Shown: piece by piece, positions 1 to 64,000 of the stretch
Position numbering within the stretch: the first letter of the stretch is position 1
Layout: every line of letters begins with the position of its first letter
Assembly (NCBI GenBank): GCA_024643385.1
Contig: JAHEMZ010000001.1
Span: 1-64,000, forward strand
From: Flavobacteriaceae bacterium
Lineage (GTDB): Bacteria; Bacteroidota; Bacteroidia; Flavobacteriales; Flavobacteriaceae
Length of the DNA: 64,000 bases
Reading direction: 5' to 3'
The notes under the pieces: generated by a model
What the model was told of the DNA's origin: nothing
Database searches by the model: none
What the model saw: only the letters and a program-made list of their open reading frames with translations
Made by a program: the position numbers and the translations under genes

Positions 1-1028
1 GCTAATCCTTGTACGACAATGGCACTCGATTGTACGCCCACATTTCCGGCAGTAGCCTGAATAAGAGGGACAAATAAGAACAGATTGGGAAATTTGGTAA
101 AAATTGTACTGAATCCCGAGATAATACTGGCGGCACCAATTCCCCCTAACATTCCAATAAGCAACCAGGGGAGTCGTGCTTTTGTGAGTTTAAGAATACC
201 GTCATCGGCTTCCACATCACCCGAGATCCCGGCAGCCATCTGGTAATCCTTTTCGGCTTCATCCCGAATAAAGTCCATGATGTCATCGATCGTCACGCGT
301 CCTACCAAAATTCCATCTTCATCCACCACGGGAATTGCTTCTAAATCGTATTTCTGCATGATTCGGGCAACTTCTTCGCCTTCGGTGTGAATGGTCACAT
401 AATCTACTTTGGGGATATAAATATCGCTGATATGCGCTTTTTCAGGAGCGGTAAGCAAGTCTTTTAAAGAAAGTCTGCCTTTCAGTTTTCCCGCTTTGTC
501 TACCACATAAATGGAATGTACACGAGTTACATTTTTGGCCTGTCTACGCATTTCACGCACACAACCCGCCGTGGTCCAGGTTTCTTTTACCCGCACCAAT
601 TCCTTTGCCATTAATCCCCCTGCCGTGTCCTCATCATATTTTAAAAGTTCGATGATATCGGCAGCATGTTCACTATCCTCGATCTTATCGATTACCTTTT
701 TCTGTATGTCGGCATGTAATTCGGCGACCACATCCGCGGCATCATCGGTGTCCATCTCCGCTAACTCACGTGCGATCTCCTTTGGAGAAAGGCGTTCCAA
801 GATCTTTTCACGCACATCTTCGTCCACTTCCATCAATGCTTCGGAAGTGATCACACTTTCAAGTGATTTAATGAGGTAAGTAGCATCCTCGGAATCGAGT
901 TCCTCTAGAATTTCGGCTACATCGGCAAAGTGGAAGTCTTCAAAAATCTCCCTTATGGCACTTCTATCTTTTCGAGCAATGAGTTGCTCAATTTGTTCAA
1001 GAAATTCAGATGTGAGTTGAAATGCCAT
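1..1028 (-). CDS. mgtE: Magnesium transporter MgtE (3' part cut by window edge)
   Basis: MgtE-family inner-membrane Mg2+ channel. About 342 N-terminal codons are visible and the rest lies off the left edge. Reading from the ATG at 1028: a helical, acidic MgtE N-domain (about residues 1-130) with the [18 protein letters not shown] helix, then two CBS domains (about 130-255, including [21 protein letters not shown]), then the first membrane segment around [20 protein letters not shown]. In this family the N and CBS domains bind Mg2+ and close the pore when cytoplasmic Mg2+ is high. The start overlaps the end of ksgA by 23 bases, so the two are almost certainly cotranscribed. The family assignment is firm; the transport domain itself cannot be inspected here. 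Confidence 0.95.
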
Positions 1029-1797
1029 CGCTTTCCAGTTTTTGGGTGAGCGTTATGAAATCTGAAACAGAAAGTTGTTCCGGACGTAGGGCAAAGATAG
1101 CATCTTCTTTGAGTTTTTCAGATAAGTTAAAGGTTTTTAAACTGTTGCGCAGGGTTTTTCGCCGTTGTTGAAAGGCTGTCTTAACCGTTTTATAAAATAA
1201 TCCTTCATCACAAGGCAGACTGTAATCCTCTTTTCGGATCAATCGAAGCACGCCGCTTTCAACTTTCGGCGGGGGATTGAAAACACCCGGCTTCACCGTA
1301 AACAAATATTCTGCATCATAAAAGGCCTGCACTAGAACAGAGAGTATGCCATAGACCTTGCTTCCTTTCTGTTCACAAATTCGTTGGGCCACTTCTTTTT
1401 GGAACATACCGGAAAATTCGGGCACTTGATTTCTCCACTCCAACATTTTAAATACAATTTGAGTAGAAATATTGTAGGGAAAATTTCCTATGATCGCAAA
1501 AGGGCTATCTCCAAATAATTGAGATAGATCATATTTCAAAAAATCGGCTTCGACAATATGCAAGTTGGTAAGTGCATAATTTTCTTTCAGGTATGCCACC
1601 GAATCATAATCCAATTCCATCGCCGTCACTTCCAGTGGTTTTTTGACGAGGTATTTAGTCAAGACACCCATGCCCGGACCAATTTCCAAGACCTTCTTAT
1701 ATCCCCGCAGTGTAAGTGTATCGCCAATTTTTTCGGCAATATGTTCATCGTGGAGGAAATGTTGACCAAGGTGTTTTTTAGCTCTGACCGATCCCAT
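1006..1797 (-). CDS. rsmA: 16S rRNA (adenine1518/1519-N6,N6)-dimethyltransferase
   Basis: KsgA/RsmA dimethylates two adjacent adenines in the 3' terminal hairpin of 16S rRNA late in small-subunit assembly. The 263-residue length is normal. Visible motifs are the SAM-binding [12 protein letters not shown], the acidic residue in VTAMELD, and the catalytic NFPYNIS, a standard variant of NLPYNIS. The N-terminal [11 protein letters not shown] is the conserved family opening. The ATG shares one base with the DUF4286 stop (TAATG), which supports this start and translational coupling. The 3' end overlaps mgtE by 23 bases. Confidence 0.97.
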
Positions 1798-2105
1798 TAG
1801 AATTCTTTTATTACTTCCAATTCGGTTCGGAAGGCAATAAATTTTCCGGCAAATCGATTGCTTTGTGCACGCAAACGATCTGCATCTTCTTCGTAATATT
1901 TCTGAAGTGTTTCTTTACTGTCCGTTCTGTATTGAACAGAGTAAGTGATACCTCCCATTTCTTCTTGTACGTGTACCCGTGTCATTAAAGCTTTGTGAAA
2001 TTTACCGGTACCTAACATAGCAGGGATATGTTCTTGATTCATCCATGCTAACCATTGATCATGAACGTCTTCCTCTATATTGATCGTTACATTGTAGATA
2101 TACAT
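1797..2105 (-). CDS. DUF4286 family protein
   Basis: A 102-residue protein recognised as the DUF4286 family, a Bacteroidota family with a ferredoxin-like alpha-beta fold. It opens with the strand [14 protein letters not shown] followed by the helix [17 protein letters not shown], and contains [13 protein letters not shown]. No catalytic residues stand out and there is no signal peptide, so it should be cytoplasmic. It sits 3 bases after the TPR gene and overlaps rsmA by one base. Placement between the two suggests a minor role linked to this operon, but the function is unknown. Confidence 0.85.
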
Positions 2106-2108
2106 ACT

Positions 2109-3890
2109 TTAATTGATTTCATCCCCTCGTAGCATACGAAAACGCTTACGGGCTTCAACAAAATAGATGCTATCCTCAAAATTAAAGAGGATTTGCTCAT
2201 ACTCGTATTTCGCCTTCAGGGGTAAATTAAGTTGATTTTCATACAAAAGCGCCAATCGGTAATGGGCATCATCTGCCAGAATATCCTCGTTGTAAAATTC
2301 GATCAGTTTTAAATAATAGGACTCAGCTTGCTCGTATTGCTGTGAACGCTCGCAAAGTTGCCCCATTTTCAATAGCGCTTCATCTTCTATTTTTTCACCT
2401 TTATGGTTCGTCAAGATGTCTTTCAATATAACAATGGCTTCCTCATTTTTTTGCTGAAGGGCTTTTAGATCGGCATGGGCAAATTTTTTCAATGCAGTTT
2501 GGGTCGAATCCTCCAGGGTATTATCACTAATCATCAGGCTAAGCTGCATGGCATCGTTGGAAATGAGTTGTGAAGAGGACTTCTTTAACACATCCAATTG
2601 GGTCTGAGCCCATTCAAAATCTCCTTTGAAATAGCTGGTTTGGGCAACTTTGAAACGGGCTTCCTGCGCAAGCACATCGCTTTTTACCTTGTTTTGAATT
2701 TGTGAATAATAGATAAGTGCTTCATTGAATTTTTCATCCGACACTAAAATATCGGCCAATTTCATTTTAACCCGGGCCTCTTGGTACTGGTTCAAATCTT
2801 TCTTTGAGAGGTCTTTTAGCTGCTCGACGGCCTTTTCTTTTTGGTTATACTTAAATGCCAGGAAATCATTGTAGTCGATCTGAAGTAAATAGGTGTCGGC
2901 GCCGGTTCCAAATTCTTCAATTAGGTCTTGAAATTGCTGATCTATTTTTGAATAAGCGGAAGGTGCTGACAATTGGAGTTCGATAAACAAGAGTTGCTGA
3001 TAGCCTTCCAATTGTGTTAAGGGGCTGTTGGCATGATCAATTATGAAGAGGACAATTTCCTTTGCGTCTTGATAGCTCTTTTCATTGGTAGCGATATGGG
3101 CTAGATCTATTAAGCCATTCAGACTTTCTTCTCTTCTCGTGAAAATCGCTTTTTCCTGAATAAAAGCTTTTTTGTACTCTTTTTGCTGAATAAATAACCA
3201 ACTTAATAATTCGTTGTACAGCACATCAGGATCTTGCTGAAGTTTCTTTAGTAGTGCTTTTCTCAGCAATTGGTTTCCTTCATTATTCGGATCTTCCGTA
3301 ACGTAATCATTGAAATTTCGCTTAATAGTGAAGGTATAGGTAGGATTAATTTTAAGCAGATTTAAATAAGTTTCAAACATCTTTTCGAGTTTCCCTTGCT
3401 CGCCGTATATCCGTGCTAATTGAGGGGAATAATCTCGGCTGCCATCCAGTTCCATCGCTGTTTCATAGACTTCAACGGCTTCTTCCAAAAGTGAATATTC
3501 TGAAAAAACCTGACCCAAACTGAAGGCGTATTGTGGCTTTATTTTTATATAATCGAGGGCTTTTCGGTAGGCTATTTTAGCCAGGCTATCTTTTTGCTGA
3601 AGGGCAAAGTTGTACCCTAATTCAATATAAAACTGCGGAAAGACTGATCTGTTTTGCAACCGATCCTTGATAATAGTTTCGGCGGCGTCAAATTGCTCCA
3701 GTTGCTGCTGGGTCTTAATTAAATTAATGGTATGACGGGTATCATTGGGATTTTGGGCCACCAATTTTTCATAAATGACCAACGCCTTTTGATATTCTCC
3801 TTGATCAAAATAATTTTTGGCCAAAAGATCACTCTGGGCATAGGTTGAAAAACCAAAAAGGAGTAGAAATAAGACAAATAAACTGCGCAT
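2109..3890 (-). CDS. Secreted/periplasmic tetratricopeptide repeat protein
   Basis: A 593-residue protein with a Sec signal peptide (MRSLFVLFLLLFGFSTYAQ, cleavage after about residue 19), followed by repeated TPR-type helix pairs along the whole length. Examples are ALVIYEKLVAQNPNDTRHT near residue 36, KFNEALIYYSQIQ near 380 and YEQAESYYLKLIEFYNED near 525. TPR solenoids are protein-protein interaction scaffolds; in Bacteroidota such exported proteins are often envelope-associated. No enzymatic domain is visible. It follows serS by 73 bases and precedes the DUF4286 gene by 3 bases, so it is part of the same run. The specific partner is not inferable. Confidence 0.85.
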   Translation of the reverse strand: MRSLFVLFLLLFGFSTYAQSDLLAKNYFDQGEYQKALVIYEKLVAQNPNDTRHTINLIKTQQQLEQFDAAETIIKDRLQNRSVFPQFYIELGYNFALQQKDSLAKIAYRKALDYIKIKPQYAFSLGQVFSEYSLLEEAVEVYETAMELDGSRDYSPQLARIYGEQGKLEKMFETYLNLLKINPTYTFTIKRNFNDYVTEDPNNEGNQLLRKALLKKLQQDPDVLYNELLSWLFIQQKEYKKAFIQEKAIFTRREESLNGLIDLAHIATNEKSYQDAKEIVLFIIDHANSPLTQLEGYQQLLFIELQLSAPSAYSKIDQQFQDLIEEFGTGADTYLLQIDYNDFLAFKYNQKEKAVEQLKDLSKKDLNQYQEARVKMKLADILVSDEKFNEALIYYSQIQNKVKSDVLAQEARFKVAQTSYFKGDFEWAQTQLDVLKKSSSQLISNDAMQLSLMISDNTLEDSTQTALKKFAHADLKALQQKNEEAIVILKDILTNHKGEKIEDEALLKMGQLCERSQQYEQAESYYLKLIEFYNEDILADDAHYRLALLYENQLNLPLKAKYEYEQILFNFEDSIYFVEARKRFRMLRGDEIN

Positions 3891-3963
3891 GCGTTAAAGA
3901 TAGTATATGTTATCTTAAATAAATAACAAAGTTTATACCCAATCTTACACCTAATTGGTTCCT

Positions 3964-5235
3964 TTAGTTGATGATGTCAAACCCACAATAAGGAATAAGC
4001 ACCTCAGGAACTTTAATGTCTTCCGGAGTTTGATAATTTTCCAGAATGCCTGCCAAGACTCTTGGCAAGGCTAAGGAGCTTCCATTAAGAGTATGGACCA
4101 ACTTGTTCTTACCATCCACATCTTTAAATCGCAATTTCAATCGGTTGGCCTGAAAGGTTTCGAAATTAGAGACCGAAGAGATCTCCAACCAACGATCCTG
4201 AGCCGTTGAGAAAACTTCGAAATCATAGGTCAGTGCAGAGGTAAACCCCAGATCCCCACCACATAGACGAAGAATACGATAGGGTAATTTTAATTCACGT
4301 AAAATTCCTTTTACATGCTCAACCATACCGTTCAGGGCTTCATAACTCTTGTCGGGATGTTCAATCCTAACTATCTCTACCTTGTCAAATTGATGTAATC
4401 GATTCAATCCCCGAACATGAGCCCCATAGCTTCCGGCTTCACGCCTAAAACAAGGGGTATAGGCGGTACACGTAACAGGCAGTTGAGTGTGAGCCAATAA
4501 ATCATCTCTAAAAAGATTTGTCACCGGGACTTCTGCAGTTGGGATCAGGTAGAGATTGTCTTCTCCGATGTAATACATTTGCCCTTCCTTATCCGGCAAT
4601 TGTCCTGTGCCGTAACCGGAGGCTTCATTCACCACATGGGGAACTTGATATTCTGTATATCCAGCAGCGGTGTTCTTGTCCAGGAAATAGGTGATTAAGG
4701 CACGCTGTAACTTAGCCCCTTTTCCTTTGTAAACCGGAAATCCTGCACCGGTGATCTTTACTCCCAATTCAAAGTCGATCAGATCGTATTTTTTAGCCAA
4801 CTCCCAGTGGGGAAGGGCATCCTTTTCCAGGGTTGGAACAGTTCCTTCCGCAAACACCACCTCATTGTCGTTCTCATCCGTACCGGCCGGGACCAATTCA
4901 TTGGGAATATTGGGAAGGGTATACAACAGTTGTTGCAATTTTTCCACCGTATCATTCAACTGTTCCTGCAATAGTTTGGATCGATCTTTCAACTCACTTG
5001 TCTTTTCTTTCAACAGATCAGCTTTTTGAGTCTCTCCATTTTTGAAAAGCAATCCAATCTCTTTGGAAAAGATATTCGACTGAGATAAGGTATCATCCAG
5101 TTGAGCCTGTGTAGAGCGACGAAGCTCGTCGATCTGTATCACTTCCTCTAAAATAGGTTGTGCGTTTAGGCCTCTTTTGGCAAGCGCCTTACTATAAGCT
5201 TCTTTGTGATCGCGAATGTTGTTTACCTGTAACAT
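3964..5235 (-). CDS. serS: Seryl-tRNA synthetase
   Basis: A 423-residue class II synthetase that charges tRNA-Ser with serine. The N-terminal 110 residues form the long antiparallel coiled-coil arm that grips the tRNA-Ser long variable loop (heptad-like stretch around KEKTSELKDRSKLLQEQL). Class II motif 2 appears as TPCFRREAGSYGAHVRGLNR and motif 3 as NGSSLALPRVLAGILENYQ. The start MLQVNNIRDHKEAY fits the family. A TAACTTTG promoter-like element 23 bases upstream suggests its own promoter inside the larger run. Confidence 0.98.
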   Translation of the reverse strand: MLQVNNIRDHKEAYSKALAKRGLNAQPILEEVIQIDELRRSTQAQLDDTLSQSNIFSKEIGLLFKNGETQKADLLKEKTSELKDRSKLLQEQLNDTVEKLQQLLYTLPNIPNELVPAGTDENDNEVVFAEGTVPTLEKDALPHWELAKKYDLIDFELGVKITGAGFPVYKGKGAKLQRALITYFLDKNTAAGYTEYQVPHVVNEASGYGTGQLPDKEGQMYYIGEDNLYLIPTAEVPVTNLFRDDLLAHTQLPVTCTAYTPCFRREAGSYGAHVRGLNRLHQFDKVEIVRIEHPDKSYEALNGMVEHVKGILRELKLPYRILRLCGGDLGFTSALTYDFEVFSTAQDRWLEISSVSNFETFQANRLKLRFKDVDGKNKLVHTLNGSSLALPRVLAGILENYQTPEDIKVPEVLIPYCGFDIIN

Positions 5236-5257
5236 CTTCCTTCTAATTTTGAAGGGG

Positions 5258-5265
5258 CAAAGTTA
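5258..5265 (-). promoter_or_regulatory. -7 promoter element (TAACTTTG) of serS
   Basis: An exact match to the Bacteroidota housekeeping-sigma -7 consensus TANNTTTG, on the minus strand in the 84-base gap before serS. I see no clear TTG -33 partner at the expected distance. It would put a transcript start about 15-18 bases before the serS ATG. Confidence 0.5.
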
Positions 5266-5319
5266 GGGAAAATAGAATGCTTTCTCTAATGCTGTAAGTG
5301 CATTTACCTATTATTTTTC

Positions 5320-6633
5320 TTAATAGGATTCCGGAGAGGGCAAAATCCATTCATGATGGCGGAACGGATCCCATTTCACTTGTGTTAAATCCACTTCCGG
5401 GTCAATAAAACTATGGTATTTACCATCGTTGATTTTTACCTTGCAAGTCACATAAATGGCGACGTCATGTCCTTTTTCAGCCTCTATTTTCTTTATGCGT
5501 TGTGCCATCTGCCAAATAAAATCGGGACGAGATTTCAAACTTTTTAATTGTTTGCTTGAAACCAGGGATCTGTAAGGATAATTATTTCGTTCACCGGTAG
5601 CTTTATCCTCCACCCAATACATGAGCATGCCCGATCGGGATCGCAGCATCATCCGCCAACTGAGGCGATGCCCTTCTTCCGTCCAAAGCACATCGTCTTT
5701 GATGAACCAATGGCGTAAGGGTAATCCAAGTTGGAAAATAAAGTAAATTGTAAAAACGAATACACCAATTTTCTTAAACGTAGGGACCTGTACGACCGTT
5801 TTGTTATATTCCTCCCTTTTCAAACGAAAACGCTGGATGAGTGTTTTCGGACTAAAAAAGAAAAAGGCGAAGGCAATGCTCATATAGGGAAATATCCCAA
5901 CTTGAAAAACGACAGAATTGAAGAGATGAAAGAAAAGGGATAAACAAAATCCGAGCACACGGGTCCGCTTCCAAAGTAGCATGGGAATGATCAATAGATC
6001 AAAGAAGATCCCAAAATAGGCAATGGTATAGTGTGTCCACGATTGCTGTAATAAGCCTCCTATAATCGCATAGTTGCTTTTGCTTTTCATAAAAAGTGCC
6101 GGAACCGATCCATCCAGCCAATGCGGGTATATTTTAGCAATTGCCCCGTAAGTAAAAACGATCCAGATCTGTAAAATAAAAACGACCGAAACCCATCTGG
6201 GCATATGGTATTTCTTAAATCCGGAACGCAAGGAATCCAATGAAAGATACCTCGAGGCCGGGAAAAACACCATCATCCAACACAACAACATCATCAAATA
6301 ATAGTGATTATTATAAGCGGTTTTTTGCATGAGATATACGCAGGTCCACATCAAGGCATAAGCTGCCATGCTCCAACGATATTTATAGCCCAACATGACC
6401 AATAGTCCAAAAACTCCCATTAACAGAAAGTAATAATACATGCCATTACCGGGCAGGGGTTGCAGAAAATCGAAACCTATAAAATTGAACGTAAATTCCG
6501 GATCAATAAAAACTGATTTTACCGTTCCCAGGACAATTTCACCGAAAGCTTGAATGGTGATAAGCAATCCAAAGGCAATTCGCCAAAGCGAAAGCCCGGT
6601 ATTATCAACACGTTGAAAAAGAAACTTATCCAT
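5320..6633 (-). CDS. HTTM domain membrane protein (vitamin K-dependent gamma-carboxylase-like)
   Basis: A 437-residue inner-membrane protein of the HTTM (horizontally transferred transmembrane) family, which is related to the membrane part of vitamin K-dependent gamma-carboxylase. It has about seven hydrophobic segments in residues 20-310 (for example GMYYYFLLMGVFGLLVMLGY), then a soluble C-terminal part of about 130 residues. I chose the ATG giving MDKFLFQRVDNTGLSL because it overlaps the ribF stop by 8 bases; an upstream ATG would add 14 residues inside ribF. Bacterial HTTM substrates are mostly unknown, so a carboxylase activity is only a possibility. Confidence 0.85.
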   Translation of the reverse strand: MDKFLFQRVDNTGLSLWRIAFGLLITIQAFGEIVLGTVKSVFIDPEFTFNFIGFDFLQPLPGNGMYYYFLLMGVFGLLVMLGYKYRWSMAAYALMWTCVYLMQKTAYNNHYYLMMLLCWMMVFFPASRYLSLDSLRSGFKKYHMPRWVSVVFILQIWIVFTYGAIAKIYPHWLDGSVPALFMKSKSNYAIIGGLLQQSWTHYTIAYFGIFFDLLIIPMLLWKRTRVLGFCLSLFFHLFNSVVFQVGIFPYMSIAFAFFFFSPKTLIQRFRLKREEYNKTVVQVPTFKKIGVFVFTIYFIFQLGLPLRHWFIKDDVLWTEEGHRLSWRMMLRSRSGMLMYWVEDKATGERNNYPYRSLVSSKQLKSLKSRPDFIWQMAQRIKKIEAEKGHDVAIYVTCKVKINDGKYHSFIDPEVDLTQVKWDPFRHHEWILPSPESY

Positions 6634-7558
6634 ATTGTTCCAGAAAACTCCTTGCAAATTGTTCATCTTGAGCAATAGCTTCCTTTAGTTTTGCTATTGA
6701 TTCAAAAATATGTTCCTCCCGGATCCAAGAAATAAATTCCAATGCGAAGGGTTGATCGTAAAGATCTTCCGAGACATCCATCAAATAGGTTTCTATGGTT
6801 TTCTCTTTCCCTCCTACGGTAGGGTTTGTTCCTATGCTCGTGACCCCATAATACTTTCGGGTATGAACGGTAGCTTGTGTTAAATAGACTCCATTCATGG
6901 GGACTAATTTATAGGATTCATCGATTTTTAAATTTGCCGTGGGAAACCCCAAGGTTTTACCAATGCCTTTTCCTTTTACAATAGTTCCATGTAAAGTGTA
7001 GGGATATCCTAAAAAACTGTTCGCGGTGGCGATATCACCGTCTAACAAAGCATTCCTTATTTTAGTAGAGCTTACGGCAACATCGTCTAGTTCCTTTGCT
7101 GAAATTTCTTCTACTTCAAAACCATAAGTTCTTCCATATTCTCTGAGATCTTGAATGTTGGCTGTTCTATTTCTCCCGAATCGATGATCATACCCTATGA
7201 TTATTTTTTTAATATGTAGTTGGTTGACCAGAATATCACGTACATATTCTACCGCAGTTAATCTCGAAAACTCTACGGTAAAGGGATGAATAATCAAATG
7301 ATCTACTCCCAGCGAAGCGATGCGAGCCTTTTTTTCAGAAAGGGTATTCAACAACTTTAGGTCCGTTTCTTTTTGTAAGACCATGCGCGGATGAGGGAAA
7401 AAGGTAAGTAAAACAGATTCGAGGCCTTCACTAAGTGCACTTTCAACTAAGCGCTTCAAAATAGCTTTATGACCCAAATGTACTCCATCAAAGGTGCCGA
7501 TCGTTACAACCGTTCCTTTGCTGTTGTGAAATGCGGAGGTGGAAAGGTATTCCTTCAA
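6626..7558 (-). CDS. ribF: Bifunctional riboflavin kinase / FAD synthetase
   Basis: RibF phosphorylates riboflavin to FMN and adenylylates FMN to FAD. The 310-residue length is typical. The N-terminal adenylyltransferase domain has GTFDGVHLGHKA (HxGH-type nucleotide site, residues 21-32), HRFGRNR and the SSTKIR signature. The C-terminal kinase domain has GKGIGKTLGFPTANL followed by GVYLTQATV. It lies one base after pth and overlaps the HTTM gene by 8 bases, so translation is probably coupled through pth-ribF-HTTM. Confidence 0.97.
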   Translation of the reverse strand: MKEYLSTSAFHNSKGTVVTIGTFDGVHLGHKAILKRLVESALSEGLESVLLTFFPHPRMVLQKETDLKLLNTLSEKKARIASLGVDHLIIHPFTVEFSRLTAVEYVRDILVNQLHIKKIIIGYDHRFGRNRTANIQDLREYGRTYGFEVEEISAKELDDVAVSSTKIRNALLDGDIATANSFLGYPYTLHGTIVKGKGIGKTLGFPTANLKIDESYKLVPMNGVYLTQATVHTRKYYGVTSIGTNPTVGGKEKTIETYLMDVSEDLYDQPFALEFISWIREEHIFESIAKLKEAIAQDEQFARSFLEQYG

Positions 7559-7559
7559 A

Positions 7560-8192
7560 TTATCTGCCGTTAAATAAATTCATGGTATGGGTGACGCCTG
7601 CCAAGCCGAACGATTCTACCACTTGAGCCGCCAATTCAAGACGTTCAGGAAGTTTCTTCAATTCTTCTTCGTTCCATTCGCCAAGCACATAATCTACTTG
7701 TCTTCCTTTGGAGAAGTCGTCACTAATGCCAAAACGAAATCGGTTGTAGTGTATTGTCTGCAATACATCCTGAATGTCCTTAAGTCCGTTATGCCCCCCA
7801 TCACTGCCCTTCGTCTTTACCCGAATGCTTCCAAAAGAAAGATTCAGATCGTCGGTAATGACCAATAGATTTTCGAGAGGGATATTTTCTTTATCTAACC
7901 AGTATTTTACCGATTTGCCACTTAAGTTCATAAAAGTACTGGGTTTCAGCAACAGAAAGGATCGTCCTTTTTTCTTATGAACTGTAATGTCTCCCAACTT
8001 GGCCGTCTCCCAGGTAAGGTCGTTCTGAGAAGCAATAAAATCTACTATTTTAAATCCGACGTTATGTCTTGTGTGTTCATATTTCGGACCAATATTACCC
8101 AGTCCTGCGATCAAAAATTTTTTCATAGGGTCACCTTCGGTAAATGGGACTTCTTTTTCGGAAGTAAAAAGTTTTCTGAAAAAAGGGAACAT
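7560..8192 (-). CDS. pth: Peptidyl-tRNA hydrolase
   Basis: Pth releases peptides from prematurely dropped peptidyl-tRNA. The catalytic His is in HTRHNVGF (H43 in this numbering), with GLGNIGPKY, STFMNLSG and the GSDGGHNGLK loop also present. The protein is 210 residues. Its first 22 residues precede the usual opening MKKFLIAGLGNIG. Comparable short N-terminal extensions occur in flavobacterial Pth, but an internal ATG at residue 23 (position 8126) is a real alternative start. The rplY terminator lies just upstream. Confidence 0.96.
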   Translation of the reverse strand: MFPFFRKLFTSEKEVPFTEGDPMKKFLIAGLGNIGPKYEHTRHNVGFKIVDFIASQNDLTWETAKLGDITVHKKKGRSFLLLKPSTFMNLSGKSVKYWLDKENIPLENLLVITDDLNLSFGSIRVKTKGSDGGHNGLKDIQDVLQTIHYNRFRFGISDDFSKGRQVDYVLGEWNEEELKKLPERLELAAQVVESFGLAGVTHTMNLFNGR

Positions 8193-8217
8193 TCATTTTA
8201 AATTTAGGTAAAAATAA

Positions 8218-8247
8218 AAAAAGCATCCTATTTCGAGGATGCTTTTT
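8218..8247. terminator. Intrinsic terminator after rplY
   Basis: A perfect 12-bp inverted repeat (AAAAAGCATCCT / AGGATGCTTTTT) with loop ATTTCG. It has T-runs in both orientations but only rplY transcription enters it. It separates rplY from the pth operon. Confidence 0.85.
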
Positions 8248-8268
8248 CGTTTATCTGTTAAGAAGAGT

Positions 8269-8907
8269 TTATTCTTCTGCCGGAGCTTCTTCAGCGGTTG
8301 CTTCCGCCGGAGTTTCTGTTCCTTCTTCTGTTTCTTCTTCTGCTTCAACATCTGCAATGGCAGTACGAGAAGTTCTCACCTGACAGATCACGGTATTTTC
8401 ACCATGCATGATTTTGAATTTCTCTTGTGCGATCGCACCGATGTACATCTTGGTACCAATTCGCATTTCAGTAATGTCCGCTTCGATAAAATCGGGAAGA
8501 TCTTTAGGAAGTGCTTTCACACGAAGTTTTCTGTTCACTATTCTCAATACACCACCATTTCTAACTCCGCGAGAGTTTCCTGTGATACGTACCGGGATTT
8601 CCATCATTACTTCTTTGTCAGGAAAGATCTGATAGAAGTCGATGTGAAGTATTCTGTCGTTTACCGGGTGAAATTGAATGTCCTGAAGGATACATTCCAC
8701 TTTGGTTCCGTCTTCCAATGCAACTACAACTGTGTGTACGTCCGGAGTATACACTAAGTGTTTGAATGCAATGTCATCTGCTGAAAAGTGAATAGGTGCA
8801 TCTCCTCCGTAAACAACGCAAGGAACCTTTCCAGCATTACGTAAGGCTTTGGTAGCTACCTTGCCCACGCTTTCTCTTTTAAGTCCGTTAATTGTAATTG
8901 ATCTCAT
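8269..8907 (-). CDS. rplY: 50S ribosomal protein L25 / general stress protein Ctc type
   Basis: The long (CTC/TL5) form of ribosomal protein L25, which binds 5S rRNA in the large subunit. The start [16 protein letters not shown] is the conserved family opening; a longer in-frame reading adds 15 unlikely residues. The 5S-binding beta domain spans about residues 1-95 ([18 protein letters not shown]) and a second beta domain about 96-185. The acidic, Ala/Glu-rich tail of about 30 residues ([20 protein letters not shown]) is typical for Bacteroidota L25. A TACCTTTG element lies 54 bases upstream and a strong terminator follows. It is encoded next to prs, a common pairing. Confidence 0.96.
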
Positions 8908-8960
8908 TTTTGTTTTATAAATTTTAAATGATATAGCCTGGCCTTCTGGCAAAGCGGGTG

Positions 8961-8968
8961 CAAAGGTA
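8961..8968 (-). promoter_or_regulatory. -7 promoter element (TACCTTTG) of rplY
   Basis: Exact TANNTTTG match on the minus strand in the prs-rplY gap. It would give a leader of roughly 50 bases. No convincing -33 TTG is present, so it rests on the -7 box alone. Confidence 0.45.
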
Positions 8969-9021
8969 AATTTTTATTCTGATAAATACTAAGGGAATTT
9001 CTGCTTTTTTACAGCTTGAAA

Positions 9022-9963
9022 CTACATCAAGAACTTGGAACTGATCGACTTGTTCTCATTCACACGTAGCATCACGTCGGCAAATAGGTTGGCACAGGTA
9101 ATTACATGGATCTTTTTGCTCTCTTGACGTAAAGGGATGGAGTCGGTAACGATCAACTCTTCCAGTTTCGATTTTTCCAATCGTTCATAAGCACTTCCAG
9201 AAAGAATAGGGTGTGTACAAATGGCGCGAACACTTAGTGCCCCTCGTTCCATCATCAAATCGGCTGCCTTGGTCAAGGTGCCTGCGGTATCGACCATATC
9301 GTCTACCAGGACCACATTTTTTCCTTGTACATCACCGATCAGCTCCATATGAGATATCTCATTGGCTTTGGCGCGTTGTTTATAACAAATTACCACATCA
9401 CATTCCAGCGCCTTCGAATAGGCATAAGCCCTTTTCGAACCTCCCATATCCGGGGATGCGATGGTCAAGTTATCCAGGTTTAATTTTTTTAAATAAGGCA
9501 AAAAGACGGTAGAGGCGAAAAGGTGATCCACGGGTTTTTCGAAAAAACCCTGAATTTGATCGGCATGCAGATCCATGGTAATGATTCTCGTTGCTCCTGC
9601 GGTTTCCAACATTTTAGCGACCAACTTAGCCGCGATGGGAACACGTGGCTTGTCTTTTCGATCTTGTCTTGCCCAACCGAAATAGGGCAGCACTGCGGTG
9701 ATATGACGGGCGGAAGCACGCTTGGCGGCATCCAACATCAATAACATTTCCATCAAATGGTCGCTGTTCGGAAAAGTGGAACCTATTATAAACACCCGAC
9801 TCCCACGTACCGATTCTTCAAAAGATGGCTGGAACTCTCCGTCACTATAGGTAGAAGTGATCACGTTCCCCATTTTAATTCCAAAGGCATCAGCGATATC
9901 TTGCGCCAAGGCATGGCTTTGTTTACATGCAAAAATTTTGGGTTCGGGAATGAATGATGACAT
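9022..9963 (-). CDS. prs: Ribose-phosphate pyrophosphokinase (PRPP synthetase)
   Basis: Makes phosphoribosyl pyrophosphate from ribose 5-phosphate and ATP for purine, pyrimidine, NAD, His and Trp synthesis. The protein is 313 residues from the ATG giving MSSFIPEPKIFACKQS; an upstream in-frame ATG lies beyond the promoter and is discarded. Visible features are the ATP/Mg2+ stretch FGWARQDRKDKPR, the DLHADQIQGFF signature and the PRPP-binding loop VVLVDDMVDTAGTLTKAA. The start is set by the TTG-N21-TACTTTTG promoter, whose -33 element coincides with the discarded upstream ATG. Confidence 0.98.
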   Translation of the reverse strand: MSSFIPEPKIFACKQSHALAQDIADAFGIKMGNVITSTYSDGEFQPSFEESVRGSRVFIIGSTFPNSDHLMEMLLMLDAAKRASARHITAVLPYFGWARQDRKDKPRVPIAAKLVAKMLETAGATRIITMDLHADQIQGFFEKPVDHLFASTVFLPYLKKLNLDNLTIASPDMGGSKRAYAYSKALECDVVICYKQRAKANEISHMELIGDVQGKNVVLVDDMVDTAGTLTKAADLMMERGALSVRAICTHPILSGSAYERLEKSKLEELIVTDSIPLRQESKKIHVITCANLFADVMLRVNENKSISSKFLM

Positions 9964-9985
9964 GGTTGTGATGTTTAGTTTGATA

Positions 9986-10017
9986 CAAAAGTAAAGCGAA
10001 GCAATACTTTTTTGCAA
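9986..10017 (-). promoter_or_regulatory. Promoter of prs (TTG - 21 bp - TACTTTTG)
   Basis: On the minus strand a TTG (10015-10017) is followed after 21 bases by TACTTTTG (9986-9993). This fits the Bacteroidota -33/-7 consensus and its usual spacing. The prs ATG lies 22 bases downstream. Confidence 0.65.
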
Positions 10018-10058
10018 AAATGAGGAAAAGAATTACTAACAATTTGTAATAATTTATT

Positions 10059-10066
10059 TATTTTTG
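10059..10066 (+). promoter_or_regulatory. -7 promoter element (TATTTTTG) of tRNA-Leu
   Basis: Exact TANNTTTG match ending 12 bases before the first base of tRNA-Leu, the right distance for transcription starting just ahead of the mature 5' end. Confidence 0.5.
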
Positions 10067-10078
10067 CCATCCGTTTAG

Positions 10079-10158
10079 GCCTTGGTGGCGGAATTGGTAG
10101 ACGCGCACGACTCAAACTCGTGTTCCTAGGAGTGTGGGTTCGATTCCCACCCAAGGTA
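10079..10158 (+). tRNA. tRNA-Leu (anticodon CAA)
   Basis: Cloverleaf read by eye: acceptor strands GCCTTGG (10079-10085) and CCAAGGT (10151-10157) with discriminator A, a D arm, an anticodon stem CACGA/TCGTG with loop CTCAAAC (anticodon CAA, reading UUG), a variable region containing TTCCTAGGAGT, and T arm GTGGG-TTCGATT-CCCAC. The CCA end is not encoded. A short terminator hairpin follows directly. Confidence 0.95.
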
Positions 10159-10186
10159 CAACAAACCACAAAAAATGTGGAATTAC

Positions 10187-10223
10187 AAGCGAGCTTCAAA
10201 AAAAGAAGCTCGCTTATTTTTTT
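10187..10223 (+). terminator. Intrinsic terminator of tRNA-Leu
   Basis: Perfect 11-bp inverted repeat AAGCGAGCTTC / GAAGCTCGCTT around an A7 loop, followed by seven T residues (10217-10223), 28 bases after the tRNA. Its right arm is the beginning of the downstream duplicated repeat. Confidence 0.85.
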
Positions 10224-10364
10224 GGGTGAGCGCAGGAATTATTTTTTGTGGTTTTCAAGCGCAGCTTGAAGGGAACATTTGCCATAGGGCAAATGAATCC
10301 CACCTTGAAGAAGCTCGCTTATTTTTTTGGGTGAGCGCAGGAATTATTTTTTGTGGTTTTCAAG
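10203..10364 (+). repeat. 57-bp direct repeat (two copies, 105-bp offset) enclosing hairpins
   Basis: Copies at 10203-10259 and 10308-10364 are identical over 57 bases. The 48-base spacer carries CATTTGCC-atag-GGCAAATG flanked by GGGA/TCCC and wider AGCTT/AAGCT arms, so it can fold into a long hairpin. The ATTTTTTGTGGTTT at the end of each copy is the reverse complement of AAACCACAAAAAAT at 10163-10176 just after the tRNA, allowing alternative long pairings. The origin is unknown: it could be a duplicated terminator region or a remnant of a small repeat family. Confidence 0.9.
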
Positions 10365-10406
10365 TGATGCTGTGAAGGAAGCTAAAGGATCGATAAGAAG
10401 ATATTT

Positions 10407-10973
10407 CTACCAACCTTCCTCTTTCTCTGCTACGTGTTCTTTTAAAAGGTAAGCTTTTAAGGAGATATTCAGGTCATTGAACAATCCCGCAATATCCCCG
10501 GGAATGGATACACACTCCTTCTTTAATTCCCCGCCTCGGGTGTAATAATGATCAGGAGCTTTATCTAGAGGGGTATCAAACCAATCTTTCAATCCGGTTT
10601 GATTCACCGGTCCGAATTGTTCCAAACGCACTACATCGAACCGGTATTTTTTGTCTTTAAAGGCAAGTTGAACTTCATAGCGCACATTGTTACACGAAGT
10701 CTTTCCCATAACGGTGGTACATACGGCATTTTCCTTTGCCCCTTCAAAATGTAGTTGATCATTGACCACAGTCGACTTTATCGTTCGTTGGGTTGCTTTC
10801 ACCCATTGTACGGCTTTTTTATATAAAGCTTCCTGATCTAAGCTGTCTAATTCAACGACTACATAGTTGGGATGGATACCGTTGATGTCGTAGGAGAATG
10901 ATTCATTCTGACCAAATAAAACGGTGGGAGTAGCAAACAAAAGGAATAGTAATAAATAACTTGATTTCAACAT
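10407..10973 (-). CDS. Exported DUF4468-like protein
   Basis: A 188-residue protein with a clear Sec signal peptide (MLKSSYLLLFLLFATPTVLFGQ). The mature part resembles the DUF4468 family, whose fold is TATA-binding-protein-like: LYKKAVQWVKATQRTIKSTV, then DQLHFEGAKENAVC, then a YEVQLAFKDKKYRFDVV strand pair. Two cysteines (in ENAVCTTVMGKTSCNN) could form a disulfide. The start is the ATG just before the signal peptide; a longer reading adds ten residues with no support. It is a single gene with no obvious partner and of unknown function. Confidence 0.75.
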   Translation of the reverse strand: MLKSSYLLLFLLFATPTVLFGQNESFSYDINGIHPNYVVVELDSLDQEALYKKAVQWVKATQRTIKSTVVNDQLHFEGAKENAVCTTVMGKTSCNNVRYEVQLAFKDKKYRFDVVRLEQFGPVNQTGLKDWFDTPLDKAPDHYYTRGGELKKECVSIPGDIAGLFNDLNISLKAYLLKEHVAEKEEGW

Positions 10974-11078
10974 AGTTTTCAGGGTAACGATTTGAGGATA
11001 CAAGATAAAAATTTAAATCAAATTTTTACTATTAACATTGTCTACCATAAAAGTGATCGATCGGCCTTATTTGTCCTT

Positions 11079-11195
11079 ATGGAATTGGAATCAATTAGTC
11101 GGTATAGGACGGTGATTTTCTTTTTTGTAAGCGCTATCTTTACTTCTATAATAATGGTTATAATGATGTACTTTGGTTTTTTCGGAAACATTTAA
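11079..11195 (+). CDS. Possible 38-residue single-span membrane protein
   Basis: A short open frame starting MELESISRYRT followed by a strongly hydrophobic stretch (VIFFFVSAIFTSIIMVIMMY) and a short tail. The positive residues before the span would place the N terminus inside the cell. It fills the gap before the dCMP deaminase gene on the same strand. A longer in-frame reading from 10992 is less likely. I do not recognise a family, and no ribosome-binding signal or promoter decides the case, so it may be chance. Confidence 0.3.
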   Translation: MELESISRYRTVIFFFVSAIFTSIIMVIMMYFGFFGNI

Positions 11196-11250
11196 CACCC
11201 CATTCTTTTGTGGGAGCGTAACTTCCTTTTAAATTCGCTACCAATACCTT

Positions 11251-11679
11251 ATGAAAAAAGAAAAACAACTACAATACGACAAGGCTTACCTTAAAATGGC
11301 ACTAGAATGGAGTAAACTCTCTTACTGCAAGCGCCGACAAGTAGGGGCATTGATCGTGAAGGATAAAATGATCATCAGTGACGGCTATAACGGCACACCT
11401 ACGGGTTTTGAAAACTTTTGTGAGGATGAGGAAGGCTATACCAAATGGTACGTTTTACATGCGGAAGCCAATGCGATCAGTAAAGTGGCTTCTTCCACAC
11501 AATCCTGTAAAGGGGGCACCTTATACATTACCATGTCTCCCTGTCAGCAGTGTAGCAAATTGATCCATCAAGCAGGGATCTCCCGGTTAGTATATCACGA
11601 ATCCTACAAAGATGATTCGGGTGTAAAATTTTTACAAAAAGCAGGTGTGGAGATCACACACGTCGAAAGTTTAGAATAG
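11251..11679 (+). CDS. Deoxycytidylate (dCMP) deaminase
   Basis: A 142-residue zinc-dependent deaminase of the ComEB/dCMP deaminase type that converts dCMP to dUMP, feeding thymidylate synthesis. The zinc site is visible as H70-A-E72 (catalytic Glu) and P97-C98-x-x-C101. SKLSYCKRRQVGALIVKD and ISDGYNGTPTGFENFCE match the dCMP deaminase subgroup rather than tRNA deaminases (compare tadA in this window). The S41 protease gene begins 3 bases after its stop, so the two form an operon. Confidence 0.93.
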   Translation: MKKEKQLQYDKAYLKMALEWSKLSYCKRRQVGALIVKDKMIISDGYNGTPTGFENFCEDEEGYTKWYVLHAEANAISKVASSTQSCKGGTLYITMSPCQQCSKLIHQAGISRLVYHESYKDDSGVKFLQKAGVEITHVESLE

Positions 11680-11682
11680 AAA

Positions 11683-13278
11683 ATGGGAAATTCAAAAATA
11701 CACTTGCCTTTATGGATAGGAGTAGCGTTGGCCGCAGGTGTTTTTGTGGGATCCAAACTGAATTTTCAGGACACCAATAAAAAGATATTCGCCACCAATT
11801 CCAAAAAGGATAAGCTCAACCGTCTGATCGATTATATCGACTACGAATACGTAGATGAGGTAAATACAGATAGTATCGTTGATGTAACCGTCAATGGCAT
11901 CCTAAAGAACCTCGATCCGCATTCCGTTTATATCCCTGTTTCTGAATATGAGGATAATGCCGATGACATGCGCGGCAACTTTGTGGGCATTGGAGTTAGC
12001 TTTTACGTTTATAAAGATTCTATTGCCGTAATCCGAGCCATCGCCGGCGGCAGTGCCGAAAAAGCCGGTATAAAAGGAGGAGACCGTATTCTATTTGCCG
12101 ATGGAAAAAAACTGTTCGGTGAAAATCTACATAGAGACAGTATCTCTAAATTCTTAAAGGGAGAGATCAATTCAAAAGTGGATTTAAAGATCTACCGAAA
12201 AGTGGAAGGCAAAGAGTTGAATGTGACCATCAAGCGGAAACGAATCCCGATCATTAGTGTGGATGCTTCATACATGATCAAGGATGGATTGGGTTATATA
12301 AAGATCAACCGGTTTTCGGAAAGTACCTACACCGAATTCAAAAGTGCCCTGGATAAATTGATGGACCAAGGTATAAAGAGCTTGGTGCTGGATCTGAGAG
12401 ATAATCCCGGCGGCTATATTTCGACGGCTGAACGCATCGTGGATGAATTTTTAGAAAACGATAAACTGGTATTGATTACCCGTAATAAAGCCGGGGAAGA
12501 AACAAAAAGTTATGCGACTCGTAAGGGCGAATTTGAAGATGGAAAACTCTATGTGTTGATCAATGAGAACTCTGCTTCAGCCAGTGAAATTGTGGCAGGA
12601 GCCCTTCAGGACAATGACAAAGGCACCATTATAGGAAGAAGATCCTTCGGAAAGGGATTGGTGCAACGTGAAATGGCCTTAGGGGATGGGAGTGCCGTAC
12701 GCCTCACTATTGCCAGATATTATACACCAACCGGCAGATCCATACAGCGCCCGTACGGGGATGGAAAAGAAGATTACTACGACGACTATGAGAAACGCTA
12801 TCAGAATGGAGAATTAAAAAGTGCGGATAGTATTAAAGTTGCGGATTCCTTGCGTTATACCACCCCAAAGGGAAAGGTGGTCTACGGAGGAGGAGGGATC
12901 ATCCCGGATGTATTTATTCCGAAGGATACCAGTATAGAAAATGAAACGTTGCGCTATGTGGACCGCAATGGGTTTATGAGTTATTTCATCTTCGAACATC
13001 TGGAAAAAAACAGAGCGCAATTTGACGGAGTAACCTTTGATGATTTTCGAACCGAATATCACGTTTCAGATACTTTAGCCGATGAATTTATCGAGTATTC
13101 CCGATTGCAAGAAGCGCAAATTGATCTAAGCAACTATGAAGCCGAGTTAAAACTTGTCTTAAAAGCGAATATTGCACAACAGTTATTTGGTCCCAATGAA
13201 TACGAATTACTGCTCAATGCGGACGATGCTATGCTGAAAAAAGTGATCGAATTGGAGTCAAAGCAGCCTAATCCTTAA
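11683..13278 (+). CDS. S41 family C-terminal processing peptidase
   Basis: A 531-residue periplasmic serine protease of the CtpA/Prc family. An N-terminal membrane anchor (residues 7-23, LPLWIGVALAAGVFVGS) precedes a helical region, a PDZ domain (about 95-175, SAEKAGIKGGDRILFADG), and the S41 core. The Ser-Lys dyad is S299 in SASASEIVAGA and K324 in RRSFGKGLVQ. The family trims C termini of exported proteins and turns over envelope proteins. It is cotranscribed with the dCMP deaminase gene, probably without a functional link. The 3' end overlaps a convergent small gene by 11 bases. Confidence 0.95.
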   Translation: MGNSKIHLPLWIGVALAAGVFVGSKLNFQDTNKKIFATNSKKDKLNRLIDYIDYEYVDEVNTDSIVDVTVNGILKNLDPHSVYIPVSEYEDNADDMRGNFVGIGVSFYVYKDSIAVIRAIAGGSAEKAGIKGGDRILFADGKKLFGENLHRDSISKFLKGEINSKVDLKIYRKVEGKELNVTIKRKRIPIISVDASYMIKDGLGYIKINRFSESTYTEFKSALDKLMDQGIKSLVLDLRDNPGGYISTAERIVDEFLENDKLVLITRNKAGEETKSYATRKGEFEDGKLYVLINENSASASEIVAGALQDNDKGTIIGRRSFGKGLVQREMALGDGSAVRLTIARYYTPTGRSIQRPYGDGKEDYYDDYEKRYQNGELKSADSIKVADSLRYTTPKGKVVYGGGGIIPDVFIPKDTSIENETLRYVDRNGFMSYFIFEHLEKNRAQFDGVTFDDFRTEYHVSDTLADEFIEYSRLQEAQIDLSNYEAELKLVLKANIAQQLFGPNEYELLLNADDAMLKKVIELESKQPNP

Positions 13279-13474
13279 AATTTTTATGCTTGTTCTTTAC
13301 TTTATGTGAAGCGATCAAGATCAGCATAAGTACAATAGCGCAAGCAGCGGCAGCAATGCCTATTAATGCGACCTGACTTTCTCCCTGAAGAAGGTTGTTA
13401 AAATCCAGTTTCGTAAGGTTGAAAACGATAAGGGCCAATCCAATGGCAATGATGAAGTAGCGAAATAATTTCAT
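13268..13474 (-). CDS. Small two-span membrane protein
   Basis: A 68-residue protein with two hydrophobic stretches (FRYFIIAIGLALIVFNLT and VALIGIAAAACAIVLMLILIA) and a Lys-rich C terminus that should face the cytoplasm. It precedes nothing obvious and follows marC on the same strand with a 12-base gap, so it is probably cotranscribed with marC. No family is recognised. It is convergent with the S41 protease gene and overlaps its last codons. Confidence 0.7.
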   Translation of the reverse strand: MKLFRYFIIAIGLALIVFNLTKLDFNNLLQGESQVALIGIAAAACAIVLMLILIASHKVKNKHKNFKD

Positions 13475-13486
13475 AGTTTCAAATCG

Positions 13487-14068
13487 TTAATTGAATAGTT
13501 CCTGAATATTCGAAGTAAAGAGTTTTACAGCGATCGCTAACAAGATCACTCCAAATACCCTTTGTATAATACCAATCCCGTTCTTCCCCAATATCTGCTG
13601 TATTTTGGCAGAGGATTTTAATACGGCATAAATTACAATTACATTGATGATCACGGCAACAATCACATTTTCCAGGGCGTATTCCGCTCGAAGAGACAAA
13701 AGTGTGGTCAAAGTACCCGGTCCGGCCAACATTGGAAATGCCAGCGGAAAGATCGAAGCCATATCGGGCGTGCCTCCGTCATCTTTGAACAAAGTGATCC
13801 CCAGGATCATTTCCAACGCGATAAAGAATAAGATAAAAGCCCCGGCTACAGCAAATTCATTTACGTTGATACCGATAAGACTAAGAATGCGCTCTCCCAA
13901 AAAGAGGAAAAGGATCATCACCACTGCGGCGATGACAGAAGCTTTCTCGCTATGAATATGTCCGGCGCGTTTGCGAAGGGAAATAATGATCGGTACGTTA
14001 CCGATAATATCGACTACGGCAAAGAGCACCATACTGGCAGTAGCAATTTCTTTAAAACTGAAATCCAT
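13487..14068 (-). CDS. MarC family integral membrane protein
   Basis: A 193-residue, six-span membrane protein of the MarC/UPF0056 family. Family signatures include the opening FKEIATASMVLFAVVDIIGN, the AGAFILFFIALEMILG helix and PLAFPMLAGPGTLTTLL. The family was once linked to multiple antibiotic resistance, but its transport function is not established. I chose the ATG giving MDFSFKEIA; a longer reading would run through the TAATTTTG promoter element. It is divergent from the DUF3109 gene. Confidence 0.9.
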   Translation of the reverse strand: MDFSFKEIATASMVLFAVVDIIGNVPIIISLRKRAGHIHSEKASVIAAVVMILFLFLGERILSLIGINVNEFAVAGAFILFFIALEMILGITLFKDDGGTPDMASIFPLAFPMLAGPGTLTTLLSLRAEYALENVIVAVIINVIVIYAVLKSSAKIQQILGKNGIGIIQRVFGVILLAIAVKLFTSNIQELFN

Positions 14069-14088
14069 GAGGATGTTTTTATCGGGAG

Positions 14089-14096
14089 CAAAATTA
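14089..14096 (-). promoter_or_regulatory. -7 promoter element (TAATTTTG) of marC
   Basis: Exact TANNTTTG match on the minus strand 20 bases before the marC ATG. No -33 TTG is seen at standard spacing. Confidence 0.45.
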
Positions 14097-14142
14097 CACA
14101 AACAATTTAGGACTCCTGTGATTCTTCGAAAGAAATACCCCT

Positions 14143-14150
14143 TATCTTTG
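14143..14150 (+). promoter_or_regulatory. -7 promoter element (TATCTTTG) of the DUF3109 gene
   Basis: Exact TANNTTTG match that ends only five bases before the ATG at 14156. If used, transcription would start at or within a base or two of the start codon, giving a leaderless mRNA. Confidence 0.5.
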
Positions 14151-14155
14151 CCGCT

Positions 14156-14722
14156 ATGTTTCAGCTAGGTAAATCCATTGTTTCCGAAGAACTTTTAGAA
14201 AAGGAGTTTGTGTGCAATTTAAGTGCTTGTAAAGGTGCTTGTTGTGTAGAAGGGGAAGCCGGTGCTCCCGTTTCCGAAGCGGAGGCAGCTATTTTGAAAG
14301 AGATCTATCCAAAAGTAAAAACCTTTTTACGACCCGAAGGCATTGCTGCGATTGAAGCGCAGGGCACTCATATCCTGAGTGACCTGGACGAACTTGAAAC
14401 TCCTTTGGTAGACGGAAAGGAATGTGCGTATGTGACCTTTACCGATAAGGGCATTGCCAGCTGCGGTATTGAAGTGGCTTATAAGGCGGGCGTAATCGAT
14501 TTTAGAAAACCGATCTCTTGTCATTTATATCCGGTTCGCATCCAAGAATACAGTGAGTTCTCTGCTGTAAATTACCACAAATGGCCTATTTGTAATGATG
14601 CTTGCTCCTTGGGTAAAGAACTTAAAGTTCCGGTCTATAAATTCGTGAAGGAGGCTTTGATTCGAAGATTTGGAGAAGCCTGGTACGGAGAATTGGAAAA
14701 AGTTGCATCCGAAATGAAATAA
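14156..14722 (+). CDS. DUF3109 family cysteine-rich protein
   Basis: A 188-residue cytoplasmic protein of the DUF3109 family, common in Bacteroidota. A metal-cluster-like set of cysteines opens the protein (C20, C25, C29, C30 in FVCNLSACKGACC), followed by KECAY, IASCG, ISCHLYPVRI and WPICNDACS. The arrangement resembles the CxxxxCxxxCC of YkgJ-type proteins, which are thought to bind zinc or an iron-sulfur cluster. No reaction is known. It is a single gene, divergent from marC, with a promoter element very close to its start. Confidence 0.88.
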   Translation: MFQLGKSIVSEELLEKEFVCNLSACKGACCVEGEAGAPVSEAEAAILKEIYPKVKTFLRPEGIAAIEAQGTHILSDLDELETPLVDGKECAYVTFTDKGIASCGIEVAYKAGVIDFRKPISCHLYPVRIQEYSEFSAVNYHKWPICNDACSLGKELKVPVYKFVKEALIRRFGEAWYGELEKVASEMK

Positions 14723-15098
14723 TTGAGATTATTTTCACCTATTTCGATTTTTTTTTCAGATTCATTGTTAAAAATGATACCCTCATTTTGTTAAAAAAGT
14801 AGGTTACGAAAACGTTATCAAATTGTTTCTTAGCTATCGTAAAATAAGCTGCCATAGGGGTTTTCAACGGAACATTTTGCATTTGTTCACAACCTTTGTA
14901 ATAAACTTATAAATATCTGTAAATGAGGTATATAAGTTTAATTTTTAACAAAAAGATAATAACAAGCCTCAGAACGCTGTGTTGAAAACTTTGTTAAAAA
15001 CCCAGCATTGATTTTTATCTAAATGGTTCTAAATTTTTTCATATTTGTTAGTCCCTAGTAACCTGTAGAATTCACTAAATTTTAAAAGAAAAGGACAC
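14723..15098. other. AT-rich intergenic region upstream of nrdB
   Basis: A 376-base gap with no credible coding frame. It is very AT-rich, with several GTTA/TAAC words and a near-consensus -7 element CATATTTG at 15040-15047, which would give a leader of about 45 bases for nrdB. I looked for a palindromic NrdR-type box and did not see one. Its length and composition suggest a regulated promoter region. Confidence 0.5.
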
Positions 15099-16076
15099 AT
15101 GAGTGCAGTAGAACCCATTTTAGCAGAAAATAAGAATCGATTTGTAATTTTTCCCATTCAACATCATGATATTTGGGAATGGTACAAAAAAAGTGAAGCC
15201 AGTTTCTGGACCGCTGAAGAAATCGATTTACATCAAGATCTAACCGATTGGACAAGTAAGTTAAGTGACGATGAACGCTATTTCATCAAACATATCCTTG
15301 CTTTTTTTGCTGCTAGTGATGGTATTGTGAACGAAAATTTGGCGGAAAACTTCGTAAATGAAGTGCAGTACAGTGAGGCTAAATTTTTCTATGGTTTCCA
15401 GATCATGATGGAAAATATTCACAGTGAAACCTACTCCTTACTGATTGACACTTATGTAAAGGATGATAAAGAAAAAGATCTGCTCTTTAGCGCGATAGAG
15501 AATTTTCCGGCGATCAAGAAAAAGGCCGACTGGGCGCTAAAGTGGATCGACAGCCCTAGTTTTGCGGAGCGATTGATCGCTTTTGCAGCGGTAGAAGGAA
15601 TTTTCTTTTCCGGGGCTTTCTGCTCCATTTTCTGGTTAAAGAAAAGAGGGCTCATGCCGGGACTTACCTTTTCCAATGAATTGATTTCCAGAGATGAAGG
15701 GGTTCATTGTGATTTTGCCGTTCACCTTCATAATCACCATTTGGTAAATAAAGTACCAAAGGAAAGGATTCGTGCAATTATCGTAGACGCCTTAAACATC
15801 GAAAGGGAGTTTATCACAGAATCCCTACCGGCAAGTCTTATAGGGATGAATGCCAAGCTCATGACCCAATACCTTGAATTCGTTACCGACCGCTTGTTGG
15901 TAGAATTAGGTTGTGAGAAAGAATATAACTCCAGCAATCCATTTGACTTTATGGACATGATCTCGTTGCAAGGAAAAACGAATTTCTTTGAAAAACGGGT
16001 GTCAGAATACCAAAAAGCCGGAGTCACCAACAAAGACAAAGAGTCGAATAAAATTAGTTTCGACGCAGATTTTTAA
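15099..16076 (+). CDS. nrdB: Ribonucleoside-diphosphate reductase small subunit (class Ia, eukaryote-like)
   Basis: The 325-residue R2 subunit that houses the diiron-tyrosyl radical needed for deoxyribonucleotide synthesis. Metal ligands can be read as D74 (SDGIVNENL), E105 and H108 ([10 protein letters not shown]), E166 (VEGIFFSG), E200 and H203 ([10 protein letters not shown]). The radical tyrosine is Y112. The pattern [16 protein letters not shown] and the C-terminal tail ending SFDADF match the eukaryotic R2 group rather than E. coli NrdB. The tail is the part that docks on NrdA. It lies upstream of nrdA with a 113-base gap holding a possible attenuator. Confidence 0.97.
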
Positions 16077-16082
16077 AATACT

Positions 16083-16113
16083 TCCGCTTGCTCCCCAAAG
16101 GGCGGATTTTTTT
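16083..16113 (+). terminator. Weak terminator/attenuator between nrdB and nrdA
   Basis: TCCGC (16083-16087) and GCGGA (16102-16106) can pair around a 14-base loop that contains a further CCC-AAA-GGG option, followed by seven T residues. The stem is short, so partial termination that lowers nrdA relative to nrdB is more likely than full termination. Confidence 0.4.
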
Positions 16114-16189
16114 AAAGCAGTATAAAATGTGCGACCTAAAGTCGTCACAGATGAATTTTTTACAAAAAAACTAAACAACTTCTAGCATT

Positions 16190-18616
16190 ATGGATGTAAT
16201 TAAAAGAGACGGACGCAAAGAACCGGTCATGTTCGACAAGATCACGGCCAGGATTCGTAAATTGTGTTATGGGCTCAACGAACTTGTTGACCCGGTCAAG
16301 GTAGCGATGCGTGTGATCGAAGGATTGTACGACGGGGTAACTACCAGTGAATTGGATAATTTGGCAGCAGAGATCGCCGCTACAATGACGGTTTCGCATC
16401 CGGATTATGCGAAATTGGCTGCGCGTATTTCGGTGTCCAATCTTCACAAGAACACCAAAAAGACCTTTTCTGAGGTGATGACCGATCTCTATGAATACGT
16501 AAACCCAAGAACAGGAAAAAAGGCCCCATTATTAAGTGATGAGGTGTTTGAAGTGATCAAGGAGAACGCAGATGAGCTAGACTCTGCCATTATCTATAAC
16601 CGTGATTTTAATTACGATTACTTCGGATTTAAAACCTTAGAGCGATCCTACCTTTTAAAGTTAAACGGACAAATTGTGGAGCGTCCGCAACATATGCTCA
16701 TGCGTGTTTCAGTGGGGATACATTTAAACGACCTTGCCGCCGTTAAGGAGACCTATGAATTGATGTCTAAGAAGTATTTTACGCACGCTACACCCACTTT
16801 GTTCAACAGTGGTACGCCGAAACCTCAAATGTCCTCATGTTTTCTTTTGACCATGAAGGATGACAGTATCGATGGCATCTACGATACCCTAAAGCAAACG
16901 GCTAAAATTTCTCAATCGGCCGGAGGAATTGGGCTGTCAATCCATAATGTACGAGCCACGGGATCTTATATCTCCGGAACCAACGGAACTTCCAACGGGA
17001 TCGTACCTATGCTTCGCGTATTTAATGATACCGCACGTTATGTGGATCAAGGAGGAGGAAAGCGTAAAGGAAGCTTCGCGATCTATGTGGAACCCTGGCA
17101 TGCCGACATCTTTGATTTCCTGGATCTGAAAAAGAACACCGGTAAGGAAGAAATGCGTGCACGTGATCTTTTCTACGCTATGTGGATACCGGATCTTTTT
17201 ATGAAAAGAGTGCAGGAAGATGGCTATTGGACCTTAATGTGTCCAAACGAATGCCCGGGATTATTCGATATCTACGGGGAAGAATTTGAAGCGCTGTATG
17301 AAGGGTATGAATCTGAAAATAAAGGTCGGAAAACCATTAAAGCACGTGAACTTTGGGAGAAAATCCTGGAGTCTCAAATTGAAACGGGAACGCCGTACAT
17401 GCTTTATAAGGACGCCGCGAATCGCAAAAGCAACCAAAAGAACTTAGGAACTATCCGTTCTTCGAATCTGTGTACCGAAATTATGGAATATACCTCTCCT
17501 GATGAGGTAGCGGTCTGTAATTTGGCATCCATCGCCTTACCGATGTTCGTGAAAAATGGCGAGTTCGATCACAAAGAATTATTCCGTGTGACCAAACGGG
17601 TGACCAAAAACTTGAACCGCGTCATTGATCGTAATTATTATCCGGTCATAGAAGCGCAAAACTCTAACTTCCGACATCGTCCGGTAGGATTGGGGGTACA
17701 AGGATTAGCGGATACCTTTATCCTCATGCGTTTGCCTTTTACCTGCGACGAAGCCAAAAAATTGAATCAAGAGATTTTCGAAACGCTCTATTTTGCAGCC
17801 GTTACGGCTTCCATGGAAGAGGCAAAAACAGATGGCGCTTATGAAAGTTATAAGGGCTCTCCGATTTCTCAAGGCTTGTTTCAGCACAATCTATGGAATA
17901 TTCAGGATGAGGAGCTAAGCGGCCGTTGGGATTGGGCTAAATTGCGCAAGGATGTCAAAAAACACGGGGTGCGGAACTCTTTATTGGTAGCACCGATGCC
18001 AACGGCTTCCACCTCTCAAATTTTAGGGAACAACGAAGCCTTTGAACCTTATACCTCCAATATCTATACCCGAAGAGTACTTTCCGGAGAATTCATCGTA
18101 GTGAATAAACACCTATTGGAAGATCTGGTAGGCCTAGGCTTGTGGAATGATGATTTAAAGGAAGCCATCATGCGTGCCAATGGATCTATTCAAGACATAG
18201 AGGGTATTCCTCAAGACTTGAAAGATTTGTACAAAACTGTTTGGGAATTGAGTATGAAGGATATTATCGATATGTCTCGTCACAGAGGCTATTTTATCGA
18301 TCAGTCTCAGTCTCTTAATTTGTTTATGGAAAATGCCAATATGGCGAAACTTACGTCCATGCATTTCTATGCCTGGAAGAGTGGTTTGAAAACCGGGATG
18401 TATTATTTGAGAACGAAAAGTGCGGTGGATGCCATTAAATTCACCTTGAAAAAGGAAACGGAGAAAGAACCCGTTGCGGTAGCAGTAGAAAATAAGGTAG
18501 AGGCCGTATTGGTCAATCCGGAAAAATCGTTAACTGCACAAGAGTTGAGAGAGCTATTGGCACAATCAAAGAATGCAGCCGATAATGATGAGGATTGTTT
18601 GATGTGCGGATCTTAA
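16190..18616 (+). CDS. nrdA: Ribonucleoside-diphosphate reductase large subunit (class Ia, eukaryote-like)
   Basis: The 808-residue catalytic R1 subunit. Residues 1-90 form an ATP-cone allosteric domain ([20 protein letters not shown]). The active site has C217 and C443 as the redox pair (MSSCFLL, AVCNLAS), C428 as the thiyl-radical cysteine, and N426 and E430 (SSNLCTE). This spacing is nearly that of mammalian R1. The C terminus ends DCLMCGS, the CxxC shuttle that accepts electrons from thioredoxin or glutaredoxin. The active ATP cone predicts dATP feedback inhibition. It pairs with nrdB upstream and is followed by a strong terminator. Confidence 0.98.
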
Positions 18617-18634
18617 TTTTTAAGTGTTATTTTG

Positions 18635-18665
18635 AAAAAAGGGAAGCAATTGCTTCCCTTTTTTT
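18635..18665 (+). terminator. Intrinsic terminator of nrdA
   Basis: Palindrome GGGAAGCAATTGCTTCCC (18641-18658) preceded by A6 and followed by T7, 18 bases after the nrdA stop. Confidence 0.9.
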
Positions 18666-18846
18666 ATGTGAAGAAATGATATAAATATCAGGTTAATCCT
18701 ATCAATTCAGGCCTATTGAGACATTCATTTAAATGGGGTAAGCAATAGGTCAACTCCGACTGCAATTGTACATTTTTAGCGTTTAATGGTTAAGTCCTTC
18801 CATGTTAATAGGATAAATTTGAAGGGACTAATTTGTGTTCATTCAT

Positions 18847-18878
18847 AAAAAAAACCCTTCATCTGCTAAGATGAAGGG
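18847..18878 (-). terminator. Intrinsic terminator of the PiT transporter gene
   Basis: Stem CCCTTCATCT / AGATGAAGGG with loop GCTA; on the minus strand it is followed by a T8 run. It lies 28 bases beyond the transporter stop codon. Confidence 0.85.
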
Positions 18879-18905
18879 CTTCTGGAATTCATTTTTCAAG
18901 GTGTC

Positions 18906-21149
18906 TTAATTCTTGTTATAGCTTGAATAATACTCCTCCATCAAATTCATGATGGCATTCACCAAATCTTTGGTTTCCAATAATAAGCTAAAATAAAGAG
19001 TGGTATTTTTTGGACTTGATTCTTCCGTGCGTGTTCGGGCTATTTGCTTTTCTATTTTCTGAGATAGTCCGTCCAAAATAGACTCTTTTCGCTCCAATAC
19101 ATAGCTGATTCGATCAAATTTCTTCTCATTGAATATTGTTTCAATCTCAGTGAGTAGTGCTGCCAAGGAATCATCTATCTCTTGAAGATCCTTTATTTGA
19201 TTAAATCGTAATGCCTTGTGATTATTGTGAACATGCTTATGACTTTTCTTTGAGATATATTCGAGTGATTGCGCGATATCTGTTAGATAGGCCAGAATCG
19301 TAATATAGAAGTTACTTCCTCTCACACTGGTTTCATCGAGATTTTTAATGAAATAGAAAATGTTATTCCGCAGATCCTCGATTTCCGCATCCAATTTTTC
19401 TACACCCTTTTTACTCTTTTTAAGTCGGGCTTCATCCTGTTTCGCAAGACCTTTTAAAACATCCGTATAAATTCTATTCGTTCTAGAGACCACGTTCGAA
19501 ATGTTATGAGCACTTTCTGAAATGATTCCTTGTACTGTTTTACTTTGCGATTTTTTCAAACCCGATTTATCAGATTTTGCAATCCCTTTTTTCTTGTGTG
19601 AAAAGTAATTTCTAACTAATAAGCCTATTGCAAGTAAAAGTAATATGGCAATCGCAGGGCCTCTTCCTAAAAAGATAATATAGGTCATGGTTCCAGCGGC
19701 CATAAATGCTATAAATGCAGTAAAGAACCAGCCGCCAATTACATTTAACACTCCGGCGACTCTGTAAACAGCACTTTCTCTTCCCCATGCTCTGTCAGCC
19801 AATGACGTTCCCATCGCTACCATAAAGGTAACATAGGTGGTAGAAAGGGGTAATTTCATGGAAGTTGCTATCGCTATCAAGATTCCCGCCACTGTAAGGT
19901 TTATGGCCGCACGTATTAAATCGAAAGCCGGTATTTCATGTGCCTTACTGGAGGGAATATTCTCGGTAGGTTTCTCAAAGCTACTCGCAATCCTGTCTTG
20001 TGTTGAATTTGGGATAACGGCTCCTAATAATGAAACCAATTTGGTGCTTCCTTTTACTGCAGCACGTGACAACATATTAGGTCTAAACTTTTCGGAACCA
20101 TCACCTTGTCTGGAAAGACCGATTTCGGTTTCGGTTACTGTTCTCGCCTTCTTGGAGAACCAAAGGGTCAATACCATAACCGTGCCCGCAATAAAAAGTA
20201 ATAGAGGTTCTGCGGGGACTTTATTTTCTAACACACTCATTGAAAATGTAGTGGCCGCTTCACCTGAAGCAGACCAAGCTTCATAAGAATGATAGGCCGC
20301 CATCGGAACACCGATAAAGTTCACCAGGTCATTGCCTGAAAACGCTAATGCTAAACCAAAGGTACCCACGGCAATTACAAAAACAAGGATATTCTTTTTA
20401 AAGATTTTGGTAAATAGAAAGGAAAATAAAGTCCAAATCACAAATCCAACACCTAAAAGGATAAAGATATTCATCTCAAATAGACTCTTGAAACTATCAT
20501 AGCTTGGAGCTCCTTTTAATCCCTTGAAAAAGATAAAATAACTTATAGCTGTCAAGGTTATTCCTCCAAATATGGCTCCAAAGTTTTTAATCTTTTGTTC
20601 ATAATGAAATGTAAATATCAAGCGAGAGAGCCACATTATTAGAGCCCCGACTGTAAAAGAAATTATTACAGAGAGGAGAATACCTGAAATGATCTCTGTA
20701 GCTTTATCTGTATTAATATATTTTAATAAATTTGAGATTGTCTCAGTATCTGAAGCACCAATTTTTATGAGTGCCATCACAACCGCGGCACCTAACAATT
20801 CAAAAACAATGGATACAGTTGTCGAGGTAGGCATTCCTAGCGTGTTGAAAAAATCCAACAGCAAAATATCCGTGATCATCACTGCCATAAAAATGATCAT
20901 GATCTCATCAAAATAGAATTCACCGGGCACAAATATCCCTTTTCGAGCCACTTCCATCATCCCACTAGAATAAACGGCACCTATAAAAATACCCAAGCTC
21001 GCAACGATCATAATGGTTTTAAAGGGCAGGGCTTTTGAACCAATGGCCGAATTCAGAAAATTAACGGCATCATTGCTTACGCCAACGACCAAATCGGCAA
21101 TAGCTAATACCGCTAAAGCAACGAGCATCAAGATGTAAATATTATCCAT
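18906..21149 (-). CDS. PiT family inorganic phosphate transporter with C-terminal PhoU-like domain
   Basis: A 747-residue inner-membrane transporter. The duplicated PiT signature appears near the N terminus as VGVSNDAVNFLNSAIG and again in the middle as FSGNDLVNFIGVPMAA. Other recognisable parts are GMPTSTTVSIVFELLG and KLPLSTTYVTFMVAMG. About 11-12 membrane segments lie in residues 1-525. A soluble helical tail of about 215 residues (ESAHNISNVVSRTNRIYTDV to the end) resembles the PhoU/DUF47 fold, normally a separate protein beside PiT genes. PiT proteins carry metal-phosphate with protons or sodium. It lies 79 bases downstream of a porin gene on the same strand, forming a likely outer-plus-inner-membrane uptake unit. 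Confidence 0.93.
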   Translation of the reverse strand: MDNIYILMLVALAVLAIADLVVGVSNDAVNFLNSAIGSKALPFKTIMIVASLGIFIGAVYSSGMMEVARKGIFVPGEFYFDEIMIIFMAVMITDILLLDFFNTLGMPTSTTVSIVFELLGAAVVMALIKIGASDTETISNLLKYINTDKATEIISGILLSVIISFTVGALIMWLSRLIFTFHYEQKIKNFGAIFGGITLTAISYFIFFKGLKGAPSYDSFKSLFEMNIFILLGVGFVIWTLFSFLFTKIFKKNILVFVIAVGTFGLALAFSGNDLVNFIGVPMAAYHSYEAWSASGEAATTFSMSVLENKVPAEPLLLFIAGTVMVLTLWFSKKARTVTETEIGLSRQGDGSEKFRPNMLSRAAVKGSTKLVSLLGAVIPNSTQDRIASSFEKPTENIPSSKAHEIPAFDLIRAAINLTVAGILIAIATSMKLPLSTTYVTFMVAMGTSLADRAWGRESAVYRVAGVLNVIGGWFFTAFIAFMAAGTMTYIIFLGRGPAIAILLLLAIGLLVRNYFSHKKKGIAKSDKSGLKKSQSKTVQGIISESAHNISNVVSRTNRIYTDVLKGLAKQDEARLKKSKKGVEKLDAEIEDLRNNIFYFIKNLDETSVRGSNFYITILAYLTDIAQSLEYISKKSHKHVHNNHKALRFNQIKDLQEIDDSLAALLTEIETIFNEKKFDRISYVLERKESILDGLSQKIEKQIARTRTEESSPKNTTLYFSLLLETKDLVNAIMNLMEEYYSSYNKN

Positions 21150-21228
21150 AATTCAATAATTAAAGTGGTGCAAATATCTAAATTAATATAAGTTTATTTG
21201 TTATCAAATTGTTATGACTATAAGAGTA

Positions 21229-22428
21229 TTAAAAGTGTAGGTCAAATCCTAATCTCCAGAAGATAAAATCTTTTTCCCCACCTTTCTCAGCATAGGTAAT
21301 ATCAGTTTGAACTTTTAAATTGTGACCTACCACATATTTCGAAATTCCAAGGGTATATTGATCTTGATCGGCAGTTTCGGTCACTTTGTAATAGTTTGCT
21401 GAGGTATATCGACCGGTAAACTCATAATTACTTGGGAGCAGATAACTCGCTTGGATGTTATATGCGTCTCCTTCTAAAACCACATCTCCTGTGGGAGTGC
21501 CGTCCGCTTCAATAGCTATGGGAGCCGCGGCTTCTCTGTTAGCGTATTCTGCCATTAAGGCAAACCCTTTGTATTTGAACATTCCGTCCACAAAAATGGT
21601 GGTAATGTCGGTTTCGTAATAACCTGTTTCTGTAACCATATAACTCCCTAGGTTACTACGTTCACGAACCGCATCGTTGTTAAGATCATAAGTAAATCCC
21701 ATCATTAACTTAGGGGTAGGCTCTCTCTTTAGATCTCCCTGTGAGTAATCGCCTTTTGATTGAAAATTACCAAATGGCAATACTTCTAATCGTCCGGTAT
21801 ACTGATGCCCCCCCAGGTTTCCAATGGTCACATTTCGTCCTTCTCCCTGCGAATAGGCTAACTTCTCTTTGATCAGGAATTTGTCTGTGAAATTAATCTG
21901 GTGTCGTAATTGGAACCCAATATCTCGATCGATATTGAATCGACTATTTAGGATGGATCGATCAATTAGCTGTAAATTACCTGAAGATATAACTCGTTCT
22001 ATATTTCCGGGTAGTTTTGTTTGCCCGGCCCATAGTTCGAACTTTTCATAGAAATTCCACATAATGACCGCATCCAATATATATCTAGGAGTATTCTGAT
22101 TGAATTCATTGGCTCCTGCAATGTCGAAGTTGGACAATCCCAATTCGATTTTATACTTTAACTTGGGAGTGGCGGCAAAACCATCAAATTTTAATCTGGC
22201 TCGTCGGATACGGAAATCCTGCTTAGGTTCTCCATATTGTTCGCCATCGTTGATCCAAAGGGTATTGGCTCTAAATTGAATTCTTGGAGCAAACTTAACA
22301 CTGAAGGTACTGTCCTTTGCCGTAAAGTTGAACATTCCCTTCCCAAAAGAAGTGTCACTGATTTCTTGGGAAAATGCATTTGAAAAACAAAGGATCAAGC
22401 CTAAAAAGGCAAATGTAGAAAGTCTCAT
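21229..22428 (-). CDS. OprO/OprP-like outer-membrane porin
   Basis: A 399-residue beta-barrel protein with signal peptide MRLSTFAFLGLILCFSNAFSQ. It contains the phosphate-selective porin O/P type pattern: FRIRRARLKFDGFAATPKLK followed by YKIELGLSNFD, then EKFELWAGQTKLPGN, alternating strands, and a C-terminal FWRLGFDLHF ending in phenylalanine as outer-membrane barrels do. Co-orientation with the PiT gene 79 bases downstream supports phosphate (or another oxyanion) as substrate, but anion selectivity cannot be read from sequence alone. A terminator-like hairpin sits in its leader region. Confidence 0.9.
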   Translation of the reverse strand: MRLSTFAFLGLILCFSNAFSQEISDTSFGKGMFNFTAKDSTFSVKFAPRIQFRANTLWINDGEQYGEPKQDFRIRRARLKFDGFAATPKLKYKIELGLSNFDIAGANEFNQNTPRYILDAVIMWNFYEKFELWAGQTKLPGNIERVISSGNLQLIDRSILNSRFNIDRDIGFQLRHQINFTDKFLIKEKLAYSQGEGRNVTIGNLGGHQYTGRLEVLPFGNFQSKGDYSQGDLKREPTPKLMMGFTYDLNNDAVRERSNLGSYMVTETGYYETDITTIFVDGMFKYKGFALMAEYANREAAAPIAIEADGTPTGDVVLEGDAYNIQASYLLPSNYEFTGRYTSANYYKVTETADQDQYTLGISKYVVGHNLKVQTDITYAEKGGEKDFIFWRLGFDLHF

Positions 22429-22520
22429 TAAAATCGTTTTTAGTTTTTGTCATTGCAAATGACCGATTCTAATGTTACCTGAATGTTTCTTAAAAGTTAT
22501 TTTTAGACTAAATGGGTATA

Positions 22521-22552
22521 AAATAAAAAAGGGCTGCCGATAAAGGCAGCCC
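22521..22552 (-). terminator. Orphan terminator in the porin leader region
   Basis: Perfect 8-bp GC-rich stem GGGCTGCC / GGCAGCCC, loop GATAAA, followed on the minus strand by a TTTTTTATTT tract. It lies 93 bases ahead of the porin ATG in the same orientation. This fits an attenuator or the end of a small RNA. Confidence 0.8.
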
Positions 22553-22788
22553 ACACATTGGTAAAATCTAGTCGACAAAAACTTAACGATTTACATGTGT
22601 GTGTAATTAAACACATAGCAAATAAAGCGTAACAGTATGGCTTAATCGTCATCTAAATATTAAATAAACATTAAGAATTTGGTCTATTTTTTCACAAAAA
22701 ATAATCGTAAAATACTAATAAACAACAAGATATAATCTTAATGTTAATTAAACGTTACGAAAACCTTTCATAATTGTTACTAATTCAT

Positions 22789-22796
22789 TACTTTTG
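22789..22796 (+). promoter_or_regulatory. -7 promoter element (TACTTTTG) of the MORN-like gene
   Basis: Exact TANNTTTG match 29 bases before the ATG at 22826. A -33 TTG at standard spacing is not evident. Confidence 0.5.
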
Positions 22797-22825
22797 ATTT
22801 GTTCAACCCTTAAAATAGTATTGTC

Positions 22826-23185
22826 ATGAAAAACCTAATTGTTTTGTGCGCTGTTTTATTCTCTGTGGGTTTTGCTATAGCACAAGAGAATAAACAAAAT
22901 GAGTTCGTGCAGGAAGGTAAACTAATTAAGGCTACAATGTTTCACGAAAATGGAATAGTAGCTCAAACTGGTTTTTACACATTGGATAATAAACTACAGG
23001 GTGAATGGATCAGTTATGATGCATTGGGTAACAAGACTGCCGTGGCTCACTACAACAATGGAAACAAAGTGGGTACTTGGTATTTTTATCAAGGCAATGA
23101 AATGAAGGAAGTTGATTACTCCAACTCTAGAATTGCCAAGGTAACATCGTTTACAAAAAGCGATACCCGTGTAGTAACCTACTAA
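22826..23185 (+). CDS. Small secreted MORN-repeat-like protein
   Basis: A 119-residue protein with signal peptide MKNLIVLCAVLFSVGFAIAQ. The mature part has repeats of the MORN/YwqK type, for example ENGIVAQTGFYTLDNKLQGE, then WISYDALGNKTAVAHYNNGN, then KVGTWYFYQGNEMKEVDY. Such repeats form a small beta sheet. Flavobacterial homologues are frequently given an unrelated enzyme name by automatic pipelines; nothing enzymatic is visible here. It stands alone between two terminators or promoter regions. Function is unknown; export to the periplasm or surface is a safe inference. Confidence 0.85.
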   Translation: MKNLIVLCAVLFSVGFAIAQENKQNEFVQEGKLIKATMFHENGIVAQTGFYTLDNKLQGEWISYDALGNKTAVAHYNNGNKVGTWYFYQGNEMKEVDYSNSRIAKVTSFTKSDTRVVTY

Positions 23186-23203
23186 GACAAAAACTTACAA
23201 AAC

Positions 23204-23241
23204 AAAAAAAGAGCGCTCCTTCATAAGGAGCGCTCTTTTTT
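23204..23241. terminator. Bidirectional terminator
   Basis: Perfect 11-bp stem GAGCGCTCCTT / AAGGAGCGCTC with loop CAT, an A7 run before it and a T6 run after it. It serves the MORN-like gene on the plus strand and the beta-helix lipoprotein gene on the minus strand. Confidence 0.92.
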
Positions 23242-23262
23242 ATTTAGGCTAAATCTTTCTTT

Positions 23263-24468
23263 TTAGTTACGAGTCCAACCTGTTTTCCAGGCATCGTAAT
23301 CTGCCCCGGTTCCGTTGCCGTCACCAAAGATAAACTGACTTTCATCAAAAGTAAATTCAGTATCATTCTTCATCTTTAGAATGACATCGATGAAAGTTAC
23401 ATCGGTCACAGTAAGATCACCATCCAATACACCTTGACCGGTAGGACTGTCGCCCATATCACCATCAAGATCAAATCCTTCTTCGAACCCTTGGATGACC
23501 ATATTGGTAAAGATTCCTTGGGTACCGGCGCGTAATCGCACAGCTTCGTTTCCGGTAGCAGATCCGTTCCCAAGAATAGTTACATTATTTACAGTTGGCT
23601 TTGCCCAAAAGATAGGATTAGAATTGTTTCCAATATCCGTATTGAAACCATCACATTCGAATCCTTTATCATGAGATAACCCATGTTCGATATATACATT
23701 GGTCAAGGTGCCTGAAAATCCTTCCGTCCAGTCTACAGAGTCGTCTTCACACCCAATTACAGAAATAAAACTTGCATTTACAGTACCGCCAAAGAATTCG
23801 ATTCCGTCGTCTTTTCCTTTATAGGCCTGAATGTAAGCGATATTTGTTCCATTTCCTACTCCATAGAAAGAGAAACCATTGTTTTCTGAAGAAGCATCAG
23901 CTGCTCCTCCTGAATACTCAACGCGCACATAACGAAGCGTTCCCGAATTGTCAGCAGCATCACTACCTCCGTAGGGAAGGCCTCCAATTTCCGAAGAGGA
24001 GGTAGCATCACCGCCTACTACAGAGTTGATAGGTGCTTTCCCAAGGATTATCAATCCTCCCCAGTCACCTGAAGAGGGAGTTGAAACATTGGAAGTTAGC
24101 ACGATGGGTTGGGAAGAAGTTCCCTCTGCCATAATTTTTGCACCTTGTGCGATGGCGATATAATTTCCGGCTCCGGTATTGGCTTTAATAATTACTCCGG
24201 CAGGAATGGTTAGCGTGGTTCCTTCAGTCATGATCAATGCCTCGGTAAGAATATATTCTTTTCCGATCTCCAAAGTGAAATCGGCAGTCTTTGTTCCTCC
24301 AATTTCAATAGCGCCGTCCGGAGTGGTCCCGCCTCCATTGTTATTGATTACGGTACTGTTATCCTGACTGTTGTCGTTGATTACAATATCAGCTGTATCA
24401 TCTGCTTCACAGGAAGCGAAAAGCAAGGCTATCGTGGCTAGGCTTGTAAGTAAATAATTAGTTTTCAT
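23263..24468 (-). CDS. Beta-helix-type surface lipoprotein paired with a TonB receptor
   Basis: A 401-residue lipoprotein (signal MKTNYLLTSLATIALLFASC, acylated C20). A low-complexity Asn/Gly linker (residues 25-50) leads to a repetitive, Gly/Asn-rich domain typical of right-handed beta-helix folds: GTTLTIPAGVIIKANTGAGN, GDWGGLIILGKAPINS, RYVRVEYSGGA, DGIEFFGGTVNASFISVIG. It lies 35 bases after the TonB-dependent receptor gene, an arrangement that recurs in Bacteroidota. It could be an accessory ligand-binding or surface-exposed partner of the receptor. I see no catalytic motif. Confidence 0.82.
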   Translation of the reverse strand: MKTNYLLTSLATIALLFASCEADDTADIVINDNSQDNSTVINNNGGGTTPDGAIEIGGTKTADFTLEIGKEYILTEALIMTEGTTLTIPAGVIIKANTGAGNYIAIAQGAKIMAEGTSSQPIVLTSNVSTPSSGDWGGLIILGKAPINSVVGGDATSSSEIGGLPYGGSDAADNSGTLRYVRVEYSGGAADASSENNGFSFYGVGNGTNIAYIQAYKGKDDGIEFFGGTVNASFISVIGCEDDSVDWTEGFSGTLTNVYIEHGLSHDKGFECDGFNTDIGNNSNPIFWAKPTVNNVTILGNGSATGNEAVRLRAGTQGIFTNMVIQGFEEGFDLDGDMGDSPTGQGVLDGDLTVTDVTFIDVILKMKNDTEFTFDESQFIFGDGNGTGADYDAWKTGWTRN

Positions 24469-24503
24469 CTGTTTACGTATTAATTTAATTTGTGTTTCGA
24501 TTA

Positions 24504-27284
24504 TTAAAATTTGTATTTGAGTTGTAATCCGAGGCGGATACCTCTTTTATATTGCGATATGATGACGTCTCCTTGGGCCGTATTTTCACGAATGCGTTCA
24601 ATACTGGGGTCGAGAAGGTTCTTAGCACTGGCGTTCACTTCGAAATGTTCTCCAATACTATTTTTCCAAACAAGATCCAACGTGGGGACGGATTTTTCTA
24701 TAATATTTCCTAACTGTCCGGAACCTAAGGCGTCTATTCGGTCACTGAAATAGGAAAAAACAGCATTCATTACCGGCTTGTAATTCCCAAACACAGGACT
24801 TAAGTTTAGATCTGCATTGATCAACAATGGGGAAGCTCCTTGTAATTCGTCTGAATTCCTATTGAAAGTAGTAGAGAATAGACCGTTGGAATCTCTTAGA
24901 TCCTGAGTGGTTTCCATATAGGTGATATTCAATCCGGCGGATAGCAGCGCATCATTTGCATCTCCTGCAATGATGTTTTTACGCACTTCTAATTCAGCAC
25001 CAACCACTTCCGCTTTTTCACCCGTTCTGAAATAACGCTGTGTTCCCGTTGCATCGTTTGCAATGACCTTATTTACCGGATTGTCAATTCTTTTACCGAA
25101 TGCGGCAATGGAGATTACTTCACTTTTTCCGAAGAACCATTCGTATTTAAGATCAAGATTATAAATATCTGAAAAAGAAGGATCTTCCAAGAGATCAGGA
25201 TTTCCACCCACCCGTTGCGTTACATCTTCGTACACAAAAGGGGCTACCTCTTTAAATTCCGGAAAAGACACCGTTTTACTTACGGCAAATCGAAGGTTTT
25301 GATCCTCGGTCAAGGCGTATTTAATATTTAAACTAGGCAAGTAAAAGTTCTGGTACGTACTTCGGAATCCCGGTTCACTGGAAGGTAAATTGATCACGTC
25401 GTATTTGATGCGTTGTTCAAAGGATTCTGCCCGAAACCCAGGTACAAAGGTCCATTTGTCACCCGCATTGATCTCGGCATTTATATAGCCCGCATGAATA
25501 TTTAAGTTGCCGGTATAGGTATTTTCATTCAAGCCGGGATAATTGGTGTTGTCAATTCCTCCTTGAGGATAGATAGGGTTAAACACGAAGGTATCCCAAA
25601 CTACACCCAAATTGTCCACATCAAAGACAGCATCAAGATTGTTAACATCTGTGACCGGAGTATTAGGCTCTATAAAGTCGTAACCGTAGCGGATATTTTC
25701 GAAATAACGCTCTTTGGTTCTTCCGTTATACCCAAAATTGAATTTAAAATTTTTGGAGGCGGTATATTCCAAATTCAGTCTGCTGTTGAGCTCTTCATCT
25801 TCAATGTTTTGAAAATAACGCTGGTTATCAAACGGAATGTTGTTGAAAAAAGATGGATTAGTAGTAGGATCATTATCGAAAGCCAGATCATATCTTTCAA
25901 CACTAATTCTACGACGATCGGGTTGACGTGCATATACTTTGTTGTAACCTACACCCCATTCTACTTTGAATTTTTCGTCGATGGTGTGTTCTCCTAATAA
26001 CTGATTTACAAAAATCATATCTTGATCGAACTGCGCATTCATTTGGTAAAATCCTCGATCGGTATCTAAGATCGCATCTCGGTTTGTCCCTTGACCTTTA
26101 ATTCCATAATACCCTACTTGATCGGTCGCGTCATTGATAAACAATGAATTGTAGCTTAATTTATGCCCGTCATTATTGTAGACGATATTAGCCATCGCCG
26201 TCGTATTGGTATTGTATTCATACTCCTCAACATTGGGAAATCTTTTCTTTTCCACGGTTGTGAAATCTACCCGAGTTCCTTCTCTGTATTCGAAATCATT
26301 GCTAAAGGAAGCCGTGTAAAAAACACTTAGTTTAGAGTTGTCCTTGAATCTTATGGAAGTTCCTCCGGAAAGCGTCCCGTTTATAGCAATGGCCTCTCCG
26401 GCACTGACCGGATCAACACCATGGGATAAAATAACGGCAAATGGATTGTTATCGTAACGGTTGTAAAAACCGAAATAACCGATTCCTTCATTGCGAACAA
26501 AATCCTGTCCGTAAGCGCGACTGTTTATATTTCCGCCTATTTCAGCGTCCAAGAAGAAATTACCGGTATAATCTTTGGCAAGGATATTTACATTTCCTGC
26601 CGCAAAATCACCATAGAAATTGGTCGCATATGCCTTACTTACGGAAACATTCTGGATCACATCCGATGAAAACAAATTAAGATCCATGTTCTTCTTTTCG
26701 ATGTCATTGGCAGGCAGGGACAAACCGTTGTAAGTGGTATTTAAATACCGGTCACCCAACCCTCGCACATACACATTACTTCCTCCTTCTTGACGTGAAA
26801 CTCCTGAAATTTTAGATACAGCACCTGCAGCATCACTCACCCCTTTGCGAGATAATTCTTCAGCGCCGATACTTTGCTTTATGGTATTTGCTTTTTTCTG
26901 TTCCAATAGAAGCGCCACTTCACTTTCTCTTTTGGTGGTAGTTTTAATAACCACCTCATCCAATGTGGCCGCACTGGCTCCTAAGGGAACATTAATGGTG
27001 GTCACCTTATTAGCTTCAACGATGATATTTGAAATTTCCACCGTTTCATATCCAACAAAACTAAAGGTAAGGGTATATGTGCCAGCCTCAACATTTTCTA
27101 GTTCGTAAAGTCCGTCAAAATCAGAAGTGGTTCCCGTTGAAGTCCCCTTTATCACGACATTTGCAAAGGCTAATGGTTCATTATTAAAGTCCTTATCAGT
27201 TAAGGTCCCTACAATGGAACCCGTTCCTTGAGCAAAAGTGAAAGCAGAAAAGAATAAAAATATAAGGGTTGAAAATTTGTTCAT
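24504..27284 (-). CDS. TonB-dependent outer-membrane receptor
   Basis: A 926-residue receptor with signal peptide MNKFSTLIFLFFSAFTFAQ, an N-terminal carboxypeptidase-regulatory-like beta domain (about residues 25-110, DGLYELENVEAGTYTLTFSF), a plug domain (about 125-235, SKISGVSRQEGGSNVYVRGL), and a C-terminal 22-strand barrel ending in YKF. It lacks the SusC signature, so it is a classical receptor. No ligand can be deduced. It is followed by a beta-helix lipoprotein gene and lies near the porin-PiT phosphate genes, which makes a phosphorus-related substrate one possibility. I chose the ATG directly ahead of the signal peptide. Confidence 0.92.
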   Translation of the reverse strand: MNKFSTLIFLFFSAFTFAQGTGSIVGTLTDKDFNNEPLAFANVVIKGTSTGTTSDFDGLYELENVEAGTYTLTFSFVGYETVEISNIIVEANKVTTINVPLGASAATLDEVVIKTTTKRESEVALLLEQKKANTIKQSIGAEELSRKGVSDAAGAVSKISGVSRQEGGSNVYVRGLGDRYLNTTYNGLSLPANDIEKKNMDLNLFSSDVIQNVSVSKAYATNFYGDFAAGNVNILAKDYTGNFFLDAEIGGNINSRAYGQDFVRNEGIGYFGFYNRYDNNPFAVILSHGVDPVSAGEAIAINGTLSGGTSIRFKDNSKLSVFYTASFSNDFEYREGTRVDFTTVEKKRFPNVEEYEYNTNTTAMANIVYNNDGHKLSYNSLFINDATDQVGYYGIKGQGTNRDAILDTDRGFYQMNAQFDQDMIFVNQLLGEHTIDEKFKVEWGVGYNKVYARQPDRRRISVERYDLAFDNDPTTNPSFFNNIPFDNQRYFQNIEDEELNSRLNLEYTASKNFKFNFGYNGRTKERYFENIRYGYDFIEPNTPVTDVNNLDAVFDVDNLGVVWDTFVFNPIYPQGGIDNTNYPGLNENTYTGNLNIHAGYINAEINAGDKWTFVPGFRAESFEQRIKYDVINLPSSEPGFRSTYQNFYLPSLNIKYALTEDQNLRFAVSKTVSFPEFKEVAPFVYEDVTQRVGGNPDLLEDPSFSDIYNLDLKYEWFFGKSEVISIAAFGKRIDNPVNKVIANDATGTQRYFRTGEKAEVVGAELEVRKNIIAGDANDALLSAGLNITYMETTQDLRDSNGLFSTTFNRNSDELQGASPLLINADLNLSPVFGNYKPVMNAVFSYFSDRIDALGSGQLGNIIEKSVPTLDLVWKNSIGEHFEVNASAKNLLDPSIERIRENTAQGDVIISQYKRGIRLGLQLKYKF

Positions 27285-27456
27285 TGTTTGATTTATTTCT
27301 CGGGGCAAAGATGCGATGCCTATGTAAAGAGGAGGTTAACTGCAAATTATGATTAAGTCATAGTAAGGTTACCTCAATGTTAATTGTAAAACCCATTTTT
27401 TGGAATTCAAAAGTCGCTGAAAATGTTATCTTGCAGTATCAATAATTTGAAAGGCT

Positions 27457-28791
27457 ATGATGCAATGGGAGCAGCTTCTTTCCCTGAAAAGGCAGGGCGA
27501 CACGAACAAAAGAATTCGCAGTGAACAAGATGAAACCAGACTTGGATTTGAAGTGGATTACGATCGGGTCATTTTTTCGTCGGCTTTCCGCAGTTTACAG
27601 GATAAAACACAGGTAATTCCCCTGTCGAAAACCTCTTTTGTTCATACTCGCTTAACACACAGTTTGGAAGTTTCGGTGGTAGGCCGTTCTTTGGGGAGGG
27701 CTGTGGGTAAGTCGGTCCTGGAAAAATACCCTCATTTACAAAAGACCCATGGGTATCAATTCAACGATTTTGGAGCGATCGTGGCTGCTGCAGCACTGGC
27801 ACATGATATTGGAAACCCTCCTTTCGGGCATAGTGGCGAAAAGGCAATTGGAGACTTCTTTTTAAATGGCCCGGGGAAAAGATTTCAAGCTTATCTCACA
27901 CCGAAGGAATATCAAGATCTATGCGATTTTGAGGGCAATGCAAACGGGTTAAAGATCTTAACCGAAACGAAACACGGAGTAGAAGGCGGCCTTCGTTTGT
28001 CGTATGCGACATTGGGAGCATTTATGAAATATCCAAAGCACTCTTTACCCAAAAGACCGACCTCCCATGTGGCCGATAAAAAATACGGTGTTTTTCAATC
28101 CGATGTCGCCATCTTTTCGGAAGTGGCGCTCGAACTAGGATTATTTTCCAGAGGCGAAGCAGGATTTTGCCGACATCCACTTACCTATTTAGTGGAGGCG
28201 GCGGATGATATTTGTTATACGATCATTGATTTTGAAGACGGGATCAATCTCGGACTGATCGAGGAAGAGGTCGCTTTGGAATATCTAGTGAATTTGGTAA
28301 AGAATTCCCTTCAAACGGAAAAGTATAGGCTGCTCATCAAGGCATCGGATCGATTGGCTTATTTGCGCTCCCTGGCTATAGGGACATTAATAGACGAAGC
28401 AGTTTCTATTTTTCTGAAATATGAAGAGGACATATTAAAAGGGGAATTTGAGGAGCCTTTATTGAATAAAAGTGTCTATAAAGCACAAATTGATGATATC
28501 ATTAAGATTAGCATCGAAAAGGTGTACCAGAGCCGGGAAGTAACAGATAAAGAAATTGCGGGATACAAAATTCTGACCACCCTGCTGGAAGTCATTACGG
28601 CTACCTTCGAAAGAAAACTCCTTGGGACTCAAGGACATTATGATCATCTTGTTTTAAGAGAAACGTCCATACAATTACCTGACTCCCATAATTATTACGA
28701 TTTTCTCATCGAAATATGTAATTATATTTCTCGCCTTACCGATGGAAATGCTTTGAGTCTTTTTAAAAAAATAAAGGGTGAGATCGATTAG
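27457..28791 (+). CDS. dgt: Deoxyguanosinetriphosphate triphosphohydrolase family (dGTPase)
   Basis: A 444-residue HD-superfamily enzyme that hydrolyses dNTPs to the deoxynucleoside and triphosphate. The metal site motifs are present: the first His in TRLTHSLEVSVVGRSLG, then AHDIGNPPFGHSGE with the HD pair, and a later Asp in VEAADDICYTIIDFEDG. The opening QDETRLGFEVDYDRVIFSSA with FRSLQDKTQV fits the family. Bacterial members control dNTP pools and can limit phage. It is a single gene, flanked by a divergent TonB receptor and a downstream protease gene. Confidence 0.95.
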   Translation: MMQWEQLLSLKRQGDTNKRIRSEQDETRLGFEVDYDRVIFSSAFRSLQDKTQVIPLSKTSFVHTRLTHSLEVSVVGRSLGRAVGKSVLEKYPHLQKTHGYQFNDFGAIVAAAALAHDIGNPPFGHSGEKAIGDFFLNGPGKRFQAYLTPKEYQDLCDFEGNANGLKILTETKHGVEGGLRLSYATLGAFMKYPKHSLPKRPTSHVADKKYGVFQSDVAIFSEVALELGLFSRGEAGFCRHPLTYLVEAADDICYTIIDFEDGINLGLIEEEVALEYLVNLVKNSLQTEKYRLLIKASDRLAYLRSLAIGTLIDEAVSIFLKYEEDILKGEFEEPLLNKSVYKAQIDDIIKISIEKVYQSREVTDKEIAGYKILTTLLEVITATFERKLLGTQGHYDHLVLRETSIQLPDSHNYYDFLIEICNYISRLTDGNALSLFKKIKGEID

Positions 28792-28885
28792 TTCTGAAAG
28801 AGTTAAAAATTACTAGGAATCCACAAAAATCTAGTATATTAGGACCTTCACAAAAAAATTACTAAACCTTAAACTATTTATTTTT

Positions 28886-31462
28886 ATGAAAAAATTACTT
28901 TTCCTATTAGCTTTCCTCACGGTAGGCCTAGTAGGTGCACAAGATTTTTCCGGTATCGTACGCGATTACCTGGGAAATAATCGCGCCCAGTGGGGATTGA
29001 CCACCGGGGACATTGAAAATGTAGCGTTTAGCGCTCAAAGTTTCTCAAAGAGCATGAACGTTCAGAATGTTTATGTAAATCAAACTTTTAATGGAATAGA
29101 AGTATTTAACTCTACTTCTAGTTTTGCCATAAGAAATGGACAGGTAATTACTGCAAATGTTTTGTTTGTTTCAGATTTAGCCTCGAAAGTAAATGCTAGT
29201 GCGCCTTCAGTTACGGCTACGGCTGCTGTATCAAGTGCTGCACAATCATTAGGAATAAACGCACCCGGCCAACTACAATTGTTAGAAGAAAACGGCAATC
29301 TATATGTTTACTCCAATGGAGGGATTTCCTTAAATGATATTCCTGTAAAATTGGTGTATCAGCAAACAGAAAATGGAGCTTACAAATTGGCTTGGGACCT
29401 AAGTATTTACTTGACTGATTCAAGTCATTATTACAGTGTTCGAATTGACGCCACTAGCGGTCAACTTTTAGAGACCAATGATTGGGTACTAAATTGCGAA
29501 TTTGGTGCCGGAAATCATGGACACAAAGTGGCTGAAACCAATAGCATTCTATTTAAAGAAGCGAGTGCTGTGAATATGGGAGGAGCTCAATACAGGGTTT
29601 TTCCAATTCCTTTCAGCAGCCCGATCGATGGAGATGATGTGATCGTCACCAGTCCTGAGGACCTTACTGCTTCCCCATTTGGATGGCATGATACGGACGG
29701 AGCCGGAGGAGCTGAATTTACCACTACACAAGGGAACAATGTGTGGGCTAAAGAAGATCTTGATGGAAATAATGGTACTAACGGCGCCTCTCCCGATGGA
29801 GGAGCAAGTTTAAATTTTGACTTTCCTTACGATCTTCCTCAACCACCTGAAAACTTCACTGAAGCCGCAACCGTAAACTTGTTTTATTGGAATAACATCA
29901 TTCACGATGTAACCTATGCTTATGGCTTTGACGAAGAAAGTGGAAACTTTCAAGAAAACAATTACGGTAACCCGGGAAATGGTAGTGATTCTGTGAATGC
30001 GGATGCGCAAGATGGCGGAGGAACCAACAATGCTAACTTTGCAACTCCTCCCGATGGTCAAAACCCAAGAATGCAAATGTATATTTGGACGGGCTCTGCC
30101 GGTTTGATCGATATTTTAACCATAAACAATGGCCCGTTGGCCGGTGTTTACCAGGGAGTTCCTGCCGGTTTCGGAGGGTCACTTCCTGTTCCACCACTTA
30201 CGGAAGATTTAGTAGTGGTAGAAGATGATGATGCCGGAGCATCCACAGATCCGAACGATGGTTGTGATAATATTACCAATGGTCCGGACCTAAACGGTAA
30301 AATAGTAGTGATCAGACGGGGAGAATGTGAGTTCGGATTTAAAGGACTTGCTGCTGAAAACGAAGGAGCACTTGCTGTAATAATGGTAAATAACGTAGCC
30401 GGAGATCCTATTGTTATGGGAGCAGGTGCCGTGGGAGCTCAAGTAACGATTCCTATGTTTATGGTATCCAATACCGATGGTGAGGCCATTATTGCTGAAT
30501 TACTAGGCGCTAACACTGTAAATGGAACCATCACAGGGGAGAATGTTTCGCCGAGCATTGATGGAGATCTGGATAATGAAATTGTGGTGCATGAATATGG
30601 ACATGGAGTTTCTAACCGACTTACAGGTGGTCCGGCAAATTCCGGATGTCTGCAGAATGCAGAACAAATGGGAGAAGGCTGGAGCGATTATTTAGCGCTT
30701 ATGATGACCATGCAGTCCGGTGATCTTCCGGAAGATGTTCGCGGATTAGCAGCTTATGCCTCCGGGAATCCAAATGGTATTCGTGAAGCTCCTTACAGCA
30801 CTGATTTTGCCATCAATGATTACACCTACTTTGATACAAACTTCAATACTACACAACCCCATGGAATTGGCTTTGTTTGGGCCACCATGTTGTGGGAAAT
30901 GACGTGGGATCTAATTGCTGAGAATGGATTTGATCCTGATATTTACAATGGTACCGGAGGAAATAATATGGCGCTTCAATTGGTCATGGATGGAATGAAA
31001 CTTCAGGCCTGTAGCCCTGGATTTGTGGATGGTCGTGATGCTATCCTTGAGGCAGATGAATTGGCCAATGGTGGAGCAAACCGTTGTTTGATCTGGAATG
31101 CTTTCGCCCGAAGAGGATTGGGCTTTAGTGCAGATCAAGGAAGCTCCGGCTCTCGTACAGATCAGGTGGAAGCTTTTGACATTCCGGCTGATTGTAATCT
31201 TGCCACAAATGACTTTAATTTCGATAATAACTTCAGCATCTATCCAAACCCAACGGAAGGAACTATCAATATAGATTCTAAAGTGAGCTTGGGTGTGACC
31301 AATGTAGCTATTTACGATATGAATGGTCGCCAGGTATTTACGCAAAATATGGAAATTGGAAATCATGTAAGCCTTGATGCTTCTAACCTTAGCGCAGGGA
31401 TTTATTTGATCAAAGTTGACGGTGGAAATTATACCCACACGTCTAAACTTATCATCCGATAA
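28886..31462 (+). CDS. Secreted M36 (fungalysin) metalloprotease with PA domain and T9SS sorting tail
   Basis: An 858-residue extracellular protease. The signal peptide is MKKLLFLLAFLTVGLVGAQ; residues 20-200 are an FTP-type propeptide. The catalytic region starts near residue 240 and is interrupted by a protease-associated (PA) domain (about 445-555, GKIVVIRRGECEFGFKG). Zinc ligands are H569 and H573 in HEYGHGVSNR, with catalytic E570 and third ligand E597 in MGEGWSDY. The last 75 residues (from about FSIYPNPTEGTINID) form a type A T9SS sorting domain ending in KLIIR, so the protein leaves the cell by the Por secretion system. It is probably nutritional, degrading proteins outside the cell. 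Confidence 0.95.
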   Translation: MKKLLFLLAFLTVGLVGAQDFSGIVRDYLGNNRAQWGLTTGDIENVAFSAQSFSKSMNVQNVYVNQTFNGIEVFNSTSSFAIRNGQVITANVLFVSDLASKVNASAPSVTATAAVSSAAQSLGINAPGQLQLLEENGNLYVYSNGGISLNDIPVKLVYQQTENGAYKLAWDLSIYLTDSSHYYSVRIDATSGQLLETNDWVLNCEFGAGNHGHKVAETNSILFKEASAVNMGGAQYRVFPIPFSSPIDGDDVIVTSPEDLTASPFGWHDTDGAGGAEFTTTQGNNVWAKEDLDGNNGTNGASPDGGASLNFDFPYDLPQPPENFTEAATVNLFYWNNIIHDVTYAYGFDEESGNFQENNYGNPGNGSDSVNADAQDGGGTNNANFATPPDGQNPRMQMYIWTGSAGLIDILTINNGPLAGVYQGVPAGFGGSLPVPPLTEDLVVVEDDDAGASTDPNDGCDNITNGPDLNGKIVVIRRGECEFGFKGLAAENEGALAVIMVNNVAGDPIVMGAGAVGAQVTIPMFMVSNTDGEAIIAELLGANTVNGTITGENVSPSIDGDLDNEIVVHEYGHGVSNRLTGGPANSGCLQNAEQMGEGWSDYLALMMTMQSGDLPEDVRGLAAYASGNPNGIREAPYSTDFAINDYTYFDTNFNTTQPHGIGFVWATMLWEMTWDLIAENGFDPDIYNGTGGNNMALQLVMDGMKLQACSPGFVDGRDAILEADELANGGANRCLIWNAFARRGLGFSADQGSSGSRTDQVEAFDIPADCNLATNDFNFDNNFSIYPNPTEGTINIDSKVSLGVTNVAIYDMNGRQVFTQNMEIGNHVSLDASNLSAGIYLIKVDGGNYTHTSKLIIR

Positions 31463-31482
31463 TATTTCATAAAATAAAATTG

Positions 31483-31512
31483 AAAAACCCTCCCATCGTG
31501 GAGGGTTTTTTT
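31483..31512. terminator. Bidirectional terminator between the M36 gene and dxs
   Basis: Stem ACCCTCC / GGAGGGT extended by A5 and T7 runs, 20 bases after the M36 stop. On the minus strand it overlaps the dxs stop codon. Confidence 0.85.
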
Positions 31513-33283
31513 ATAGATAAGAGGTAATTACTTCTAGAATATTGGCAGGAGCTATTCCTGCTAATTCTTGCAATTGCGGAATACTGCCTTGCTCAGAGAA
31601 TGCGTCTGAAATACCTAAAATATGAAGACGATTGGTGTAGTTGTGTCGAACCGCAAATTCAGCAATGGCACTTCCGAAGCCACCTGCGATTACGCCATCT
31701 TCCACCGTGATAATTACAGCATATTTTTTGAAGATCGTATGAAGTAAAGCTGTGTCCAACGGTTTTAAAAATCGCATATCATAATGAGCAATGGAAATAG
31801 CTGAATCCGATAAATTTATCGCATCAGTCACATTATCCGCCATGGTTCCCAGACTCAAAACGGCAATTTTAGATCCTTCTTTTAAAGGTTGTCCTTTCCC
31901 GATCTCAATGACCGAAAATTCTTGTTCCCACTCAATGAGTCTTCCTCGCCCACGTGGATACCGAATAGCTATAGGATGTTCCAACCCCAATTGGGCTGTA
32001 TATAAGATATTTCTTAATTCAATTTCGTTCCTGGGGGAGAAGAGGATAATATTTGGGATACATCGTAAATAAGCCAGGTCAAATATTCCATGGTGAGTGG
32101 CGCCATCTTCGCCCACAAGTCCTGCGCGATCCAAACAAAAAATAACAGGCAGATCTTGCAAACAAACATCATGAATCACTTGATCATAGGCTCTTTGTAA
32201 GAAAGTGGAGTAAATATTACAAAAAACTATTTTTCCTTGGGTTACCATCCCGGCGGCTAACGTCACGGCATGTTGTTCAGCAATGCCAACGTCAAAGGCA
32301 CGGGTTGGATATTTGTCCATCATCAACTTCAAAGAACTTCCGGTAGGCATGGCAGGTGTGATCCCTATAATAGTTAAATTTTGATCTGCCAATTCCACTA
32401 ACGTTTTTCCAAATACATCTTGAAATTTGGGAGGAAGTACGACCAATGATTTTGGAAGTAATTCCCCTGTGGAAGCATCAAATTTGCCGGGAGCATGATA
32501 CTTTACCTGATCTTCTTCCGCTTGTCGTAATCCTTTGCCTTTGGTGGTAATTACATGCAATAATTTTGGGCCTTTGATCGACTTCAATCGTTCTAACGCT
32601 TTTATAAGTACCTCAATATCGTGACCATCAATGGGTCCGGAATAATGAAAATTCAAAGCTTCAAAAATATTACCTGAATTCGGGACATGTTCTAAGGATG
32701 CCTTGATCAAATATTCTTTGAGCGCCCCCACACTAGGATCAATGCCAATGGTATTATCATTTAAGATCACTATTAGATTCGTGTCTGTAACTCCTGCATG
32801 ATTTAGGGCTTCAAAGGCCATTCCACTGGCAATGGACGCATCGCCTACTACCGCGATGTGCTGTCTCTGAAAATTACCGTCCAATTGTGCCGCTAAAGCC
32901 ATTCCTAATGCCGCAGAAATAGCAGTGCTGCTATGTCCTACCCCGAAAGTATCGTAGTTACTTTCGCTGCGTTTGGGAAAACCACTGATGCCTCCCAAAC
33001 GTCGATTCGTATGAAAAGCATCCCTTCGTCCCGTTAAGATCTTATGACCATAAGCCTGATGACCTACATCCCACACCAATAGATCATCCGGAGTATTAAA
33101 AACATAATGCAGGGCAATGGTAAGTTCAATAACCCCCAAACTGGCCCCCAGGTGTCCTTCTTTAGTAGCGACAATATTGATGATAAATTCGCGAAGTTCT
33201 GCGGCGACCAATGGAAGTTGGCTTTCAGAAATTTTCCTGAGGTCAAACGGAGAATTAATTTTTAAAAGAGAAGGTGCGTTCAT
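31511..33283 (-). CDS. dxs: 1-deoxy-D-xylulose-5-phosphate synthase
   Basis: The thiamine-diphosphate enzyme that starts the MEP isoprenoid pathway from pyruvate and glyceraldehyde 3-phosphate. The product is 590 residues from the ATG giving MNAPSLLKINSPFDL. Motifs include HQAYGHKILTGR, GHSSTAISAALGMALA, the ThDP-Mg2+ region VGDASIASGMAFEALNHAG to ILNDNTIGI, the catalytic Glu in GIAEQHAVTLAAGM, and DRAGLVGEDGATHHG. A TATCTTTG promoter element ends just 5 bases before this ATG, which supports it over the ATG 24 bases upstream and suggests a leaderless mRNA. It is divergent from tadA. Confidence 0.97.
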   Translation of the reverse strand: MNAPSLLKINSPFDLRKISESQLPLVAAELREFIINIVATKEGHLGASLGVIELTIALHYVFNTPDDLLVWDVGHQAYGHKILTGRRDAFHTNRRLGGISGFPKRSESNYDTFGVGHSSTAISAALGMALAAQLDGNFQRQHIAVVGDASIASGMAFEALNHAGVTDTNLIVILNDNTIGIDPSVGALKEYLIKASLEHVPNSGNIFEALNFHYSGPIDGHDIEVLIKALERLKSIKGPKLLHVITTKGKGLRQAEEDQVKYHAPGKFDASTGELLPKSLVVLPPKFQDVFGKTLVELADQNLTIIGITPAMPTGSSLKLMMDKYPTRAFDVGIAEQHAVTLAAGMVTQGKIVFCNIYSTFLQRAYDQVIHDVCLQDLPVIFCLDRAGLVGEDGATHHGIFDLAYLRCIPNIILFSPRNEIELRNILYTAQLGLEHPIAIRYPRGRGRLIEWEQEFSVIEIGKGQPLKEGSKIAVLSLGTMADNVTDAINLSDSAISIAHYDMRFLKPLDTALLHTIFKKYAVIITVEDGVIAGGFGSAIAEFAVRHNYTNRLHILGISDAFSEQGSIPQLQELAGIAPANILEVITSYL

Positions 33284-33288
33284 TAAAA

Positions 33289-33296
33289 CAAAGATA
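33289..33296 (-). promoter_or_regulatory. -7 promoter element (TATCTTTG) of dxs
   Basis: Exact TANNTTTG match on the minus strand, separated from the dxs ATG by five bases. Transcription would start at or next to the start codon. Confidence 0.5.
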
Positions 33297-33336
33297 CAGT
33301 TATTCACACTTTTTAGATCCTATGGGAATGAATTTG

Positions 33337-33344
33337 TACATTTG
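33337..33344 (+). promoter_or_regulatory. -7 promoter element (TACATTTG) of tadA
   Basis: Exact TANNTTTG match with eight bases between it and the tadA ATG; the expected leader is at most a few bases. Confidence 0.5.
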
Positions 33345-33352
33345 GATTAATC

Positions 33353-33805
33353 ATGAAAATAGAACCCTTCGACGATACTTATTTTATGAAGAAAGCGCTG
33401 CTTGAAGCAGAAGCCGGCTATGAAAAAGGCGAGGTTCCTATTGGTGCTGTAATTGTGGTCAATCAAAGAGTAATAGCCAGAGCCCATAATCTTACAGAAA
33501 CTTTAAACGATGTAACAGCTCACGCCGAAATGCAAGCGATCACAGCCGCCGCAAATTTCTTAGGGGGCAAATATCTAATCGATTGTACCTTATATGTTTC
33601 CGTTGAACCTTGTCAGATGTGCGCCGGAGCCCTTTATTGGAGTCAGATTTCCAGAATAGTATATGGCGCGAGGGACGAGCAACGAGGCTGTATTGCCTTG
33701 GGGACAAAGCTACATCCAAAAACAGAGATAACAGGGGGTATTTTAGCGGAAGAAGCTTCCCAATTATTGAAGAAATTCTTTATTGAAAAAAGAAATTTAA
33801 ATTAA
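33353..33805 (+). CDS. tadA: tRNA-specific adenosine deaminase (nucleoside deaminase)
   Basis: A 150-residue zinc deaminase that converts A34 to inosine in tRNA-Arg(ACG). The zinc/catalytic motifs are HAEMQAI and PCQMCAGALYWSQI, and the opening DDTYFMKKALLEAEAGYEKG followed by EVPIGAVIV matches bacterial TadA. The IVYGARDEQRGCIALG segment is also in TadA. A guanine deaminase or another nucleoside deaminase is a less likely alternative. It is divergent from dxs with 69 bases between the start codons, and its stop overlaps the cold-shock gene terminator. Confidence 0.9.
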   Translation: MKIEPFDDTYFMKKALLEAEAGYEKGEVPIGAVIVVNQRVIARAHNLTETLNDVTAHAEMQAITAAANFLGGKYLIDCTLYVSVEPCQMCAGALYWSQISRIVYGARDEQRGCIALGTKLHPKTEITGGILAEEASQLLKKFFIEKRNLN

Positions 33806-33836
33806 AAAACCCTCCGAAGCTTTGCTTGGGAGGGTT
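33804..33836 (-). terminator. Intrinsic terminator of the cold-shock gene
   Basis: Stem AACCCTCC / GGAGGGTT with an inner AAGC/GCTT pairing; on the minus strand it is followed by a T6 run. It also touches the tadA stop codon. Confidence 0.8.
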
Positions 33837-33860
33837 ACAATTCGGTTAATTACGTATATC

Positions 33861-34058
33861 TTAGTCGTGGATAACTCGCACCTTAGCGGCAACCAGTCCT
33901 TTTCTTCCTTCTTCTTCAACATATTCTACTTTGTCACCTTCATTAAGGGCTTCCCCGTTAAGACCGGTTACATGTACAAAAATGTCTTTTCCGGTATCAT
34001 CGTTGGTGATAAAACCGTAACCTTTTGATTCGTTAAAAAACTTTACTGTTCCTTCCAT
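33861..34058 (-). CDS. Cold-shock domain protein
   Basis: A 65-residue CspA-like single-domain protein. RNP1 is KGYGFITND and RNP2 is DIFVHVTGL, the two aromatic-rich motifs that bind single-stranded RNA/DNA; the opening MEGTVKFFNESKGYG is canonical. These proteins melt mRNA structure and act as RNA chaperones. The gene stands alone with its own promoter element and terminator. Confidence 0.97.
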   Translation of the reverse strand: MEGTVKFFNESKGYGFITNDDTGKDIFVHVTGLNGEALNEGDKVEYVEEEGRKGLVAAKVRVIHD

Positions 34059-34088
34059 TGTAAATAAAAAAATAAATTAATAATGCGT

Positions 34089-34096
34089 CAAAGGTA
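34089..34096 (-). promoter_or_regulatory. -7 promoter element (TACCTTTG) of the cold-shock gene
   Basis: Exact TANNTTTG match on the minus strand 30 bases before the ATG, giving a leader of about 25 bases. This is much shorter than the long regulatory leader of E. coli cspA. Confidence 0.5.
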
Positions 34097-34154
34097 ATCT
34101 ATTTATGGAGTTGAATGATAAGGAAGGGGAATTTTTTTTCTAAGCGTTTGATAA

Positions 34155-34400
34155 TTATAACTTCTTATCTTTACTATAATCCTGCATTTTTTCGATGTTT
34201 TCTTTGGTAAGCATATAATCTTTTACATCCTTATTTTTCCATCGATGATAGATAAATACAGGCATGAGTACAAAGAAAAGTGCCGAAATGGATAAACCTA
34301 TGATAAGATTTCCTGTCTCCGGATCATTGGGTTTAATATAATATCCTATCCCCAAACCGGAAATAATACTAACAAATAATAAGAGTAAGAAATACTTCAT
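34155..34400 (-). CDS. Small two-span membrane protein downstream of the CLC gene
   Basis: An 81-residue protein with two hydrophobic segments (YFLLLLFVSIISGLGIGYYI and IIGLSISALFFVLMPVFIYH) followed by a charged cytoplasmic tail ending YSKDKKL. Its ATG follows the CLC stop codon with no gap (TAAATG), so the two are translationally coupled. I recognise no family. A partner role for the CLC protein is possible but not shown. Confidence 0.75.
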   Translation of the reverse strand: MKYFLLLLFVSIISGLGIGYYIKPNDPETGNLIIGLSISALFFVLMPVFIYHRWKNKDVKDYMLTKENIEKMQDYSKDKKL

Positions 34401-36191
34401 TTATTTTCCGGAAAAGTCAATTAATTTACGTCTGTAGGCGGTTAATAACTTAGATTTGGAAACAAAGCCAAAATACACATTATTTGATATTACCGGAAGA
34501 TTCCAAGCGCTTGTATCTTGAAATTTTTTCATCACATCTGTCATTCGGTCTTGATCCATATAGATAATAGCAGGCGGATTTATCATTAAATCACTGGCCG
34601 TCATTTCTTCATATAGACTTTGTTCAAACATTACAGGTCGCAGATCGTCAAGGAGGATAATTCCTTCCAGGATTTGCGTTTTCGAGTTTACTACCGGAAA
34701 AATATTTCGATTCGATTTCACTACAGCTTCCCGCACTATTTCCCCTAATGTCATTTCAGGATGAACCGAAGTGAAATTTTGTTCCACAACAGATTGAATA
34801 TCCATCAACGTAAGTACCGCATGATCCTTATTGTGCGTAATAAGTTCACCACGTCTGCCCAATTCCATGGTATACACAGAGTGGGGATGAAAGTATTTCG
34901 TTATACTGTATGAGATGGTCGCGGTGATCATCAAGGGAATAAAAAGTTCATACCCACCGGTCACTTCCGCAATTAAAAATATGGCGGTCAGTGGCGCGTG
35001 TAGTACACCTGCCATTAGACCGGTCATCCCAACTAAGGTGAAGTTACTTTCAGAAACAGAATAGGAGGTGAAACCAAGCTGATTGATAATTTTAGCCACG
35101 GTAAACCCCATGATACTTCCCATAAAAAGAGTTGGCGCAAAAATACCTCCGACACCTCCTGCGCCAAATGTAATGGAGCTCGCAATCACCTTGAATAGCA
35201 CCAACCCAATTAATAGTGCAATGGTGACCCAGGCGTTGGCGACATCTAAATGCAAATAATTATTTTCTAAGGCTTTTCCTGAATTTCCTTGAACCAGACT
35301 ATTGATCACATCAAAACCTTCCCCATATAGCGGCGGAATAAAATAAATAAGCAGGCCGATCCCAAGACCACCGATGATAAGTCTTCTAACAGGGGATCCT
35401 ATTTTATCAAATAACTTCTGTATTCGATCGTACATTTCCGTGAAATAGATCGAAACAAAACTAGCTACGACCCCCAGTAAAATGTAAAAAGGGACATCTT
35501 TGATCACAAATTTGTCTTCAATGGTAAAGGGGAGCAAAATATCATCCCCAAAGAAAAAGTACGATGTTATAATAGCTGATACCGAAGCTAACAATAAAGG
35601 AATAAGGGAAGCCATGGTTAAATCTAAACTAAAGACCTCGATCGCAAATACGATGGCGGCAATAGGAGCCTTGAAAATGGCCGACATGGCACCCGCAGCG
35701 GCACAGCTAATTAGCAGGGTCCTTGACGTTTGATTGAGGTGAAACAATCTTGCCATATTGGAACTTATGGCTGCCCCTGTGGCAACTGTGGGACCTTCCA
35801 ATCCAACCGATCCGCCAAATCCTACCGTAATGGGAGCCGTAAGCACAGAACCGAACATTTGGTATTGCCTCATTAACCCTTTCCTTTTGGAAATGGCATA
35901 GAGGGTGGAAGGAATTCCATGACTCACTTTGTTCCGCAATACATATTTGATGATCAAATAGACCAGGGACAAACCTATAATCGGAAATACAAAATAAAAG
36001 GCATGGTGATAGTAGCGAACAAGGTTTCCTTCCAATAGATGTTGAAAGAAATGGGTTAAATTTTTAAGGATCACTGCCCCGACACCGGATAAAATGCCCG
36101 CCAAAATGCTTAATAGATAAAGAAACTGGCGATGTGAAATATGTTTAGCACGCCAGATCAGAAACTTTGTCAAGGTTTTTTTGTAGTCCAT
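34401..36191 (-). CDS. CLC-family chloride channel protein with CBS domains
   Basis: A 596-residue CLC protein. Filter motifs are visible: SHGIP (90-94, the GSGIP equivalent), GLEGPT with the gating glutamate E132, and GGIFAP (349-354). Residue V186 in FAIEVF takes the place of the proton glutamate (E203 of E. coli ClcA). That residue is Val in eukaryotic CLC channels, so this may be a channel or an uncoupled type rather than an H+ antiporter. Two CBS domains occupy about residues 450-585 (NIFPVVNSKTQILEGIILLD). It starts 5 bases after the APC permease gene ends. Confidence 0.94.
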   Translation of the reverse strand: MDYKKTLTKFLIWRAKHISHRQFLYLLSILAGILSGVGAVILKNLTHFFQHLLEGNLVRYYHHAFYFVFPIIGLSLVYLIIKYVLRNKVSHGIPSTLYAISKRKGLMRQYQMFGSVLTAPITVGFGGSVGLEGPTVATGAAISSNMARLFHLNQTSRTLLISCAAAGAMSAIFKAPIAAIVFAIEVFSLDLTMASLIPLLLASVSAIITSYFFFGDDILLPFTIEDKFVIKDVPFYILLGVVASFVSIYFTEMYDRIQKLFDKIGSPVRRLIIGGLGIGLLIYFIPPLYGEGFDVINSLVQGNSGKALENNYLHLDVANAWVTIALLIGLVLFKVIASSITFGAGGVGGIFAPTLFMGSIMGFTVAKIINQLGFTSYSVSESNFTLVGMTGLMAGVLHAPLTAIFLIAEVTGGYELFIPLMITATISYSITKYFHPHSVYTMELGRRGELITHNKDHAVLTLMDIQSVVEQNFTSVHPEMTLGEIVREAVVKSNRNIFPVVNSKTQILEGIILLDDLRPVMFEQSLYEEMTASDLMINPPAIIYMDQDRMTDVMKKFQDTSAWNLPVISNNVYFGFVSKSKLLTAYRRKLIDFSGK

Positions 36192-36196
36192 ATAAC

Positions 36197-37963
36197 TTAT
36201 ATAACAAGCCTAACTCCACCCAACTCTTCCACACTGAATTGAAATTTATCACTTGGAGAACCAATGAACATGAAGTTCACGGGAATACTCCATTTTTGTG
36301 ACAGTTTCTGAATTAATTCAGGACTAAAAAGACCTTCTTCGATCACAAATTCTATCTTGATTTCGGGGTATTCCTGACCTAAAAAATTCACTTCCAAGGG
36401 GAGGTTCTTCGGAACATCGTCTCCTTTTTTCAAAACATGGACAATTTTCAGTTTTCGGGTATGTTCATTCTTTTGAATATAAAGCATCACCTTATTTAAG
36501 GCAGCAATATTATCTCCTTTGGTAAAAAAAACGAACTCTTGCTCGTTGATTTCATTAATGAAAGTAAGTGTTTTTTTATCAATATAATACACCAATCTTC
36601 GAATGGGGTCAAATATATAATGGATGAATTTCAGAAAGAATCGAAGTAATACAGTTCTATTCAGCATAAAAGTGATGAAAATGATAAAAGGAATAAAGTA
36701 ATCGAGAAAAACAGTTAGATTACTGGGATTTCCTTCTGTCGGTTCCATCATGATGTTTCCCAACAATGCGATGATCACCGCAGTAATGGCTAAAAATACA
36801 GCAAGCCACCGGGCCCTTTCGGGTCTAGGTAAAGCTGCCCGTCGAACCTTTAACAAAATATTTCCGATCCCAAACAATATCATCACCGATAAAAATGAAA
36901 TGGTATAGACCCCTGCCAATAAAGTAACCTCGCCTTTTGTGATCATTAAGACAGAAACTGCCAAAATGAAAAAGGTGATAATTATTCGATAGGAACTTCC
37001 CCGTTTGTTTTTTTTCAGAAAGAATTGCGGCATAACGCGATCCAGGGTCATCCGTTCCAAAAGGCCGCTCACTCCGACAAAACTTGTTAAGACCGCTCCG
37101 CTCAATACCAAAAAAGCATCGATTGAAATAAGGGTTGCTACCCAATCACCTCCCACATGCGATGCCATTTCTACCAAAAGTGTATTTTGATAAGAATCGC
37201 TGTGCAATACAGGTAAGGCAAACAATGCTAAGGCAAATACGGCCATCAGAGGGTTTATGACACTTACAATCACCCACATATTTCGAAGGGTTTTTGGGAA
37301 TACCCCGGATTTTTGTTCTTCTACAAAATTGGCCGAACTTTCAAATCCCGACACCCCGAGCATAGAAGCCGAGAACCCCAAAAATATGGCCGTTAGGATT
37401 CCACCCTCCTGATTGGGGAAATTCCAGTTCTCAAAAAAAGTAGCAAAACCATTTTGGAAAAGGAAATAGAGGATAAATCCTGTGAGGATGAACAATGAGC
37501 TGAGGTGAAACAAAAAGATTCCGATCGCCACTTTAGCCGATTCAGTTATTCCGCCGATGGTCAACAAAGCGAAAACGCTTAATAGCCCAATCGTGGCTAA
37601 AATTATAGGCATGGAAGGAATGACATAATGCAAATAATGAATGCCCTCATTGGCAGAGATCACCGCGGTTGCCATATAAGACAGGATGGTCAAGGTAGCG
37701 GCGAACGACGCCATAAATTTACTGGTCGTATTGAGCAGGGCATTATAGGCTCCACCATTGAGAGGGAGAGCACCTACCACTTCACCATATATCTTACGAA
37801 ATAAAAATAGGACCGCTGAAACGATCAGCAATGTAATCCAAGCGTATTGCCCCGCAAAAGCAATCGACAGAGCAGAAACATACAAAACAGACGAACTTAT
37901 GTCATTACCACATATCGCAGTGGATTCAAGTTCATTCAGTTTTTTGCGAATATTAGTTTTCAC
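36197..37963 (-). CDS. APC superfamily amino-acid permease
   Basis: A 588-residue transporter with about 12 membrane segments in residues 20-455. The N-terminal substrate-binding helix region ([20 protein letters not shown]) and [20 protein letters not shown] fit the APC family. A cytoplasmic tail of about 125 residues (from about [20 protein letters not shown]) forms an additional alpha-beta region, a feature of some bacterial APC proteins. The start codon is GTG at 37961-37963, overlapping the aspS end by 11 bases, which supports coupling. The substrate cannot be read from the sequence. Confidence 0.88.
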
Positions 37964-39710
37964 TAAGATTAAGTTTCAAATGCAATTCATTAAGTTGTTC
38001 TTGATGAATTGTGGCCGGAGCATCAATCATTACATCCCTTCCTGCATTGTTCTTTGGGAACGCAATGAAATCCCGGATCGTCTCCTGACCGCCCAGAATA
38101 GCTACCAATCGATCCAATCCAAAAGCGATTCCACCATGCGGAGGGGCGCCGTATTGGAAAGCATCCATTAAAAAGCCGAACTGTGCTTTAGCTTCTTGTG
38201 GAGTGAAGCCTAAATAGTCGAACATCTTCGATTGTATTTCCTTGTCATGGATTCGAATGGAGCCTCCTCCGATCTCATTTCCGTTCAAAACAAGGTCGTA
38301 GGCATTCGCCTTTACCTCCCCGGGATGTGTTTTAAGTAATTCCATCTGTCCGGGTTTCGGAGAGGTGAAAGGATGGTGCATGGCATGATAACGCTTTGTG
38401 TCCTCATCCCATTCCAACAAGGGGAAATCCACCACCCATAAAGGCGCAAAAACAGTTGGTTTACGCAGCCCCATACGCTGGGCTAATTCCATGCGTAAAG
38501 CACTAAGTTGAGATCTCACTTTAGCCGTATCCCCCGAAAGGACGCAAATTAAATCCCCCGGAACAGCCCCGGTCTGTTTAGCCCATTGGATCAGATCGTT
38601 TTGATCGTAAAATTTATCAACGGATGATTTCAGGGAACCATCGTCATTATATCGACAATAAACCATTCCAAGAGCTCCCACTTGCGGACGTTTCACCCAT
38701 TCAGTAAGTTCATCAATTTCTTTACGAGTAAACTGATTTCCTCCGGGAACAGCAATTCCCACTACCAGTTCCGCCTGGTTGAACACATTGAAATCTTTGT
38801 GCTGAGCCACTTCATTTAATTCTCCAAACTCCATTCCGAATCGGATATCCGGTTTATCATTTCCATATTTTTTCATCGCCTCGTCGTAAGTCATTCTGGG
38901 AAATGCACCTATTTCAACTCCGTTGATCTCTTTCAGCAGATGACGTGTCAATCCTTCAAAAGCTTGAAGGATGTCTTCCTGTTCCACAAAAGCCATTTCA
39001 CAGTCGATTTGTGTGAATTCCGGTTGGCGATCGGCGCGTAGGTCCTCATCTCTGAAGCACTTTACGATCTGAAAGTACTTATCCATTCCGCCTACCATTA
39101 ATAATTGCTTGAATGTTTGCGGCGATTGCGGAAGGGCATAGAACTGTCCGGCATTCATTCGGCTGGGAACCACAAAATCTCGAGCCCCTTCCGGTGTAGA
39201 TTTTATAAGATAGGGGGTTTCTATTTCCACGAAGTTTTTTGCCGAAAGGTAATTTCGAACGGCCATAGCGACTTTATGTCTAAAAATAAGATTTTGTCGA
39301 ACAGGCTTTCTGCGGATATCTAAATAGCGGTATTTCATTCGAAGATCTTCTCCACCATCTGTATCATCTTCGATGGTGAAAGGTGGCGTTAATGACGAAT
39401 TTAAAACTTGAAGTTCAGAAACAAGAAGTTCAATATCTCCCGTTGCTATGTTTGGGTTTTTCGATTCCCGTTCGATAACCGTCCCAGTCACTTGAATTAC
39501 ATATTCGCGACCTAATTCGGAAGCCATGGTCATTGCCTCTTTCGAGCTTCGTTCTTCATCAAAAATTAGTTGGGTAATTCCGTAGCGATCGCGCAGATCT
39601 ACCCAGACCATAAATCCTTTATTTCTAGTTTTTTGCACCCATCCTGATAGGGTAACTGTTTCACCTATATTTTGAAGTCGGAGGGCTCCGTTGTTATGCG
39701 TTCTGTACAT
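37953..39710 (-). CDS. aspS: Aspartyl-tRNA synthetase (bacterial type)
   Basis: A 585-residue class IIb synthetase from the ATG giving [17 protein letters not shown]. It has the N-terminal OB-fold anticodon-binding domain (about 15-105, [20 protein letters not shown]), motif 2 [18 protein letters not shown], the bacterial GAD insertion (about 285-420) and motif 3 [16 protein letters not shown]. It is the discriminating or non-discriminating bacterial form; I cannot tell which. An in-frame TTG two codons upstream is a less likely start. The downstream permease gene overlaps by 11 bases. Confidence 0.98.
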
Positions 39711-39882
39711 GGTCAATTAAATAAGGTGTAAAGGTAAGAAGAAGTTAAAATTTCATGCTCGCTTTTGAAATATAATCGCTCATTGAATTGTTAACGATTT
39801 GTTAACAGTATCTTTTCAAAAATGTATTTTAATAATAATTCTATAGTAATTTTAAGAAATTAACATAATAAACTAAAGGATT

Positions 39883-42858
39883 ATGAAAAACAACAACTTG
39901 AAATTTAATTTTCTTCTGTTTTTTATATTTTTCCCGCTTATCGTTTCAGCTCAAGTGATGCTGTCGGGAAAAATTATGAACGATAAGGGAGAAACAGTTC
40001 CTTTTGCCAATGTTATTGAAAAAGGAACCAGCAATGGTACAACCAGTGATGTTAATGGTCAATTTAAGATTGAAGTGTCGTCACTACCGGCTACCTTGAC
40101 ATTCAGCTCAATTGGTTATTCCGATTCAGAGCAGCTCGTAACCAACGCTAATCCAATTACCGCAAGTCTTAAAGAATCGGTTGAAGCATTGGAGGAAATT
40201 GTGATTACGGGATTAGCAACTTCTGTTAAGAGAAGTAATTCGGCAAATGCCGTTGCCTCTATTTCTGCGGAAGAAATTACAGGAACTACCCCGCCGCCTA
40301 CATTGGATGGTGCGTTGTACGGAAAATTCCCGGGTGCAATTGTTAGTGCAAATTCCGGGGCTCCCGGAGGAGGACTCTCCGTAAAACTTAGAGGAGCAAC
40401 GTCAATTTTCGGTAATACACAACCGCTGTATATCATCGATGGAGTTTATGTAGACAATTCATCGATAGCTGCAGGGTTGAATGTCGTTTCGGCGGCGGCT
40501 GCAGGCGGAAGTGCTTCAAATCAAGACAACCCGTCAAATAGGATCGCCGATATTAACCCGCAAGACATCGAGAGTCTTGAAGTATTAAAAGGAGCTTCGG
40601 CTGCTGCAATTTATGGATCTCGAGCTGCTGCAGGGGTAATTATCATCACCACCAAAAAAGGGAAAGCGGGTGAAACTAAATTTAATTTTTCTCAATCAAC
40701 CGGTTGGACGGAAGCAATCAACCTTTTAGGAGTAAGAGATTATACCGAGCAACGGGTACTTGACACCTTTGGTGAAGATGCTGTTTTGGATTTCATTTCT
40801 GCGCGTGATTCAGGTCGTCTCGTTGATTATGAGAAAGAGGTATATGGAGAAAAGGGTTTTATTAGCATTACAAATTTCAGCATGAGTGGGGGAAATGATA
40901 AAACTCGATTTTATTCTGGAGCAACTCATAATAATGAAAATGGAATTGTGAAAGGTACCGGTTATGAAAAAACGTCATTAAGACTCAATGTAGACCATCG
41001 GGCAACCGATTTCTTTAAAGTGTCCTTAAGTTCAAATTACATTTACTCATCGGCCGATCGAGGCTTTTTCAACAACGATAATTCCGGGACAACTATTGGT
41101 ATTGCCTTAACAGCTACCAGACCTTGGGACAATTTGTATCCCAATTCCGACGGAATTTATCCTGATCACCCGAATAATTCCTCAAATCCATTGCAAACAA
41201 GGGATTTAGTAACCAATAATGAAAAGGTGAATCGCTTTATTGTAGGAGGAACCGGAAACCTGGATATTTATAAAAGTGATAACTCCAACCTTGAGTTAAT
41301 CTTACGAGGCGGTCTGGATTTTTATGGCTTACAAACACGAGCTTTATTTCCAAAAGAGTTGCAATTTCAAAAACTTTCAAATGGTGGATTAAATGGAGTT
41401 GCTGTTCAAGGGGATACCCAGAACAAGAACTATAACCTCTCTGCATTTTTAGTTCATAATTATTCATTAGATGGAGGAACTAATTTCAGAACCCAGGCGG
41501 GTCTTACCCGTGAATACTTTGATCGAAATACCATATTAATCACCGCTTCCGGGCTCGTGGCCTCCGAATCAAATACCGATCAAGCCGCTAATACAGGAGT
41601 TGATCAAACTAGACAAAAACAACAGGATTCAGGATTCTTTGTACAGGAAGAGGTCAATTTTAACGATATGTTAATTGCCACGGTGGGGGTTCGAGGAGAC
41701 AAGTCGTCAAATAATGGAGACGCTAACGAACTGTATTATTATCCTAAGGCCTCCTTGGCGGTAAACCTGCATGAATTTGGATTTTGGAATGAAAATTCGA
41801 AATGGGATCAATTTAAATTAAGAGCCGCCTATGGGGAGGCCGGAAACTTCCCTCCCTTCGGAGCTTTGTTTACATCGTATGATGCTTATTCCACCGACGG
41901 TATTTTAGGAATTAGCCTTATTAATATTCGCGGCGATCAAAATTTGAAGTCGGAACGCCAGAAAGAATTGGAATTTGGTACAGATCTTAGTTTCTTTAAT
42001 AACAGATTAAGTCTTTCAGGAACGTATTATAAAAAGACCGTAGACGATCTAATCTTACGAGCAGCCTTGGAACCATCAACCGGATATAGAGATCAGTTTG
42101 TTAACGCTGGTAGTCTTGAAAATAAAGGGATTGAGATTGGACTAAATACTACTCCATTTATGAGCGAAGATTTCCAATGGGATTTTGGAGTGAACTATTT
42201 TAAAAACACTTCAGAAATCACAGAGCTAAATGTTGAACCCTTTAATATTGGTGCTTTTGGTGCAACCTTAGGAACCTTCAGAATTGAAGAAGGATCTAGC
42301 GCCACTCAGATTGTTGGAATTGGACCAAATCCCGGACCCAATGGATTCCAAGTCTGGGGGGATGCGGAACCCGATTTTCAAATGGGCTTTAATAACAGTA
42401 TTCGTTATAAGCAACTTCAATTTACCATGCTATGGCAATGGAAAAAAGGAGGAGATAATGTTAATTTGTCTGCACTGCTTACCGACTTAAATGGTACCAG
42501 CCACGATTATGACACCATCGATCTAGATCCTTCGGGTCAATTAGGAAATGGTGCCTATCGCGTGAGTCAATTAGGTTCTTCAGCCGAAGTATTTGTGGAA
42601 GATGCATCTTACTTGCGTATGAGAGAGATGGGACTTTATTATACTTTTGACAGCAAAATGTTGGGTGGAATCTTAGGAGGAACCATCGATGCTATTCGAA
42701 TAGGGTTTTCGGGAACGAACCTAATTAATATTTTTGATTACAACAGTTATGATCCTGAGGTTTCAAATTTCGGTGCCAATGGTATTTTCACCGGAGTTGA
42801 GGTAACCCCCTTCCCATCTTCCAAGAGATACTTATTTAACTTTTCTGTAAACTTCTAA
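39883..42858 (+). CDS. SusC/RagA-type TonB-linked outer-membrane transporter
   Basis: A 991-residue receptor with signal peptide ending ...FPLIVSAQ, an N-terminal carboxypeptidase-regulatory-like domain (about 25-100, GTTSDVNGQFKIEVSSLPAT), then the plug. The SusC-family signature IESLEVLKGASAAAIYGSRA followed by AGVIIITTKKG is present, then a long barrel ending in FNFSVNF. SusC proteins import glycans or peptides captured by a SusD lipoprotein; the susD gene starts 6 bases after this stop. No degradative enzymes or sigma/anti-sigma regulators accompany the pair, so the substrate is unknown. Confidence 0.96.
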   Translation: MKNNNLKFNFLLFFIFFPLIVSAQVMLSGKIMNDKGETVPFANVIEKGTSNGTTSDVNGQFKIEVSSLPATLTFSSIGYSDSEQLVTNANPITASLKESVEALEEIVITGLATSVKRSNSANAVASISAEEITGTTPPPTLDGALYGKFPGAIVSANSGAPGGGLSVKLRGATSIFGNTQPLYIIDGVYVDNSSIAAGLNVVSAAAAGGSASNQDNPSNRIADINPQDIESLEVLKGASAAAIYGSRAAAGVIIITTKKGKAGETKFNFSQSTGWTEAINLLGVRDYTEQRVLDTFGEDAVLDFISARDSGRLVDYEKEVYGEKGFISITNFSMSGGNDKTRFYSGATHNNENGIVKGTGYEKTSLRLNVDHRATDFFKVSLSSNYIYSSADRGFFNNDNSGTTIGIALTATRPWDNLYPNSDGIYPDHPNNSSNPLQTRDLVTNNEKVNRFIVGGTGNLDIYKSDNSNLELILRGGLDFYGLQTRALFPKELQFQKLSNGGLNGVAVQGDTQNKNYNLSAFLVHNYSLDGGTNFRTQAGLTREYFDRNTILITASGLVASESNTDQAANTGVDQTRQKQQDSGFFVQEEVNFNDMLIATVGVRGDKSSNNGDANELYYYPKASLAVNLHEFGFWNENSKWDQFKLRAAYGEAGNFPPFGALFTSYDAYSTDGILGISLINIRGDQNLKSERQKELEFGTDLSFFNNRLSLSGTYYKKTVDDLILRAALEPSTGYRDQFVNAGSLENKGIEIGLNTTPFMSEDFQWDFGVNYFKNTSEITELNVEPFNIGAFGATLGTFRIEEGSSATQIVGIGPNPGPNGFQVWGDAEPDFQMGFNNSIRYKQLQFTMLWQWKKGGDNVNLSALLTDLNGTSHDYDTIDLDPSGQLGNGAYRVSQLGSSAEVFVEDASYLRMREMGLYYTFDSKMLGGILGGTIDAIRIGFSGTNLINIFDYNSYDPEVSNFGANGIFTGVEVTPFPSSKRYLFNFSVNF

Positions 42859-42870
42859 AAAATAATGATT

Positions 42871-44193
42871 ATGAAAAATATACTAATTAGAATTTTATAC
42901 TGTATTCCATTTTTCGTCGGACTTGTTTCTTGCGAAGTGGAAGAGTATTCAGACCTCAATAATGCTGAGGTAAGTGCCTTTGAAAACGATTTAAATCGGG
43001 GGGATCTTCAAGACCTGATCGGTGGAATTTTATATAGCTCTCGTGTTGATCTTGGGATCTATTACGACGATTGCGGAGTGATTGGTAGAGAATATTATCG
43101 ATTTACTTCTTCGGATCCGCGATATACTGCCGATTTGCTAGGGAAGGAAAATTCAACCTTGGACAATAACACATTCTATACTACACGTCCTTGGGAAGCA
43201 AGGTATCGAACTGTGAAGAATGCAAATCTTATTCTTGGCTTCTTGGACAATCAAGATTTGTCAGGGCAATTCACGAACCAAGAAATAAATGCCACACGCG
43301 GGTTTTTACAAACCTTTATTGGCTATGAATTATTGCTTAATTTGAATATGACCTACGATAATGGCATCCGAATTGATGTCGCCGACGAGAATGACTTAGG
43401 TCCTTTTGTGTCTCGTGATCAAGCACTCAATGGAATCTTAGCGTTCTTAGATTCAGGAGCCAGTAATTTAGCTTCTGGAGGCAGCCAGTTTCCTTTTGTT
43501 TTATCCAATGGATTTAGCGGATTTAACACGCCGGGCTCGTTCTTACAGGTGAATCATGCAATTGCTGCCAGAGTTTCTGCTTATTTGGGAGATTATTCAG
43601 CGGTCTTGTCGCATCTAAACAATTCATTTTTCTCACTTGGAAATTTAAATGAAGGAGTTTATTATAACTTCAGTGAAGATCAAACCGATATTGTTAATCC
43701 ATTATTTTTGGCTCCTGAAGGATCAAGTGCTGGGCAAGCGAGAGTCGTGCAACCGGACTTTGTGGCCGATGCAGATACGGATGATTTAAGATTGGGGAAA
43801 GTGTTTGATCTAGGAGATGACCTTACTTTAGATGGATTGACAGGTAACTATGTGTTAAATCGATACACAGGAACAAATGCTTCCATTCCAATGATTCGCA
43901 ATGAAGAATTAATATTGCTTTATGCTGAAGCGAATATATCGACCAATCCTGGCACAACAGTTTCTGCTCTGAATGTAATTCGTGCAGCTGCCGGATTAGG
44001 TGATTATTCCGGACCGACGGACAGTGCATCTTTGGAAGATGAATTACTCAACCAGAGAAGATATTCACTGTTTGCAGAAGGACATCGTTGGATCGATATG
44101 CGTCGCTTTGGTAGATTGGATGAATTACCGCTCGATCGCGATGGTGATGATGTTTGGACTCAATTTCCGATTCCACTAACAGAGAACCAATAA
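42871..44193 (+). CDS. SusD/RagB-type surface lipoprotein
   Basis: A 440-residue lipoprotein from the ATG giving MKNILIRIL (an in-frame ATG two codons earlier is equally possible). The lipobox ends at C21 (FVGLVSC). SusD features include paired TPR-like helices, ELILLYAEANI, and the terminal NQRRYSLFAEGHRWIDMRRF with FPIPLTENQ. It binds the substrate on the surface and closes over the SusC barrel. It is somewhat short for SusD (500 or more is common), as in families handling small ligands. A strong terminator follows. Confidence 0.94.
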   Translation: MKNILIRILYCIPFFVGLVSCEVEEYSDLNNAEVSAFENDLNRGDLQDLIGGILYSSRVDLGIYYDDCGVIGREYYRFTSSDPRYTADLLGKENSTLDNNTFYTTRPWEARYRTVKNANLILGFLDNQDLSGQFTNQEINATRGFLQTFIGYELLLNLNMTYDNGIRIDVADENDLGPFVSRDQALNGILAFLDSGASNLASGGSQFPFVLSNGFSGFNTPGSFLQVNHAIAARVSAYLGDYSAVLSHLNNSFFSLGNLNEGVYYNFSEDQTDIVNPLFLAPEGSSAGQARVVQPDFVADADTDDLRLGKVFDLGDDLTLDGLTGNYVLNRYTGTNASIPMIRNEELILLYAEANISTNPGTTVSALNVIRAAAGLGDYSGPTDSASLEDELLNQRRYSLFAEGHRWIDMRRFGRLDELPLDRDGDDVWTQFPIPLTENQ

Positions 44194-44210
44194 AGTAATA
44201 CGCTCAGAAT

Positions 44211-44242
44211 AAAAAAAAGCCCTTCAATCGAAGGGCTTTTTT
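44211..44242. terminator. Bidirectional terminator after susD and the RND gene
   Basis: Stem GCCCTTC / GAAGGGC with loop AATC, an A8 run before and a T6 run after; it serves the convergent susD and RND permease genes. Confidence 0.9.
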
Positions 44243-44257
44243 ATTATGAAGTTTGCT

Positions 44258-47200
44258 CTACGCATTTGGTGCTACCTTTTTTTTGCTAAACCAGTTGCGC
44301 ATGCGCAATTTAATGCGGTGTACAATATAAAAAAGTACAGGAACGATGATAAGGGTTAAGAAAGTTGCCACTACTAATCCGTAGATAACAGCCCACGCCA
44401 AGGGACCCCAGAAAATTACATTATCACCTCCAAAATAGATGTTCGGATCGAAATTGTTGAAGAGTGCAAAGAAATCCATATTGAATCCTATTGCCAGTGG
44501 GATCAGACCCAGAACGGTCGTGATCGCGGTTAACAATACAGGTCTTAAACGCGCTTTCCCTGCCTTTATAATAATTTGTTTCACTTCAGGTTTGGATAAC
44601 AATTCATCGTCTTCCATTCCCAGCTCGACCATTCGCCGGTCAATTAACAGTTGCGTGTAATCAAGCAAAACCACCCCGTTGTTTACCACAATTCCGGCTA
44701 AGGAAATAATCCCCATCATGGTCATCATGATCACAAAGGACGCTCCGGTCACAAGAATTCCTCCAAACACTCCAATAAAACTTAGAAAGATGGCCAGCAT
44801 AATGATGGTAGGTTTGGAAATAGAACTGAACTGGAAGATCAGTATGAACATGATCAAACCCAAACCTGAGAAAAATGCACCCATTAAGAATTGCATTTGT
44901 TTGTTTTGCTCCTCGATTTGTCCCGTATAATCAATCTTTATATCCTTTGACAGCGATGTAAAGTTGGACATTTCTGTTTGGATCTGACTTACAATGGCTC
45001 CGGCATCTGTATAGCCCGCTTCCAGTGCGGAATATACGGTTACCACTCGTTTGCCGTCTCGGTGTTTAATCGCACTGAAAGAAGAAGTATTTTTCCTTGT
45101 TGTTACCGCAGACAATGGAACTTCTTTTAATTGCCCGGTAGCCTGATCTCTGAAGGTAATATTTTGATTGAAAAGAGCACTTTTATCATCTTTAAGTTCT
45201 TCTTTAAATCGAACATAAATATCGTAGTCATCTCCCTCTTTTTTATATACTCCGGCTTTTTCTCCAAAAATGGAACGTCGCAGCTGATTTCCCACTTGGC
45301 CGGCTGCAACCCCTAATTCCCCTGCTTTTTTGCGATCTACATACACTTGCATGGCCGGTTTTCCTTTGTTTACATCTATTTTAAGTTCATCGATCCCGGA
45401 AATATTGCGTGAATTAATAAAGTTTCGCATTAATTCGGCCGTCTGAATCAATTCATCGTAGTCATCTCCCTCAATTTCAATATTGATAGGATATCCCACA
45501 GGAGGTCCAACAGGATCCTTTTCTACAGAAATGGCAACCCCAGGATAGATTCCTTTCAAGGTTTCCTGGACTCTTTTCCGTAACACTTCAGAGTCTTTTC
45601 CTTTTCTGAATTTGAACTCTCGCAACGTCGCTGTAATTTTTCCCCGATGCGGCATTTCGGCAGCACTACCCCCATCTGTCTGGGGATTACCGGCACCTTC
45701 GCCCACCTGAGAGACGGCCGATTCCACCATAAAATTATAATGGTCGCCTTCGAAATATTGCTTGTCATTCAAGACCGCATATACTCGTTTCTCAATATCT
45801 CTAGTCACGGCATTGGTCTTTTCGATATCGGTTCCTTGGGGATATTCGATATAGACCACAATTTGGTTGGGTTTGTTGTCCGGGAAAAATTCCACACTGG
45901 TTCTTTGTTTAACAACAGATACACCGAATAGGCCAAACACAATAAATAACAACAAAAAGGTACCGCCAAAAAAAGCAAAGGGCTTCCAGCCCGTTAGAGC
46001 ATAGTTAAGAAACCGTTTATAACTTTCTTCCAGCCAAGGCAAAGTAGTTCTTTGAAAAGCATTGGCCCATTTCTTCATAAAATATTTATACATCCAGAAA
46101 AGCAATGCAGTGAAGATCATTAGACTACCTAATCCGCGCATGGTTCCTCCAAAAATTAATATCAAAAGGCCAATACCCCCTAATATTACAGATAATCTTA
46201 TAAGACTCTTCAATGAAAGCACCCGTTCTTCTGTTTCCATATATTGAGACACCAACATGGAATTCATAAAGATGGCCACAAATAAAGAAGATCCCAATAC
46301 CACTGAAAGAGTGATCGGAAAATAGATCATAAATTCACCCATAACGCCCGGCCACATTCCCAGAGGGATAAATGCTGCCACCGTTGTAAGCGTAGAAATA
46401 ATAATAGGAAAGGCGATCTCACCAATCCCTTCCTTGGCAGCTCTAATCCGGGACATACCTTCTTCTTCCATGAGACGGTACACGTTCTCAACCACTACAA
46501 TTCCATTATCTACCAGCATCCCCAATCCCATAATTAACCCGAAGAGGATCATGGTATTCATCGTATACCCAAGGGCAGACAAGATCATAAAGCTCATGAA
46601 CATGGACATGGGAATGGCAAAACCAACAAAAAGAGCATTGCGGAAACCCAAGAAGAACATTAATACTGTGACCACGAGTATGATCCCAAATATGATATTG
46701 TTTACCAAGTCATCCACCTGATTAATAGTTTTAGCCGACTGATCGTTCGCAATGGTAACCTCAACATCTTGAGGGAAAACATTGGCTTTTGCATTTTCTA
46801 CGATCTGCTCCACTTTTAGTGCGGCTTCCACCATGTTTTTACCGGCTCGTTTTTTCACGTCCAACATCACGACACCTTCGCCAAATTCTCTGGCATAAGT
46901 GGTTTTTTCTTCCTCCTGGAAACTTACCTTTGCAATATCCCTGAGATATACGGGGCCTCCTTGTGTTTTTACCACAAAATTATCCAGTTCTTCAGGGTTT
47001 TCAATTTCTCCTAATACACGAATGGTTCTTCTTTGCCCACTGGAGATCATATTTCCTGCAGAGATGGTCATATTTCCGTTTCGGATAGTATTGATCACGT
47101 CATCGAAGCTTACTTTCGCAGCCATCATTTTATAAATGTCAACTGCTACTTGTACCTCCAGTTTCTGAGCGCCCCGAATATCAACTTGCTTTATTTCCGG

Positions 47201-47749
47201 AAGATCCTCGATTTCATCTTCTAAGTATTCCCCAAATTCTTTTAGCTTTTCAGTGGGATAATTTCCTTTGATATTGATATTACTGATGGGTGTTTCTTCT
47301 GAAAAGTTCAGGTCAAACACATTGGGTTCTACTTTCGCACCATTGAAAGTAGGCCAGTCTTCTCCAGATTTTTCAACGTCCACTTCGTCTTTCACCTTTT
47401 GTTTGGCATCTTCAACCGAAATATTCTCATCGAATTCAACGGTGATAATACCGTAGTCCTCTTGGGAAGTGGAGATGATTTCCACCACATTGGATAGGTT
47501 CTTCATTCGATCCTCCAACGGATCTACAATCAGTCTTTCAATATCTTCTGCAGTATTCCCGGGGTAAGGCGTACTAATGTATATTTTGGTTTCTTTGATC
47601 TCGGGAAAAGTCTCCCGAGGCATATCATAATAGGCTTTTCCTCCTAATAATAGGATCACACCGATCAACACATAAATAATCGTCTTGTTGTCAATGGCCC
47701 ATGAGGAGAGTTTAAACTCTTTATTAATACTCTTCTTTTTCTTACTCAT
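44258..47749 (-). CDS. RND-type efflux permease (HAE1-like)
   Basis: A 1163-residue inner-membrane pump with the RND layout: TM1 near residue 25, two large periplasmic loops, and a second TM bundle. In TM4 the AcrB Asp pair D407/D408 reads D414/N415 (MLVDNGIVVVEN). In TM10 the AcrB K940 position reads N1023 (GIVVNNGVVLLDY). The proton relay therefore differs from AcrB, as in many Bacteroidota pumps. It is the last gene of a four-gene operon with TetR, TolC and MFP and overlaps the MFP gene by 8 bases. Substrate range is unknown. Confidence 0.95.
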   Translation of the reverse strand: MSKKKKSINKEFKLSSWAIDNKTIIYVLIGVILLLGGKAYYDMPRETFPEIKETKIYISTPYPGNTAEDIERLIVDPLEDRMKNLSNVVEIISTSQEDYGIITVEFDENISVEDAKQKVKDEVDVEKSGEDWPTFNGAKVEPNVFDLNFSEETPISNINIKGNYPTEKLKEFGEYLEDEIEDLPEIKQVDIRGAQKLEVQVAVDIYKMMAAKVSFDDVINTIRNGNMTISAGNMISSGQRRTIRVLGEIENPEELDNFVVKTQGGPVYLRDIAKVSFQEEEKTTYAREFGEGVVMLDVKKRAGKNMVEAALKVEQIVENAKANVFPQDVEVTIANDQSAKTINQVDDLVNNIIFGIILVVTVLMFFLGFRNALFVGFAIPMSMFMSFMILSALGYTMNTMILFGLIMGLGMLVDNGIVVVENVYRLMEEEGMSRIRAAKEGIGEIAFPIIISTLTTVAAFIPLGMWPGVMGEFMIYFPITLSVVLGSSLFVAIFMNSMLVSQYMETEERVLSLKSLIRLSVILGGIGLLILIFGGTMRGLGSLMIFTALLFWMYKYFMKKWANAFQRTTLPWLEESYKRFLNYALTGWKPFAFFGGTFLLLFIVFGLFGVSVVKQRTSVEFFPDNKPNQIVVYIEYPQGTDIEKTNAVTRDIEKRVYAVLNDKQYFEGDHYNFMVESAVSQVGEGAGNPQTDGGSAAEMPHRGKITATLREFKFRKGKDSEVLRKRVQETLKGIYPGVAISVEKDPVGPPVGYPINIEIEGDDYDELIQTAELMRNFINSRNISGIDELKIDVNKGKPAMQVYVDRKKAGELGVAAGQVGNQLRRSIFGEKAGVYKKEGDDYDIYVRFKEELKDDKSALFNQNITFRDQATGQLKEVPLSAVTTRKNTSSFSAIKHRDGKRVVTVYSALEAGYTDAGAIVSQIQTEMSNFTSLSKDIKIDYTGQIEEQNKQMQFLMGAFFSGLGLIMFILIFQFSSISKPTIIMLAIFLSFIGVFGGILVTGASFVIMMTMMGIISLAGIVVNNGVVLLDYTQLLIDRRMVELGMEDDELLSKPEVKQIIIKAGKARLRPVLLTAITTVLGLIPLAIGFNMDFFALFNNFDPNIYFGGDNVIFWGPLAWAVIYGLVVATFLTLIIVPVLFYIVHRIKLRMRNWFSKKKVAPNA

Positions 47750-48920
47750 GGTTCTCTAGCTTTAGGATATCAACCGATTGCCCATCTTTTACACTTCGTG
47801 CGCCTTCATAGATAATGGTGTCCCCGTCCTTAATACCCTTTAATATCTCAACAAGGTCGCCTTCCGTTTTCCCGGTGGTTACAATAACACGTTCGGCAAT
47901 GTACTCTGCCGACTCTTTCGATTGATGGGTGACAAAAATATATTGTTCTCCTTCCGCATTCTCAGACAATACACTTTGTGGAATTAAAATAGCGTCAGGA
48001 TTACTGTAGTCGTTAATTTTCAATTGGGCGGTAAGGTTGGGTTTTATTTGATTATTGTTATTGGGTACTTTCACTTCAATTTTAAAAGTCCTGTTCGCCG
48101 GATTGATATAGCTCCCCACTTGCCTAATACTGGAAGTAATGCTATCGCCCAGCACCGGGAAATATACCTGAACGGTTTTTCCTTCCGTAACATCACTTAC
48201 ATAGCCTTCCGGGATCTCGGCTTGAATATACATATCGGACAGGTTCACCAAACGAAATAAAGAAGTTACTCCAGGACTTACGACCGTTCCTTGTTCTGTC
48301 ATAACATCATCGATAACACCCGAAAATGGTGCAGTAATATTTGTTTTTGCGAGCTGGGCTTTCATCTGGTTCACCGCATTTTGTTGACTTTCATAACCGG
48401 CTTTTGCTTGTAGGTACTGAATTTCACTTCCAATTTTTTGCTTCCACAGACTTTCTTGTCGTTCAAAAGTCGTTTTGGCCAATGCCACTTGCACTTCCAT
48501 TTGAGCCAATTGCTGTGAAAGTCCGCCGTCGTCTATACGACCCAACAATTGTCCTTTTGAGACTTTCTGACCTTCTTTTACATATACCTGTGTAAGCATT
48601 CCGGCATATTCCGGATATAACACAACATTTTGTTTGGTCGCAACATCGCCTTGAATTTCCAGGTAATGATGAAATTCCTCCACCTTAGCTTTAAAAGCGG
48701 TAACCAAGGGAAGTTTTTTAAGGGTGTCTAGTTTGCCAATCGCCTCATCAATAGATTCGAGTTCTGCGTTTATTAAACTTTGCTGGTTCACGATTTCGGT
48801 TCTTTTCGCTCGTATAGCTTCCAGATCTCCGGAAGCAATAATAGATTCTGTCGATTTTTTATCACCGCCACAGGCGGCTAATACAAATAACAGGATTAAG
48901 GTATAAAATGACGTTCTCAT
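47742..48920 (-). CDS. Efflux periplasmic adaptor (MFP/HlyD type) lipoprotein
   Basis: A 392-residue membrane-fusion protein. The lipobox ends at C17 (LFVLAACGGD). After a coiled coil (about 30-65, TEIVNQQSLINAELESIDEA), a lipoyl-like domain contains VYVKEGQKVSKGQLLGRIDD; an alpha hairpin and the beta-barrel domain follow, with NPANRTFKIEVKVPN near residue 270. It links the RND pump to TolC. It overlaps the pump gene by 8 bases and follows tolC by 24 bases. Confidence 0.95.
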   Translation of the reverse strand: MRTSFYTLILLFVLAACGGDKKSTESIIASGDLEAIRAKRTEIVNQQSLINAELESIDEAIGKLDTLKKLPLVTAFKAKVEEFHHYLEIQGDVATKQNVVLYPEYAGMLTQVYVKEGQKVSKGQLLGRIDDGGLSQQLAQMEVQVALAKTTFERQESLWKQKIGSEIQYLQAKAGYESQQNAVNQMKAQLAKTNITAPFSGVIDDVMTEQGTVVSPGVTSLFRLVNLSDMYIQAEIPEGYVSDVTEGKTVQVYFPVLGDSITSSIRQVGSYINPANRTFKIEVKVPNNNNQIKPNLTAQLKINDYSNPDAILIPQSVLSENAEGEQYIFVTHQSKESAEYIAERVIVTTGKTEGDLVEILKGIKDGDTIIYEGARSVKDGQSVDILKLENHE

Positions 48921-48944
48921 AGGTGGTTCTTCTGGGTGTTGATA

Positions 48945-50294
48945 TTAGTTTTTTAGTTGAGGAGTATTTAAAATTGTTTCCAATTCAGCCTTGCTGTTAA
49001 TTACATTTAACAGCGATTGAAAGTATCTCTGTTGGGCTAAATAGAGTTGGGTCTGAGCTTGTCGCAGATCAAAACTGGAAACCAGACCTTCGCTAAATTT
49101 GATCTGATTTTTAGATTCAATCCGTTCCGCTAAGGATAAATTTTTCTTAGCATTTTCATAGACCTCAATACTAAATTGATATCTATTTTGCGCAGCGTCG
49201 AATTCTAGCTTTAAATTCTGAATCGTTTCGGTGAATAAAGTTTCTGACTGCTCGTAAGCGATTTTTGCCTGCTGTGTTCTTGCACCTCTCATCCCACTGC
49301 TGAAGACAGGAATATTCATGCTGACACCTAAAACGGAAGACTGAAACCAAATTTGATCTCCGTCCAAGAAGGTAAAACTATTGCTATTGGCCTGCGTGCC
49401 GTAATTAACAAAGGCAGAAAGATTGGGTAAGGCCTTGCTCTTTTCCAGTTTCAATTCAAGATTTCGTTGTTCGGTAAGGTTGTAGGCAATTTTATAATCA
49501 ATATTTTCTTCCAGGTTAAGGTCGCGATCTAGGAAGTCCAATTGAATGTTCTGTTTGGCCAGATCATCGAGTTTTTGAGTGAGTATGACTTTGGCATTAA
49601 TGTCAATTCCCAAAGCCGCGTTGAACATTTGCTCGGCAATGGAGCGAGTTCTTAGGGTATTCTTTAAATTGGTTTCAACCTCCAGAAGGGTTATTTCTAA
49701 TTGTTCCACATTTTCTTCTTCCGTAAGCCCGTTTTCGTATATTTTGCGGGTTTCGAACAAATTCTTTTCGAGGGTTTCCTTGTTCTTTTGATCAATTTCG
49801 ATCAATTCATTGGCGATCAAAACACTGCCATAAGCATTAATAACTCCTTTTCGCACCTCCAGCAGGGTTTTTTCGTTAGCATTTTCAGTATAGTCCAAAA
49901 ATACTTTCGCCGCTTGCAAACCAACGAGGTAACTCCCATCGAAGATGAGTTGCTCTAAAGTTGCAAAGGCATTTGCATTTTGCTTTGTGCCAAAAACCAC
50001 AGGGGAAAAAGTTCCCGGATCGCCTCCGAAAAATTCACCGGGGATTAAGGTGACCGGTTGTTTTAGATTGTTGTTATACGAGACTTTTCCATTCAATTGT
50101 GGTAACCCTGTGGCAGTAGTTTCCCATTTCTTTTTTATGGCAATGGCGACATCTCTTCGCGAATTAAGTGCCGTATAATTACTGTCGAGGGCAAAAGAAA
50201 TAGCTTCTTCCATTGAAAATGCATAGCTTTTTTCCTGGGCCAGTGCGTTGGAAGTAATCCAAAGAAAACAAATTAAGATCAGTTTATTAGTCAT
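48945..50294 (-). CDS. TolC family outer-membrane efflux channel
   Basis: A 449-residue protein with signal peptide MTNKLILICFLWITSNALAQ and the two-repeat coiled-coil barrel pattern of the outer-membrane efflux family. Recognisable stretches are MEEAISFALDSNYTALNSRR at the N terminus and RIESKNQIKFSEGLVSSFDL with RQAQTQLYLAQQRYFQSL near the end. It would be the exit duct of the tripartite pump. The start overlaps the end of the TetR gene by 8 bases. Confidence 0.95.
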   Translation of the reverse strand: MTNKLILICFLWITSNALAQEKSYAFSMEEAISFALDSNYTALNSRRDVAIAIKKKWETTATGLPQLNGKVSYNNNLKQPVTLIPGEFFGGDPGTFSPVVFGTKQNANAFATLEQLIFDGSYLVGLQAAKVFLDYTENANEKTLLEVRKGVINAYGSVLIANELIEIDQKNKETLEKNLFETRKIYENGLTEEENVEQLEITLLEVETNLKNTLRTRSIAEQMFNAALGIDINAKVILTQKLDDLAKQNIQLDFLDRDLNLEENIDYKIAYNLTEQRNLELKLEKSKALPNLSAFVNYGTQANSNSFTFLDGDQIWFQSSVLGVSMNIPVFSSGMRGARTQQAKIAYEQSETLFTETIQNLKLEFDAAQNRYQFSIEVYENAKKNLSLAERIESKNQIKFSEGLVSSFDLRQAQTQLYLAQQRYFQSLLNVINSKAELETILNTPQLKN

Positions 50295-50895
50295 TTGTTT
50301 TTGTGTTGATGAATTGATTGAGTATTTGTAAACCTTCTTTGGTTACGATTCCTCGAAGGTGATATTCCAGATATTCTTCAATAAGAAGGTCCTTTGGATA
50401 TTGATCCACAGGAAAGACAGAGTCATCCTTGATCCCAAAGACGCCTATAAAATAGATGCGAGAAACAAAATCAATGTTCAAGTTTTTGCGATATAACCCT
50501 AATGCGACTCCTCTTTTTAGATTGTTCACGGTACAATCGCTCATTTTTTCAAAATGTTTTAATCGAAATTCCTCATGGATTTCCGGGTAGTACTTTTGAA
50601 GCTGATATTGTGGAGAGGATTTCTCATTTTTTAATTGAAAAGAAACCAACTTTTTGATCTCATAGAGTTCTTCAATGGGATTCTGATTCAAGGAGCAAAT
50701 GCAATCTATTCCTGCGCTGATCGAATCAAAAACATTAATCACTACCTCCCGAACCAAGGCTGTCTTATTGTTGAAATGAGTATAAATGGTCTTTTTTGAA
50801 ATACCCATTTCATGTGCGATATCATCCATGGTCACACTTTTGAAACCAAGGTTGATAAACATTTCTGCAGCTTTAAGTACTATTTTATCTTTCAT
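50287..50895 (-). CDS. TetR-family repressor of the RND operon
   Basis: A 202-residue regulator. The N-terminal helix-turn-helix is read as VTMDDIAHEMGISKKTIYTH followed by FNNKTALVREVV; the C-terminal ligand domain is helical and not conserved. It is the first gene of the operon with tolC, MFP and the RND pump, and its own promoter carries a 28-bp palindrome overlapping the -33 element. Autorepression relieved by a pump substrate is the natural model. Confidence 0.93.
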   Translation of the reverse strand: MKDKIVLKAAEMFINLGFKSVTMDDIAHEMGISKKTIYTHFNNKTALVREVVINVFDSISAGIDCICSLNQNPIEELYEIKKLVSFQLKNEKSSPQYQLQKYYPEIHEEFRLKHFEKMSDCTVNNLKRGVALGLYRKNLNIDFVSRIYFIGVFGIKDDSVFPVDQYPKDLLIEEYLEYHLRGIVTKEGLQILNQFINTKTND

Positions 50896-50902
50896 GAGGG
50901 CG

Positions 50903-50932
50903 CAAATGTAAGTCGGGAAACTTTTAAAACAA
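50903..50932 (-). promoter_or_regulatory. Promoter of the TetR-RND operon (TTG - 19 bp - TACATTTG)
   Basis: On the minus strand TTG (50930-50932) and TACATTTG (50903-50910) are separated by exactly 19 bases, the clearest consensus Bacteroidota promoter in the window. The TetR ATG follows 7 bases after the -7 box, so the mRNA would have almost no leader. Confidence 0.7.
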
Positions 50933-50943
50933 AAAAAGTTTCC
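50916..50943. promoter_or_regulatory. Candidate TetR operator palindrome
   Basis: Perfect 10-bp inverted repeat GGAAACTTTT (50916-50925) / AAAAGTTTCC (50934-50943) with an 8-base centre AAAACAAA. It covers the -33 element and most of the promoter spacer ahead of the TetR gene, so binding would exclude RNA polymerase. Confidence 0.65.
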
Positions 50944-51034
50944 AAAGTTTTACAATTATTTAACATTGAAAGAAATCCTATGTTATGTATCAGCTTATTA
51001 CATCCTAAATCTTATTTTAGCGTCAAAATTGTTT

Positions 51035-52009
51035 ATGCAAGAATTGGTTTTTTTTAAGGAGGTGTTGGAGCAAACGATGAGTCAGCGCAAAATGCCGCAG
51101 GATCCAAAACGGCTATATGAACCGATTCAATATATACTCTCTTTGGGAGGTAAGCGTTTGCGTCCGGTTTTAACCTTGCTGACTTGTGAGTTTTTTTCGG
51201 GCGATTACAAAAAAGCTATTGATGCGGCGCTTGCCGTGGAACTTTTTCACAATTTCTCACTGATCCATGATGATATCATGGATGAAGCACCGTTGCGAAG
51301 GGGTGAGGAAACCGTTCATACCAAATGGGATATAAATACCGGGATCTTATCCGGGGATGCAATGCTTATTTTGGCATATCAGTATTTTGAAAATTATGAA
51401 CCAAAATTGTTTAGCGAGCTTGCCAAACTTTTCAGCAAGACGGCTTTGGAAGTATGTGAGGGACAACAGTATGATGTCGACTTTGAAACCCGAAACGATG
51501 TGACCCTATCAGAATATTTAAAAATGATCGAATACAAAACGGCAGTTTTGGTGGGAGCAGCCATGAAAATGGGAGCCATCGTCGCAGGGGCATCGAATGA
51601 GAGCAAAGAAGGAATTTATGACTTTGGCAGAAATCTTGGGATCGCTTTTCAATTGCAGGACGATTACCTGGATGCCTTTGGAAATCCTGATACTTTCGGA
51701 AAGCAAGTGGGAGGCGATATCATCGCCAACAAGAAGACCTTCCTGTATCTAACTGCTCTGGAAACGGCTGGTCCTTCTGAAGTTGAGGAACTAATTAAAT
51801 TGTTCAGCACTAGTCCGAAGGATCCTTCAGAAAAAATACATAGGGTGAAATCCATATTTGAACGATCAGGGGCTGTCGCTGCCACAGAGGAAAAAATAGC
51901 CGCGTATACTTTAACGGCAAATTCGATTTTAGAACAAGTACAGATCTCAGAGGATCGAAAAGAAAAATTAAGGGAATTCGGTCACTGGCTTATGGGACGA
52001 ACCGTTTAG
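51035..52009 (+). CDS. Polyprenyl (trans-isoprenyl) diphosphate synthase
   Basis: A 324-residue chain elongation enzyme that condenses isopentenyl diphosphate onto allylic diphosphates, probably for the quinone side chain. Both aspartate-rich motifs are visible: DDIMD (residues 79-83, followed by EAPLRRG) and DDYLD (in FQLQDDYLDAFGNPDTFGKQ). GGKRLRPVLTLLTCEFF is the conserved IPP-binding opening. I chose the ATG giving MQELVFFKEVLEQTMSQ; a longer reading adds 23 unconserved residues that include promoter sequence. Product chain length cannot be judged firmly. It overlaps the convergent barrel gene by 4 bases. Confidence 0.93.
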   Translation: MQELVFFKEVLEQTMSQRKMPQDPKRLYEPIQYILSLGGKRLRPVLTLLTCEFFSGDYKKAIDAALAVELFHNFSLIHDDIMDEAPLRRGEETVHTKWDINTGILSGDAMLILAYQYFENYEPKLFSELAKLFSKTALEVCEGQQYDVDFETRNDVTLSEYLKMIEYKTAVLVGAAMKMGAIVAGASNESKEGIYDFGRNLGIAFQLQDDYLDAFGNPDTFGKQVGGDIIANKKTFLYLTALETAGPSEVEELIKLFSTSPKDPSEKIHRVKSIFERSGAVAATEEKIAAYTLTANSILEQVQISEDRKEKLREFGHWLMGRTV

Positions 52010-52536
52010 AAATAGATACGAACGAAAGGCATCCAGGCATCCGCATAGATACTATCCCTTTCATCGTAAAGCACATCATACCGAATACCTACCGTTACAT
52101 TCCTCGAACGGAATCCCGCTCCAACAAAAAGTGCCGGATACCAATAATTATCATTGTCAACGCCAAAACGGGAGTCAAACTTTCTATTTACATTAAGCTC
52201 TTCGAATTCAGCGGAAAGTTGTATTTCAGGAATGACGTTGAATAACGTTAAAATACTTCCTCCAAAAATAGTGGAGGTATATTCGTTCTTTAGACTGTTG
52301 TAGGTCCCGTTCAGTCCAACTCCGACGGCCAGTCGCTCATCGAACTGGTAAATAGCACTAGGGGCCAAGGTTCCACTAAAGAAGCCGTCGCCAAAACTTA
52401 ACCCAATTCCTCCTCCAAAATGTACATGGTTCCAAAATTCCGAAGGTGCTTTTTGAGCACGTATTTCCGAAAACAGGGAGGTCAAAAGGACCGAACAAAA
52501 AATGATTAAATAAAGGGGAACATTGGTGTTTCTCAT
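52006..52536 (-). CDS. Small outer-membrane beta-barrel protein
   Basis: A 176-residue protein with a signal peptide (ends near SLFSEIRAQ) and an alternating strand pattern: HVHFGGGIGLSFGDGFFSGT, LAPSAIYQFDERLAVGVGLN, YWYPALFVGAGFRSRNVTVG and a C-terminal MPFVRIYF, the terminal aromatic typical of outer-membrane barrels. Homologues next to sucA are often labelled alpha-ketoglutarate decarboxylase, a name that appears to be transferred from the neighbour; nothing enzymatic is present here. It is divergent from sucA with 116 bases between the starts. Confidence 0.85.
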   Translation of the reverse strand: MRNTNVPLYLIIFCSVLLTSLFSEIRAQKAPSEFWNHVHFGGGIGLSFGDGFFSGTLAPSAIYQFDERLAVGVGLNGTYNSLKNEYTSTIFGGSILTLFNVIPEIQLSAEFEELNVNRKFDSRFGVDNDNYWYPALFVGAGFRSRNVTVGIRYDVLYDERDSIYADAWMPFVRIYF

Positions 52537-52602
52537 GAATAAAACTTTAATTTTTTAACGCTATAAATATATGTTAAAAAGCTCAAGTTATTGTATTTAT
52601 TG

Positions 52603-52610
52603 TATTTTTG
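52603..52610 (+). promoter_or_regulatory. -7 promoter element (TATTTTTG) of sucA
   Basis: Exact TANNTTTG match 42 bases before the sucA ATG, in a run of TTATTGTATTTATTGTATTTTTG-like sequence. The -33 partner is unclear. Confidence 0.5.
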
Positions 52611-52652
52611 CAGTGTTTTACTCAAACCCAAAAAGAAGCCTGAATTCCTATT

Positions 52653-55400
52653 ATGGATCGATATTCATTTCTCAACGCGGTGCATCCCTCTTACATCGCA
52701 GAGCTTTACGATAAATACCTTCAATTTCCTGACGCCGTTGAACCCAGCTGGAGAGCCTTTTTCCAAGGTTTTGATTTTGGGGTTGAAAACGGTTCCTTAG
52801 AAGCACTCGGGATTGAATCTGAGAAGGCAGTTCCTGAAAATGTGCAAAAGGAATTTCAGGTAATTCGACTCATAGATGGCTATAGAAGCCGAGGTCATTT
52901 ATTCACTAGCACAAATCCTGTACGCGAACGAAGAAAATACCTTCCTACGCTCGATATTGAAAATTTTGGATTGACTCAGAATGATCTGCATACTAAATTC
53001 TTTGCAGGGAAAGTATTAGGTCTGGGAGAAACTACATTGGAAAACATTATTGGGCATCTTAATTTGATCTACTGTCAAAGTATTGGAGTAGAATACATGT
53101 ATATCAGAAAACCGGAAGAGATTGAATGGATTCAACAGAAGCTGAATATAAATGATAATCAACCCAAGTTTTCCGTAAGTCAAAAAAAACACATTTTAAA
53201 TAAGCTGAATGAAGCCGTTTCCTTCGAAAATTTTCTACATACAAAATATGTGGGTCAGAAGCGTTTTTCATTGGAAGGAGGGGAGAGTTTAATTCCCGCG
53301 CTGGATTCGCTTATTGAATATGCTGCCGGAAAAGGCGTTGAAGATTTTGTGATGGGAATGGCTCACAGAGGTAGATTGAGTACACTGACCAATATTTTTG
53401 GCAAAAGTGCGAAAGATATCTTTAGTGAATTTGATGGAAAGGATTACGAACAGGATATTTTTGACGGAGACGTAAAATATCATTTGGGGTGGACTTCGCA
53501 TCGTACCACCGATAATGGAAAGAAAATAAACCTCAATATAGCGCCCAATCCTTCCCACCTGGAAACAGTTGGGGCGGTAGTTCAGGGGATTGCAAGAGCA
53601 AAACAAGACCGTCATCACAAGGACGATATCGGCAAAGTACTTCCGATAGTAGTGCATGGCGATGCAGCCATCGCAGGACAAGGGCTCGTTTATGAAATGG
53701 TACAAATGGCCCAACTGGATGGATATAGAACAGGGGGTACGATACATATAGTTGTCAATAATCAGGTTGGATTTACAACGAATTATTTAGATGCACGCTC
53801 TTCAACCTATTGTACCGATGTAGGTAAAGTTACCTTATCACCAGTCTTGCATGTGAATGCAGACGATGTGGAAGCAGTCGTTCATGCTACCTTATTTGCC
53901 CTTGATTTCCGTATGGAATTTGGGCGAGATGTATTCATAGACTTGCTTGGCTATAGAAAATATGGTCACAATGAAGGGGATGAGCCAAGATTTACACAAC
54001 CCAAGCTATATAAAGCAATAGCTAAGCATAAGAACCCACGCGATATTTATACAGAGAAACTTTTGAAAGAAGGTGTCATTGAAGAAGGTTATACGGCGGT
54101 CCTTGAACAGGAATACAAAGATAAACTGGAAGAAAAGCTGGAAGATTCCCGAAAGGAAGAGAAGACTGAAATTACCGCTGTGATGAAGGATGAATGGGTT
54201 GGTTTTGGTTATGCCGAAGAGGATAGGATGGTCGCTACCTATGATACGACGGTCAAACTTGACAACCTTAATGAAGTAGCTGAGGTAATTACTAAATTAC
54301 CCGAAGATAAAAAGTTTTTGAATAAGATATCCAGGCTTATTGAGGCCCGAAATACCATGTATTTTAAGGACAATAAGTTAGACTGGGCTATGGGGGAATT
54401 ATTGGCGTATGGCACTTTGTTAAAAGATGGCTACGACGTGCGAATTTCAGGTCAGGATGTGGAACGGGGCACCTTTTCTCATCGTCATGCGGTTGTTAAG
54501 GTAGAAGATAGTGAAGAAGAAATTATATTACTGAATAATCTAAAAGGTGATCAAGGAGATTTTTACATCTATAACTCCTTACTTTCTGAATACGGTGTGG
54601 TTGGATTCGATTATGGTTACGCGATGGCGAGCCCGAATACATTGACCATTTGGGAAGCTCAGTTTGGAGATTTCAGTAATGGAGCGCAGATCATGATAGA
54701 TCAATATATTTCTGCTTCCGAAGATAAATGGAAATTACAGAATGGGCTGGTCATGCTATTACCTCATGGCTATGAAGGACAAGGGGCGGAACATTCTTCC
54801 GGACGGATGGAGCGATACCTGCAGTTATGTGCCGAAGACAATATGTTTATTGCCGACTGTACCACACCGGCGAATTTCTATCACTTACTTAGACGGCAAA
54901 TGACGGTAGATTTCAGAAAGCCATTGATCGTCTTTACCCCTAAAAGTCTCCTGCGTCATCCGAAAGTCGTTTCGACCAAAGAAGAGCTGGCAAACGGAAG
55001 TTTTCAGATGCTTATAGACGATAATGAGGCGAAGATCGATGAAGTGAGAACGCTGGTTTTCGTCAGCGGAAAATTCTATTATGATCTTTTGGATGCCAGG
55101 GAAGAGCGAGGGCGAAACGATGTAGCGTTGGTTCGCATCGAACAATTGTTTCCGCTACCAAAAAAAGAAATACAAGAGGTTCTTGTTAAATACAAAAATG
55201 CTCATGATATTGTTTGGGCACAAGAGGAACCTAAGAATATGGGAGCATACTCGCATATGATAATGCATTATGAACCGTCCAGAAATTGGCGGGTTTGTAG
55301 CAGAAGGATGTATGCCGCCCCTGCTTCGGGTAGTTCAACACGAAGCTTTTTGCGTCATAAACGCGTTATTGAAAGTGTTTTTGACGGAACAGAAAAATAA
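52653..55400 (+). CDS. sucA: 2-oxoglutarate dehydrogenase E1 component
   Basis: A 915-residue thiamine-diphosphate enzyme that decarboxylates 2-oxoglutarate in the TCA cycle and passes the succinyl group to SucB. Visible motifs are DKYLQFPDAVEPSWRAFF at the N terminus (E1o N-terminal helix), FVMGMAHRGRLSTLTNIFGK, VHGDAAIAGQGLVYEMVQM and GGTIHIVVNNQVGFTT (ThDP region), and EGQGAEHSSGRMERYLQLCA in the second half. It is cotranscribed with sucB, 33 bases downstream. Confidence 0.98.
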   Translation: MDRYSFLNAVHPSYIAELYDKYLQFPDAVEPSWRAFFQGFDFGVENGSLEALGIESEKAVPENVQKEFQVIRLIDGYRSRGHLFTSTNPVRERRKYLPTLDIENFGLTQNDLHTKFFAGKVLGLGETTLENIIGHLNLIYCQSIGVEYMYIRKPEEIEWIQQKLNINDNQPKFSVSQKKHILNKLNEAVSFENFLHTKYVGQKRFSLEGGESLIPALDSLIEYAAGKGVEDFVMGMAHRGRLSTLTNIFGKSAKDIFSEFDGKDYEQDIFDGDVKYHLGWTSHRTTDNGKKINLNIAPNPSHLETVGAVVQGIARAKQDRHHKDDIGKVLPIVVHGDAAIAGQGLVYEMVQMAQLDGYRTGGTIHIVVNNQVGFTTNYLDARSSTYCTDVGKVTLSPVLHVNADDVEAVVHATLFALDFRMEFGRDVFIDLLGYRKYGHNEGDEPRFTQPKLYKAIAKHKNPRDIYTEKLLKEGVIEEGYTAVLEQEYKDKLEEKLEDSRKEEKTEITAVMKDEWVGFGYAEEDRMVATYDTTVKLDNLNEVAEVITKLPEDKKFLNKISRLIEARNTMYFKDNKLDWAMGELLAYGTLLKDGYDVRISGQDVERGTFSHRHAVVKVEDSEEEIILLNNLKGDQGDFYIYNSLLSEYGVVGFDYGYAMASPNTLTIWEAQFGDFSNGAQIMIDQYISASEDKWKLQNGLVMLLPHGYEGQGAEHSSGRMERYLQLCAEDNMFIADCTTPANFYHLLRRQMTVDFRKPLIVFTPKSLLRHPKVVSTKEELANGSFQMLIDDNEAKIDEVRTLVFVSGKFYYDLLDAREERGRNDVALVRIEQLFPLPKKEIQEVLVKYKNAHDIVWAQEEPKNMGAYSHMIMHYEPSRNWRVCSRRMYAAPASGSSTRSFLRHKRVIESVFDGTEK

Positions 55401-55433
55401 AAATTAATCCCTTTTAAGGAAAACAAGAATGCT

Positions 55434-56642
55434 ATGGCGTTAGAAATGAAAGTTCCCTCCCCGGGAGAATCTATTACAGAAGTAGAAATAGCACAATGGC
55501 TGGTTGCCGATGGTGATTATGTGGAAAAGGATCAGGCAATTGCCGAGGTGGATAGTGATAAAGCTACTTTAGAACTTCCTGCTGAGGCAAGTGGTATAAT
55601 CACTTTAATGGCTGAGGAAGGTGATGCTGTTGCCGTTGGACAGGTAGTTTGTTTGATCGATACGGATGCGCCTAAACCTAATGGGGGCGTTTCACAGATC
55701 AAAGAAGAAAAAAAGCAGGATGCACCTAAAAAGGAGAAAGTAGAAGCTCCCGCCAAGGATTCGTATGCCACCGGAGCGCCTTCTCCTGCCGCCAAAAAAA
55801 TATTGGAAGAAAAGGGAATTTCTTCGAATGCGGTCCAAGGCACAGGACGGGATGGACGAATCACCAAAGAAGACGCGGTAAAAGCAACACCATCGATGGG
55901 AACGCCCGGGCAAGGTGGCCGAGGTTCGGAAAAACAAAAACTTTCTATGTTACGTAGAAAGGTTGCGGAACGATTAGTTGCCGCGAAAAATGAAACGGCC
56001 ATGCTCACTACTTTTAATGAGGTGGATATGGGTCCAATTTTTGAACTTAGAAATGAGTATAAGGATGCCTTCAAAGAGAAGCATGGAGTAGGCCTTGGCT
56101 TTATGTCGTTCTTTACACTTGCGGTAGTACGTGCACTAGATTTATATCCGGACGTAAATTCCATGATCGACGGAGATTACAAAATAACTTACGATTATAA
56201 GGATATTTCCATAGCGGTTTCAGGACCTAAAGGATTAATGGTTCCTGTGATCCGTAATGCTGAAAACTTAACTTTCCGTGGGGTTGAGGCTGAAGTAAAG
56301 CGATTGGCTCTAAGAGCCCGTGACGGACAAATCACCGTAGACGAAATGACCGGAGGAACCTTTACAATTTCCAATGGAGGGGTCTTTGGAAGCATGTTGT
56401 CCACTCCCATTATTAATCCGCCACAATCGGGAATTTTAGGAATGCACAATATCGTGGAACGCCCGATAGTAAAAAATGGAGCAATTGTCATTGCTCCGGT
56501 CATGTATTTAGCACTAAGTTACGACCATCGAATTATTGACGGAAGGGAGTCGGTTGGATTCTTGGTCGCCATAAAAGAAGCCCTTGAAAATCCAACAGAG
56601 ATACTCATGAACAATGATGTTAAAAAAGCCTTGGAGCTTTAA
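55434..56642 (+). CDS. sucB: Dihydrolipoyl succinyltransferase (E2 of 2-oxoglutarate dehydrogenase)
   Basis: A 402-residue E2 protein that moves the succinyl group to CoA. An N-terminal lipoyl domain carries the lipoylated lysine K43 ([13 protein letters not shown]). An Ala/Pro/Lys-rich linker leads to the peripheral-subunit-binding domain (about 113-150, [20 protein letters not shown]). The catalytic domain (about 170-402) ends with [16 protein letters not shown] containing the HxxxDG active site. It completes the sucAB operon; a strong terminator follows. The E3 subunit is not in the window. Confidence 0.98.
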
Positions 56643-56660
56643 ATCAATAGATATTTAACC

Positions 56661-56691
56661 AAAAAACCCGACCAATTTGGTCGGGTTTTTT
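56661..56691. terminator. Terminator after sucB (bidirectional)
   Basis: Stem CCCGACC / GGTCGGG with loop AATTT, an A6 run before and a T6 run after. It can also end the convergent protease gene. Confidence 0.9.
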
Positions 56692-56728
56692 GGTTAGTTA
56701 GGAAAAATCACTAATTTTTTTAAAACAG

Positions 56729-57169
56729 TTATTTTTTAAAGTAAACACAATTTCGTCCGTAATCAATTACGGCATGAAGTTTTTTCAGAATATCCGCTCC
56801 CAGTATACCGTGAACCCGATTTTCTCCGGCCTGCACTAGTGCATTATTAACATGGATCATACTGAACAAAACAAAATCTACATTTCTCAGGGTAATTGAT
56901 GCCAGATGAATCATATTGTTCTTCGCCACTTTCGTTTCCATATGGGTAGCCCCGGCACCGGCCGCCTTAATTTCGGTGTCCTCCATGGTAAGATGAAATT
57001 GTGACGCATAATCTAAACAAATACAGCTGGAGGAAGCTCCGGTATCCAAAATGAAAAGACCGGCTTCTTTATTAATGATCGCTTCGAATTGATAATGTCC
57101 AGTATTCAATTTTTGGATGGGGATGCGTACAAATCCTTTATTTTCCAATAATTTTCTAAGTGTAGTCAA
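56729..57169 (-). CDS. Retropepsin-like aspartic protease (clan AA)
   Basis: A 146-residue protein with the aspartic-protease signature LFILDTGASSSCI (catalytic D42-T-G) and a second conserved hydrophobic stretch (HGILGADILKKLHAVIDY) as in retropepsin-like clan AA families. The start is a TTG at 57167-57169 (MTTLRKLLENKGFVRI...), chosen because upstream codons run into the tatD leader and bear no resemblance to the family, whereas this opening does. Cytoplasmic, with no signal peptide. Such proteins probably act as dimers; the target is unknown. It is divergent from tatD with 46 bases between the starts. Confidence 0.82.
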   Translation of the reverse strand: MTTLRKLLENKGFVRIPIQKLNTGHYQFEAIINKEAGLFILDTGASSSCICLDYASQFHLTMEDTEIKAAGAGATHMETKVAKNNMIHLASITLRNVDFVLFSMIHVNNALVQAGENRVHGILGADILKKLHAVIDYGRNCVYFKK

Positions 57170-57215
57170 TACTTTTTTAGGTAAATATAGCCAACAAAAT
57201 GGTAGTTTTGTGAAT

Positions 57216-57980
57216 ATGTTAACCGATACCCACACGCATTTATATAGTGAAGCCTTTTCCGAGGATCGTGACAGTATGATGCAGCGAGCCTTTAACGCAG
57301 GGGTAGGACGTTTTTTTATACCGGCAATCGATTCAGGATATACAAAAGCCATGTATGAATTGGAAAGGGAATACCCCGATCAGGTGTTTTTAATGATGGG
57401 GCTTCATCCTACCTCTGTGAAGGAAAATTATTTAGACGAATTAGCCCATGTTGAAAGGCAATTTGAAAAGCGAAAATTTTTTGCAGTAGGTGAAATAGGC
57501 ATTGATCTGTATTGGGATGTTTCAACCTTAGAAATTCAGCGGATAGCATTTAAAAGACAGATTCAATTAGCAAAAAAGTACAACCTGCCTATTGTGATAC
57601 ATTGCCGTGACGCTTTTGACGAAATATTCGAGGTCCTGGAAACGGAACGAGATGAAAAGCTATTCGGAATTTTTCATTGTTTTACCGGGACCTATGAGCA
57701 AGCGCAAAGAGCGATAGGGTTTCAAATGAAATTGGGAATAGGAGGCGTTGTTACTTTTAAGAATGGAATGATCGATCAATTCCTGCGTCAAATTCCATTG
57801 GAACATATTGTTTTGGAAACAGACGCACCTTATTTGTCTCCGGCGCCTTTTCGAGGGAAAAGAAATGAAAGCAGTTATCTTGCATTGGTTTGTCAAAAAA
57901 TAGCCGAAATTTATACTATTTCCGAAAAAGAGGTAGCCAAAATTACCACAGAGAACTCAAAAGCGATATTTAAGATATGA
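57216..57980 (+). CDS. tatD: TatD family metal-dependent deoxyribonuclease
   Basis: A 254-residue TIM-barrel hydrolase. Metal-binding residues are H6 and H8 (DTHTHLYSEAF), the Glu in VGEIGIDLYWD, the His in IHCRDAFDE, HCFTGTYEQA and the Asp in LETDAPYLSP. TatD proteins act as 3' exonucleases in DNA and RNA quality control, or as tRNA-hydrolase-like enzymes. A longer in-frame reading from 57117 is discarded because it overlaps the start of the divergent protease gene. The stop overlaps the ansA start by 4 bases (ATGA). Confidence 0.95.
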   Translation: MLTDTHTHLYSEAFSEDRDSMMQRAFNAGVGRFFIPAIDSGYTKAMYELEREYPDQVFLMMGLHPTSVKENYLDELAHVERQFEKRKFFAVGEIGIDLYWDVSTLEIQRIAFKRQIQLAKKYNLPIVIHCRDAFDEIFEVLETERDEKLFGIFHCFTGTYEQAQRAIGFQMKLGIGGVVTFKNGMIDQFLRQIPLEHIVLETDAPYLSPAPFRGKRNESSYLALVCQKIAEIYTISEKEVAKITTENSKAIFKI

Positions 57981-59002
57981 CCCAGCCTAAAATACTACTT
58001 ATCTATACAGGTGGAACCATTGGAATGATCAAGGACTTTAAGACAGGAGCACTTAAAAATTTTAATTTCGATGAATTACTGAAGCATATCCCCGAGTTGC
58101 AATTGTTAGATTGTACCATCGAAACGCAAAGTTTTGTGAAGCCCATCGACAGTTCAAATATGAAGCCCGAGTATTGGGCGGACTTAGCCTTAATTATAGA
58201 GACGAATTACGATCGGTTTGATGGATTTGTGGTGTTACACGGAAGTGATACCATGTCTTATACGGCCTCTGCCCTAAGTTTTATGCTGGAGCACCTCGCT
58301 AAACCAGTTATTTTTACAGGATCTCAGTTACCCATTGGAGATCTTCGTACCGATGCAAAGGAGAATTTGATCACCTCGATTCAAATAGCGGCCACACACT
58401 CTGCTGAAGGACCCATGATTCAGGAAGTAGGTCTTTATTTTGAATACAAATTATACCGTGCCAATCGAACTACCAAGATAAATGCAGAGCACTTTGAGGC
58501 ATTCGCTTCTCTCAATTATCCTGCACTCGTAGAAAGTGGAGTACATCTTATCTTTAATGAAGCTGCATTACTACGACCGGACAAGGTCGAAAAATTATCG
58601 GTGCATACAAAGATGGAAACTCAGATCTTACTTATTAAAATGTTTCCAGGGCTGCATAAGGAATTGCTGGAACATTTAGTTTCACTACAGGATCTCAAGG
58701 GCGTTATTTTAGAAACTTTCGGAAGTGGTAATGTCACGAACGAATCTTGGTTAGTTGAAACCTTGGAAGGGATTATTTCTAAAGACATACCGGTAGTGAA
58801 TGTGACACAATGTTCGGGAGGAAGTGTCACCATGGGTCTCTATGAGACTAGTGTAGACTTAAAGAGAATAGGGGTCATTACCGGGAGAGATATGACTACT
58901 GAAGCGGCTTTGACCAAGATGATGTACCTGTTAGGCAGGGGATTGAGTCCGGAAAATTTTAAAAGCGAATTTGAGACTTCTTTACGTGGAGAAATAACCT
59001 AA
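57977..59002 (+). CDS. ansA: Type I L-asparaginase
   Basis: A 341-residue asparaginase that deamidates asparagine to aspartate. The nucleophile threonine is T14 in IYTGGTIGMIKD; the second active-site set is HGSDTMSYTASALS with the Thr and Asp, and the Lys in RTDAKENLITS. It has no signal peptide, so it is cytoplasmic, the type I arrangement. Its ATG overlaps the tatD stop by 4 bases (ATGA), so tatD and ansA are coupled. Confidence 0.95.
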   Translation: MTQPKILLIYTGGTIGMIKDFKTGALKNFNFDELLKHIPELQLLDCTIETQSFVKPIDSSNMKPEYWADLALIIETNYDRFDGFVVLHGSDTMSYTASALSFMLEHLAKPVIFTGSQLPIGDLRTDAKENLITSIQIAATHSAEGPMIQEVGLYFEYKLYRANRTTKINAEHFEAFASLNYPALVESGVHLIFNEAALLRPDKVEKLSVHTKMETQILLIKMFPGLHKELLEHLVSLQDLKGVILETFGSGNVTNESWLVETLEGIISKDIPVVNVTQCSGGSVTMGLYETSVDLKRIGVITGRDMTTEAALTKMMYLLGRGLSPENFKSEFETSLRGEIT

Positions 59003-59075
59003 ATTTAAGGTAGAAAATATTTCACCAGATAATTTTTTTTTTGTTATTTGCCCTCCCGTTGTAAAAACGGTAAAA

Positions 59076-59163
59076 AGAGAGGTGGCCGAGTGGTCGAAGG
59101 CGCACGCCTGGAAAGTGTGTATACGCCACAAGCGTATCGAGGGTTCGAATCCCTTCCTCTCTG
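59076..59163 (+). tRNA. tRNA-Ser (anticodon GGA)
   Basis: An 88-base class II tRNA. Acceptor strands AGAGAGG (59076-59082) and CCTCTCT (59156-59162) with discriminator G; anticodon loop CTGGAAA (anticodon GGA, reading UCC/UCU); a long variable arm (GTATACGC-cacaa-GCGTATC-type hairpin), the hallmark of tRNA-Ser; T arm GAGGG-TTCGAAT-CCCTT. CCA is not encoded. SerS in this window charges it. Confidence 0.95.
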
Positions 59164-59268
59164 CTAATCAGTCAGTAAGCTAAAATCTTGTAAGTAGATT
59201 ACCTCTCAATAACATTTTGGGAGCCGTTTATAATATAAGAGAGAGGCATGTATAACACAAATTATTTG

Positions 59269-59300
59269 TTGCAGATTAACCAAATAATTTTATATCTTTA
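59269..59300 (+). promoter_or_regulatory. Promoter of the exbB operon (TTG - 21 bp - TATCTTTA)
   Basis: TTG (59269-59271) followed after 21 bases by TATCTTTA (59293-59300), a one-mismatch -7 element at standard spacing. The exbB ATG is 45 bases further. Confidence 0.5.
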
Positions 59301-59345
59301 AAACCTTAAACTAATAACTAAAACAAATCTTTTAAGTCGATAGCA

Positions 59346-60149
59346 ATGAAAAAACTATTTTCTATTCTCGCAATTACCGCCATGGTCTTTGCTGGCGCAA
59401 GTAACATTCAAGCAACTAATGCAACCACTTTATCAACAAGTTTGCCCACTTTGTCTGCACTGACATCAGTAAACATGGTACAAGATGAAGAAGCTGCCCC
59501 AGAAGGTGATTCCAAGGGATTCCATCAAGAGTTAAAGCAGCGTTTTATTGAAGGGGGTCCCGGGTTTATGGGGATTGTACTTCTTTGTTTAATTCTTGGT
59601 CTAGCCATTGCTATCGAAAGAATTATCTATTTAAACCTTTCAACTACCAACACTTCAAAACTAGCGAGCAGCGTTGAAGACGCTCTTAAGAGTGGTGGGA
59701 TCGAAGCAGCTAAGGAAGTTTGTAGAAATACAAAGGGTCCGGTTGCCTCCATCTACTATCAGGGTCTAGACCGTGCCGATGAGAGTATCGATGCAGCAGA
59801 AAAAGCAGTAGTATCCTATGGTGGTGTTCAAATGGGTCAATTGGAGAAAAACGTTTCTTGGATATCATTATTTATCGCTCTGGCTCCTATGTTAGGGTTC
59901 ATGGGTACGGTAATTGGTATGATCCAGGCTTTTGATAAAATTCAAGCGGCCGGTGATATGAACCCATCCTTGGTAGCGGGAGGTATTAAAGTAGCACTTT
60001 TGACAACTGTATTTGGTTTGATCGTAGCTATTATCCTTCAAATATTCTATAACTATATCGTGGCTAAAATTGATAGTATTGTGAACAACATGGAAGATGC
60101 TTCCATCACTTTGATCGATATGTTGGTAGACTATAAAAACAAAAAGTAA
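59346..60149 (+). CDS. exbB: MotA/TolQ/ExbB proton channel protein
   Basis: A 267-residue inner-membrane protein that energises TonB-dependent import by the proton motive force. After a signal-like N terminus (KLFSILAITAMVFAGAS) comes a linker, then TM1 (FMGIVLLCLILGLAIAIERI), and the conserved TM2-TM3 block SLFIALAPMLGFMGTVIGMI to VALLTTVFGLIVAIILQI. It heads an operon with a four-span membrane protein and two exbD genes, a standard Bacteroidota arrangement. It would drive the TonB receptors such as those in this window. Confidence 0.95.
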   Translation: MKKLFSILAITAMVFAGASNIQATNATTLSTSLPTLSALTSVNMVQDEEAAPEGDSKGFHQELKQRFIEGGPGFMGIVLLCLILGLAIAIERIIYLNLSTTNTSKLASSVEDALKSGGIEAAKEVCRNTKGPVASIYYQGLDRADESIDAAEKAVVSYGGVQMGQLEKNVSWISLFIALAPMLGFMGTVIGMIQAFDKIQAAGDMNPSLVAGGIKVALLTTVFGLIVAIILQIFYNYIVAKIDSIVNNMEDASITLIDMLVDYKNKK

Positions 60150-60169
60150 TTTAAAACACATCATTTAAA

Positions 60170-60604
60170 ATGGGTTTATATAAAATTTTAAAAATTGTAG
60201 CTTTACTCCTTAGTGTGGCGGGAATCGCTTTTTGGTTCATGTTGATCTCTAAGGGTGATGAAGCGGTGAAGGCTACAGGCGAAGGCGTATCTCCTATGTT
60301 GGTTATTGCATATATTACAATGGTTATCGTTCTTCTATTTGTTGTCGTGTTTGTTCTTCAAGGAATTTTTGCAGGGAACTTGAAAAAAACCCTTATGTCG
60401 GTTGGAGCATTTTTGGTCATATTGATCATTTCCTATGCAATGTCTTCCAGCAGCACAGTAGGTTTGCCTCCTGTAGATGATATTCCAGTAACCGAGAGCA
60501 CCTCTAAATGGGTGGGAACCGGTCTAAATGCATTTTATATACTAGCGGTATTAGCGATAGGTTCAATGGTATTTAGTGGATTCAAAAAAGTAACTTCCAG
60601 ATAA
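60170..60604 (+). CDS. Four-span membrane protein of the ExbB-ExbD operon
   Basis: A 144-residue membrane protein with about four hydrophobic segments (VALLLSVAGIAFWFMLI, MLVIAYITMVIVLLFVVVFV, LMSVGAFLVILIISYAMS, GLNAFYILAVLAIGSMVFSG). It lies 20 bases after exbB and one base before the first exbD. I do not recognise a named family. The fixed position between ExbB and ExbD genes suggests it is an accessory subunit of the energising complex. Confidence 0.82.
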   Translation: MGLYKILKIVALLLSVAGIAFWFMLISKGDEAVKATGEGVSPMLVIAYITMVIVLLFVVVFVLQGIFAGNLKKTLMSVGAFLVILIISYAMSSSSTVGLPPVDDIPVTESTSKWVGTGLNAFYILAVLAIGSMVFSGFKKVTSR

Positions 60605-60605
60605 T

Positions 60606-61229
60606 ATGGCACGAAGAGCAACACCCGAAGTTAATGCAGGGTCTATGGCAGACATAGCCTTCCTTTTGCTCATATTTTTCTTGGTAACAACAACCATTGA
60701 GAAAGATAAGGGTATTGCAAGGCAGTTGCCTCCCCCGATAGAACAGGATCAAGATGTGATCATTAAGCAGAAGAACCTCTTCATTGTGAATGTGAACAAA
60801 AATGATCAATTATTAGTAGAGGAAGAACTTGCAGACCTGAAAGATTTACGTCAATTAGCTATCGATTTTCTTGACAATGGCGGGGCTCCATCAGGAACAC
60901 CTGATTACTGTAATTACTGTAAAGGGAAAAGATCTCCAGAGTCTTCCGATAATCCGCAGAAAGCTGTTGTCTCTATGCAGAATGATCGATTAACGTCCTA
61001 TAAGATGTATATCGCCGTTCAGAACGAGTTGGTAGCTGCCTATAACTTTTTAAGAGATAGAGAAGCACAGCGATTATATGGTTGGAAATATACTGAAATG
61101 AAAAAGGGAATTGATGAAGGTGATATCACCGGATCAAGGGCTGATGACATTCAACGTAAAATGGAGGTCGTTCAAGAATTGATTCCGTTAAAATTATCTG
61201 AAGCAGAACCCAAAAAATCCGGATCTTAA
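60606..61229 (+). CDS. exbD: ExbD/TolR-type energising protein (first copy, CxxC loop)
   Basis: A 207-residue single-span protein. The functionally essential Asp is D16 in AGSMADIAFLLLIFFLVTTT. The periplasmic part is longer than usual for ExbD (about 140 residues is common) and contains C102-N-Y-C105 (PDYCNYCKGKR), a CxxC pair absent from textbook ExbD, and a helical C-terminal extension from about residue 125. It is translated from an ATG one base after the upstream stop. It could bind TonB or peptidoglycan. Confidence 0.93.
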   Translation: MARRATPEVNAGSMADIAFLLLIFFLVTTTIEKDKGIARQLPPPIEQDQDVIIKQKNLFIVNVNKNDQLLVEEELADLKDLRQLAIDFLDNGGAPSGTPDYCNYCKGKRSPESSDNPQKAVVSMQNDRLTSYKMYIAVQNELVAAYNFLRDREAQRLYGWKYTEMKKGIDEGDITGSRADDIQRKMEVVQELIPLKLSEAEPKKSGS

Positions 61230-61240
61230 AAATCTAGCAA

Positions 61241-61711
61241 ATGTCAAAGTTTAATAAGAAAAAGAGTGGAGATTTACCGGCTATTTCAACGGCTTCGCTT
61301 CCTGATATTGTATTCATGTTGCTGTTCTTCTTTATGGTGGTAACCGTTTTAAGGGACAGTAATCTTTTGGTAATGCAACGACTCCCAAAAGGAGATCAAG
61401 TAGAGAAACTTCAAAAAGACCGTTCTGTATTTATCTATGCCGGAAAACCAGGTCCGGGTTATGAGAAATATGGAAAGGAAGCGAAAATTCAAATTGGGGA
61501 TAAATATACGGATGTAACTAATATTCGTTTTGCCCTGGAAGAACTAAGACGAAAATTGCGTCCGGAGTTGCAAGATAAGATTATGATTGCATTAAAAGTA
61601 GACGAAGAGACCAATACAGGATTAGTGACAGATATAAAACAAGAGTTGAGAGAACAAAACCTCTTGAAACTTATCTATATTACAACTCCCGGAAACCAAT
61701 TGGATGAATAA
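61241..61711 (+). CDS. exbD: ExbD/TolR-type energising protein (second copy)
   Basis: A 156-residue single-span protein. The essential Asp is D22 in ASLPDIVFMLLFFFMVVTVL; the periplasmic part is the normal size. Two ExbD paralogues in tandem are common in Bacteroidota and may form heterodimers in the ExbB5-ExbD2 complex. It lies 11 bases after the first copy and a terminator hairpin follows 24 bases beyond its stop. Confidence 0.94.
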   Translation: MSKFNKKKSGDLPAISTASLPDIVFMLLFFFMVVTVLRDSNLLVMQRLPKGDQVEKLQKDRSVFIYAGKPGPGYEKYGKEAKIQIGDKYTDVTNIRFALEELRRKLRPELQDKIMIALKVDEETNTGLVTDIKQELREQNLLKLIYITTPGNQLDE

Positions 61712-61735
61712 GAGTAATCTTAAGAACACATAATC

Positions 61736-61762
61736 AAAAGCCTCATACATGAGGCTTTTTTT
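61736..61762 (+). terminator. Terminator of the exbB-exbD operon
   Basis: Stem AAAAGCCTCAT / ATGAGGCTTTT with a tiny loop, followed by a T7 run. It overlaps the region from which a longer reading of the next gene would have started, so it settles that start downstream. Confidence 0.88.
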
Positions 61763-61793
61763 GTACCTTCAATATGTAATTAGTGTTATTCTT

Positions 61794-62501
61794 ATGCAAA
61801 AGCTCCCAAAACACATTCTATTACTCTTTTTGATCTTGACCGTATTTATCATGAATGGACAAGATTCCTTAAGTGTAAAAGAGGTGGATAATAAATACCG
61901 TGAGGATCAATTCTATATTGGGATAACCTATAATTTAATTACCAAGGTTCCAAGTAATGTCGATTATAAAGGTGTTTCAGGGGGAATACAGTTTGGTTTT
62001 CTTAGAGATATGCCTATCAATCCACAACGAAACATATCGATTGCCGCAGGTGCAGGCATTTCCTTTGATCAATACGGACAGAACTTATTTGTTGGGGAGG
62101 ATGCTAATGAGCAAACTATATTTCGAGCTCTCTTGAACGATGTAGATTATTCTACCAACCGATTTAGCACGGCAGCCATGGAATTACCGGTTGAATTCAG
62201 ATGGAGAACATCCACGGCTACGGAATACAAGTTCTGGAGAATTTACACCGGTGTACGAATGAGTTATATATATTGGTACAGAGCTTATTTTAAACAACCG
62301 GGCAATATAGTATCACAAACAAAAATCCCAGAATTGCAACCTTTGAATTTTGCTGTTACGTTTGCTTTCGGCTATGCAACATTTAACTTCTACGCAAATT
62401 ATACCCTTACACCTTTCTTCAAAGAGGCCTATACGCAAGATACCATGGAAGAAATAGGGTTTATTCCGCTGAAATTAGGAATCATTTTCTACATCCTATA
62501 A
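61794..62501 (+). CDS. PorT-like outer-membrane beta-barrel protein
   Basis: A 235-residue protein from the ATG giving MQKLPKHILLLFLILTVFIM, a signal peptide ending near NGQ; the upstream alternative lies inside the terminator. It has beta strands such as FYIGITYNLITK, GVSGGIQFGFLRDMP, MELPVEFRWRT, FAVTFAFGYATFNFYANYTL and the terminal LKLGIIFYIL. It resembles the porin family that includes PorT, a T9SS assembly factor in Bacteroidota. The assignment to PorT itself is tentative. It is downstream of exbD, separated by a terminator. Confidence 0.72.
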   Translation: MQKLPKHILLLFLILTVFIMNGQDSLSVKEVDNKYREDQFYIGITYNLITKVPSNVDYKGVSGGIQFGFLRDMPINPQRNISIAAGAGISFDQYGQNLFVGEDANEQTIFRALLNDVDYSTNRFSTAAMELPVEFRWRTSTATEYKFWRIYTGVRMSYIYWYRAYFKQPGNIVSQTKIPELQPLNFAVTFAFGYATFNFYANYTLTPFFKEAYTQDTMEEIGFIPLKLGIIFYIL

Positions 62502-63101
62502 CCAATAATTGAGCATAATTAGCTGGGGCAATATCCCAATGAATAACCCTAAAATTAATTCGATGGGGCTGTGCGATTTTGTAAGTAGGCGAGAGGAAGC
62601 AACCCATCCGTTGGCGAATAGGAACAACCCGATCCAAAATAGCATATTCACTTTGAAATGAATACTAAGCGCAATAACAAAGAATGTTAATCCGGCAATA
62701 CCCATTTGGTGCAAACTAACCTTAATACCCACCATTACCATCAGTAATGCCGTTAATGTTGAAAATAAAATCGCTACGAAAAAGTAATACAGCTCGGGAC
62801 TGACATAAGGGTCGAAGACCCATCGGATAATTGCCAGAATTAACAAGGATTGCAACATCAAGGGAACTTTTCGCTCCCAAACCTCTTCTAATTTGATCGA
62901 TTTCACCAGCCCTAAATTCCGCAGTAGAAAATAGGTGACAATCGGTATGAATAAACTAAGAATAATAATTGCGATCAATTTGGATTGTAAAACAGCGGGG
63001 TCCAAATAACGTGGAGTAATAAGGAAATAAGCAATAGCGCCGAAGATAGGCATAAGGAGAGGGTGCCAAAGGTATGCTCCAAAACGCAAGAAGTAGTTCA
63101 T
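62496..63101 (-). CDS. PAP2-like membrane protein
   Basis: A 201-residue membrane protein with about six hydrophobic segments. Elements resembling the phosphatidic-acid phosphatase (PAP2) signature are present: VWERKVPL early, LHQMGIAG in the middle and SRLLTKSHSPIELILG at the end, where a Glu stands in place of the usual Asp after the catalytic His. It may act on undecaprenyl or lipid phosphates, or may have lost activity. Its 3' end overlaps the convergent PorT-like gene by 6 bases and it follows rpoN by no gap, so it may be coexpressed with rpoN. Confidence 0.7.
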   Translation of the reverse strand: MNYFLRFGAYLWHPLLMPIFGAIAYFLITPRYLDPAVLQSKLIAIIILSLFIPIVTYFLLRNLGLVKSIKLEEVWERKVPLMLQSLLILAIIRWVFDPYVSPELYYFFVAILFSTLTALLMVMVGIKVSLHQMGIAGLTFFVIALSIHFKVNMLFWIGLFLFANGWVASSRLLTKSHSPIELILGLFIGILPQLIMLNYWL

Positions 63102-64000
63102 TTAAATTTCCTTTCGCAATCTGGCAACGGGCAGATCTAGTTGTTCTCTATATTTTGCAACAGTTCTTCTCGCAATGGGATACCCTTTCTCCTTTAAAAT
63201 CATGGCTAACTTATCGTCTGTAAGGGGTCGTCTTTTGTCTTCTTCGCCGATAGTAATTTCTAATATCTTTTTAATTTCTTTGGTAGAGACATCTTCTCCC
63301 TGATCATTTTTCATGGATTCACTAAAGAAATCCTTGATTAATTTAGTTCCGTAAGGGGTATCCACATATTTGCTATTGGCCACTCGAGAAACGGTTGATA
63401 CGTCCATACCAATTTTATCTGCGATATCTTTTAGAATCATCGGTTTTAAATTTCGCTCATCTCCGGTAAGAAAATATTCCTCCTGATAATGCATTATTGC
63501 ATTCATTGTAACAAATAATGTTTGCTGCCGTTGCTTGATCGCGTCAATGAACCATTTAGCCGCATCTAATTTTTGCTTGATAAACATGACGGCATCTTTC
63601 TGAGATTTCGATTTTTCTTTAGCCTCCTTATAACCTTTCAGCATGTCGCTATAATCTCTGGATATGTGTAATTCAGGGGCATTTCTACCATTTAAGGTAA
63701 GTTCTAGTTCCCCATCTGTGATTTTAATGGCAAAATCGGGAACAATATGCTCTATAATTCGGGTATTTCCGGAGTAAGAGCCTCCCGGTTTTGGATTGAG
63801 AATTTCAATTTCGTGAATAGCGTCTTTTAATTCTTCTTCTGAAATATCGTATTTAGCCATTAACTTTTGGTAGTGCTTTTTTGAAAATGCATCAAACGAT
63901 TCTTCCATCATCTTTTTGGCAATGATGATTGACGGAGTTTCCTCTTTTCTCTTCAACTGAATTATAAGACATTCTTGCAAGTCTCTTGCACCCACTCCCG
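63102..64000 (-). CDS. rpoN: RNA polymerase sigma-54 factor (5' part cut by window edge)
   Basis: About 299 C-terminal codons are visible; the N terminus lies beyond the right edge (the frame stays open to the last base, with PGVGARDLQECLIIQL as the first recognisable motif). Core-binding domain, an HTH region (DIADKIGMDVSTVSRVANSK) and the RpoN box ARRTVAKYREQLDLP that contacts the -24 promoter element are all present. Sigma-54 needs an enhancer-binding ATPase to open promoters. It ends next to the PAP2-like gene. Confidence 0.97.
   Translation of the reverse strand, partial: GVGARDLQECLIIQLKRKEETPSIIIAKKMMEESFDAFSKKHYQKLMAKYDISEEELKDAIHEIEILNPKPGGSYSGNTRIIEHIVPDFAIKITDGELELTLNGRNAPELHISRDYSDMLKGYKEAKEKSKSQKDAVMFIKQKLDAAKWFIDAIKQRQQTLFVTMNAIMHYQEEYFLTGDERNLKPMILKDIADKIGMDVSTVSRVANSKYVDTPYGTKLIKDFFSESMKNDQGEDVSTKEIKKILEITIGEEDKRRPLTDDKLAMILKEKGYPIARRTVAKYREQLDLPVARLRKEI

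Follow-up and report, generated by a model that had tools for sequence, protein, structure and literature searches.

In Riemerella anatipestifer, deletion of raeB from the raeR-raeC-raeA-raeB genes increases susceptibility to aminoglycosides and detergents, as described in passages of the original report (PMC5727081). The order of these genes (TetR regulator, outer-membrane factor, adaptor and RND pump) is the same as in the operon analyzed here, the two being likened by gene order alone, and the same passages describe no operator or RaeR binding. Other repressors of efflux pumps are QacR, of which two dimers bind a 28-bp operator (reviewed in PMC6018408), and SmeT of Stenotrophomonas maltophilia, which blocks RNA polymerase and represses the smeDEF pump as well as its own gene (PMC3128119).

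We analyzed a 64,000-nucleotide stretch of a Flavobacteriaceae genome (contig JAHEMZ010000001.1, positions 1 to 64,000; hereafter the window), in which an earlier note had pointed out a palindrome ahead of a TetR-RND operon and predicted autorepression. The palindrome is very probably the operator of an autorepressing 202-aa TetR encoded first in this operon, a reading based on sequence comparison.

Results

A palindrome over the promoter of a TetR-RND operon

The operon is encoded on the minus strand in the order TetR-OEP-HlyD-RND, with the palindrome at its head (Table 1). The tetR and OEP genes overlap by 8 bp, as do the adaptor and RND genes, and the gap between the OEP and adaptor genes is 24 bp. 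From this layout, tetR would share one transcription unit with the three efflux genes. Its product belongs to the TetR family according to the PF00440 (TetR_N) helix-turn-helix domain (48.8 bits against a cut-off of 24). The AlphaFold model, a monomer with ten helices and a mean pLDDT of 87.7, is consistent with an all-helical TetR fold and a C-terminal domain for ligand binding and dimerization; its listed fold matches in the PDB were TetR-family proteins or annotated regulators, mostly named as TetR-family proteins, and SmeT structures were among them.

Table 1. Positions of the operon genes, the palindrome and the promoter elements in the window.
Feature	Position	Strand	Remark
RND permease, 1163 aa	44258..47749	-	Pfam ACR_tran 7e-157
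Periplasmic adaptor (HlyD/RND_mfp)	47742..48920	-	TIGR01730 above cut-off
Outer-membrane efflux protein (TolC/OEP type)	48945..50294	-	overlaps end of tetR
TetR-family regulator, 202 aa	50287..50895	-	Pfam TetR_N 6e-13
Codons S33-K-K-T-I-Y38, start of recognition helix	50782..50799	-	invariant in 31 orthologues
-7 element TACATTTG	50903..50910	-	TAnnTTT spacing in relatives; PMC9723704
Predicted TetR operator, 28-bp palindrome	50916..50943	.	AAAC/GTTT invariant in 170 aligned sites
Left arm GGAAACTTTT	50916-50925		10 bp, perfect
Palindrome spacer AAAACAAA	50926-50933		8 nt
Right arm AAAAGTTTCC	50934-50943		10 bp, perfect; outer span of both arms 28 bp
Core half-sites GGAAACT and AGTTTCC	50916-50922 and 50937-50943		within predicted operator
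-33 element TTG	50930..50932	-	at dyad centre; promoter type from PMC9723704
Flanking AAAAC box, possible extra half-site	50947..50951	-	conserved within family
Upstream TGTTAAA box, same promoter	50959..50965	-	UP element-like; conserved
Divergent polyprenyl synthetase gene	51035..52009	+	neighbour in most of family

The palindrome, GGAAACTTTT-N8-AAAAGTTTCC, lies 20 bp upstream of the TetR start (ATG at 50895), over a minus-strand promoter TTG-N19-TACATTTG. The earlier note had described this 28-bp repeat over the -33 element and spacer, the promoter, and an operon headed by TetR; each stood up to re-examination, including the perfect 10-bp arms, for whose length alone a repeat search with the default minimum of 12 bp missed the palindrome. 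Inverted repeats with arms of at least 10 bp and gaps of at most 12 bp number 11 in the window, against a mean of 1.25 in shuffled sequences, so the palindrome by itself is not rare here; its significance comes from conservation.

In Flavobacterium psychrophilum, the -7 box is found at -12 to -5 (PMC9723704), which places the predicted transcription start near 50898 and the palindrome at about -18 to -45. The tetR mRNA (window 50896-50910) is thus predicted to be almost leaderless, with a leader of 3 nt. For 121 of 162 relatives, too, the predicted leader is no longer than 10 nt, which is notable because only 5.5% of the mapped F. psychrophilum mRNAs are leaderless (PMC9723704).

Conservation in Flavobacteriaceae

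The TetR was present in 281 of the 301 family genomes, and 236 of the 301 carried an exact GGAAACT-N14-AGTTTCC, nearly always once; the reversed control pattern occurred in only a small minority. Genomes with the TetR and without the exact pattern mostly had a near-identical site, differing by one or two changes or by 1 bp in the spacer. The earlier note had made its prediction depend on conservation beside orthologous TetR genes, and 170 of 182 distinct upstream regions (start codons assigned by homology) keep the site with at most two mismatches, while 4 more keep it with a 1-bp spacer change; the sequences are related, and such counts overstate their independence. Among strict sites whose surroundings were fetched, 29 of 30 adjoin the TetR gene. 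Several upstream regions with no near site carry it farther upstream, at the head of the operon. Other cases are L057, where the region stops close to the contig edge, L159, where both arms are symmetrically altered (AAAAAC/GTTTTT), and L002, a distant paralogue from the window's own genome.

In the 170 aligned sites, AAAC (positions 3-6) and GTTT (positions 23-26) are invariant. The conserved core is GGAAACT-N14-AGTTTCC in the family and GGAAAC-N16-GTTTCC across the phylum, not the full 10-bp arms; the search pattern proposed earlier, with arms of 10 bp, would overlook most relatives because of its length. No compensatory change between the arms was seen above column expectation, as the arms hardly vary.

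Such conservation could come from the promoter itself (the -33 box and AT-rich DNA) or from an RNA hairpin. The central G14-T15 step, conserved at 0.97/0.99 in the aligned sites, does overlap the -33 TTG, and the distance from the palindrome to TAnnTTT is held at 4-6 bp in 161 of 170 sites. However, it is the outer arms that are invariant; they are no part of the promoter consensus, and they are intact in L149, where the centre of the palindrome is flipped. The arms are retained as well in the second copies that some loci carry downstream of the YceI promoter (see below). As for a hairpin, the arms lie upstream of the predicted start and are therefore absent from the operon RNA. We consider an origin in promoter or hairpin extremely unlikely. 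A conserved, operator-like palindrome over the promoter is what would be expected of an autoregulated TetR-RND operon.

Two further boxes stand upstream of the palindrome. The flanking AAAAC box has its AAAC 9 bp beyond that of the first arm, on the outer side. This flank and the central GTTT may be further half-sites, which they resemble, and are perhaps partly promoter. The TGTTAAATAATTGTAAAAC box (window 50947-50965) is conserved at this promoter and unique in the genome as an exact match, and similar boxes were seen at both promoters in several of the loci with a YceI gene. For the TGTTAAA box, TGTTAAAWAAWTGTAAAAC has a single exact genomic copy. A second nested repeat, AAWAC/GTWTT, was discarded, its association being weak (p=0.02) and confounded by ancestry.

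The site moves with the head of the operon

A natural REARRANGEMENTS was found in genus g129 (probably Flavobacterium), where a YceI-family gene (PF04264) lies between the synthetase gene and tetR. The palindrome precedes the YceI gene, frequently as a pair of copies, and several species have it before tetR as well. In six loci (L207, L210, L211, L215, L217 and L219) only the YceI promoter carries the site, and tetR therefore probably depends on that promoter. Examples of these inserted lipocalin genes under the same operator are L216:1626-2147, L211:947-1456 and L214:1571-2092; in several YceI species, a second, inverted operator copy lies just downstream of the first promoter. YceI proteins are described as bacterial lipocalins, and since one from Burkholderia captures antibiotics (PMC5350466), pairing with a pump is plausible. 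The operon starts with other genes elsewhere: a short secreted-type gene with a signal-like start in L163, with the site at its head, 467 bp from tetR, and a DHFR/RibD-like gene (named by eye and not by profile) in G328 (L376), with the site ahead of it.

In 170 of 182 loci, the polyprenyl synthetase gene stands divergently beside the TetR operon, a pairing of genes that has been kept over a long time. As the palindrome is about 90 bp from the synthetase ATG, the operator might also, or mainly, control this upstream neighbour. We regard this as unlikely: the site persists outside the family with no synthetase neighbour, in the YceI genus, copies occur both at tetR and near the synthetase gene, and it is on the tetR side that the spacing to the -7 box is tightly held.

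Nearly always one site per genome

The earlier note had suggested that the half-site could be used to find a regulon. This did not prove to be the case, as the window's own genome contains one real site, its other near matches not exceeding the control level, and nearly every family genome likewise contains a single one. The sole wider target seen was the YceI gene next to this operon in one genus. L199, L200 and L201 have additional strict sites at a distance from tetR, with no TetR nearby, and these were treated as unrelated. Two of these sites, L199:2033-2060 and L200:2016-2043, belong to one genus and match the palindrome pattern exactly; the L199 copy is at the 3' end of uvrC and is perhaps a terminator stem.

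Pairing of the site with a recognition helix

In other families of Flavobacteriales, GGAAAC-N15..17-GTTTCC precedes most of the TetR genes, whose products are 27-39% identical to the window TetR, and just one of these loci has the synthetase neighbour. The site recurs in further orders and classes of Bacteroidota; overall, outside the family, GGAAAC-N16-GTTTCC precedes TetR genes that are 25-40% identical. The genes downstream code for efflux parts, either TolC-like or, in L296 and L298, HlyD with an ABC ATPase (assigned by eye).

The residues S33 to Y38 begin helix 3 of the model (helix 34-40). The TetR_N genes of 11 Bacteroidota genomes were listed, which avoided choosing by similarity to the window protein, although the genomes themselves were chosen for containing a relative of it; nearly all of the genes were fetched and 77 were scored, an operator being called at no more than 1.5 mismatch units within 250 bp. 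The operator adjoins 11 of 14 genes whose products have SK[KR]T[ILMV]Y, compared with 0 of the 63 that have a different helix (Fisher 5e-11, indicative only, as the genomes are related and not independent). Shuffled 250-mers matched the same criterion in 6 of 3000 cases. Three of the 11 positives (L280, L295 and L296) have one-mismatch sites; L280, with its site 167 bp away, and L296, with its site 1 bp away, are less certain. Among the exceptions, L279 has the site before a YceI gene. The others, L362 and L335, are second SKKT paralogues with no site within 250 bp and count against the operator model.

The placement of TetR as first gene is circumstantial support for its binding to the palindrome, and another regulator, such as a global one, could in principle bind there and control the pump operon. 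A global factor fits poorly with a site that occurs roughly once in each genome and nearly always beside this TetR gene, and the presence of the site tracks the recognition helix across divergent TetRs. Such a regulator is, in our view, very unlikely, and binding by the TetR itself is the preferred reading. The prediction of an operator and of autorepression in the earlier note is strengthened, since the putative operator is conserved, follows the head of the operon and is linked to the helix.

Discussion

In the mechanism that we propose, the TetR would bind GGAAAC-N16-GTTTCC, which covers the -33 box and the spacer, each half-site being read by the recognition helix that starts with SKKTIY. 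The bound repressor would block RNA polymerase and so repress its own gene together with the OEP-HlyD-RND genes, and the placement over the -33 element fits steric repression. Repression would be lifted when a pump substrate or a membrane-stress ligand binds the repressor. Two further points count against this model: the half-sites, 20 bp apart, stand farther from each other than a single ordinary TetR dimer would span, and a simple symmetric site leaves the central G-T step and the AAAAC flank unexplained.

On balance, we lean towards a single code, in which the SKKT[IL]Y helix and GGAAAC-N16-GTTTCC have been kept together phylum-wide in efflux-heading TetRs that are about 25-40% identical, and in which the Flavobacteriaceae operator gained half-site-like boxes (the AAAAC flank and the central GTTT). 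If true, a single DNA word is enough to predict the target throughout an entire clade of Bacteroidota efflux repressors, and the operator outlasts most of its repressor's protein sequence. The repressor and its operator would also form a pair ready for use in genetic tools for these bacteria.

No paper describing this operator was found among the results listed by searches of open-licence literature. The mechanism, a TetR-controlled efflux operon, is ordinary; what appears to be undescribed is the operator, which is of unusual breadth, together with its coupling to a single recognition helix across the phylum.

With QacR, the window TetR shares the family, a 28-bp palindrome with a non-palindromic centre and, by prediction, an efflux pump as target, whereas QacR controls a separate MFS-type pump and the window TetR heads its own pump operon (PMC6018408). 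The half-site centres are 20 bp apart, with a span of 28 bp, in nearly all sites. As this spacing corresponds to two helical turns, binding of two dimers in the manner of QacR is more likely than binding of one, a likeness suggested by the spacing. SmeT, likewise of the TetR family, represses an RND pump and has a pseudopalindromic operator that lies in the promoter region, although its 30-bp probe contains neither GGAAAC nor GTTTCC; smeT and smeDEF have separate promoters, whereas in the window the pump operon begins with tetR (PMC3128119).
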